A stretch of DNA of 34,384 nt, taken from the IMG/VR virus record IMGVR_UViG_3300020734_000011, positions 1-34,384 of that record; one strand, 5' to 3'. A program made the position numbers and the translations under genes. The stretch is from a virus. Position 1 is the stretch's first letter, and every line of letters begins with the position of its first letter. Under the pieces are notes generated by a model, which was not told the origin of the DNA, searched no databases, and worked only from the letters and a program-made list of their open reading frames with translations. This document shows, piece after piece, positions 1 through 34,384 of the stretch.

Positions 1-8
1 TGATACAT
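1..8 (-). CDS. Start of a tail-fibre-like gene cut by the window edge
   Basis: An ATG at 8-6 on the minus strand follows the stop of the large tail protein by one base and has a GGAG ribosome site seven bases upstream, so it is a credible start. Only M-Y and two bases of the third codon are visible. If the sequence is circular, the frame continues exactly into the decapeptide-repeat gene at 34384-34120, giving a 90-residue protein. Whether this is the true N-terminus or the edge of an assembly gap cannot be decided from sequence alone. Confidence 0.55.
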
Positions 9-9
9 T

Positions 10-1116
10 TTATAACTCCGAACTTAAAGAAATATAAGCAGATGTATTGTTATTTCCAATACATACTGCACCGTATCCAGTAGTCATTGAGCCTGTTCCA
101 TTTGGTTGCCACATTGCGCTATCTGTGCCACCGTATAAAGTTCCTCCAGTGGGTATCATAGAACCAGATGAAGTATCTACACGAACTCCGCTGTAAACTA
201 AAGTTGGAGCAGACCGCATTGCAACGGGATACTTTAAATATAATTCTGCCGTAGTTGTATTGTTTGCAAAACCTGAAGCAAAACCACAATAAGCAAAACC
301 ATTTGAGCCAAACATTGTGTAATACCGCTGACACAAAGCTAACTCTTGTCCATAACTTCTAAACTCCCAAGTAGGTGCAGTTACATAAGTACCAGCCCTT
401 AAATCTACACCAGTAATGTAGAAGGTTGCTCCGCTTGTTCCTACTACTGAGGTTGCTCCTGTGGCTGAAAGGTAATTACCGCCTGACCATGCACCAGCAG
501 TACCACTTAATGTAGAGCCTATACCAAGACCAAAATAAACATACATACCAAGACTGTTATTTGTAAGCCAAGTTCCAGTAGTATCTCCAGCAATAATTAC
601 GCTAATTGTTGTCCAAGTGTTTGCTACAGGGATTGAATAACTAAAAGGATAACTTCTATTTGCCGCAGAATTTCGTAATGCACCACCAAAAGTTCCAGTT
701 AAAGAACTATAAACTTGAAACGATAAAGTTATTGTTTTAGCATTGGCTGTACCCCATCCTAAATCAGCAATATTAAAACCTTCAATTCTTTGATTTACAA
801 CAAAGTAATCACCAGATGCAACTGAATATGCTGAAGATGATGTAATACCTAAATAGTTAGTAAACCCTACTGGTGGTGTAACAGAACCAGCATTTTGTTG
901 TGCTGTAATTTTAGTATTTTGAGATACATCAATAGCAAATCTATCTGTTGCAAAAGCTGATGCGCCACTTGTTGTAGGAGTAACACTAGCACCAGCGTTT
1001 CTTTGGTCAATAACCATCGCACCATTGATGATTCTGTTCACAAACCCTGTACGACCACTGCCTATATTAGTTCCATCAGCGAAGGATATATTATCGCCAC
1101 CATATGAAATACTCAT
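10..1116 (-). CDS. Tail fibre / receptor-binding-type virion protein
   Basis: 368 residues, rich in Gly, Ser, Thr, Ala and aromatics, with no membrane segment. Residues 28-40 carry the N-RIINGAMVIDQRNAG motif, followed by a jelly-roll-like region with the QQNAGSVTPP and YLGITSSSAYS blocks, and then YGQELALCQRYY near residue 260. I recognise this combination from many phage tail-fibre proteins of the carbohydrate-binding type; the exact ligand is unknown. The start is set by a GAGG ribosome site and by an ATGA overlap with the small gene upstream. As the largest protein of the distal tail cluster it is the best receptor-binding candidate, which is inference. Confidence 0.75.
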   Translation of the reverse strand: MSISYGGDNISFADGTNIGSGRTGFVNRIINGAMVIDQRNAGASVTPTTSGASAFATDRFAIDVSQNTKITAQQNAGSVTPPVGFTNYLGITSSSAYSVASGDYFVVNQRIEGFNIADLGWGTANAKTITLSFQVYSSLTGTFGGALRNSAANRSYPFSYSIPVANTWTTISVIIAGDTTGTWLTNNSLGMYVYFGLGIGSTLSGTAGAWSGGNYLSATGATSVVGTSGATFYITGVDLRAGTYVTAPTWEFRSYGQELALCQRYYTMFGSNGFAYCGFASGFANNTTTAELYLKYPVAMRSAPTLVYSGVRVDTSSGSMIPTGGTLYGGTDSAMWQPNGTGSMTTGYGAVCIGNNNTSAYISLSSEL

Positions 1117-1271
1117 GCTAATTCCTCATCTGTTGGTTTAGCGAAAGTCGGATGCGACCAGCGAGCTATGTAGTCACCCTTGCCATCTGAATCATTTTGA
1201 AGTGTGATTACAGTCAAGAAATCCTGTTGTGTAAGGCTAGGATATAGAGCCATTATTTTGTCGTATAACAT
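1113..1271 (-). CDS. XkdW-like small tail protein
   Basis: A 52-residue gene fitted exactly between two tail genes: its ATG overlaps the preceding TAA (TAATG) and its TGA overlaps the next ATG (ATGA), so translation is probably coupled. The protein begins MLYDKIMALYPSLTQQDF and has a QNDSDGKGDYIARW segment followed by a PTDEEL tail. This pattern matches the small XkdW-like proteins encoded beside phage tail fibres. The role is unproven; an accessory or assembly role for the neighbouring fibre is plausible. Confidence 0.75.
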   Translation of the reverse strand: MLYDKIMALYPSLTQQDFLTVITLQNDSDGKGDYIARWSHPTFAKPTDEELA

Positions 1272-1813
1272 TATGCGCCCCTTACCATTACTGCTTGAAA
1301 ATAAGTGTAATATGCACCTGCTGAAGTTGTTGAACTACCGCCTGATGCTTGCAAAGCATAAAATTCAACATAATCAGTAGAACCATTAAAATAAATTAAA
1401 GCAGAAGCAGTTAATTCAGATAAAGCATTTGCACTACTTCCTGCTTGAACTCCATCTTTAAACCTTGCACCATTTTTATATAAAGAACAACTAGCATAAG
1501 ATGGAGATGCTCCTAAAGAAATTGCACCGCCAACTTGATAATAACCAGCTACTGTTGGTGTAAATCTATAATTAGTGGCGTTGTCATAATTAGAATTAGT
1601 GTCAAATTCTTCTGTTTGAAACGCTATTTTTGTCCAAGTATTATTTGATAATGTTTGACCGCTTGAAGAATAAGCACTAAATACTGGCATAGCACCGCTA
1701 ACCTGAATAACACCGCTTGCTGCAGGTAAAGTTACTGTATTTGTTCCTGCGACCGAAGGAGCAGCAACCGTAACGGTTCCGCTAGTATCTCCACTAAGGA
1801 TTACGCTTGACAT
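1271..1813 (-). CDS. C1q-like tail fibre protein
   Basis: 180 residues. The N-terminus (SVILSGDTSGTVTVAAPSVA, then TNTVTLPA) is a short repetitive attachment-type sequence common in phage tail proteins. From about residue 45 the pattern (FSAYSSSGQTL, KIAFQTEEFDTNSNYDN, FTPTVAGYYQVGG, YVEFYALQ, YTYFQAVMVRG) fits a trimeric C1q/TNF-like beta jelly roll. The start has GGAG eight bases upstream, inside the end of the homing endonuclease gene. It is probably a distal fibre or adhesin; the receptor is unknown. Confidence 0.75.
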   Translation of the reverse strand: MSSVILSGDTSGTVTVAAPSVAGTNTVTLPAASGVIQVSGAMPVFSAYSSSGQTLSNNTWTKIAFQTEEFDTNSNYDNATNYRFTPTVAGYYQVGGAISLGASPSYASCSLYKNGARFKDGVQAGSSANALSELTASALIYFNGSTDYVEFYALQASGGSSTTSAGAYYTYFQAVMVRGA

Positions 1814-2430
1814 TGTTTATTACTCCAATATTTTTGTTGAGCCATCTTTGCTTCTTCTTTCGTAGAAAAATATCCTAAATGTTTTGTTTTACCATTTACA
1901 CAAACTGAAGAACGAAAAGGTCTAACACCTGTGCATTTATCAAAATGGTGCTTTTTCATTCCTGTTTCGCCGCCTGTTTTATTACAGACATTACAAGTAA
2001 TTTTTTTATGTTTAAAACCAACCATTTTAATAGATTTAATTTGTTTGGATTCTTCAGAATGTTTTTTACCTGTGTTTGCTTTACTTATCTTTTCTTTAAC
2101 TTCTAAAGATAATGGTTTACCTGTTTGATGAGAAGGCATCCCTGTTGTATCAAAACCTACAGAAGTTTGTTTAGCTTGGTTAAAAAATTCTTTATTTGTA
2201 GCTACCTCAAAACAATTATGTAAAAGTATTTCATGGTCTACAGCTTCTTTACGAGTATTCCATGTAGCTAAAACATGTTTAGTAACTTTAATTTTATTAC
2301 GATTAATAATTTTTGAACTACCAAGATACTTATCTTTTTCAATACTGCCTTTACAAGAGCGAACGCCTATATAGTATTTCATACCGTTAAACGGTTCTTC
2401 AGCAGTTAAAAAATAAGTATAATGTTGCAT
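1801..2430 (-). CDS. GIY-YIG homing endonuclease
   Basis: 209 residues from the ATG at 2430, which overlaps the TAA of the upstream tail gene. The N-terminal domain shows the YTYF...YYIGVR signature of GIY-YIG nucleases at about residues 4-24, then KYLGSS and a conserved HEILLHN helix. Two NUMOD3-type DNA-binding motifs follow (GKPLSLEVKEKISKANTG and the KKHSEESKQIKS block), then a CxxC pair, and an AP2-like end (VNGKTKHLGYFSTKEEA). It is a free-standing mobile endonuclease that nicks or cuts cognate DNA to spread itself. It overlaps the genes on both sides by 1-13 bases, so it has inserted without breaking the tail operon. Confidence 0.88.
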   Translation of the reverse strand: MQHYTYFLTAEEPFNGMKYYIGVRSCKGSIEKDKYLGSSKIINRNKIKVTKHVLATWNTRKEAVDHEILLHNCFEVATNKEFFNQAKQTSVGFDTTGMPSHQTGKPLSLEVKEKISKANTGKKHSEESKQIKSIKMVGFKHKKITCNVCNKTGGETGMKKHHFDKCTGVRPFRSSVCVNGKTKHLGYFSTKEEAKMAQQKYWSNKQCQA

Positions 2431-2897
2431 TAAATTATTACCCAACGCTGACCAGACGGCACAGTAACTGAAAAACCAGCGTCTACAGTAACTGGTCCTA
2501 CGCTAAACCCATTCTTACCTGTAGTCATAATATAGTTAGCAGTTACCTCTGTTGAGTTTTCATAAATAACACCGTTAGCTTGTGGGCCAGTATTAGCAGC
2601 TTGTTGCATTACAGCAGCAGTGATACGTAGTTGAACTGCATCACCACCAGTGAAGGCAGAAGCTGTAGTTCCTTCTTGTGCTCTTACGATTGTGAAAGTA
2701 TCCGTAGACCTCGCAGTTACTTTAACAATTTCAATAGGACTACCAGAGACTCCAATTAAAGTCACTAAGAAATAATTAGTGCTTGTAATAACAGGAAACA
2801 AAGCTCCCTGGCCAGCAGATACAGTCAAAGAAGTAGCACCGCTAGTTATACTAGATGCTAACGTACTTGCTGCATTATTTGTAAACAGAACACTCAT
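2430..2897 (-). CDS. Tail virion protein with conserved C-terminal module
   Basis: 155 residues. The N-terminal half (TSLTVSAGQGALFP, IEIVKVTAR, TFTIVRAQEGTTA, GDAVQLR) is a pattern recurring in phage tail proteins, probably a small beta domain. The last 20 residues, ending SVTVPSGQRWVII, closely match the end of the protein at 4815-5303, so the two share a C-terminal module. The start has AGGA six bases upstream. Exact position in the virion is unknown. Confidence 0.75.
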   Translation of the reverse strand: MSVLFTNNAASTLASSITSGATSLTVSAGQGALFPVITSTNYFLVTLIGVSGSPIEIVKVTARSTDTFTIVRAQEGTTASAFTGGDAVQLRITAAVMQQAANTGPQANGVIYENSTEVTANYIMTTGKNGFSVGPVTVDAGFSVTVPSGQRWVII

Positions 2898-2900
2898 GTG

Positions 2901-3332
2901 TTATCCTAATGTTACGGTATTAATAGCAAAGCCGTCTACTAACTTACTAACTACAGGCTTTGGATATGTTGTTGTATTTATTGTTACTGTTGGTGCATTA
3001 ACTATAGCTATAAAAGAACGTGGTCTAGAAGTATTTACTGCTATTGTTACTGTAGCTTCTTGAGCTACTGGAGGCATTAAAGAATTACCATAATCATCAT
3101 AGATAATAGTAACTGGTACAAACTGATCAGATGCTTCTGGTCTTGTCCATACTGGTGCTTGATAATCGGCAACACCTCTTACAAAATCTTGAGGTTGTCT
3201 TGTTTCCCAATCATCATTACAAGTCTTTAAACCATCCCAACGCTGACGCAATTCTTGGTTACGAAACTTGCGACCGCAAACATCGCATATTGTAACCCAT
3301 TCACCTTTATCGTATCTTGAAAAATAACTCAC
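2901..3332 (-). CDS. Virion protein with N-terminal zinc-finger-like motif
   Basis: 143 residues starting at GTG, chosen because AGGA lies six bases upstream. The N-terminus has CDVCGRKF (Cys at about 17 and 20), then RQRWDGLKTCNDDWETRQPQ, a block I have seen in hypothetical phage structural proteins. The three or four Cys plus acidic residues may bind zinc. The second half is a Val/Thr-rich beta region. It sits between two tail genes and is likely virion-associated, but no specific function is recognised. Confidence 0.7.
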   Translation of the reverse strand: MSYFSRYDKGEWVTICDVCGRKFRNQELRQRWDGLKTCNDDWETRQPQDFVRGVADYQAPVWTRPEASDQFVPVTIIYDDYGNSLMPPVAQEATVTIAVNTSRPRSFIAIVNAPTVTINTTTYPKPVVSKLVDGFAINTVTLG

Positions 3333-3341
3333 GTATTTTCC

Positions 3342-3653
3342 TTAAACGTTAGCAACAGTATAAATATTTAAATCTCCAACACCTACATAAGTGTTACCTT
3401 GAGATGTAGTAATTGTCATACTTAAACGATAAGTAACATTATCTACTCCGTTAGCAATACGTTGAGAAGCTGTTTGATTATTAATAACAGCAGCCCCTAT
3501 TATAATGTTATTAGGAGTAGGATCAACCCCATTCATTACAATAACAGTGCAAATAGCCGTAGAGATAGTTTCTGACGAAGATAATACTTGTGTAAAATCA
3601 AAAGTAAATAACTCTGATTCAGTAGTAATTTTGTAGCTAAAAGACTCAGCCAT
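3342..3653 (-). CDS. Fibre-tail adaptor-like protein
   Basis: 103 residues, all beta in appearance: FTFDFTQVLSSSETIS, then NNQTASQRIANGVDNVTYRL, then TTSQGNTYVGVGDL. This resembles the small Ig-like phage 'fiber-tail adaptor' proteins that sit between tail tip and fibre. Start ATG at 3653 follows AGGA. Its 5' end overlaps the 3' end of the repeat-protein gene by eight bases. Assignment is by pattern recall only. Confidence 0.6.
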   Translation of the reverse strand: MAESFSYKITTESELFTFDFTQVLSSSETISTAICTVIVMNGVDPTPNNIIIGAAVINNQTASQRIANGVDNVTYRLSMTITTSQGNTYVGVGDLNIYTVANV

Positions 3654-4815
3654 TTAGTTTCCTGTATAACATTATAACACGATTTTTAACAAATTGCAAG
3701 CTTTTTTTACCGCTTTGCACAACTATTGTGCTATTTCTAGTAATTGAAATAGATAGCTTTTTAGGCTGTACTATAAAGGTAAATTTAGCTACTGCACCAA
3801 ATATTTTAACAAACTCAGCTACTAAGCTAGGTATAGATGTTACTAAAGCAGTTAATACCTTATTTAAAAGCCTATTTAATGTAACTACGTTAGTAACAAC
3901 TACTTCCAGTACTTTTCTTAAAGTTTTAGCTAAACTAGCTGTTTCAATAACTACTACACTTAAAGTTCTAAAAAAAGCAAAATGTGTCACAACAAACACT
4001 GTAGCTGTTACTACATCATTAATAGTCTTAGCTATGGCTCTTAAATAACTAACAGTACCTATAACTGCCACTGTAAGTGCTTGTGGCTGTCTTTTTAAGA
4101 TACTTGCTATGTTACCTACCAAAACACTGTAAATCTTTGCTATGGCTCGTTTATAGCTTACCGTGGCTACTACGTTTACAGCAAAAGCTACCAGGTGAAA
4201 CGTAGACTCTGTCAACACGACAATAGTATGCTCTACAATGGTGCTCATTGTTTTAGCTATAGCTTTTATATAACTAACTGATGCAATAACACTAACGTTT
4301 AATAACTTAATTGGTAGTTTAATCAAAATAACTATTGAAGTGCTTAACACTGTTAAAGTATGAGTTATAAACTTAATTAAACTTATTGTAGCAATAGAAG
4401 ACACAGTAATAAACTTACTAACTGCTTTTACAATACTAATTGTTGTTGTAGATATTACAGTTATTAACTTACCAACAGATTTAACTAAAAATATTGTAGT
4501 GGTAGAAGAAACAGTTATTGTTCTTAAATAATTTAATATTTTACTTAAAGTAACTACAGAAATACTTAAAATACTTTTAGTTAAAGCGATTGCTTTTTTA
4601 ATACTAAGTGTGCCAATTACTAAAACAGATAAAGTCCTTAAATAAGAAATTACATTTTTCAATGTAGCAGAGCTTGTAACAATTACTGACAAAGATTTTA
4701 ATACTTGTTTAAGTAACGACACTGTAGCCGTCACCGCTACGGTTATTGCTTGTACTACTGATTTATTACTACTACCTGCGTATGAGGCAGCGGAGTATGG
4801 TTGCTTACCAAACAT
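3646..4815 (-). CDS. Hydrophobic 18-residue-repeat protein, function unknown
   Basis: 389 residues. The N-terminus (MFGKQPYSAASYAG) resembles minor phage structural proteins. From about residue 23 to 335 the protein is made of about seventeen degenerate repeats, usually 18 residues (some 16-20), with pattern [LI]-[ST]-V-x-V-x-x-[TS]-x-[ST]-[LIY]-x-K-x-[IVL]-x-K. Each looks like a Val/Thr-rich strand followed by a basic amphipathic stretch. Acidic residues are almost absent. A distinct basic C-terminus of about 50 residues follows. The start overlaps the previous TAA. It could be an elongated virion or tail component or a membrane-active ejection protein. No fold or function is recognised. Confidence 0.85.
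   Translation of the reverse strand: MFGKQPYSAASYAGSSNKSVVQAITVAVTATVSLLKQVLKSLSVIVTSSATLKNVISYLRTLSVLVIGTLSIKKAIALTKSILSISVVTLSKILNYLRTITVSSTTTIFLVKSVGKLITVISTTTISIVKAVSKFITVSSIATISLIKFITHTLTVLSTSIVILIKLPIKLLNVSVIASVSYIKAIAKTMSTIVEHTIVVLTESTFHLVAFAVNVVATVSYKRAIAKIYSVLVGNIASILKRQPQALTVAVIGTVSYLRAIAKTINDVVTATVFVVTHFAFFRTLSVVVIETASLAKTLRKVLEVVVTNVVTLNRLLNKVLTALVTSIPSLVAEFVKIFGAVAKFTFIVQPKKLSISITRNSTIVVQSGKKSLQFVKNRVIMLYRKLNG
3671..3699 (-). promoter_or_regulatory. Possible internal promoter for distal tail genes
   Basis: On the minus strand TTGCAA, a 17-base spacer and TATAAT, preceded by the extended -10 TG. It lies inside the 3' end of the repeat-protein gene and points at the fibre-adaptor gene. 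The -35 is only 4/6, so this is weaker than the other promoters listed, but the TGTTATAAT core is the same. Confidence 0.45.
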
Positions 4816-5303
4816 TAAAGAACTACCCAGCGACTCCCAGAAGGGACAGTAACTGAAACACCACTAGCGATTGTCATAGGACCAGCAGAGATAGCATTAT
4901 CTGCACTAGGAATGGAAAAACTGGTTGATACAGTTTTACTGTTTAACAATAAACCATTACTTGCTTGGAGTTGAGGGGATGTTGCAGTTAATGTCGTGTC
5001 TTGATATACTGACCTTCCAGCCAAGTAATCACAAAATACTGTTACCGTTCCTGAGAACGTGACGGCATTGCCACTATTGCTAGAAGCAAGTACCGTTGTT
5101 CTTGTTAGCGTCGGGCCTGTAGTAGAATATGTACCAAGTCCTGTCTCCCAGTTAGTCCCATCGTTAGCTGAGTAATAAGTAGTGTTTCCATTACCTATAG
5201 CAGCAAAAGATTGATAACCAATAGATGTAGCAGACAAAGTAAAGCTAACTGTTGTGTTAGCTGTACCCGTCTGTTGAATGCGGTCATAGACTACAAGGGC
5301 CAT
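4815..5303 (-). CDS. Tail virion protein with conserved C-terminal module
   Basis: 162 residues. The pattern VVYDRIQQTGT, IGYQSFAAIGNGNTTYY, DGTNWETGLGTYS, TLTRTTVLASSN and VFCDYLAGRSV belongs to a tail-protein type common in environmental phages. It ends SVTVPSGSRWVVL, a near copy of the end of the protein at 2430-2897. The ATG at 5303 has AGGA six bases upstream. It is likely a tail or fibre-base component; no enzyme motif is visible. Confidence 0.75.
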   Translation of the reverse strand: MALVVYDRIQQTGTANTTVSFTLSATSIGYQSFAAIGNGNTTYYSANDGTNWETGLGTYSTTGPTLTRTTVLASSNSGNAVTFSGTVTVFCDYLAGRSVYQDTTLTATSPQLQASNGLLLNSKTVSTSFSIPSADNAISAGPMTIASGVSVTVPSGSRWVVL

Positions 5304-5312
5304 ATAATCCTA

Positions 5313-5678
5313 TTAACTAAATTGTACTTTAAATGTAAACTGAATGGAATCGCCTGTTGTCAGAGCAATACCAGAAAAGTCACCTTTAACAAACAAGTTA
5401 CCAGAAGTAGCGGCATCAAACAAACCAGCATTGGTGATTGTTTCACCAGTACCAGCAGTTTGAGTTGCTACAACTTGAAAAGTGTCATTAGTAGTAGAAG
5501 TTGTTACCTGAGATACTGTACCACTAACTCGTGGAAGTACTTCAGTAAATAAAGTTGTATCTGTTGCACCAGTAGTACCTGCACCAGTACCCCACCCAAC
5601 GTATTGAGGTGTTGTACCACCGCTGTTTAAACGGGAGGTAATGATGGCACGTCCAGTATTAACTAAGAGTGTAGCCAT
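5313..5678 (-). CDS. Small tail structural protein
   Basis: 121 residues from the ATG at 5678, preferred over the in-frame TTG at 5693 because GGAG lies nine bases upstream of the ATG. Beta-rich sequence with PQYVGWGTGAG, LPRVSGTVSQVTTST and ITNAGLFDAATSGNLFVKGDF, a pattern found in many short phage structural proteins. The 5' end overlaps the preceding 50-residue gene by 16 bases. Virion role is inferred from family resemblance and location. Confidence 0.7.
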   Translation of the reverse strand: MATLLVNTGRAIITSRLNSGGTTPQYVGWGTGAGTTGATDTTLFTEVLPRVSGTVSQVTTSTTNDTFQVVATQTAGTGETITNAGLFDAATSGNLFVKGDFSGIALTTGDSIQFTFKVQFS

Positions 5679-5815
5679 TTTGTAAATCTCCAAATAATTC
5701 TTTTGATTGGGTTTTTATGAAAATAATCTATGACACCAAGTTCTTCCACAGTGCCGTCAGCACGGGTGATGGTGGCAATAAGTTGAATTTCCTTAGCGTC
5801 TAGATTAGTGTTCAT
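5663..5815 (-). CDS. Small conserved tail-operon protein
   Basis: 50 residues, starting two bases after the previous stop and overlapping the next start by 16 bases. The sequence MNTNLDAKEIQLIATITRAD, then GTVEELGVIDYFHKNPIKR and a basic tryptophan-containing tail, resembles small proteins I recall from phage tail operons. No function is known to me. The overlap on both sides and clean reading frame argue that it is real. Confidence 0.65.
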   Translation of the reverse strand: MNTNLDAKEIQLIATITRADGTVEELGVIDYFHKNPIKRIIWRFTKWLHS

Positions 5816-5817
5816 TA

Positions 5818-6228
5818 TTAACCTGGACCTTGTTTTACAAGCTCAAGGACGATTGTGTAAGAAAGGATTGTTCCTATGGACCAGCCTTGGGTTTGTAATG
5901 TAATTTTACCTGTTGGTGAAGTAGCATTGTTTACAATACCACCGTAACGCCAAGCATCTACTTTACCACGGCCTACAAAGTTACCAATACGAATTGGAGT
6001 CCCTGCGTCCCAAAATAGTTCTACATCAAGACCATCTTCAACGTCAAAGTTAATCTTGTTGATGCGAAGCTTAGTGGCTTTAACACCATTAATGTTGTAA
6101 TCAGATAATGTAGCAGGGTCAACGATAATAGTAGAACCTTGATCAGATGTGTCTAAAAGACCATCTAATTTAAGAATTACATTACGAGGGCCATCTACTA
6201 AAGTCTGAATAGTAGTTGAGTTAGCCAT
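5818..6228 (-). CDS. Virion structural protein
   Basis: 136 residues. Contains TIQTLVDGPRNVILKLDGLLD, DPATLSDY, LRINKINFDVEDGLDVELFWD, GRGKVDAWRYGGI and SYTIVLELVKQG, a pattern typical of a small beta-sandwich phage virion protein following the capsid gene in several podovirus-like genomes. The ATG at 6228 has a G5 run six bases upstream. No catalytic residues are seen. It could be a head-tail or decoration protein. Confidence 0.7.
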   Translation of the reverse strand: MANSTTIQTLVDGPRNVILKLDGLLDTSDQGSTIIVDPATLSDYNINGVKATKLRINKINFDVEDGLDVELFWDAGTPIRIGNFVGRGKVDAWRYGGIVNNATSPTGKITLQTQGWSIGTILSYTIVLELVKQGPG

Positions 6229-6240
6229 TATGACCCCCTA

Positions 6241-6948
6241 TTAACGTGAAACTTCTTGAGCAGCAAGAATGTAGTCAAGAGTTACTGTTTCAGTAGCGGT
6301 AGGAACATCAATAACAATTGGAGAAACTAAAACACTACTTAAAGTAGTTGCAGAAGTACCAATAGTAACGTTAGGCACACGAGCAACTAAGTTGTTATTT
6401 ACAAACACTAACAAATCAGTATTGTCGTAATGATAACCTAATTCTACAAAAGTATTAGCAACTAGTGTAGTAACACCAGTAATTAAAGTAGTAGAAGTAG
6501 AGCCTACACGTGATACTAAGTTAACTGCGCCAGTACCTGCAGTAACAAACCAAAGTCCGTCAGTAGCAGTAGAAGCAGCAGAAGCTAGACCAATAGTGTA
6601 CGTACCTGTAAGGGCACTAACTTTAACACGAGTTGTATACCATAGTTTTTGACCAGCAACAAACCCAAAGGAAGTAGCTGTTTTAAAAATAGTAGTAGTT
6701 GTTGTTGTTCCACCTGGTGTTAACAAAGCTTGTCCACCAAGACCAGCAGCTAAAGCAAATGTAGAACTAGAACCAGTAAGAGCGTAGTCTGAAGCACTAG
6801 AAGGTGCAGTAAAGTCAACAGCATAAGAACTAATACCAAAACCTGTATCGCTTGTGCTATTAAAAGGGTCTGGAAGTGGGTAGCTTGAAAGTGGGTAGCC
6901 TTTTGGAACGGTGGCAATTCCGTTTGTAAATCTTGTTGGTGTGCCCAT
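6241..6948 (-). CDS. Virion protein with lectin-like beta-sandwich
   Basis: 235 residues with a strong AGGAGAT ribosome site. The N-terminus (MGTPTRFTNGIATVPKG, then YPLPDPF) is a signature I associate with phage structural proteins encoded just after the capsid. The body (FVAGQKLWYTTRVKVS, VELGYHYDNTDLLVFVNNNL, TLDYILAAQE) resembles a concanavalin-like laminin-G/lectin beta-sandwich. A Thr-rich run (TTTTTT) lies near residue 85. It may decorate the head or bind carbohydrate; this is inference. Confidence 0.7.
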   Translation of the reverse strand: MGTPTRFTNGIATVPKGYPLSSYPLPDPFNSTSDTGFGISSYAVDFTAPSSASDYALTGSSSTFALAAGLGGQALLTPGGTTTTTTIFKTATSFGFVAGQKLWYTTRVKVSALTGTYTIGLASAASTATDGLWFVTAGTGAVNLVSRVGSTSTTLITGVTTLVANTFVELGYHYDNTDLLVFVNNNLVARVPNVTIGTSATTLSSVLVSPIVIDVPTATETVTLDYILAAQEVSR

Positions 6949-7007
6949 TTGTATCTCCTAAAAGTGATGGGTTCACGTCAGTTAAGACGTTTAGGATTAA
7001 TTAAATA

Positions 7008-7199
7008 TTACTTAGGGAAAGACAGTTTTTCAACAACGTGTAAACGCTTTTTCTTGAATCCTGAATCTTGACCTTCTTTGTTTTCTACTGCTTGGGTATT
7101 GCCGAGACCTTTAGGCATCTTTGCTTTAGGAGAAGACATACTACTTTTCTTGTCCTTAACAATAGCACCTGTAGGCTCTTTAATAATTGGATAGTCCAT
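7008..7199 (-). CDS. Small basic protein downstream of capsid gene
   Basis: 63 residues, Lys-rich, low complexity, no membrane segment. AGGA precedes the ATG. It is the first gene after a strong internal promoter at 7254-7282. Not recognised. A minor capsid or DNA-associated role would fit charge and location but is speculative. Confidence 0.6.
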   Translation of the reverse strand: MDYPIIKEPTGAIVKDKKSSMSSPKAKMPKGLGNTQAVENKEGQDSGFKKKRLHVVEKLSFPK

Positions 7200-7234
7200 A
7201 TTATTTCCTAAAAGGTGGTGAGGAAAAGCACATT

Positions 7235-7246
7235 TTAAGTACTTAA
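7235..7246. repeat. 12-bp perfect palindrome in a 5' leader
   Basis: TTAAGTACTTAA is a perfect 12-base palindrome just downstream of the internal late promoter. It is flanked by arms GGTGGGG and CCTCACC on the leftward transcript, which can pair with one mismatch. It could be an operator or an mRNA hairpin protecting the 5' end. Confidence 0.45.
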
Positions 7247-7253
7247 CCCCACC

Positions 7254-7282
7254 ATTATAACATAAGTTAGTTCTCTTGTAAA
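7254..7282 (-). promoter_or_regulatory. Sigma70-type promoter for tail genes
   Basis: Minus-strand TTTACA (7282-7277), exactly 17 bases, then TATAAT (7259-7254) with the extended -10 TGT. It lies in the 97-base gap between the capsid gene and the 63-residue gene, so it would boost the post-capsid genes. A dyad (7268-7274 with 7282-7288, seven perfect pairs around a seven-base loop) covers the -35 element and may be an operator. Confidence 0.8.
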
Positions 7283-7288
7283 GAACTA
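7268..7288. repeat. Inverted repeat over the -35 box
   Basis: TAGTTCT and AGAACTA flank a seven-base loop. On the leftward transcript this forms a seven-pair hairpin shortly after the capsid stop codon, but no T-run follows, so it is not a classical terminator. Because it spans the -35 hexamer of the promoter at 7254-7282, regulator binding is an alternative. Confidence 0.4.
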
Positions 7289-7296
7289 TTTAGTCA

Positions 7297-8211
7297 TTAA
7301 GGACCGTTAACGCCATACACAGCACGTGGGTCTGTCCAACCGAAACTGTAACGCTCATAGCCTTTAGCTTTAGCATTCATAGTATCGAAGTCATTATCTT
7401 GATCAAACATGATACCAACACGCTCATAGTATTTCATACCATTTTGGATGTTAGTACGCAAGAACCAAGCGTGGGGACTTGTAAGGTAATGATTCATAAC
7501 GATACCTTCTGGAATGGCATTAGTTGCCTTCAGAACGTTAATGTCGTTATTTGCAGTACCTGATTGGAATACAGACTTTAGAATGCGGTTAGCGTTATAC
7601 CATTCTTGACGAGCTACGATCAAGCTACGTGGCATTACGTTGATCAGCAAACCACGGTCGTTTTGGAAACCCATAATTGCTACAGTTGCGTCTTCCAAAG
7701 AAGCTTCAGAAAGGTCAACTGAAACAGTAGGAGTATTAGACCATGTGCCCCCAGAAGTGTTAGGGTGAACTAAAGAGCACAAAGGTTGATTATCACCACC
7801 TGTGTAGGTAGTATTAAACGCACGATTGTAAACGTTAGCACCAATGTTTTCTTTGGTTTGACGGAAAGACATTGCCAAAGCAGCAGCACGACGCTTAGAA
7901 ACTTGCTCATACAAGTTGTCATCCAACTCTTCTTTAGTTACAATGTAACCAAGAGCGTATGCAACGTGTGTGTAGCGAGTTACGAAACCTTGGACTTCTG
8001 AGTCATACTGAACGCCAGCACCTTCAGATTTAATAGGAGCAAGACCGAATCCAGTTAACTGAACATCTTCTTCGTAGTTTTGATGTGAAGTATCTTTGTC
8101 GAATAACTTAATGTATTCTTCAGGATGTTCATCGTAAGTTTGTCCCCACCATGCTTTAATACCAGGCCATAAAGCCTTTGGGTGAGTACCAGTTGTAATT
8201 ACACCAGCCAT
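7297..8211 (-). CDS. Major capsid protein
   Basis: 304 residues, strong AGGAGAT ribosome site, no membrane segment. It lies after portal, scaffold and a decoration candidate, where the major head protein is expected, and a dedicated promoter follows it. Features consistent with an HK97-fold coat protein are the N-terminal arm (about 1-60), the long helix around residues 100-130 (EELDDNLYEQVSKRRAAALAMS) and the P-domain-like loop containing GGDNQPLCSLVHPNTSGG. The MPRSLIVARQEW and YSFGWTDPRAVYG segments recall Mu-gpT-type head proteins. No protease gene or clear cleavage site is seen. Coat identity is likely; family assignment is less sure. Confidence 0.85.
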   Translation of the reverse strand: MAGVITTGTHPKALWPGIKAWWGQTYDEHPEEYIKLFDKDTSHQNYEEDVQLTGFGLAPIKSEGAGVQYDSEVQGFVTRYTHVAYALGYIVTKEELDDNLYEQVSKRRAAALAMSFRQTKENIGANVYNRAFNTTYTGGDNQPLCSLVHPNTSGGTWSNTPTVSVDLSEASLEDATVAIMGFQNDRGLLINVMPRSLIVARQEWYNANRILKSVFQSGTANNDINVLKATNAIPEGIVMNHYLTSPHAWFLRTNIQNGMKYYERVGIMFDQDNDFDTMNAKAKGYERYSFGWTDPRAVYGVNGP

Positions 8212-8230
8212 TTTATATATCTCCTATTAA

Positions 8231-8833
8231 TTAAGCACCGAAGGCTTGTAAATATTGGTGTTTATTAAACTTCACCAAAATGTTGTTGTATGTGCCTGGT
8301 ACGTTGGTAGGCTCTTGATACATACCTACAACTTGGAACATAGAAGCTGCAGTAGCTGCTGAGTCAGCAGTTACGTATGTGCTTGAGAATGGTGAAGACT
8401 GTGACAATGTTGATGTCTGGTCAGCTACAATTGTAGGAACCGCAGTAGAACCAACTTTAGCATCAGCAGAAACGTTAGCTTGCACTTGAAACACAACAGC
8501 AGGATCAGTGATAACATAAACGTAAGAATAGTTACCAGAGTTTAAGCTAAGATACAATTGAGCTAAATTCAAGTTAACACCAGCCAAACTTACGCCAGGA
8601 TTAGATACACGAATAGATACAATAACACCTAAAGGTACGCTTGCAGCTACAGCTTTAGTTACAAGAGCTACGCCATTTGCGTCATTACCAACAGCGGATT
8701 TAACAACATCGCCAATAGCGTATGTGTTAGTACCATCGTTAGCAATAGCGTAAAGAACGCCTTGCTCGTTAAAGGGTGCGCCAGTAATTGTGCCAACTGG
8801 CGACAATCCTGTCACGGCATTTACGTTTGCCAT
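8231..8833 (-). CDS. Head decoration-like structural protein
   Basis: 200 residues, small hydrophobic residues and Val/Thr-rich strands, no Cys. The N-terminus (MANVNAVTGLSPVGTITGAP) and the block YAIGDVVKSAVGNDANGVALV resemble phage head-stabilisation or decoration proteins encoded immediately before the coat gene. Spacing to the capsid gene is 19 bases with a clear ribosome site. It probably stabilises the expanded head. Confidence 0.65.
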   Translation of the reverse strand: MANVNAVTGLSPVGTITGAPFNEQGVLYAIANDGTNTYAIGDVVKSAVGNDANGVALVTKAVAASVPLGVIVSIRVSNPGVSLAGVNLNLAQLYLSLNSGNYSYVYVITDPAVVFQVQANVSADAKVGSTAVPTIVADQTSTLSQSSPFSSTYVTADSAATAASMFQVVGMYQEPTNVPGTYNNILVKFNKHQYLQAFGA

Positions 8834-8854
8834 TTGTTTTTCCTTTTAAGAAAG

Positions 8855-9319
8855 TTAATTAATTTTGATTCCAGCATTATAGAAACCAGCAGAGTCCACA
8901 CCAGGTGTCTTGCCTTGTCTAATAGCTGCATCAGTTTTATCGTTACGCTCTTGTAATTGCTTTTGATCTTCGTCCCACCATTCTTTTTTAATTTTCATTA
9001 AATAAGCATACATTGGTTCGCCTTTTTCACCAGCACCTACTAAAAACCTAACCTTATCTCCTAAATCAAGGTTACGAGATGTAACATTTTCCGTAACCCC
9101 ATCTACCTCACTAGGGTGAACAAATTCATAACCGTTTTCAGTGGCGGCCTGTATACGACCAGGCGCATCATTAAAAATATGCAAGTGAAAACCTTCAATT
9201 TGCTTTCCTACTTGCAGCTTACCTTGAGTCCCATTAAATACGCCTTTTTTACGTTCACGAGGACGCTCTACCTTAGTAGACTCTGTTGTAGCTTCAACTT
9301 TACGTTTAATATCAGTCAT
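8855..9319 (-). CDS. Conserved protein between scaffold and decoration genes
   Basis: 154 residues, very basic N-terminus (IKRKVEATTESTKVERPRER), then VGKQIEGFHLHIFNDAPGRI, EFVHPSEVDG and a helical KKEWWDEDQKQLQERNDKTD segment. The order scaffold, this gene, then head genes recalls podovirus-like genomes, where similar proteins are annotated as hypothetical structural proteins. It has a good GGGAG ribosome site. Function not recognised. Confidence 0.65.
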   Translation of the reverse strand: MTDIKRKVEATTESTKVERPRERKKGVFNGTQGKLQVGKQIEGFHLHIFNDAPGRIQAATENGYEFVHPSEVDGVTENVTSRNLDLGDKVRFLVGAGEKGEPMYAYLMKIKKEWWDEDQKQLQERNDKTDAAIRQGKTPGVDSAGFYNAGIKIN

Positions 9320-9331
9320 TTCTTTTCTCCC

Positions 9332-10180
9332 TTAATCCCAAGAATATTCAGCAACATATTGCTCTTTGGTCATCAGACCTTGCTTAACAAATTTATCACA
9401 TGCTGATTTAGCATCTGATGGTAAGTTGTTATAAGACTTTTTACCTGAGCTAACCGAAGGTCTAGCAGTACCGTTAGTACTACCTTCCATTGGATTAAAG
9501 GCTGTCTTCTTACCAAACTTAGCTGGAATCATTTCAGCTAGTTCCAAGTCTAGTTTTTCTAAAAATGCTTTTCCTTGTAAGCTTGGGTTTTCACGTCGTA
9601 GTTCAACGCCTAATCCATTAGCCATACCAGTTAATCGTGCATCTTTACCAAACCATTCGTTTTTATCCATCCATTCATTTAAAATAGGATCGGTAGTAAC
9701 TTGTGGAACTTCTTTAGCTTTTAATTCAGCAGCTTTTAAGTCTTCTTTAGCTTGAAGTCGTTGCTCTTTGATGTCGTCCATTGCGTCATCAATTGCTAGA
9801 ACTCTATCTCCGCTACCTTCGTTAATTGCATCACGCTTGGCAACTTTAAGTTGTTCTAACTGAGATTCTAGTTCTTTACCTTTACGTTCAAACTGTTCCT
9901 TTTGATACTCACGAAACTCACGTGCGGCTTGTCTAGCTTCTTCAGCGACCTTTTTAGCTTCTCCTAATTCTTTAAGCAATTTCTCATTGTTCTTACGAAG
10001 GATTGGCATAATTTCTCTACCACGACGTACAAACGTCTCAGCATCTACCCAATCGTTCTCAGAGCCACGAAACTCTTCTTTGGCTACCCAACCCTGCGAC
10101 CTAGCTTCAGTCTCGTGCTGTGTGGCTTCTGGAGCTTCCTGTGTTCCTTCTTGTTGTCCTGTTACTTGTTCTTCACTCAT
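9332..10180 (-). CDS. Scaffolding protein
   Basis: 282 residues, highly charged and almost wholly helical. An acidic Gln/Glu-rich N-terminus (EEQVTGQQEGTQEAPEATQ) is followed by a long coiled coil from about residue 60 to 155 and a small C-terminal domain with SDAKSACDKFVKQGLMTKEQ. This architecture and its place between portal and capsid fit an internal head-assembly scaffold. The ATG at 10180 overlaps the GroES-like gene end by four bases. It would direct coat protein polymerisation and then leave the head. Confidence 0.8.
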   Translation of the reverse strand: MSEEQVTGQQEGTQEAPEATQHETEARSQGWVAKEEFRGSENDWVDAETFVRRGREIMPILRKNNEKLLKELGEAKKVAEEARQAAREFREYQKEQFERKGKELESQLEQLKVAKRDAINEGSGDRVLAIDDAMDDIKEQRLQAKEDLKAAELKAKEVPQVTTDPILNEWMDKNEWFGKDARLTGMANGLGVELRRENPSLQGKAFLEKLDLELAEMIPAKFGKKTAFNPMEGSTNGTARPSVSSGKKSYNNLPSDAKSACDKFVKQGLMTKEQYVAEYSWD

Positions 10181-10518
10181 ACAATTCCTTTAAGCAGATG
10201 TGGATCAATTAATCCCATATCATTATCTAGTTTGGCTACTAAATTATCGTAATTAATCATGCGATAATCTTTGTTGTCTTTACCTTTGTACATTAAACCA
10301 GAGTACTTTGCAAATGCTACTCTCATACCAACTTCAATAATACCTGTAGGGCATTCTTCACCCATTGCGATAACTTCACCTGTTGTATTGGCAAGTTGCT
10401 CACGTTCACTAGTTTCATCTGTTGATACAATAATGCCACTTAATGTTTTGTTTTCAACCACTAAAGGTTTAATCAAAACTCTATCAAGAATAGGTGTAAT
10501 ACCTGTTGTATTAGACAT
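10177..10518 (-). CDS. GroES-like co-chaperonin
   Basis: 113 residues, close to the 95-110 usual for the family. GroES signatures in order: ITPILDRVLIKP at the N-terminus, a mobile-loop region ENKTLSGIIVSTDETSE ending in the hydrophobic SGIIV that would contact GroEL, TTGEVIAMGEE, VGMRVAFAKYSG, and YRMINYDNLVAKL. Phage co-chaperonins such as T4 gp31 replace host GroES to let GroEL fold bulky coat proteins. Its place between portal and scaffold supports that job. The C-terminal tail (about 15 residues beyond the core) is extra. Confidence 0.88.
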   Translation of the reverse strand: MSNTTGITPILDRVLIKPLVVENKTLSGIIVSTDETSEREQLANTTGEVIAMGEECPTGIIEVGMRVAFAKYSGLMYKGKDNKDYRMINYDNLVAKLDNDMGLIDPHLLKGIV

Positions 10519-10735
10519 CTTTTTTCTCCACTACTGAACTCATTAATTCATTGTAGTCTAGTGTAAGAATACTTGAACAAGCAGCTGCTCTACCACGAAT
10601 ACCAGCATCATCTTCTGTGCCAGCAAGCAACATTTCTTTCAACCATTCTCTATCGTTATAAATAGCTTTCATAAAAGCTTTAGTTACACGATTACTTTTC
10701 CACTCCAAAAACTCTTGCTCGGTCACTATGACCAT
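10511..10735 (-). CDS. Small conserved protein after portal
   Basis: 74 residues, helical, charged, with WKSNRVTKAFMKAIYNDREW and GIRGRAAACSSILTLDYNEL. It has a strong GGAGG ribosome site and overlaps the co-chaperonin gene by eight bases. Short helical proteins of this sort commonly sit next to portal genes of podovirus-like phages. No function is recognised. Confidence 0.7.
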   Translation of the reverse strand: MVIVTEQEFLEWKSNRVTKAFMKAIYNDREWLKEMLLAGTEDDAGIRGRAAACSSILTLDYNELMSSVVEKKDV

Positions 10736-10767
10736 ACTTCCTCCTTATTAACCACACTTTAAAACTT

Positions 10768-12789
10768 TTACTCAGTAGGTGCTGTCATTTCTTTCATGTG
10801 TTTTTCAAGGTTCATAATAGTCTTCATGCTATCTTGAATACCTTCATGTTTAGCTTTTGCTGCTCCAATTTGAGCGTCAATCATTGCAATTTCATGCCCT
10901 GTTTTAACGCCACCAGCTTGTTCTACAGCAAGGATAGCATCGGCTTCTAATTTGTGAATCTTAGCTTGCTGTAGTTCTGATGCTTGCATTATTTTAGCAA
11001 GAGCTAATTGCATTTCACCTTTAAACTGTTCTTGCTTACCTTGCATCTTCATTTGTTCAATTTGAACTTTCTCTGAAGGTCCTGGTTTAATAGCATTAGG
11101 TCCTTTAGGATCAGGCAACAACATATCAATATTAGATACTTTCATTGCTTTAAGATAGTTCTTTTGAACTTCATACATATTCATACCACCAGTAGTAGAT
11201 GCTAACTGAAGGAGTGCTGTTGCTTGTTGTACTCGTTGCGTGTCTGAAACAATGTTAGGATCAGCCGCAGGACGTACATCAGATACAGGGCCTTTAAAGT
11301 CATCAGCATCAATAAAATTATCACCTGTGTCACTAGCGTAGTCTTCAATACCTTGAAGATACAATTGATTTAAACGATAAAGCTTACGAAACTCATCTTT
11401 AAGACTTCTGTAGGTACGCTTAAAAATACCTGAAAAAATCTTCATTCCTTGTTCTGCCATTGTACGAGTAGTCTCAGCAGCAGTGTTTTGTCCAGGATTT
11501 TGCCCACTAAGAATATCTACAGAGCCTCCAATACGCTCGCCATAATTAATAAGCAAATTAAGCAAAGTAAAAAGAACTTGAGAAGGTTCACGCACTGGTA
11601 ACGGCATAATACCTTTACGAAGGTCGTCACCTGTTGTATCAACATGTTTCCATTCCAAAGGAGCAAAATTATAGTTACCACCACGAAGTTTAATGCCACG
11701 AGACAAAAACCCACCAGCAGTGTTTGCCATTGTGCCTGTATCAATTAATTGATTTAAAAGTGTGTCAATGCTTTGATTAAGTGGTCCTAATAAAGAACCA
11801 AAACCTAAATCATAAAAACCACCATCAGGCGAAGGAATAAAAGGAAATTTAGTAAAGTATGTTTCTGGTTGAATAGAAAGAACATTACCTTTATCATCTT
11901 TTTGAATAGAAGTAGTAAAGTAACGAGCTACAATACGAAGAATTTGTTTTGTATCACGACGCATGTAAACAATGTATGGCTCAGCGTAACCATCTCCATC
12001 CATATCAATCCATGTATGTTGCTCAAGGATTTCGTAGGGAGTTGTTTCATCAATTGAATCAGGAGCGTTTGTACCTTGTGCTTTGTTTTGCGCCAAAGTC
12101 ATATTTGATTGAGGAACAGCAGCAGGACGTGTATTGTCTTTCATTTCTACAAAAAGACCACGAGCTACACGCTCATAGATATCATTGCTAGAATAATAAG
12201 TAATTTGAGTTACACGTGGGGATGTATCTAAATGTTTAGTCCAATAGTTTACAACAAAATCTTTAGCAAGGATGTTTTCAGAAACATTATGTTTAAGTAT
12301 AGGATCGAAGTAAGATTTCTTAAAAGCACAACCAACGATAGGTTGGGAAATCAAAACACGGTCCATTTCTGATTCCCATGTAGTATCTTCCTCAAGGATT
12401 TGATACGACATGAATTTAGCTACACGATCAGCACGTTTTCCTTTTTCACCAGTGGGGTCATCACCAAGTACACGACATTGGACAGGAGTTTCGCCATTAA
12501 TAAGAACAGGATAACTACGAGCATGGAATTGCAAAGCAGCAATAGTAATAAGTGGGAATTTAACATTAGAAGCGCCTGGCCAAGGAAAGTCTTTAGCTTC
12601 TGCAACTTGCAAAGCAAGCTTCATAGATTCTTCAGTACGTTTTTCCCAAGCTGAGCGTGATTCTTTATCCGCTTCAAATCCTTTGTAGACATTATAGCTA
12701 ATCGTGTTTAAATCATCTTCATCTAACACATCAACAATGTTAGGAAGTTCTACAATATCTTCAAGCTTGAGTTCAGTATTTAAATTCAT
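10768..12789 (-). CDS. Portal protein
   Basis: 673 residues, in the size class of P22-like podovirus portals. The N-terminus holds WEKRTEESMKLALQVAEAKDF then WPGASNVKFPLI, a motif I associate with this portal family. The middle (ADRVAKFMSYQIL, DLGFGSLLGPLNQSIDTLLNQ, LRGGNYNFAPLEW) fits the portal clip and stem. The C-terminal 120 residues (about 550-673) are a long Gln/Lys-rich helix, as in the P22 barrel. It forms the dodecameric DNA channel at one head vertex. It lies nine bases after terL. Confidence 0.88.
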   Translation of the reverse strand: MNLNTELKLEDIVELPNIVDVLDEDDLNTISYNVYKGFEADKESRSAWEKRTEESMKLALQVAEAKDFPWPGASNVKFPLITIAALQFHARSYPVLINGETPVQCRVLGDDPTGEKGKRADRVAKFMSYQILEEDTTWESEMDRVLISQPIVGCAFKKSYFDPILKHNVSENILAKDFVVNYWTKHLDTSPRVTQITYYSSNDIYERVARGLFVEMKDNTRPAAVPQSNMTLAQNKAQGTNAPDSIDETTPYEILEQHTWIDMDGDGYAEPYIVYMRRDTKQILRIVARYFTTSIQKDDKGNVLSIQPETYFTKFPFIPSPDGGFYDLGFGSLLGPLNQSIDTLLNQLIDTGTMANTAGGFLSRGIKLRGGNYNFAPLEWKHVDTTGDDLRKGIMPLPVREPSQVLFTLLNLLINYGERIGGSVDILSGQNPGQNTAAETTRTMAEQGMKIFSGIFKRTYRSLKDEFRKLYRLNQLYLQGIEDYASDTGDNFIDADDFKGPVSDVRPAADPNIVSDTQRVQQATALLQLASTTGGMNMYEVQKNYLKAMKVSNIDMLLPDPKGPNAIKPGPSEKVQIEQMKMQGKQEQFKGEMQLALAKIMQASELQQAKIHKLEADAILAVEQAGGVKTGHEIAMIDAQIGAAKAKHEGIQDSMKTIMNLEKHMKEMTAPTE

Positions 12790-12797
12790 TTATTCTT

Positions 12798-14315
12798 TCA
12801 ATAACCAGTAGTAGCGTTGCGACCTTGTTGGTCATATCCTGCTTCGTGCATGGCAAACCTGTATTCTTCTTCATCAATTTCGCTTTGAGTCGATGCTACT
12901 TGCATCTGATCCAATAGTAAACCAATGTAAGCCCAAGCATCCACTTGGTCATCATGTCTATCTCTAGGAAAACGCATTAGCTCATCTTCAAAGGTCTGAT
13001 ACCAATCAGCAGAGTCATCAAACTTTACAGCACCTGCTCTCATACGGGCTTGCATTGACCTAGCACGACTTAACTTATCCCCACTAGGCTTTAACAAGAC
13101 TAGGTTGATAAAGGTGTCAGTCTTTAGCATTGCTTCGTTTAGGTATGGGCCTATAGACTTCTGAATAGTACCTGCTTCAATTCCAAACAATTCAGGTTTG
13201 TAAGTTCGCTGGAGGGCAAGGATAGTTTCCACAATCTGCATCGCATCCATCCTATCACGGATGATGTTCACACACTGCAAGTGCTGATTTTCATCCATCC
13301 CTGCCACAGCAAAAACACTGTAATCACTATGTTGCCTTTGGCTGATAGCTAAGTCAGCAGCAATATAATAATTTAAATTCTTTTTTCTATCGTCTTCTTT
13401 AAGTGGCGCAAAGTCGCTTTTCTTAAAGAATCCATTAGCATCATCAAGAGGAATATTTAACATCTCTTGACTATACGCATCAGCTAAGCCTTGTTGCGTG
13501 TACTGAGCTTTACGCTCTATTAATGCTTGTTTAGACCATCTATCAGGCCATAAGATCGTATTAAAGTCGTCTGTATGTGCCCTATACTTAATGGATAACC
13601 ATGAAGTCTTAAAGTTTGTGTACTGTTTTAAATCTTCAGTAATTAAGTTCTTTAATGCTTTAGAACCTAACGCACTAAGCTGAGACTCTGGCATTAAACG
13701 TTCTAACAATGAATCTAAATGAAGAATTGTACCTACAATCCTAATTTTACCTGTTACCGATAAACAAGGTATCAGTGCTGAATAAAACCACCTACGAAAT
13801 TTCTCTCTACGTTCTTTATTAAGAACCTGTTCATCAGATTCCATATCATCGCATATGATTAAATCAGGACGTCTATTTAACCATTTCAAACCACGAAGCT
13901 TTTGTTCTGATCCTTTAGCTTGAATACGAAAAGTATGTCCATCACTGAATTTACCTATTATATCATCTTCTGTTTGTTTTGTCAACTCAATGTTGCCAAA
14001 TAAACCATGTATGTCTTCATTATCCCTCAGTTCCTTAATTACATCACCAAGGAACAAACCAGCTTGACTAAAGCTGTCTGAGACAATCAAAGCATACTTA
14101 GACCGACGAAATAATATTTCTGCAAGTAAATAGGTATAAGTAACAGCAGTACTTTTACCATGCCCCCTAGGAGCAGCAATAGCAACAAACTTATCTTTAT
14201 GACAACACAAATCCCACAGTTCTCTATGGAATGGTGGAGTTTCTGTAGCACTGTCAAAGTTTTTAACCAAACAAGCATTACTAAAACCCTCAACGATTTC
14301 GCTAGACAACTCCAT
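12798..14315 (-). CDS. terL: Terminase large subunit
   Basis: 505 residues. ATPase domain: Walker A at about residues 47-56 (IAAPRGHGKST), Walker B at 151-158 (DLIICDDMES), with a coupling region near residue 195. Nuclease domain: RNase H-like start YYIAADLA with the metal-binding Asp near 321, a middle acidic residue in GIEAGT, and RHDDQVDAWAY near 465. It drives DNA into the head and cuts concatemers. Its ATG overlaps the terS stop, implying coupled translation. A perfect promoter lies inside it at 13957-13985. Confidence 0.95.
   Translation of the reverse strand: MELSSEIVEGFSNACLVKNFDSATETPPFHRELWDLCCHKDKFVAIAAPRGHGKSTAVTYTYLLAEILFRRSKYALIVSDSFSQAGLFLGDVIKELRDNEDIHGLFGNIELTKQTEDDIIGKFSDGHTFRIQAKGSEQKLRGLKWLNRRPDLIICDDMESDEQVLNKERREKFRRWFYSALIPCLSVTGKIRIVGTILHLDSLLERLMPESQLSALGSKALKNLITEDLKQYTNFKTSWLSIKYRAHTDDFNTILWPDRWSKQALIERKAQYTQQGLADAYSQEMLNIPLDDANGFFKKSDFAPLKEDDRKKNLNYYIAADLAISQRQHSDYSVFAVAGMDENQHLQCVNIIRDRMDAMQIVETILALQRTYKPELFGIEAGTIQKSIGPYLNEAMLKTDTFINLVLLKPSGDKLSRARSMQARMRAGAVKFDDSADWYQTFEDELMRFPRDRHDDQVDAWAYIGLLLDQMQVASTQSEIDEEEYRFAMHEAGYDQQGRNATTGY
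13957..13985 (-). promoter_or_regulatory. Perfect sigma70 promoter inside terL
   Basis: Minus strand TTGACA (13985-13980), 17 bases, TATAAT (13962-13957), with an extended -10 TG. All twelve consensus bases are present while also encoding LTKQTEDDII in terL. It would give extra transcripts for portal, scaffold and capsid genes. Confidence 0.7.
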
Positions 14316-14836
14316 TAATTATCAATAACCAATGGCGACGGTGTAATGTCTTTTTCTTTAGGCTTAGCAAAAGCTTTAAATTGCTCAGCTAACTTAGCTA
14401 AACGATCATCAACAGTCTTTTCAATCTGTTCTTGTTGTGGTTTAGATTCAATAACATCTTTACGCTCCAACATGTCATTAGCTACTTTAGCTGCATCTTT
14501 CATAGATACAGGAACACGAATTAGTTCAGACGTTTTAGGGTCATATTGATAATTACCTTTATCAAGCCTATCTTCTGTGACATCCAAAGCTTTAGACACT
14601 AATTTAGTTAACCTGGCATTAAGTTTAAGACTATCTTCAGATTTTAAATCTTCAACTATTTTCTTAAACCAATCTGTGTATTTCCACCGATTAAATGTTT
14701 GAATTGGAATATCTAAAACAGCTGCTGTTTGAGCACCATTGCCTAAAGCAAGGTATGTAGTAGCAGCTTCAAGCTTTTGACTATCAGACCACCATTTACC
14801 AGAAGCAACTAAATCTCTTTTTTTTCTACGTGTCAT
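14315..14836 (-). CDS. terS: Terminase small subunit (putative)
   Basis: 173 residues immediately upstream of terL and first in the leftward operon. The N-terminus is basic (TRRKKRDLVASGKWW), followed by a helix-turn-helix-like stretch LEAATTYLALGNGAQTAAVL then PIQTFNRWKYTDW, suited to recognising the packaging site. The central region is helical, and the C-terminus is Lys/Glu-rich. Family resemblance is moderate; position is the main support. Confidence 0.75.
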   Translation of the reverse strand: MTRRKKRDLVASGKWWSDSQKLEAATTYLALGNGAQTAAVLDIPIQTFNRWKYTDWFKKIVEDLKSEDSLKLNARLTKLVSKALDVTEDRLDKGNYQYDPKTSELIRVPVSMKDAAKVANDMLERKDVIESKPQQEQIEKTVDDRLAKLAEQFKAFAKPKEKDITPSPLVIDN

Positions 14837-14864
14837 TTTAAGACAATCCTTTACTTGATGTCTT

Positions 14865-14893
14865 ATTATAACATATCTTTGTTATTTTGTCAA
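14865..14893 (-). promoter_or_regulatory. Main leftward promoter (terminase/virion operon)
   Basis: Minus strand TTGACA (14893-14888), 17-base spacer, TATAAT (14870-14865), with an extended -10 TGT. All consensus bases are present. The predicted start lies about 20 bases upstream of the terS ATG. This is the promoter of the virion gene unit. Confidence 0.9.
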
Positions 14894-14999
14894 TACTTAT
14901 TTTAATTGTTACAAAATGTAAACTATTGTAGACAAATACCTACGTTATGTAACATATGAGATACAAAACACCAATATATAGGGGACATGTAATTAGTAC

Positions 15000-15028
15000 T
15001 TGACAAAAGAACAAAGTAGTGTTATAAT
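15000..15028 (+). promoter_or_regulatory. Main rightward promoter (early genes)
   Basis: Plus strand TTGACA (15000-15005), 17 bases, TATAAT (15023-15028), with an extended -10 TGT. It mirrors the leftward promoter 107 bases away. The transcript would carry a leader of about 1 kb, including all six iterons, before the first gene at 16070. Confidence 0.88.
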
Positions 15029-15107
15029 TACTATATAGAAACAATGTAGTATTTTCTTAGTAGCAATATAGTATGTTTTTAATATAGTAATAAAGACTAT
15101 TATTACA

Positions 15108-15125
15108 TAGCTCTACTCAGAGCTA
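15108..15125 (+). repeat. Hairpin in early leader
   Basis: TAGCTCT and AGAGCTA form a seven-pair stem with an ACTC loop, about 75 bases into the rightward transcript. A second small hairpin (AGTAC/GTACT) follows at once. No T-run follows, so it is not a terminator; RNA structure or a protein site is possible. Confidence 0.5.
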
Positions 15126-15310
15126 GAGAGTACATATCAGTACTGTGTTACTTGTGTCTAGCAACTACTTAGTGCTGCGTGTACGGTTCAGTGCTGTGGA
15201 CACTTAGTTTTTATTACTACATACTTCTTTACAGCCTCGCTAAGGCTACGCAGTACATCTTTGGCTACCTAGCCCTTCTCTATAGTACAACGACCTGTCC
15301 TGGGTTGTTC

Positions 15311-15333
15311 TGTGCCGATGTTTGTGCCGATGT
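15311..15333 (+). repeat. Tandem 12-bp direct repeat
   Basis: TGTGCCGATGT occurs at 15311-15321 and again at 15323-15333, a 12-base period. A second close duplication, AGCGTTATA, lies at about 15371 and 15384. Short direct repeats of this kind are common at origins and regulator sites; the function here is unknown. Confidence 0.5.
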
Positions 15334-15429
15334 CTCCTCAGACCCTACCCCCTGTTTTAAAAACTATGCCAGCGTTATAAATAGCGTTATATATATAATT
15401 AAATAATTCTTTTTTACCCCCACGCCCTA

Positions 15430-15439
15430 GGGAATACCC
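15430..15439. repeat. GGG-N4-CCC dyad, copy 1
   Basis: GGGAATACCC next to the first 20-bp iteron. It is a variant of the GGGTAAACCC dyads at 15904 and 15983. Confidence 0.4.
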
Positions 15440-15440
15440 T

Positions 15441-15606
15441 GTGTTGTTTCTATACCACACTAGGGAGGGCTTGTGTCATCCTGGAGCGTTGTTCTCTTGC
15501 AACAGTGTTGTATCTACACCACATAGTGTTGTATTTATACCACACTCTCTAGGCTTGTCAGGTTATAGTGTTGTTATTATACAACAGTGTTGTTTCTACG
15601 CAACAG
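15441..15606. repeat. Array of six 20-bp dyad iterons
   Basis: Six copies of a 20-base imperfect palindrome at 15441-15460, 15486-15505, 15505-15524, 15526-15545, 15568-15587 and 15587-15606. Consensus half sites are GTGTTG and CMACAS around an AT-rich centre; the copy at 15526 has eight perfect self-complementary pairs out of ten. Start-to-start distances are 45, 19, 21, 42 and 19, close to two or four helical turns, so bound proteins would sit on one DNA face. This looks like the binding array of a replication initiator or regulator, possibly phage-encoded. The protein is not identified. Confidence 0.8.
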
Positions 15607-15903
15607 TCCTGGTGAGTCTGTCCCCATTACTATATAGGCTGCACCAAAGCTGTGCATGTTTCACTATGTGGGATGCAATTTAGGGTGTTTCATATCGTGA
15701 TAAATTAAATCAACAACTTACACTACTCCGACACTACCCCTCCTTATATCATTATTGAGTAGTTATCCCCTTATCTTATAACTATAAAGCATATAGCATT
15801 TCATTATATGAAATTCAATTCTAAAGCCCTTTATCGGCTCTCTCAGCCCTTTTCAGTCATTCCCTAAAGTTAGTATGTCTCAGCCCTGATCTCTATTTAG
15901 TAA

Positions 15904-15913
15904 GGGTAAACCC
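15904..15913. repeat. GGGTAAACCC dyad, copy 2
   Basis: GGGTAAACCC, repeated exactly at 15983-15992. Both lie shortly upstream of the first rightward gene. Confidence 0.5.
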
Positions 15914-15917
15914 TAAG

Positions 15918-15952
15918 TATAACTATCCCATATGTCATAACTTTTAGTTATA
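15918..15952. repeat. 8-bp inverted repeat
   Basis: TATAACTA (15918-15925) and TAGTTATA (15945-15952) flank 19 bases, between the two GGGTAAACCC dyads. It could be a cruciform, operator or RNA hairpin. Confidence 0.4.
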
Positions 15953-15982
15953 TTCCACAATATGAGATAACCTGGATACCTA

Positions 15983-15992
15983 GGGTAAACCC
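15983..15992. repeat. GGGTAAACCC dyad, copy 3
   Basis: Exact second copy of GGGTAAACCC, 79 bases after the first, about 80 bases before the first early gene. Confidence 0.5.
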
Positions 15993-16069
15993 CTATAGGC
16001 CATGCCGTATCTTCTCTATATAGTTAATACATAGCAGCAAATTACCATTAACTAGTAAGGAATAAGATT

Positions 16070-16276
16070 ATGAAGATTAAAAGAGACTCTAGGGGTTTAT
16101 ATAGTGTCACTTGTAACGGCTTAGAGTGGTCAATTAATGATACGGGTAATCAGTCGGATTATGGCAATTGGAGATGGCAGGTTTACCAATACGGCAAAAA
16201 CTCGGACGGTTATTTTTGCGGAACATACAAAGAGGCAAAACAGTTAGTATTAAAATACTCAATAAACAAGGAATAA
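16070..16276 (+). CDS. Small early protein, unknown
   Basis: 68 residues, first gene of the rightward unit. Aromatic-rich (NGLEWSINDTGNQSDYG, NWRWQVYQYG), with beta-strand character and no Cys cluster or membrane segment. The ribosome site AAGGAATAAGAT is repeated almost exactly before the next gene. As first transcribed gene it is a candidate host-takeover protein; no family recognised. Confidence 0.65.
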   Translation: MKIKRDSRGLYSVTCNGLEWSINDTGNQSDYGNWRWQVYQYGKNSDGYFCGTYKEAKQLVLKYSINKE

Positions 16277-16280
16277 GATC

Positions 16281-17009
16281 ATGACAATATTTAAACGCAA
16301 GTCATTATTAGGTTTTAATACCAATGCCAAAACCGTAAAGGGCGTAAAGCTTGGCTACTTTACAGGAATTCTATACTTAGCCCCTAGTGATATCTCAGGG
16401 CATCAAGTATGTCCAATGGCAAAACTAGCACAATGCGAAAAAGCTTGCTTATATACGGCAGGGCGTGGCGCATTTAATTCTATCCAACAAGCTAGAATAA
16501 ATAAGACAAAATCATTTTTTGAAGATCAAAACAACTTTATGCTTAATATTGTCAAAGATATTGAGGCAGGTCAACGCAAGGCAGATAAGTTAGGGCAAAC
16601 CCTTTTAATCCGATTAAATGGCACAAGTGATATCCGCTTTGAGAATATTAGCTTTATTGATTTTGACGGTAAAACCTACGCTAATATTATGAGCCGTTTT
16701 CCATTGGTGCAATTTTATGATTATACAAAAATTCCTAACCGTAAAAACTTACCTAATAATTATGACTTGACTTTTTCTTATAGTGGCGTTGATAGCTTTG
16801 ACAAATATAATAAGATCGCCATTAAAAATCAGTTTAGAATTGCGACAGTTTTCCGCTTTAAAGTTGATATTCCACTAACATTTAAGGGCATGCCCGTAAT
16901 TGGTGGTGATGATAGTGACGTAAGGCACGTGGATCCAAAAGGGCATATTGTGGCGTTATATGCTAAAGGTAAGGCAATAAAAGATTTTAGCGGTTTTGTA
17001 ATTAACTAA
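16281..17009 (+). CDS. Gp88-family protein
   Basis: 242 residues. Conserved blocks: KLGYFTGILYLAPSDISG (24-40), then a Cys cluster C44, C52, C56 (HQVCPMAKLAQCEKACLYTA), GRGAFNSIQQARINKTKSFF, LLIRLNGTSDI near 110, and QFYDYTKIPNR near 150. This is the pattern of the phage 'gene product 88' family, whose function is unknown. The three cysteines are suitably spaced for a metal or Fe-S site, but that is inference. The gene lies four bases after the first early gene. Confidence 0.8.
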   Translation: MTIFKRKSLLGFNTNAKTVKGVKLGYFTGILYLAPSDISGHQVCPMAKLAQCEKACLYTAGRGAFNSIQQARINKTKSFFEDQNNFMLNIVKDIEAGQRKADKLGQTLLIRLNGTSDIRFENISFIDFDGKTYANIMSRFPLVQFYDYTKIPNRKNLPNNYDLTFSYSGVDSFDKYNKIAIKNQFRIATVFRFKVDIPLTFKGMPVIGGDDSDVRHVDPKGHIVALYAKGKAIKDFSGFVIN

Positions 17010-17018
17010 TAAGGGTTT

Positions 17019-17111
17019 ATGATGATTAAATTTATGCAAGGAATGATTCTAGGTTTATTATGTTTTACTTTTCCAATTATTGTTTATGTATTATCTACAG
17101 GGGGTTTTTAA
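17019..17111 (+). CDS. Small membrane peptide (putative)
   Basis: 30 residues (29 if the second ATG is used). After the short MMIKFMQG start, residues 9-26 are hydrophobic (MILGLLCFTFPIIVYVL), one likely transmembrane helix. It fills the gap between the gp88-like gene and the next gene, whose ATG comes one base after this stop. AAGGG precedes the start. Too small for family recognition. Confidence 0.5.
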   Translation: MMIKFMQGMILGLLCFTFPIIVYVLSTGGF

Positions 17112-17112
17112 A

Positions 17113-17364
17113 ATGTTATTAATCACAAAATCAGATTTATTTTCCAATGATATTCTCAATTCTAATGGGAAAATCTTTACAGTAGAATTCCTTAAAAAAG
17201 ACGGTAGTATCCGCTTCCTGAATGGACGGTTAGGCGTTACTAAGCACCTAAAAGGGGGCGTAAGCACCTTAAACCCTAATAAATATATCACCGTATATGA
17301 CTTACAGTCTAAAGCTTATAGGGCTATCAATAAAGCCACAATCTTATCAGTTAAGGGGCTATAA
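17113..17364 (+). CDS. SH3-like (DUF2693-type) phage protein
   Basis: 83 residues from the ATG at 17113; a longer in-frame TTG start at 17080 would run through the upstream membrane-peptide gene. Sequence pattern GKIFTVEFLKKDGSIRFLNG, RLGVTKHLKGG, ITVYDLQSKAYRAIN matches small beta-barrel phage proteins of DUF2693 type, annotated as SH3-like. Function unknown. Confidence 0.7.
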   Translation: MLLITKSDLFSNDILNSNGKIFTVEFLKKDGSIRFLNGRLGVTKHLKGGVSTLNPNKYITVYDLQSKAYRAINKATILSVKGL

Positions 17365-17365
17365 A

Positions 17366-17671
17366 ATGAGTGAATTATTTCAAACGATAGATATTATCTA
17401 TAAAAACCGTAAGCCAAGCAAGGCGGTAATCATGCGAACCCTTGCGGAGTATTTAAAGCAAGGTGGTAAATCTTTTAATATCTCATGGGGCGAGAATTGT
17501 ATAGAATTACAATGGTATCCCAACCATGAGGCATGGTACGGGTATGGATGGATTAAAGCCATTGGCGGTGATGATATCGCCAAGGAATTAAACTCTATAC
17601 GCAACCAAGCCCTTGCAGAGATTAAACAATTTAAGCAAGATCATATTCAATTTATAAACATAGGTAAATAA
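17366..17671 (+). CDS. Early protein, unknown
   Basis: 101 residues from the ATG at 17366, one base after the previous stop. Mixed alpha/beta with a basic N-terminus (YKNRKPSKAVIMRTLAEYL), an aromatic centre (ELQWYPNHEAWYGYGWIK) and a helical end. No family recognised. Confidence 0.65.
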   Translation: MSELFQTIDIIYKNRKPSKAVIMRTLAEYLKQGGKSFNISWGENCIELQWYPNHEAWYGYGWIKAIGGDDIAKELNSIRNQALAEIKQFKQDHIQFINIGK

Positions 17672-17672
17672 A

Positions 17673-17861
17673 ATGAAAATTATTATAGAAGCTAAGAAAA
17701 ATTATGGCTCATGGGTTTATTACCCTATTTGCGACACCTCTCGATTATTTGCGGAGATAGCTAAAACAAAAACCTTGTCTATTGATACTGTCAACCTAAT
17801 TGAAAAGCTAGGTTACATTGTAGAAAAAAAAGCAGAACAACCTTTAGGATGGAATAAATAA
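17673..17861 (+). CDS. Early protein, unknown
   Basis: 62 residues, starting one base after the previous stop. N-terminal strand (MKIIIEAKKNYGSWVYYPI) then a helical half. The tight spacing and clean frame support it. No known family. Confidence 0.6.
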   Translation: MKIIIEAKKNYGSWVYYPICDTSRLFAEIAKTKTLSIDTVNLIEKLGYIVEKKAEQPLGWNK

Positions 17862-17862
17862 A

Positions 17863-18270
17863 ATGATTAACTTAGAACAATACAAAACTAGTGAAGAGTC
17901 TGCAATATATAAAAACATTCCTATAGCTTATCTTGATGAAGTAAAAAAACAATTTAAGGCAGAGGGCATTAAAATAAGGGTACGCTATAGGGGGCAACGC
18001 AACAATCCACTAGATACCCGTACGCAATATAATCGGTGGAATTGGTGTCTTCCACAATTTGCAGATCGCTTTAGCGTATATTATGCCGATTGTAAAAAAG
18101 CCCCAACCTATAAGGCATGGGAAGCACCTAAACAACTACGCACCTTATATGAATTTCATGTAGCGGTTATTGCAACAAAATACTGTTACGCAAAGAACAT
18201 TGCCGAGGCTAGAAAATTGGCGGGAGATAATGCCGTTTTTGTATCAGTTAAACAAGTGGGTGCAGAATGA
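17863..18270 (+). CDS. Early protein, unknown
   Basis: 135 residues, basic and aromatic, with KKQFKAEGIKIRVRYRGQRN and TRTQYNRWNWCLPQFADRFS. The helical C-terminus carries several Tyr and Ala. Its TGA overlaps the next ATG (ATGA). Charge suggests nucleic-acid or protein binding, but no family is recognised. Confidence 0.65.
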   Translation: MINLEQYKTSEESAIYKNIPIAYLDEVKKQFKAEGIKIRVRYRGQRNNPLDTRTQYNRWNWCLPQFADRFSVYYADCKKAPTYKAWEAPKQLRTLYEFHVAVIATKYCYAKNIAEARKLAGDNAVFVSVKQVGAE

Positions 18271-18500
18271 AAAACTACGCAATATTTATTGATAACATGG
18301 AAATACATATTAAGATGAAAGTAGGCACGATAGAGAGCCTTAATACGCTCAAGGAGGAGATTAAAGGGGCTATTAAGGGCAACCCTACGCAAGAGCATGG
18401 TTATGCCGAGCAATACCCCTTTTATCAAGCCGATTGGGAAATAGTAGGATACGGGTTTACCCCAGGTTTTGACATAAATACTATTTTGGAGGTTAGCTAA
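18267..18500 (+). CDS. Early protein, unknown
   Basis: 77 residues, ATGA overlap with the previous gene. Strand-helix-strand appearance (MEIHIKMKVGTIESLNTLKE, then WEIVGYGFTPGFD). No Cys, no membrane segment, not recognised. Confidence 0.6.
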   Translation: MKNYAIFIDNMEIHIKMKVGTIESLNTLKEEIKGAIKGNPTQEHGYAEQYPFYQADWEIVGYGFTPGFDINTILEVS

Positions 18501-18671
18501 ATGAAATTAAGCATAGAGATAAACTTAAACAATTCAGCTTATGACGATAATCCTGAAGAGTTGCAGGAAGCCCTAGAAAATATTATTGTAAAGATAAATT
18601 GGGGAGACGCTGAAGGAATTGTATTTGATTCTAACGGAAATAAAACTGGAAATTGGGAGATAACAGAATGA
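18501..18671 (+). CDS. Small acidic early protein
   Basis: 56 residues, too short for a routine length cut-off but well supported: GGAGG upstream of the ATG and ATGA overlap with the next gene. Begins MKLSIEINLNNSAYDDNPEE, then a helix and a strand; acidic overall. Function unknown. Confidence 0.65.
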   Translation: MKLSIEINLNNSAYDDNPEELQEALENIIVKINWGDAEGIVFDSNGNKTGNWEITE

Positions 18672-18850
18672 AGCATGACATATTTTTTAACACTAAAGAT
18701 TTACTAATTGAATGGCTCGATGAGAATTTTCCCGATGCTATTTTAAAACATATAGAACCTAATGGGGCTACCTACTACGCAGGCGATTGTAAAATTATTG
18801 TGACGGGTCACCATATACTGTTAAACTTTAATGTAACAGAAGAGGATTAA
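18668..18850 (+). CDS. Early protein, unknown
   Basis: 60 residues from the ATG at 18668, preferred over the in-frame TTG at 18653 because it forms an ATGA overlap and has GGAG upstream. Helix (KDLLIEWLDENFPDAIL), then YYAGDCKIIVTGHHILLNF. Not recognised. Confidence 0.6.
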   Translation: MKHDIFFNTKDLLIEWLDENFPDAILKHIEPNGATYYAGDCKIIVTGHHILLNFNVTEED

Positions 18851-18851
18851 A

Positions 18852-19067
18852 ATGGATCAGCAAGAACGCATAGAGCAATACGCAGAAGAACTACTAGTGG
18901 ACTATTGCAATGTGAACAACTTAGAAAATTGGTATGAGGGTTTGAGTGAGTGTGGTTATGGCGATGCAGATTATCCTACGCCATCCCACGCACCTATGGA
19001 GGTGGTAGAAAGAGTTGCAGAGTATTGGTACAATGTAGCCATTTTCTTAGCTAAGAGGAAATTATGA
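18852..19067 (+). CDS. Acidic early protein, unknown
   Basis: 71 residues, strongly acidic, helix-rich (QERIEQYAEELLVDYCNVNN), with a GYGDADYPTPSHAP turn and an aromatic C-terminal helix. One base after the previous stop, ATGA overlap with the next. An acidic protein of this type could mimic DNA or bind host proteins; that is only a guess. Confidence 0.6.
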   Translation: MDQQERIEQYAEELLVDYCNVNNLENWYEGLSECGYGDADYPTPSHAPMEVVERVAEYWYNVAIFLAKRKL

Positions 19068-19234
19068 ATAGCTTACTAGAGTTAAATAAGGAAGAGGCTC
19101 GCCTCGCATGGGAGGAATACACTTACCATAATTTGATGTGTGACGCAGTATCCTATATGTTAAAATATGGTCGTGATAAAGTGATAAATGATATGGTTGA
19201 TATGTACGAATCTATGGAGGCAATAAATGATTGA
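19064..19234 (+). CDS. Small helical early protein
   Basis: 56 residues, below usual length cut-offs. GAGG precedes the ATG, which overlaps the previous TGA; its own end overlaps the following start. Wholly helical and acidic (LLELNKEEARLAWEEYTYHN). Function unknown. Confidence 0.6.
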   Translation: MNSLLELNKEEARLAWEEYTYHNLMCDAVSYMLKYGRDKVINDMVDMYESMEAIND

Positions 19235-19571
19235 AAACTTACTACGCAAGGCACGAACCTACGCAGAAAAAGATGACTATGTGGTCACACGCACACTAAT
19301 AAATCAGCTATGCGACGCATTAGAGGCTCAAGAAGACAATAGAAATGCTCTCTTCTCTAAGATGCTAGGAGATAGTCAAAACTTCTTAGACGCAGAGCGT
19401 TATCGGTGGCTACGTGATGGCTCGTGGGATGTACCCCAAGAAGAAATAGCCCCAGCCATTGTCTTATGTGATGGGAAGATGGCTACGCATGTATGGCTTA
19501 CGGGCGATCACGTGGATCAAGCAGTAGATTCCTGGATGGTGAAGGACTATAAAAAAGCAGTAAAAGAGTAA
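19227..19571 (+). CDS. Early protein with RYRWLRDG motif
   Basis: 114 residues, GGAGG ribosome site, overlapping the previous stop. The N-terminal 40 residues are helical. The centre carries DAERYRWLRDGSWDVP, a motif I recall from many small phage proteins of unknown function. TAATG overlap with the next gene. Confidence 0.7.
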   Translation: MIENLLRKARTYAEKDDYVVTRTLINQLCDALEAQEDNRNALFSKMLGDSQNFLDAERYRWLRDGSWDVPQEEIAPAIVLCDGKMATHVWLTGDHVDQAVDSWMVKDYKKAVKE

Positions 19572-19723
19572 TGCTAAGTAAATATTGGGTTAGTGATGAA
19601 GATGGTTTTGTGTTAAGATGGTTTTACACTAAAGCCGAGGCCTTGAAATATGTAGGCACTAACGCATGGACAATTGAATTAAGAAAAGCACCTAAATTTG
19701 TATTTGAGGAGGCACTATTTTGA
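19571..19723 (+). CDS. Small early protein
   Basis: 50 residues, start overlapping the previous TAA. Aromatic N-terminus (MLSKYWVSDEDGFVLRWFYT), then KAEALKYVGTNAW, a compact strand-helix-strand. Not recognised. Confidence 0.55.
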   Translation: MLSKYWVSDEDGFVLRWFYTKAEALKYVGTNAWTIELRKAPKFVFEEALF

Positions 19724-19836
19724 GTTTTACTATTTACACTAAAGAAGGTCTAAAGATGCTACAATGGATTTGGAGTATTGAGGAATTGATAGAAAGTATG
19801 AAAAATAACCCCTTTCACGCATATCATAGGAATTAA
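19720..19836 (+). CDS. Small early protein with TTG start
   Basis: 38 residues. The TTG at 19720 overlaps the previous TGA and has GAGGAGG seven bases upstream, which decides this unusual start. Basic and aromatic (IYTKEGLKMLQWIWSIEELI). Function unknown; tentative because of length. Confidence 0.45.
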   Translation: MSFTIYTKEGLKMLQWIWSIEELIESMKNNPFHAYHRN

Positions 19837-19837
19837 C

Positions 19838-19927
19838 ATGAACAGAGAAGATTTATTATTGATAATATTCGCAGTATCCTCAGTAATAGATACTATTATA
19901 AGTATATATAAGGAGTTTATAAAATGA
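19838..19927 (+). CDS. Small membrane-type peptide
   Basis: 29 residues with a hydrophobic core (LLLIIFAVSSVIDTIISI). AGGA precedes the ATG and the stop overlaps the next start (ATGA). Could be a membrane peptide or a leader that couples translation to the next gene. Confidence 0.45.
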   Translation: MNREDLLLIIFAVSSVIDTIISIYKEFIK

Positions 19928-20106
19928 ATGATGCAGAATTAAAATCATTATTAAATCGTGGTGGCATTGGTGAGTCTCTTTATGAAGGTGAAATCGGAGA
20001 AACTAACATGGCAACATGGCATAAATTAGCAGAAGTATTTTTGGATTATTATGAAATGAAACATTATGTAGATAATAATAATGGTAATTATAGTGAACAC
20101 GCCTGA
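19924..20106 (+). CDS. Early protein, unknown
   Basis: 60 residues with a strong AAGGAG ribosome site. Acidic, helical (DAELKSLLNRGGIGESLYEG, then LAEVFLDYYEMKHYV). Not recognised. Confidence 0.6.
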   Translation: MNDAELKSLLNRGGIGESLYEGEIGETNMATWHKLAEVFLDYYEMKHYVDNNNGNYSEHA

Positions 20107-20224
20107 AGTTAATCGTGCAAATACTTTTTTACCTGAAGAAATGGATTGTGAATATGTGGTTTGGGATTGTGACAATGTTTCAGGAGAAGCTCCAGGAGGC
20201 GAAGAAGAAGAAGATGACGCATAG
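20081..20224 (+). CDS. Small acidic protein (putative)
   Basis: 47 residues from an ATG at 20081, or 43 from the in-frame GTG at 20093; neither has a good ribosome site, and the gene overlaps the end of the previous one. The sequence (NTPEVNRANTFLPEEMDCEY, VVWDCDNVSGEAPGG, EEEEDDA end) is far more protein-like than the competing frame. Acidic tail; function unknown. Confidence 0.45.
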   Translation: MVIIVNTPEVNRANTFLPEEMDCEYVVWDCDNVSGEAPGGEEEEDDA

Positions 20225-20292
20225 GTATCAAATAGTCGTAAAAACGCCTAAAAAGCACCTTAAAACGCCTCTAAAAGGCATTGGAGAACACC

Positions 20293-20505
20293 ATGAGATG
20301 TTATTGTTGCAATAATTTATTATCTGATTATGAGGCGACCATTAAGTCGGTTAATTCTAATGATTATCTTGATATGTGTTTAAAGTGTTTAAAAACAGTA
20401 AAAACAGATATACTTTATCACGATAGAATAGATTTACTAAATAGTAATGACATAGATGACATTGATTATTATTTAGATGATTTAAGTAATCTAGATGATT
20501 ACTAA
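20293..20505 (+). CDS. Zinc-ribbon phage protein
   Basis: 70 residues from the ATG at 20293, which has GGAG six bases upstream; an in-frame TTG at 20281 is less likely. MRCYCCNNLLSDYEATIKS then YLDMCLKCLKT gives two CxxC pairs (about 3/6 and 33/36), a compact zinc ribbon. The acidic Asp-rich C-terminus is NDIDDIDYYLDDLSNLDDY. The N-terminal pattern is common in phage proteins of unknown function. Confidence 0.7.
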   Translation: MRCYCCNNLLSDYEATIKSVNSNDYLDMCLKCLKTVKTDILYHDRIDLLNSNDIDDIDYYLDDLSNLDDY

Positions 20506-20602
20506 GTAGTATGTATTACTAAGTAGTGTATTAATATTATTATTATTGTTTTTAAAAACTAAATTAACTAAGTAGAGAGATTATCATATATATTGTTACA
20601 TC

Positions 20603-20631
20603 TTGACAAATTAGATGTTTTATGTTACAAT
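20603..20631 (+). promoter_or_regulatory. Sigma70 promoter for replication genes
   Basis: TTGACA (20603-20608), 17 bases, TACAAT (20626-20631), with an extended -10 TGT. It lies in the 146-base gap before the HNH gene, followed by AGGAG and the ATG at 20652. It probably opens the replication module. Confidence 0.85.
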
Positions 20632-20651
20632 AGACCATCTAAGGAGATTTT

Positions 20652-21221
20652 ATGGAAAAGAGTTGTAAAAAATGTAATGAAAGTAAAGATGTTAGTTTGT
20701 TTGGTATGTCTAAATCAAAAGCAGGAAACATGATTTATGTTCCATACTGTAAACAATGTCGAGCAGCTAAAGGAAGAGAAGAAAGAAAAAGTAGAGTTCA
20801 TAAAGTATGCGAGCAATGTGGTTGTAATTGGAAAGTAAAAGCAGGTTCTGCGAAAAGAACAAAAAATCTTTGTGATGCTTGCTATCCTTCTTATAGAACT
20901 GCTTACAATCTTTATCATGCTTGTAAACAAAGAGCTGAGAAACATAATATAGATTTTGACTTAACCAGTGAATATATACATGAGATACTTTTAAAAGATG
21001 TTTGTGCTAAAACAGGTCTTAAATTTGAATTAGTAAATAAAGGAAGTGATTATTCTAATAGAAATGCAAGAACTCCTAGTATTGACAAAATAAACCCAAC
21101 AAAAGGTTATACAAAAAATAATATACAAGTTGTTTGTTGGTGGTATAACATGGCAAAACAAAGATATACAGATAGAGAGGTATTAGAACTATGCAAAGCA
21201 GTAGTGAATCACAATTCATAA
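20652..21221 (+). CDS. HNH-type endonuclease
   Basis: 189 residues. Three CxxC pairs at about 33/36, 53/56 and 74/77, plus C5/C8, suggest two zinc ribbons. The C-terminal part has SIDKINPTKGYTKNNIQVVC (about 143-162) followed by WWYNMAKQ, the core of HNH/recombination-endonuclease-like phage nucleases. It overlaps the primase-helicase start by 31 bases and is read from its own promoter. It is probably a free-standing homing endonuclease inserted before the helicase gene; a role in replication is the alternative. Confidence 0.8.
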   Translation: MEKSCKKCNESKDVSLFGMSKSKAGNMIYVPYCKQCRAAKGREERKSRVHKVCEQCGCNWKVKAGSAKRTKNLCDACYPSYRTAYNLYHACKQRAEKHNIDFDLTSEYIHEILLKDVCAKTGLKFELVNKGSDYSNRNARTPSIDKINPTKGYTKNNIQVVCWWYNMAKQRYTDREVLELCKAVVNHNS

Positions 21222-22783
21222 AGCACCTTCCCTGCGATAAATGTAGAAGTTCGGATGCTAATGCTCTTTTTACAGACGGGCATCAGTATTGTTACGGATG
21301 TCAAACATATATTAAAGGCGATGGAACAGAAAGTTATGTCGCACCAACAAGAAAGCAAAATATGTTAGAAATTAAGGGAGAAGTAAAGTCAATCAGCGAG
21401 AGAGGGATTACTCGTGATACTTGTCAGCACTATGGTGTTACGCAAGACGCTACAACACAATACTACCCTTACGCAAACGATGATGGCGTAGTTGTTGCCA
21501 CTAAGAATCGTATTGTTGAAGGCAAGATGTTTGGTATCACAGGCCAATGGAAAGACACAACATTATTTGGTCAGCAGTTGTTTGCTAAAGGCGGTAAGAC
21601 AGTCACTATTCATGAAGGCGAATTAGATGCGTTAGCAGGCTTTCAGATGGCAGGATCGAAGTACGCCAATGTCTCTGTACGCAATGGCGCACAAGCTGCC
21701 TTAAAGGACGTTAAAGCGAACTATGAGTGGTTATCTTCATTTGAGAGTATCTATATTTCCTTTGATGCTGATGAGCCTGGACGCAAGGCTGCGAATGAAG
21801 TTGCTGAGATATTAGGTAATAAATGTAAGATTGTTAAGCATATTTCAGGCTATAAAGATGCTTGTGACTACCTTGCAGTAGGAAAAGGAGCAGACTATGT
21901 TAAGCAATGGTGGTCAGCAGAACAATGGACACCTGATGGCATTATTGCAGGCTCTACTTTATGGGAAGAAGTTAATAAACCTGTAGAAAAGTCTTCTGCT
22001 TTATATCCTTGGGCTGGTGTTAATGATTTAACTTATGGCATTAGACCTGCGGAGTTGATTACGGTTTGTGCAGGATCAGGACTAGGTAAGTCACAATTCT
22101 TGCGTGAGATTCTATGGCACTTGATTCAGACTACCGATTCCAATATTGGCTTAATGTTTATGGAAGAGTCAGTACGAAAAACAGCACGAAGCATTATGTC
22201 GCTACACTTGAATAAGCCATTACACTTACCTGATACACTCGTTAGCCCTGAAGAGTTGAAACAATCCTTTGATGCAACAATGGGAACAGATAGGATTTAC
22301 TTGTGGGATAACTTTGGCTCTACTGATATTGATAATGTGATTAACCGTATTCGTTACTTTGCAAAAGCTTCAGATTGTAAATACATTTTCTTAGATCATA
22401 TTTCTATGATTATTTCATCACAGTCTAATGGAGATGAGAGAAAAGCAATTGATGAGTTGATGACTAAATTGCGTATGTTGGTACAAGAAACTGGGGTGTG
22501 TTTAATTGCAGTATCGCACCTGAAGCGTCCAGAAAGTAAAGGTCACGAGGAAGGGGCTGCAACAAGTCTTTCACAACTTAGAGGCTCTGCGAGTATTGCT
22601 CAGTTATCCGATATTGTTATTGGTTTGGTCCGTAACGCACAACATGAAGACCCTATTGAGCGTAACACGACACGAGTTAGTATTCTCAAGAATCGTTTTA
22701 GTGGTTTAACTTCTCCGCATTGTGCTAGTTTGCTTTACAATAAAGACACAGGCCGTATGTTGGAAATGGAGGAAGCATTATGA
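21191..22783 (+). CDS. DNA primase-helicase, T7 gp4-like
   Basis: 530 residues. N-terminal zinc ribbon C15/C18/C34/C37. Toprim core with EGELDALAG (142-150) and FDADEPGRKA (191-200) for primer synthesis. RecA-like helicase with Walker A GSGLGKS (295-301), Walker B YIFLDHIS (398-405), a histidine motif AVSHLKRP, and SQLRGSASIAQLSD (461-474). It unwinds the fork and primes lagging-strand synthesis. Its start lies within the HNH gene's end. Confidence 0.95.
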   Translation: MQSSSESQFIKHLPCDKCRSSDANALFTDGHQYCYGCQTYIKGDGTESYVAPTRKQNMLEIKGEVKSISERGITRDTCQHYGVTQDATTQYYPYANDDGVVVATKNRIVEGKMFGITGQWKDTTLFGQQLFAKGGKTVTIHEGELDALAGFQMAGSKYANVSVRNGAQAALKDVKANYEWLSSFESIYISFDADEPGRKAANEVAEILGNKCKIVKHISGYKDACDYLAVGKGADYVKQWWSAEQWTPDGIIAGSTLWEEVNKPVEKSSALYPWAGVNDLTYGIRPAELITVCAGSGLGKSQFLREILWHLIQTTDSNIGLMFMEESVRKTARSIMSLHLNKPLHLPDTLVSPEELKQSFDATMGTDRIYLWDNFGSTDIDNVINRIRYFAKASDCKYIFLDHISMIISSQSNGDERKAIDELMTKLRMLVQETGVCLIAVSHLKRPESKGHEEGAATSLSQLRGSASIAQLSDIVIGLVRNAQHEDPIERNTTRVSILKNRFSGLTSPHCASLLYNKDTGRMLEMEEAL

Positions 22784-22971
22784 GGGATACAACAGAGGCA
22801 GAACAAGCGGTGTTAGATGCTTTCGAGCGTGGCAAGATGGTTGGCTACGCAGAGGGGATAAGGGATAGTAAAGCTGAAATAGAGGCGTTGAAAGATATGC
22901 TTGAAGAAGAAGGCATTGGTGTAAGCCAAAAATATTTAGATGAGCGCATTTCAGAAAGACAAGAGAAATGA
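22780..22971 (+). CDS. Small coiled-coil protein
   Basis: 63 residues, ATGA overlap with the helicase gene and GGAGG upstream. Acidic helix throughout (TEAEQAVLDAFERGKMVGYA, KAEIEALKDMLEEEGI). No family recognised. Confidence 0.6.
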   Translation: MRDTTEAEQAVLDAFERGKMVGYAEGIRDSKAEIEALKDMLEEEGIGVSQKYLDERISERQEK

Positions 22972-23084
22972 ACGGGTACTGGTGCGTGGTGTGCATGCGA
23001 TTTTTACCCAGCATTGATGGGGTTATTACGCATGATGATGTAATACACCCAAGCGATATGAATTTTGAGGAAACTAAACAATGA
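22968..23084 (+). CDS. Small CxxC phage protein
   Basis: 38 residues, overlapping both neighbours by ATGA. WCVVCMRFLPSIDGVITHDD then VIHPSDMNF: a CxxC pair and two His suitable for zinc. I recall short phage proteins with the same WCVVC...HDD...HP pattern. Function unknown. Confidence 0.65.
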   Translation: MNGYWCVVCMRFLPSIDGVITHDDVIHPSDMNFEETKQ

Positions 23085-23308
23085 ACGCAAATGAACTAGC
23101 TGATAAATTAGAACAGGGTCATTGGGAAGGTGGCACAAGAGAACAAGCAGCCACCATGCTACGCCAGCAACAAGACAGGCTTGAACACCTAGAGAAGATG
23201 ATTGTCTGGTATCAAGACATTACCATGACAGGCATAAACTCTGAGGAGTATGAGAACGGCTTCTGGGATGCAGTAGACTTTGTTAAACAACACCAAGTAA
23301 AGGAGTAA
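23081..23308 (+). CDS. Small helical protein
   Basis: 75 residues, ATGA overlap, GAGG upstream. NANELADKLEQGHWEGGTRE then QAATMLRQQQDRLEHLEKM is a coiled-coil pattern widespread in phage small proteins; C-terminal YENGFWDAVDFVKQH. Role unknown. Confidence 0.65.
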   Translation: MNANELADKLEQGHWEGGTREQAATMLRQQQDRLEHLEKMIVWYQDITMTGINSEEYENGFWDAVDFVKQHQVKE

Positions 23309-23314
23309 AAACTA

Positions 23315-23473
23315 ATGACCAATGAAACATTTCAAAAGATTACACAACTTCAAGATGCTTTAATTGCAGAGCAAAAAGAAGTATTAAAATTAATGAAAGA
23401 AATAGAGGAGTTAAAAACATTATTTAACAAGGCTATGGAAGCCTGGCAAAAAGATATGGAGAAGCGTAAATGA
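23315..23473 (+). CDS. Small coiled-coil protein
   Basis: 52 residues, one long charged helix (QKITQLQDALIAEQKEVLKL, MKEIEELKTLFNKAMEAW). Good AAAGGAG site; stop overlaps the next ATG. Function unknown. Confidence 0.6.
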   Translation: MTNETFQKITQLQDALIAEQKEVLKLMKEIEELKTLFNKAMEAWQKDMEKRK

Positions 23474-23637
23474 CCAATGAAAAACAAAAGAAAGTAACAG
23501 ATATATACCGTAACAATTGGGATGAAATCTTTGATAAAAACTTAAACAAAGAACAAGATCAAAAAAGTATTGAAGTAGAAGTTAGTATTGAAAATGATTC
23601 TGAAAAAGTAACAGTTAAAAAGAATTGGTATTTCTAA
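23470..23637 (+). CDS. Small charged protein
   Basis: 55 residues with the same MTNE start as the preceding gene, then KQKKVTDIYRNNWDEIFDKN and an acidic strand-like half. ATGA overlap before, TAATG after. Not recognised. Confidence 0.55.
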   Translation: MTNEKQKKVTDIYRNNWDEIFDKNLNKEQDQKSIEVEVSIENDSEKVTVKKNWYF

Positions 23638-23855
23638 TGCGTAGGTTAATTTTTACAGGTTTAATCGGGTGTCTTATTGGGTTGCTTATAGTACACAAAG
23701 ATGTAGTGTATAATAGTCAAGTAGGTGATTCAAGGTGTCATGATACAATAGATTATCAAGCGTTCTATTCAATACATACTGGAATAGAATATTGTTTTTA
23801 TAAAAAAACCGTTTACCCATATAGGGTTTGGGGTGGTATCATAGGGATAAAATGA
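23637..23855 (+). CDS. Membrane protein, unknown
   Basis: 72 residues from the ATG at 23637 (TAATG overlap). MRRLIFTGLIGCLIGLLIVH is a basic start plus a transmembrane helix or signal anchor. The remainder (two Cys, several Tyr and His) would face the periplasm. It ends four bases into the DNA polymerase gene. Possibly a superinfection or envelope-active protein; inference only. Confidence 0.55.
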   Translation: MRRLIFTGLIGCLIGLLIVHKDVVYNSQVGDSRCHDTIDYQAFYSIHTGIEYCFYKKTVYPYRVWGGIIGIK

Positions 23856-25504
23856 AAAAGACTTTAATTTTGGATATTGAGACTAACTTAGCACACGATA
23901 CAATTTGGTGCTGCGTGACTCTTGACATCCAAAAGAAAGACTTAATTGTATGGCGTTCAGCAGAAGGGCTAAAGGAATATTTAAATGAATTTGATACCAT
24001 CGTGGGACACAATCTTATTGCCTTTGATGCTCCTATTCTTAATAGGGTATGGAAAACAACAATCAAGGGGACACAATGTGGAGATACTTTGTTACTTTCT
24101 CGCCTTTGTAATTCTGCTCGTGATGGTGGTCACTCTTTAGATTCTTGGGGGAAGACTCTAGGATTTGAGAAGATAAACTTTTCTGATTATGATGGTGGCC
24201 TTACTGAAGAAATGGTGACGTACTGTATTCGTGACGTAGAGTTAACGGTTAAGGTATATGACATTCTTATTCAAGAATTACAAAAGTTTAATATACAAGA
24301 ACAAGCTGTAAAGCTGGAGTATGAAGTACAGGTTATCTTATCAAGGATGGAACGTAATGGATTCAAGCTTGACATACCCTATGCACAGACGATGCTCTGT
24401 GAGATTAAGACAGAAATGGCAGAGATTGAAGAAGCCTTACAGACTATCTTTCCACCGATTACGACTGAGCGTGTATCGGAGAAAACTGGTAAGAGGCTCA
24501 AGGACGACGTGGAAGTATTTAATGTGGGGTCCCGTCAGCAAATTGCAAAACGGCTTATCTCCAAGGGTTGGAAGCCTACCAAGACGACGGAAAAAGGGCA
24601 AATTATTGTCGATGAAACTATACTTAGTGAAGTATCAATTGCAGAGGCTAAACCAATAGCAAAGTATTTAATGCTACAAAAAAGAGCTTCGCAGTTAGAT
24701 TCTTGGTTAGAACATGTAAAAGAAGATGGGAGAGTACATGGTAAAGTTATTGGTTTTGGTGCTGTTACTGGCAGAGCTACTCATTCTAGCGTTAATATGG
24801 CACAAATCCCTTCAACTAGGGCGGTGTTGGGAACAGAGTTTAGGTCCTGCTGGACTGTTGAAAGCGGAAACGTATTGGTGGGTGTCGATCTTAGCGGTAT
24901 TGAGCTTCGATGCTTTGCTCATTACCTTAATGACCAGGAATATATAAATGAAACAGTCTACGGTGATGTCCACACTAGAAATCAGCAAGCTTTTGGGGTT
25001 GAAACGAGAGACCTTGCGAAAACTGTCCTTTATGCGACTTTGTACGGAGCCTCTCCTTCCAAGATCGGTTCGGTTATTGGTTCTACTCCAAAAGAAGGGG
25101 CCAAAATTATCGATAACTTCTGTAAAGCAGTTCCGTCTTACCAAAGGCTTAAAGCCAAAGTGGAACGTATTTCTGAAAAAGGAAGGATATCAGGGATTGG
25201 CGGTTATTCACTTACGGTCAGGTCGGCTCATTCGTCGCTTAACACGCTTTTACAAAGTGCAGCCGCCATCATTGCAAAACAATGGCTTGTTCAAATAGAA
25301 AAAAACTTGCGTACTAAAGGCATACCATATAAGCTAGTAGCTTGGGTCCACGATGAAGTTCAAATAGAGTGCCCTAAGCAATATGGTAGTATAATAGGTG
25401 AAGTGGTTGTTCACTCTGCCAAAGAAGCAGGAGAAATACTACAGTTCCGTTGTCCAGTAGGGGCTGAGTATGGTGTTGCAGAAAACTGGGCAGGTAGTCA
25501 CTAA
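23852..25504 (+). CDS. DNA polymerase, family A (T7-like)
   Basis: 550 residues from the ATG at 23852; T7 polymerase has about 704, and no thioredoxin-binding-size insertion is apparent. The 3'-5' exonuclease is intact: D8/E10 (LDIET), N54/D59 (VGHNLIAFDAP), Y124/D128 (YCIRD). Polymerase motif A is DLSGIELR (D346), motif B R386-K390-Y394-YG (RDLAKTVLYATLYGA), motif C VHDEVQIE (500-506). The O-helix position equivalent to E. coli F762 is Tyr, as in T7. It copies the phage genome with the helicase encoded upstream. Confidence 0.95.
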   Translation: MKKTLILDIETNLAHDTIWCCVTLDIQKKDLIVWRSAEGLKEYLNEFDTIVGHNLIAFDAPILNRVWKTTIKGTQCGDTLLLSRLCNSARDGGHSLDSWGKTLGFEKINFSDYDGGLTEEMVTYCIRDVELTVKVYDILIQELQKFNIQEQAVKLEYEVQVILSRMERNGFKLDIPYAQTMLCEIKTEMAEIEEALQTIFPPITTERVSEKTGKRLKDDVEVFNVGSRQQIAKRLISKGWKPTKTTEKGQIIVDETILSEVSIAEAKPIAKYLMLQKRASQLDSWLEHVKEDGRVHGKVIGFGAVTGRATHSSVNMAQIPSTRAVLGTEFRSCWTVESGNVLVGVDLSGIELRCFAHYLNDQEYINETVYGDVHTRNQQAFGVETRDLAKTVLYATLYGASPSKIGSVIGSTPKEGAKIIDNFCKAVPSYQRLKAKVERISEKGRISGIGGYSLTVRSAHSSLNTLLQSAAAIIAKQWLVQIEKNLRTKGIPYKLVAWVHDEVQIECPKQYGSIIGEVVVHSAKEAGEILQFRCPVGAEYGVAENWAGSH

Positions 25505-25508
25505 GTTG

Positions 25509-25517
25509 TGGTATAAT
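25509..25517 (+). promoter_or_regulatory. Extended -10 promoter for the SSB gene
   Basis: TGGTATAAT directly after the polymerase stop codon, with no good -35. The transcript would start about 37 bases upstream of the SSB ATG, which has AGAGGA upstream. A separate start would let the abundant ssDNA-binding protein be made at a higher level. Confidence 0.6.
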
Positions 25518-25561
25518 AGCTATGCAGTATAAATTTAACTAAATTAAGAGGAATCAACATT

Positions 25562-25987
25562 ATGAGTACAGGTAAATCAATCGCAGTACAGGCAGACATT
25601 TTTTGGGCTTGTACACAGACTCCTAATCCATCATCGGATAAAGAACAGTACACAATTAACTTGTCTAATCTATCAGACAAAGCAGTAGCAGCCTTAAAAG
25701 AATTAGGCATCAAAGTATTAAATAATCCTGAAAAGCGTGAAGCTGAAGGTAATTATATTACTTGTAAAAGTAATTATAAAATTGAAGCATTTGATCAAGA
25801 TGGTGAGCAAGTACCAGCTTCTAAGAAGATTGCTAACGGCAGTAAATGCACAGCAATTGTCTCTTCTTATGAGTGGGAATATCGTGGTAAAAAAGGTGTT
25901 AGCCCTTCGTTGAAGAAACTTACAATCACTAATCTGGTTGAGTACAAAGGTGCTAAAGACGACGAACTAATGGACGACGTACTGTAA
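25562..25987 (+). CDS. Single-stranded DNA-binding protein (gp2.5-like)
   Basis: 141 residues, OB-fold-like strand pattern (SIAVQADIFWACTQTPN, NYITCKSNYKIEAFDQDGEQ, KCTAIVSSYEWEYRGKKGVS, LKKLTITNLVEY), ending in an acidic tail (DDELMDDVL). Length, acidic C-terminus and location after the polymerase fit T7 gp2.5-type SSBs. It coats ssDNA and uses the tail to contact polymerase and helicase. It has its own promoter, and a hairpin follows. Confidence 0.82.
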   Translation: MSTGKSIAVQADIFWACTQTPNPSSDKEQYTINLSNLSDKAVAALKELGIKVLNNPEKREAEGNYITCKSNYKIEAFDQDGEQVPASKKIANGSKCTAIVSSYEWEYRGKKGVSPSLKKLTITNLVEYKGAKDDELMDDVL

Positions 25988-25995
25988 CAATAACA

Positions 25996-26013
25996 GAGGA
26001 GCTTCGGCTCCTC
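25996..26013 (+). terminator. Hairpin after SSB gene (partial terminator)
   Basis: GAGGAGC and GCTCCTC form a perfect seven-pair stem with a UUCG loop, followed only by ATTTAG. The weak T-run suggests partial termination or protection of the SSB mRNA 3' end, with read-through into the exonuclease gene 14 bases later. Confidence 0.65.
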
Positions 26014-26026
26014 ATTTAGAAAGTTT

Positions 26027-26707
26027 ATGATGCACGTATTGGTAGATTCTGACATTATCTGTTATCGTATAGCCTGCTCAACTGAGGAAGAAAATGAAAA
26101 AATTGCTATCTCTCGTTGTGCTTATTTTATTGAATCAATGTTGTGGGAAGATTTAGAAAATGTTGAAACCTATCAATGTTATTTGACAGGTAAAGAAAAC
26201 TTTAGATATGACATTGCAAAAACTGCACCATATAAAGGAAACCGCACTGCTCCTAAACCTAAGCATTTGCAAACTCTTCGAGACTATCTTGTCTCAGCCT
26301 GGGATGCTAAAATTTCCATCGGGCAAGAAGCAGATGATGAGATTGCAATAGAGCATACTGCAAGAAATCACGAAAGTATTATTGCCTCAATTGATAAAGA
26401 TTTCTTACAGCTTTATGGTAGTCATTGGAACTTTGTCAAAAAAGAAATGACAGTAGTAAATGAAGCAGAAGCACTTCTTAACTTTTACTTACAGGTACTT
26501 ACAGGTGACAGAGTTGATAACATCATTGGTCTCAAGGGCATCGGCCCTGTTAAGGCTAAACAAAGGCTCGCAGGTTGTGAAAGTGCAGCAGACATGTATA
26601 CTGCTTGTGTCGAAGCGTACGATGGTGCAGAAGACAGAGTCATTGAAAACTGTAGATTGCTCCACTTGCGACGGACAGCAAATGAAATGTGGGAATCCCC
26701 AAGATGA
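26027..26707 (+). CDS. 5'-3' exonuclease (FEN/T7 gp6-like)
   Basis: 226 residues. VLVDSDIICYRIA with D7/D9, YKGNRTAPKPKHLQTLRDYL (69-88), EADDEIA (E101, D103, D104), SIDKDFLQL (D123, D125), and LTGDRVDNIIGLKGIGPVKAK (158-178) with D161/D164 and a helix-three-turn-helix. These are the metal sites and DNA-binding motif of 5' nucleases. It removes RNA primers and degrades host DNA. Start may be 26027 or the adjacent ATG at 26030. Confidence 0.92.
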   Translation: MMHVLVDSDIICYRIACSTEEENEKIAISRCAYFIESMLWEDLENVETYQCYLTGKENFRYDIAKTAPYKGNRTAPKPKHLQTLRDYLVSAWDAKISIGQEADDEIAIEHTARNHESIIASIDKDFLQLYGSHWNFVKKEMTVVNEAEALLNFYLQVLTGDRVDNIIGLKGIGPVKAKQRLAGCESAADMYTACVEAYDGAEDRVIENCRLLHLRRTANEMWESPR

Positions 26708-27387
26708 TTGTACTTCTAAATAACCACGGACACCCTGACGAAAGGTTTAACGAATATGTTCAACGAGCTTCTCAGTTTTATGCTGAACAGTTATTCCCTA
26801 AGAAACTCCTCAGACATATTGTTGTTACTGTTAAGTTTAATAAGCACTTGGATGCTTATGGATATACTAGTGTTGAAAAAAGAAACAGTAAAGGCAAAGC
26901 TAGGGAATTCTTAATTGAATTACATCCTTATATTTCAGGTAAAGCAATTTTAAAAACACTTGCACATGAATTTGTGCATGTCAAACAATATGTACATGAG
27001 GAATTAAATGAAGAGCAGACGCAGTGGCAAGGTGAACCCATCGACAGTGATGCAATGGACTATTTCGAACTGCCTTGGGAAATCGAAGCTTATGGCAGAG
27101 AAGCAGGACTTTGGAATAACTTCTCTAAAAAAGAATCTCTCTGGAATGTCTTCGAAGGTACAGTCAACCCTGACACACCTGTTGAGCCTGTTCCGATAGG
27201 GTGGAAAGATGAAAACCAGTTCAGCAAAGCAAAAAGGCCGACTGTTGCAACAAACGGTAAGGGACTCGATACTTCGCTCTTTTCCGACGCTGACGGAACG
27301 AGACGTGAAAAGCACATCGATGGGGGCGCAAGGCGAAGACGTGCAACTATCCGAGGCTGGTTTAAAAGCCTTTCCTTATGGAATTGA
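26704..27387 (+). CDS. Zinc metallopeptidase-like (SprT-type) protein
   Basis: 227 residues from the ATG at 26704, which forms an ATGA overlap; the GTG at 26689 is less likely. LKTLAHEFVHVKQYVHEE contains HExxH at 88-92, and WEIEAYGREAGL (125-136) supplies a likely third ligand. The fold resembles SprT/wss-type domains. SprT-like proteases repair DNA-protein crosslinks; that role here is inferred from its replication-gene neighbours. The last 59 residues (ARRRRATIRG near the end) overlap the next gene out of frame and may be a dispensable tail. Confidence 0.75.
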   Translation: MIVLLNNHGHPDERFNEYVQRASQFYAEQLFPKKLLRHIVVTVKFNKHLDAYGYTSVEKRNSKGKAREFLIELHPYISGKAILKTLAHEFVHVKQYVHEELNEEQTQWQGEPIDSDAMDYFELPWEIEAYGREAGLWNNFSKKESLWNVFEGTVNPDTPVEPVPIGWKDENQFSKAKRPTVATNGKGLDTSLFSDADGTRREKHIDGGARRRRATIRGWFKSLSLWN

Positions 27388-27556
27388 ATGTAAGAATTTA
27401 GCAAAGGTAGCAGTATATAAGTTTTATGAGCAAGCAATGACGCATGGTGATGCAGAGCCGTTAGTGGTAGTAAAACAAAATAGAAGTAAACCATTAGCAA
27501 TTGTAGATTTAGAACATTTTGTAGAACTAGTTAGGAAAGCAAATGAAAAAGAATAG
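27209..27556 (+). CDS. PD-(D/E)XK nuclease (resolvase-like)
   Basis: 115 residues. KQKGRLLQQTVRDSILRSFP helix, then D44 (GEDVQLSEAG) and GIECKNL with E60 and K62, followed by the YKFYEQA helix: the D-ExK core of the restriction-like nuclease fold, at the length of small phage Holliday-junction resolvases or packaging endonucleases. It likely resolves branched replication DNA before packaging. It starts 179 bases before the end of the upstream metallopeptidase frame. Confidence 0.78.
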   Translation: MKTSSAKQKGRLLQQTVRDSILRSFPTLTERDVKSTSMGAQGEDVQLSEAGLKAFPYGIECKNLAKVAVYKFYEQAMTHGDAEPLVVVKQNRSKPLAIVDLEHFVELVRKANEKE

Positions 27557-27875
27557 ATTTGATTTAGAGAATGCCATTATGAATGTTTGGGCCATTAAAG
27601 ACCAGGTACAAACATTACGTTGGAGAATGTACGATCATCCTGAATTGATGTCAGAAGATGAAGAGCATAATCACATCATGGCTATTGAATATGCTATTGA
27701 ATTAAACTGTTCTAAGTTAATGGATACTTTTTGTCAAGTGTTTGAGCTTAATGAACATGCTAGTGATGAAGTAAAAGAATTGCGTGAAAGATTGTTAAAC
27801 AAATTAACTACTGAAGCTGACAAAGAAGATTTCCCAGTAAAAAGCAAAAAAGCTAAAAAACAAGGAAAACTATGA
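27543..27875 (+). CDS. Conserved hypothetical replication-module protein
   Basis: 110 residues, all helical. KNRFDLENAIMNVWAIKDQV, then DEEHNHIMAIEYAIELNCSK, and a Lys-rich tail (KSKKAKKQGKL). Similar short proteins with FDLE...W..KDQ starts occur near phage replication genes. Overlaps the nuclease end by 14 bases. Function unknown. Confidence 0.65.
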   Translation: MKKNRFDLENAIMNVWAIKDQVQTLRWRMYDHPELMSEDEEHNHIMAIEYAIELNCSKLMDTFCQVFELNEHASDEVKELRERLLNKLTTEADKEDFPVKSKKAKKQGKL

Positions 27876-28609
27876 AGATTCTTCTTCTTGATATTGAGAC
27901 AAGCCCTATGACAGCTTTAGTGTGGGGCCTGTGGGACCAGAACATTTCACCAAACCATATTATAGATTCTTCTGAAGTATTATGTTGGGCTGCTAAGTGG
28001 TTAGGCGAAAAAGAAATCATGTTTGATTCTGTTCATAATTCAAAACCAAAAGTAATGCTAAAAAATATTTATTATTTAATTAATGAAGCAGACGCTGTTG
28101 TTCATTACAATGGTGCTAAGTTTGATATGCCTACATTAAATAAAGAATTTTTATTGTATGGATTTACTCCCCCTTCTCCGTATAAGCAAATAGACTTGTT
28201 ACGAGTAATGAGAAGTCAATTCAAATTTCCTTCTAACAAATTGGACTACGTTGCTCAGCGTCTAGGACTAGGTAAAAAGACGGCTCATGCAGGTATGGAA
28301 TTGTGGACTAAGTGTATGGCAGGCGATGTAGCTTCTTGGAAGATTATGGAAAAGTATAATAAGCAAGATGTCACTCTGCTTGAAAATGTATACCATCGTA
28401 TTCTTCCTTGGATTAAACATCATCCTAATTATAATCTGTATGCTGATGGGCATGTTTGTCCAACTTGTTCTTCTACTAAGTTACAGAAGCGTGGACAGGC
28501 AGTTACCACTACCTCAACGTATCAGCGTTATCAGTGCAAAGATTGTGGCACTTGGAGTCAAGGAACAAAGTCTCTTAAAGCATCTGTAGAAGTGAAAGGG
28601 CTTGCATAA
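27872..28609 (+). CDS. DnaQ-like 3'-5' exonuclease with zinc ribbon
   Basis: 245 residues. RNase H-fold exonuclease motifs: LLLDIETSP (D7/E9), VVHYNGAKFDMPTL (N80/D85), YNKQDVTLL (Y162/D166). C-terminal zinc ribbon C196/C199 and C222/C225 (CPTC, CKDC). This is separate from the intact proofreading domain of the polymerase. It could trim DNA or RNA ends in repair or recombination; the substrate is unknown. ATGA overlap with the previous gene. Confidence 0.82.
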   Translation: MKILLLDIETSPMTALVWGLWDQNISPNHIIDSSEVLCWAAKWLGEKEIMFDSVHNSKPKVMLKNIYYLINEADAVVHYNGAKFDMPTLNKEFLLYGFTPPSPYKQIDLLRVMRSQFKFPSNKLDYVAQRLGLGKKTAHAGMELWTKCMAGDVASWKIMEKYNKQDVTLLENVYHRILPWIKHHPNYNLYADGHVCPTCSSTKLQKRGQAVTTTSTYQRYQCKDCGTWSQGTKSLKASVEVKGLA

Positions 28610-29001
28610 TGTATTGTCATTTACATGGAGAATATCATACTCTTTGTGTACCTTGTCAATTGGGAAGCCCTGCTTACAGTGCAGGGCCTACTGATACTTA
28701 TTACCCTCCTGGTGCAGGTAAAGAACACAAATCAGGAGCAGGTCAAAAAGTAGAAGTTAACTGGAAACCTCTTGTTAAGAAAAAAGATATGGTAAACTCT
28801 CCTAGTCATTACACAGCAGGAGAAATAGAATGTATTGATGCTATTAAAGAAGTAGTTAAACATCTTGACGGCATGGAAGCAATGTGTACTGGTAACGCTA
28901 TAAAATATTTATGGCGTTGGAAACATAAGAACGGCACTGAAGATTTAAAAAAAGCAGTATGGTATATTCAAAGGATGATTGATGAGTTTGACACTAACTG
29001 A
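28609..29001 (+). CDS. DUF3310 protein with N-terminal metal-binding motif
   Basis: 130 residues. MYCHLHGEYHTLCVPCQLG has C3/H5 and C13/C16, a possible zinc site. After a Gly/Pro-rich linker, VNSPSHYTAGEIECIDAIKE, AIKYLWRWKHKNGTEDLKKA and WYIQRMIDE are the DUF3310 signature of phage nucleotide-metabolism neighbourhoods. Function is not established. Starts on the last base of the exonuclease stop. Confidence 0.82.
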   Translation: MYCHLHGEYHTLCVPCQLGSPAYSAGPTDTYYPPGAGKEHKSGAGQKVEVNWKPLVKKKDMVNSPSHYTAGEIECIDAIKEVVKHLDGMEAMCTGNAIKYLWRWKHKNGTEDLKKAVWYIQRMIDEFDTN

Positions 29002-29149
29002 TATAATCTATCGGCTGAAACAATTAGATGAGATTGATATTACAGATATTCTTGGTTTAACTACTGAGGATATCTGTGATAGATTTTCTGATATAATAGA
29101 AGAGAAAGCAGATGTACTAGAACAACTACTAAAGGAAGAAGATGACTGA
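28982..29149 (+). CDS. Small acidic helical protein
   Basis: 55 residues between DUF3310 and the next gene, overlapping both by 8-20 bases, with AGGA upstream. Acidic helices (LTLTDIIYRLKQLDEIDITD, then ICDRFSDIIEEKADVLEQLL). Not recognised. Confidence 0.6.
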   Translation: MSLTLTDIIYRLKQLDEIDITDILGLTTEDICDRFSDIIEEKADVLEQLLKEEDD

Positions 29150-29366
29150 AAAGAAAAAAGCATTACATGATATGGGTCCTCCTATCACCGATGAAATTCC
29201 TGGTTTAAGAGATTTCTTTGCTACTTCAGTATTATCAGGAGCAATCTCTGCAGCAGGAGTACCAGAAACTAATGTAGATGAGTATTGTGAAGTAATTGCA
29301 CATTTTTCATATGCAATGGCAGATGCAATGATGGCAGAAAAATACAAGAAAAATACACGACACTAA
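29142..29366 (+). CDS. Conserved small phage protein
   Basis: 74 residues. KKALHDMGPPITDEIPGLRD, SGAISAAGVPETNVDEYCEV and FSYAMADAMMAEKYKK make up a helical protein. A good AAGGA site; nine bases before the reductase ATG. A role linked to nucleotide metabolism is possible by location only. Confidence 0.6.
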   Translation: MTEKKKALHDMGPPITDEIPGLRDFFATSVLSGAISAAGVPETNVDEYCEVIAHFSYAMADAMMAEKYKKNTRH

Positions 29367-29374
29367 GGATAAAG

Positions 29375-31276
29375 ATGTACACAACACCATTTAGCACAGT
29401 AGGTTATATCACCTATAAAAGAACTTATGCACGTCGTTTAGACGAAGCAGACATTACTAGTAAAACAGAAGAGTTTCCACAGACAGTAGAAAGAGTAGTA
29501 AAAGCAACAAATGAACAATTAGGTTGTAATTTTACAGAAGCAGAACAAGACCGTTTACGTAAGTATTTAACAGAGTTAAAGGGAACAGTAGCAGGCCGTT
29601 TTCTTTGGCAATTAGGAACAGACACTGTAAACAAGCTAGGATTAGCTTCATTACAAAACTGTGCCTTTACTGTAATTGATGAGCCTGTTCGTCCCTTTAC
29701 TTGGGCTATGGACCTATTGATGTTAGGCTCAGGCGTAGGTTATAACATACAAAAGAAAAACGTTGAAAAACTTCCTGAAGTCAATATTAATTTTAGTGCC
29801 CCTACTCGTGTGGATAGCAATGATGCGGATTTTATTGTCCCTGATTCGAGGGAGGGTTGGGTACAGCTACTGGGCAAAACGCTTAAGGCAGCGTTCCTAA
29901 GTGATAAAAACAACACGTTTAGCTATAGCACTGTTCTTGTACGTGGTCGTGGGGCTGTTATTAAGGGCTTTGGAGGCACTGCATCAGGCCCTGAAGACCT
30001 TTGTGAAGGCATAGTTAAGGTAAGTACTATCTTATCTAAAAGGGCTGGTAAAAAGCTACGTCCTATTGATTGCTTAGATATTATGAACATTATTGGTGCA
30101 ATTGTCGTAGCAGGTAATGTACGAAGATCAGCACAGATTGCCATTGGAGATGCAGACGATGTCGAATACCTTCTTGCTAAACGTTGGGATATGGGCAATA
30201 TTCCTTCTTGGAGGGCAATGTCTAATAATAGCGTTGTGTGTAACGATATTAAAGATTTGCATGAATATTTTTGGGACGGATACGAAGGAAAAGGAGAGCC
30301 TTACGGACTCATCAATCTTCGCCTTAGTAGGAAGATTGGTCGCCTTGGTGACACTAACTATCCTGATCCTGATGTTATGGGATATAATCCTTGTGCTGAG
30401 CAGTCTTTGGCAGCTTATGAGACTTGCTGTTTAGCAGAAGTTTATTTATCTAACGTAGAATCTAAGGAGCAATTCGTTGACATCTGTAAACTTTTATATC
30501 GTATTAACAAGCATAGCCTTGCTTTGCCTTGTCATTTGCAGGAAACAGCCGACATCGTTCACAAGAACATGCGTATGGGTATTGGGGTTACTGGTGTTCT
30601 GCAAGCTTCTGACGAGCAACGTTCTTGGTTAAAAGAAGCTTATGTAGACTTACGTGCCTTTGATAAAGAATACTCTGCTTTGCATGGTTTCCCTGAATCT
30701 ATTAAACTAACAACGGTTAAACCTTCAGGTACATTGTCTTTGTTACCAGGCGTAACTTCAGGATGCCACCCTGCTTATAGTCATTATATGATTAGACGTA
30801 TCCGTATTGCTGCAGACCATAGCTTAGTTCAAGTATGTCGTGATCATGGGTATCCTGTAGAATACCAACGTAACTTTGATGGTACAGATGACTACAGTAC
30901 AATGGTTGTTTCGTTCCCATTTGCTTATCCTGAAGGCACTAAAATTGCTTCAGAAATGACAGCTATTGACCAATTAGAAACAGTTAAATGGTTGCAAGAT
31001 AACTGGTCAGATAATAGCGTAAGCTGTACTGTGTATTATCGTAAGGAAGAGTTGCCAGAGATTAAGAAGTACTTGGCTAAGAACTACAAAAACAATCATA
31101 AATCTTTATCGTTCTTACTTCATAATGAACATGGTTTTAAACAAGCTCCTCTTGAAGAAATTACTAAAGAAGCTTATGATGCGTTAGTTGCTAGTACAAG
31201 ATTGATTACCAAAGTGGAAGATGCTTCCTTTGAAGGTGATTTAGAGTGTGTTGGCGGTGCATGTCCCGTTAAATAA
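29375..31276 (+). CDS. Class II (B12-dependent) ribonucleoside-triphosphate reductase
   Basis: 633 residues against about 740 for the Lactobacillus enzyme. Active-site residues match that enzyme in order and spacing: LQNCAF (C96) and C351 as the redox pair, NPCAE with thiyl C340 and E342, C340 to C351 spacing of 11, and C-terminal C625/C630 (ECVGGACPVK) as the reductant shuttle. GSGVGYNIQKK and RSAQIAIGD are conserved. It reduces NTPs to dNTPs using adenosylcobalamin, so the phage needs the host's B12. It is the last large gene of the rightward unit. Confidence 0.93.
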   Translation: MYTTPFSTVGYITYKRTYARRLDEADITSKTEEFPQTVERVVKATNEQLGCNFTEAEQDRLRKYLTELKGTVAGRFLWQLGTDTVNKLGLASLQNCAFTVIDEPVRPFTWAMDLLMLGSGVGYNIQKKNVEKLPEVNINFSAPTRVDSNDADFIVPDSREGWVQLLGKTLKAAFLSDKNNTFSYSTVLVRGRGAVIKGFGGTASGPEDLCEGIVKVSTILSKRAGKKLRPIDCLDIMNIIGAIVVAGNVRRSAQIAIGDADDVEYLLAKRWDMGNIPSWRAMSNNSVVCNDIKDLHEYFWDGYEGKGEPYGLINLRLSRKIGRLGDTNYPDPDVMGYNPCAEQSLAAYETCCLAEVYLSNVESKEQFVDICKLLYRINKHSLALPCHLQETADIVHKNMRMGIGVTGVLQASDEQRSWLKEAYVDLRAFDKEYSALHGFPESIKLTTVKPSGTLSLLPGVTSGCHPAYSHYMIRRIRIAADHSLVQVCRDHGYPVEYQRNFDGTDDYSTMVVSFPFAYPEGTKIASEMTAIDQLETVKWLQDNWSDNSVSCTVYYRKEELPEIKKYLAKNYKNNHKSLSFLLHNEHGFKQAPLEEITKEAYDALVASTRLITKVEDASFEGDLECVGGACPVK

Positions 31277-31286
31277 GGAAAAGAAA

Positions 31287-31565
31287 ATGATTGATTTAGA
31301 TACAGTATTTGCAGGATTACAACGACTTGAAGATGTTCTTAACACAGCAGATCAGCTTATGCCTATAGTGTTTAATCGTTGCACTGAAACAGGATTAAGT
31401 GCTAAAGACTTAGACCCTATTCAGAGTATGTTGCTTGTTCAAGACTTGATTAAAATAATACAGCCTCTTAACGATAAGTTGTTAGAGCTACAGACGGTAG
31501 CGTTCTTTAGAGAACTACAACCACCTAATGCTCCTAACTTTCCTAACCCAGAAGATATTCTGTAA
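31287..31565 (+). CDS. Small helical protein, last early gene
   Basis: 92 residues from the ATG at 31287 (AAGGA upstream). Helical (DTVFAGLQRLEDVLNTADQL, MLLVQDLIKIIQPLNDKLLE), with a Pro/Asn-rich tail (PPNAPNFPNPEDIL). A strong terminator follows 26 bases after its stop. Function unknown. Confidence 0.65.
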   Translation: MIDLDTVFAGLQRLEDVLNTADQLMPIVFNRCTETGLSAKDLDPIQSMLLVQDLIKIIQPLNDKLLELQTVAFFRELQPPNAPNFPNPEDIL

Positions 31566-31590
31566 TAGTTTCTTAGTAGTTGTACTTTAC

Positions 31591-31613
31591 GACCCTCTTC
31601 GGAGGGTCTTTTT
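31591..31613 (+). terminator. Rho-independent terminator of rightward unit
   Basis: GACCCTC and GAGGGTC form a perfect seven-pair stem with a UUCG loop, followed by TTTTT. On the minus strand no T-run follows the stem, so it stops only rightward transcription. Confidence 0.93.
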
Positions 31614-31637
31614 ACATCAGTAATATGTATAAAAATA

Positions 31638-31667
31638 TTGAAATACTATACATGTTATATATATAAT
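31638..31667 (+). promoter_or_regulatory. Possible promoter in convergent gap
   Basis: TTGAAA (31638-31643), 18 bases, TATAAT (31662-31667), just after the early terminator. It points into a gene-free, structured stretch and into the antisense of the spanin gene. AT-rich flanks make chance matches easier, so confidence is moderate. Confidence 0.45.
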
Positions 31668-31673
31668 GTAAAG

Positions 31674-31772
31674 TTAAGGTGAGGGGTTACAAACTCGCCT
31701 GCCAATTCGTTGATGCCCTAGTTAGAAAGATGGAAAATCTCTAGGTTCTTGATGCCCTCGTGCCATCTTGAC
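31674..31772 (+). ncRNA. Candidate structured RNA between converging operons
   Basis: Hairpin AGGTGAG/CTCGCCT (31677-31683 with 31694-31700). Then two interleaved pairings: CCTAG/CTAGG (31717-31721 with 31741-31745) and AAGATGG/CCATCTT (31727-31733 with 31763-31769), which together make an H-type pseudoknot topology. TTGATGCCCT is repeated at 31710-31719 and 31749-31758. The strand is uncertain because the pairings also exist on the leftward transcript. It could instead be a DNA site. No known RNA family recognised. Confidence 0.35.
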
Positions 31773-32192
31773 TTATTTAATACCTACTTGCTCTAGTATC
31801 CATTTTTGTAATTCTATTACTTGGGCTGTGGTTTCAGCGCATTGTCCAGCAAGAACATTGTAGGCGGTGATAACATCAGTGACGTTGGGGGCTGTGGAAA
31901 GTCCTGGCACTTTACTGCTACTGGGGTTGTTCCACAAGCTTGTAGACTTATAATAATTCCTAACAGCACTAAGTTTCGCATCATATTCATCTTGTATTCC
32001 TTTTGTAGCTAGTTGTTGTTGTTTATTAATAGATTCTACTTTTGCTTCTTGTTCTTTGGCAAGTAGTTCGGTACTTTGTTTAAGCGATAAATATTTACTA
32101 TTGCCAATATGATACCCAAAGTAAAAAGCGCCGCATAAAACCACAGTAATAAGTCCAATTTTGACATAAGTTAATATTGATAAAGGAAACAT
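31773..32192 (-). CDS. Rz: i-spanin (Rz-like)
   Basis: 139 residues. Short N-terminus, one transmembrane helix at about 11-29 (IGLITVVLCGAFYFGYHIG), then a periplasmic coiled coil (STELLAKEQEAKVESINKQQ) and a C-terminal helix (CAETTAQVIELQKWILEQ). This is the inner-membrane spanin layout, last gene of the lysis cassette. With the o-spanin it fuses the two membranes in the last step of lysis, so a Gram-negative host is implied. The o-spanin gene lies inside it in another frame. Confidence 0.88.
   Translation of the reverse strand: MFPLSILTYVKIGLITVVLCGAFYFGYHIGNSKYLSLKQSTELLAKEQEAKVESINKQQQLATKGIQDEYDAKLSAVRNYYKSTSLWNNPSSSKVPGLSTAPNVTDVITAYNVLAGQCAETTAQVIELQKWILEQVGIK
31817..31990 (-). CDS. 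Rz1: o-spanin lipoprotein (Rz1-like), embedded in Rz
   Basis: 57 residues in a different frame wholly inside the i-spanin gene, too short for common length limits. MNMMRNLVLLGIIISLQACG is a lipoprotein signal with lipobox LQAC (Cys19). The mature 39 residues are Pro-rich (FPQPPTSLMLSPPTMF, end KPQPK), as in Rz1 proteins. AAAGGA precedes the ATG by about nine bases. It would anchor in the outer membrane and bind the i-spanin across the periplasm. Confidence 0.88.
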   Translation of the reverse strand: MNMMRNLVLLGIIISLQACGTTPVAVKCQDFPQPPTSLMLSPPTMFLLDNALKPQPK

Positions 32193-32395
32193 TATCTTTC
32201 TTCCAATGGTTTAGTTGTTGTAGCTCTTAAATAAGAAATAATAATACCAATAACAAACATAGAAATACTGTAAACTTTAGGGTCTAGTAAATCTTGAATG
32301 TAAGAAGAGTTATCTGAGATAGCACCAAGCAAAAACAATGCTCCAGAAAACCACATAGTTCTTGAACGAAATAAACCATGTAATTTCTGTTTCAT
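32192..32395 (-). CDS. Putative holin
   Basis: 67 residues with two predicted transmembrane helices, about 14-27 (TMWFSGALFLLGAI) and 42-59 (YSISMFVIGIIISYL), a charged N-terminus ([12 protein letters not shown]) and a polar tail (RATTTKPLEER). Size, topology and position between lysozyme and spanin fit a class II holin that opens the inner membrane for the lysozyme. It ends where the spanin ATG begins. Confidence 0.75.
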   Translation of the reverse strand: MKQKLHGLFRSRTMWFSGALFLLGAISDNSSYIQDLLDPKVYSISMFVIGIIISYLRATTTKPLEER

Positions 32396-32559
32396 TACAT
32401 TTTCTTTTTAGTAGATACTTTGCCTTTAGGCTTAATTTTAGATTTACCTGCCTTAGACAAAGCAATTGCTACTGCTTGTTTTTGCGGTTTTCCTTCTTTT
32501 ACAGAAGTAGAAATGTTTTTAGATATTGTTTTTTTAGAACTACCTGTTTTTAATGGCAT
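32395..32559 (-). CDS. Small basic protein
   Basis: 54 residues, very Lys-rich. [19 protein letters not shown], then [19 protein letters not shown] and a KKKM end. The [11 protein letters not shown] motif is familiar from short phage proteins of DUF6496-like type. Stop overlaps the holin ATG (TAATG), with AGGG before its own start. Probably binds nucleic acid; function unknown. Confidence 0.7.
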
Positions 32560-32561
32560 AA

Positions 32562-33011
32562 TTATTCCCTATATGTTCCGTGTTCAAAACAAGCTTGTTC
32601 AGCAAGCCTGCGTAGTTTAATACCTTCATTAGGCCTACCACCAGCCATAGACCACTTAGGAAACTCCTGTGCAGCAGCTTCCATATTTCCTTTTTGTAAA
32701 AACTGAAATAAGCTAGATCGTTTAAAAGCACCACAGCCTAAATTAAATACAAAAGATACTAAAGCATCAAATTGATTTTGGTTAATCTCCGCATTTGCGG
32801 AGTTTACACAGTTTTCAGCAAGGTGCAAATCATTTACTAATAGCTGTGTAGCTTGTCCCATAGTAATAGGGCTTCCTACTACACAGCCATCATTAGGAAT
32901 AATCATATGACCATAACCAACAGTCATCTTACCAACACCGTCGTTATAAGGCATTGTACGAAAGCCTTCAAAGTGTTTAATTTGTTCAATGCCTTTGTCT
33001 GATGTTTTCAT
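32562..33011 (-). CDS. Endolysin, GH24 (T4-type) lysozyme
   Basis: 149 residues. Catalytic triad E15-D24-T30 in [20 protein letters not shown], followed by YGH, then [20 protein letters not shown] and LKRRLAEQ-type C-terminus ([13 protein letters not shown]). It cleaves peptidoglycan glycan strands. No signal peptide or signal-arrest anchor is seen, so export through a holin is expected; the holin candidate is 167 bases downstream. Confidence 0.93.
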
Positions 33012-33013
33012 AA

Positions 33014-33784
33014 TTAAGGTGTATTGGTTGCAATTAAAAATCCTTCGACTTGAATACCAACGTTTGCGGTACTAGAAGGTGTGTTTGCTTGAAATTGAAT
33101 ATCTGTAGTTGCAGAATAAGGAAAAGGTGCAATTCTGGTTATACCAAAGTTATTTGCAAAAGGTGTAGTAAGAACTGTATTAACAATTCCAGAGGAAGAA
33201 AAGGTTTGAACTCTATAAGTACAGTAAGAACTAGATAAGTTACCCACTTGATTTGAGGCAATATTTATTCTTGTTAAATAAAACGTATATCCATTAGGAA
33301 CTGTATAAATACTCATTTGATTACGACCAGCACCTATTGCAATTACAGCATATTGAGTTGTAGTTAAAGTTGAAGAAGGGCCAATAGCTACAGTTCCTAC
33401 TGGGTTTACTGTTCCAACAACTATTAAATTTTGTATTCTTAAATAACTAAGAGTAGTAACTTTATGCGTTGTACCTGTTAATGTAATTGTTTCTGAAATA
33501 GGATTATAACTGCTATCTAATCCATTAACTAAAATTTGTACCGCAGTATCTGAACTAGAAGAACTCCAAAGATATTGCACAGCAGCTACTGTAGGGTAAG
33601 CTGGGTATGCAGTAGCATTTTCCCAAATGGGGATAAAGGTAGTTCCTATAGAGGCTTGATAAGCAAACAAGTCTGCTCTTGTGACCCCAGTTACTAAATT
33701 ACGAGAAGACTGTAAATAAGTTGGTAATGCAATACTTACTTCATTGTTTGGTTGAAAAACAGCAGGAATAGTAGTTATTGTCAT
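33014..33784 (-). CDS. Virion structural protein
   Basis: 256 residues, Thr/Ser/Val/Ile-rich, beta-dominated, no membrane segment. Contains AVQYLWSSSSSDTAVQILVN, TITLTGTTHKVTTLSYLRIQ, and GRNQMSIYTVPNGYTFYLTR, a layout typical of phage tail or head-fibre proteins. Two bases separate it from lysozyme. Virion placement is inferred. Confidence 0.65.
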   Translation of the reverse strand: MTITTIPAVFQPNNEVSIALPTYLQSSRNLVTGVTRADLFAYQASIGTTFIPIWENATAYPAYPTVAAVQYLWSSSSSDTAVQILVNGLDSSYNPISETITLTGTTHKVTTLSYLRIQNLIVVGTVNPVGTVAIGPSSTLTTTQYAVIAIGAGRNQMSIYTVPNGYTFYLTRINIASNQVGNLSSSYCTYRVQTFSSSGIVNTVLTTPFANNFGITRIAPFPYSATTDIQFQANTPSSTANVGIQVEGFLIATNTP

Positions 33785-34119
33785 ACAGCTTCTCCTCCAC
33801 TAGCAGTAATTGTAACGGAAGTTGCTGCAGAAGCCTTAACCTGAATAGTATCTCCAGTGTTAAGAATTTGAGTGCCTTGCCATTGAATGGTTTGTTTAGC
33901 AGCTATTGGTTGTTGATAAAACAGTGCATTAGATACACCTGCCGTTCCAGCAGACGGTACTAAATACACATCAAATGTAACTCCAGAACCATCTGTGTTA
34001 ATAATATCAATATCTTTAACAAAAGTGCGAGTAGAAGCTGGAACAGTATACAAAGTTGTAGCCCCTGTAGTCATTACAGTTTGACCTAATTTTATAGGAG
34101 TAATATTTTGATATGTCAT
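33781..34119 (-). CDS. Small virion structural protein
   Basis: 112 residues, one beta domain: TTLYTVPASTRTFVKDIDII, TFDVYLVPSAGTA, TIQWQGTQILNTGDTIQV, then SVTITASGGEAV. This matches small phage tail proteins with a VPA...VKDI.I.N signature. ATGA overlap with the next gene; it follows the repeat protein's stop directly. Confidence 0.65.
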   Translation of the reverse strand: MTYQNITPIKLGQTVMTTGATTLYTVPASTRTFVKDIDIINTDGSGVTFDVYLVPSAGTAGVSNALFYQQPIAAKQTIQWQGTQILNTGDTIQVKASAATSVTITASGGEAV

Positions 34120-34384
34120 TTAAAAACTCATCCAAGTTAATACAGCATTAGATTGTAATGCACTAATTTCAGGACTAGATAATGAAGTAAAGTTACCTGT
34201 AGAAGGGGTTACATTGCCAATAGGTGTACCGTTGATAGTACCACCAGTGATACCTACACCAGAAGCAGTACCACCAGTGATACCTACACCAGAAGCAGTA
34301 CCACCAGTGATACCTACACCAGAAGCAGTACCACCAGTGATACCTACACCAGAAGCAGTACCACCAGTGATACCTACACCAGAA
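34120..34384 (-). CDS. Tail-fibre-like protein with decapeptide repeats (partial)
   Basis: The C-terminal 88 codons are visible. From the right edge: tandem repeats of S-G-V-G-I-T-G-G-T-A, one degenerate copy, then GTPIGNVTPSTGNFTSLSS and an end LTWMSF. Such Gly/Thr repeats are flexible or fibrous segments in tail proteins. If the sequence is circular the gene begins at position 8 on the left edge with M-Y-H and reads straight into the repeats. A fibre domain may be missing if the repeat array was collapsed. Confidence 0.75.
   Translation of the reverse strand, partial: SGVGITGGTASGVGITGGTASGVGITGGTASGVGITGGTASGVGITGGTINGTPIGNVTPSTGNFTSLSSPEISALQSNAVLTWMSF
34238..34384. repeat. 30-bp tandem repeat at window edge
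   Basis: The unit beginning agaagcagtaccacc is present in four identical copies at 34261-34290, 34291-34320, 34321-34350 and 34351-34380, with a partial copy to 34384 and a degenerate copy (last 23 bases) at 34238-34260. It encodes a decapeptide in frame. Identical copies at a contig edge suggest that copy number is unreliable. Confidence 0.92.

Follow-up and report, generated by a model that had tools for sequence, protein, structure and literature searches.

A cluster of six directional sites in a phage early leader shares its sequence with a site upstream of bacterial outer-membrane genes

The DNA analysed in this work, from a freshwater phage, carries, between its late and early genes, a cluster of a site that is also found upstream of bacterial outer-membrane genes. 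According to our comparison of phage and bacterial sequences, this array is probably a binding-site cluster for a host transcription regulator whose bacterial targets are outer-membrane protein genes. In what follows, the window is the whole stretch of DNA under analysis, which comprises 34,384 nucleotides (IMG/VR record IMGVR_UViG_3300020734_000011), and positions are counted from its first nucleotide.

The array is located in a large gap flanked by a leftward packaging and structural operon and a rightward early operon. The main features of the gap and of the genes around it are the following.

14315 to 14836, minus strand: terminase small subunit candidate, positioned before the large terminase gene
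14837 to 16069, no strand: noncoding gap of 1.2 kb that separates the divergent late and early operons and contains the array
14865 to 14893, minus strand: divergent late promoter, TTGACA-N17-TATAAT, 12/12 match to sigma-70, before the small-terminase candidate
15000 to 15028, plus strand: early promoter, TTGACA-N17-TATAAT, 12/12 match to sigma-70
16281 to 17009, plus strand: early gene of the GP88 family (PF17338), found in genomes with and without the array
17673 to 18500, plus strand: three early ORFs (62, 135 and 77 aa) found together with the array solely within the close clade

The preliminary description had placed the array inside the predicted leader of the early transcript, and the position of the sigma-70 promoter, together with the start of the first early gene at 16070, bears this out: the array lies approximately 406-571 nt downstream of the predicted early start. 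On the other side of the gap, Pfam and PHROG gave no convincing match for the small-terminase candidate. Further into the early region, a 74-aa early protein (20281-20505) has two CxxC pairs and an acidic tail, and is common to 11 of the 19 genomes compared, including array-less relatives.

The six sites of the array are listed below with their agreement with the form of the site found in bacteria.

15441 to 15460, plus strand: site 1, GTGTTGTTTCTATACCACAC, 0 mismatches to the bacterial form
15486 to 15505, plus strand: site 2, GCGTTGTTCTCTTGCAACAG, a degenerate copy of 13.4 bits, unmatched at 2 mismatches to the bacterial form
15505 to 15524, plus strand: site 3, GTGTTGTATCTACACCACAT, 0 mismatches to the bacterial form
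15526 to 15545, plus strand: site 4, GTGTTGTATTTATACCACAC, 0 mismatches to the bacterial form; the nearest relative has one whole extra site here
15568 to 15587, plus strand: site 5, GTGTTGTTATTATACAACAG, 1 mismatch to the bacterial form
15587 to 15606, plus strand: site 6, GTGTTGTTTCTACGCAACAG, 0 mismatches to the bacterial form

Six dyads had been described at these positions, with start-to-start spacings of 45, 19, 21, 42 and 19, and we recovered all of them, the copy at 15486 being weak. With a weight matrix, exactly these six sites exceed 9 bits and none is found elsewhere in the 34-kb window, while shuffled windows give about 1.4 matches at 9 bits and 0.3-0.65 at 11-13 bits. A generic dyad with three mismatches allowed occurs 72 times across the window versus 72 by chance; the signal is therefore the clustering, with six sites within 166 bp of one intergenic region. 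The idea that the sites are phased at about multiples of two helical turns stands loosely and fails as strict phasing, since 45 bp corresponds to 4.3 turns; a period of 10.5 bp shows only weakly among 112 non-independent spacings taken from relatives (vector length 0.23, nominal p 0.003).

The consensus of 216 distinct sites found near other sites, TGTTGTWTYTAYRCMACA, is a pseudo-dyad with a directional centre, whose core is TGTTG-N8-CAACA and in which CCACA is frequent as the right arm. The spacer of 8 is singled out, with 68 matches in relatives versus mostly 1-25 for other spacers. Because arm pairing is broken (T against C) in 47 of the 216 sites and a compensated pair is present in just 1 of them, the site is considered to be recognised as DNA. 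The array lies inside a transcribed leader and its dyads are able to pair, as hairpins in the RNA of the early leader would do, but this covariation count is contrary to such a reading, the folded array is no stabler than its shuffles (z -1.4) and an Rfam search gave no match. For these reasons, a structured leader RNA was rejected, and we give it next to no credence.

The conservation of the array in related phages, which the preliminary description had proposed as a check, gave a mixed picture: the dyads and their spacing are lost in many close relatives, and arrays are present in 70 viral contigs, which were matched by a two-site pattern whose chance expectation was estimated at well under one match. 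The array-bearing contigs differ in their terminases, their capsid and other structural genes and their replication genes (helicase/primase), and in many of them the array is again placed between the terminase and the early genes despite unrelated terminase, structural and replication genes. The copy number shifts by whole sites (5, 6, 7) among relatives; L002 has five sites in the gap, L004 has six, and the nearest relative (L068/L020) has a seventh, with an exact gain or loss of 30 bp. Most relatives with an approximately 90% identical large terminase have no array, which is therefore not essential to this genome type. Such a loss in relatives refutes the array as an essential initiator target, but not as a regulatory element.

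Single copies of the site are found in other phages too, close to sigma-70-like promoters: in G001, L159 and L194 they precede the promoter start by approximately 54-66 bp, in L312 the copy is at or near the start of the terminase promoter, and in L321 it covers the -10. Array phages have no fixed array position relative to any one promoter. We found no array match in annotated phage and plasmid collections, nor in the scanned isolates related by helicase or terminase. Exact two-site arrays gave only 8 scattered matches in 257 billion bases of genomes, which makes the array a feature of phages and the single site one of bacteria. A module composed of a site, TTGACA, a second site and a GGCCTAGGGTAAACCCTAA-like element is present in three copies in L076 (3152-3240, 4282-4370 and 4516-4605), upstream of two genes, as a duplicated control region.

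This distribution bears on the suggestion, made in the preliminary description, that the array could consist of replication origin iterons bound by an initiator. The cumulative GC skew, which had been proposed as a check, does reach its minimum near 16 kb, but the skew turns where gene orientation turns, so that the two are confounded. Moreover, among the close relatives with the same helicase and polymerase, most lack the array; phages with different replication modules have it in common, and in other phages the site is represented by single copies at promoters. No initiator domain was found in Pfam among the 20 proteins searched, most of them early. An initiator array is thus very improbable.

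The sites could instead be operators of a regulator encoded by the phage, for instance the 62-, 135- or 77-aa early protein, and the preliminary description had named the small early proteins among the possible binders. Indeed, in the close clade the three genes go together with the array, about 25 relatives without the array essentially lack them, and a homologue of the 62-aa protein is also present in the distant array phages L172 and L187. However, the co-occurrence with the array is restricted to that clade: almost no other array phage has the 135- or the 77-aa protein, and the 62-aa family is also present in the array-less L001, L258 and L259. The model of the 77-aa protein (pLDDT 85) is beta-beta-alpha-beta-beta, without a helix-turn-helix, whereas that of the 135-aa protein is too poor to read. 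A regulator of this kind would also leave the bacterial sites unexplained, and we consider it improbable. Across lineages, no phage gene tracks the array and no binder candidate is shared among array phages, very divergent proteins being less detectable; a universal phage-encoded binder was rejected on the basis of this lack of a shared candidate and of the 77-aa model.

The bacterial occurrences of the site are the main evidence for a host regulator. In the family of G599, 52 exact sites were found in 46 of 150 genomes, so the exact site is present in some genomes only, versus 2 for the reversed pattern; the order of G137 gave 8 exact sites versus 0 for the reversed-pattern control (320 genomes). 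In a broad sample of Gammaproteobacteria the site is not enriched (7 versus 4 for the control). At the positions left free in the bacterial search pattern, the bases agree with those preferred in phages (W, Y, mostly Y). The order of G137 was taken as Burkholderiales because this genome has 34 TctC genes, an expansion of PF03401, and we infer that the site-bearing bacteria are Burkholderiales-like. Many genomes in the family of G599 are small and AT-rich, and this family would correspond to Methylophilaceae. A single distant match to the phage helicase was found in the candidate host family.

At 40 of the 42 bacterial loci, the site falls outside any ORF of 100 aa or longer, which is true of another phage dyad at 1 of 12 loci (p 9e-9). 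Approximately 37 of the 42, many of them orthologous and hence non-independent MlaA promoters, adjoin outer-membrane or exported-protein genes. Outer-membrane Pfam families were matched by 15 of the 19 neighbouring proteins tested. The neighbour families include MlaA, Porin_O_P, Porin_4, OmpA/OprF, OmpW and TonB receptor, as well as outer-membrane efflux protein (TolC-type), FadL and inverse autotransporter. The site lies upstream of these genes, mostly at a distance of 35-180 bp, and occurs in both orientations relative to the gene. This location before bacterial outer-membrane genes suggests that the array is probably bound by a regulator of the dimer type, which is likely to be a host factor, in agreement with the other option that the preliminary description had offered. 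In the bacterial loci L357-L391, the site is TGTTGTTTTTATGCAACA and conserved mlaA promoters (TAGACA-N17-GATAAT) lie downstream; the promoter of the outer-membrane gene in L365 also carries a Fur box. The sites in L357-L391 apparently mark an undescribed bacterial outer-membrane regulon, and a literature search for the motif sequence returned no match and no known regulator with this motif.

In other phages, boxes of known bacterial regulators are found in the place of the array or next to it. In L017, a close relative without the array, four sites resembling the Fur box (consensus AATGAgAATcATTctCATT, PMC1790865) are present in the same leader, 577-795 nt ahead of the small terminase gene, which is the place of the array in the window; shuffles give none. 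Among the other dyads in the vicinity of arrays, TGCAC-N7-GTGCA shows the strongest enrichment (24 copies in 16 of 54 regions, none expected), and by its sequence it is the NtrC box, TGCACCAnnnTGGTGCA (PMC8743547). The Fur boxes in L017 and the NtrC boxes near arrays therefore point to binding by a host factor.

Single or triple Fur-like boxes are also present in L019/L033, L021/L025 and L038. In L177 (2410-2550 and 5108-5126), L183, L190 and L208, two or three NtrC-box dyads, about 29 bp apart, lie among the array sites and are accompanied by -24/-12 elements of the sigma-54 type (TGGCAC/T-N5-TTGCT); in L177, an intergenic TTGGCACGATTCTTGCT that matches perfectly also precedes the helicase gene region. 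The promoters of these four contigs look NtrC/sigma-54 dependent. In the window, two further dyads follow the array.

15640 to 15656, no strand: NtrC-box-like dyad, TGCACCAAAGCTGTGCA, 2 mismatches to TGCACCAnnnTGGTGCA
15659 to 15673, no strand: copy 1 of a TTTCAYNNTGTGAAA-like dyad, with more copies at 15688 and 15799

The TTTCAYNNTGTGAAA dyads form a third family, with 3-5 copies in several close relatives of the phage; there is no clear enrichment of them in the family of G599, where the matches lie inside ORFs. Dyads of the AGGGTAAACCCT type are found in the window at 15904-15917 and 15984-15997, also adjoin array sites in L076, and occur as AGGGTTTACCCT in L017. Consensus sequences for LexA, CRP, FNR, Zur and PhoB occur in the leaders at about shuffled levels, isolated single matches aside.

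Considering these results together, we propose that the host regulator would bind the array during infection. From its position in the leader downstream of a strong early promoter, and in a divergent gap, the array may modulate early, and perhaps late, transcription, with roadblock, repression or activation as the possible modes of control. In this way, the state of outer-membrane (receptor) regulation in the host would feed into phage transcription. Phages commonly use porins, FadL and TonB receptors for entry as their receptors, and by analogy with the proposal made for CtrA sites and pili or flagella, a decision linked to the receptor is plausible.

Regulation of early transcription by the host surface state would be the likeliest role of the array, with titration of the regulator as its main rival. 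In the latter, six sites per genome, multiplied by replication, would act as a sponge that draws the host regulator off outer-membrane genes and alters receptor levels, for example limiting superinfection. The existence of multiple near-consensus copies with loose spacing, the variation in copy number by whole sites among relatives, and the variable position of the array relative to any one promoter are consistent with a sponge, but the single promoter-proximal sites of G001, L159, L194, L312 and L321 are unneeded by one, and different lineages keep the array in the early/late gap. We regard titration as rather unlikely, and control of transcription is favoured because of the leader position and the promoter-proximal sites in other phages.

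More generally, we tentatively suggest, as a possibility, that freshwater phages link their early programme to an undescribed outer-membrane regulator, and hence to their own receptor supply, and that Fur and NtrC/sigma-54 sites can be exchanged for its sites in the same leader. If true, this would represent a general nutrient- and receptor-sensing switch in many uncultured phages without a recognised repressor. At the level of sequence, the arrays make it possible to test whether the host surface state is read by phages beyond CtrA, in probably abundant freshwater bacteria, and they point to an apparently undescribed regulon in which one 18-bp site precedes MlaA, porin, OmpA, OmpW, FadL and TonB-receptor genes. 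With their many near-consensus copies, phage arrays would also be a good bait for the regulator.

Several known systems share some of these characteristics. The stoperators of mycobacteriophage L5 are 13-bp sites of the phage repressor that are spread through the genome; like the sites described here, they are repeated directional sites in transcribed regions, oriented with transcription, although no such phage repressor was found in our case. In phage GIL01, host LexA operators are an example of a host repressor acting on phage promoter sites (PMC4551915); unlike the phage studied here, with a leader array of another site, GIL01 is temperate and its LexA boxes are at the lysogenic promoter P1. 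In Alphaproteobacteria phages, clusters of binding sites for the host CtrA were described, for which "lytic deferment" has been proposed (PMC9437464). As in our array, these are dense host-regulator sites in large intergenic regions, including divergent gaps of about 1 kb, they are incompletely conserved between close relatives and they occur in unrelated phage lineages; in both cases the regulator controls surface structures used as phage receptors, pili and flagella there and, as we infer, outer-membrane proteins here. They differ in that the present array consists of another site and would involve another regulator and other bacteria, and in that close relatives swap in Fur-like or NtrC-like boxes. 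The CtrA box is TTAA-N7-TTAA, from which TGTTG-N8-CAACA differs, and CtrA was thus rejected as the regulator. By analogy, the CtrA site clusters are the closest precedent for the array, which resembles that system and is not a case of CtrA.
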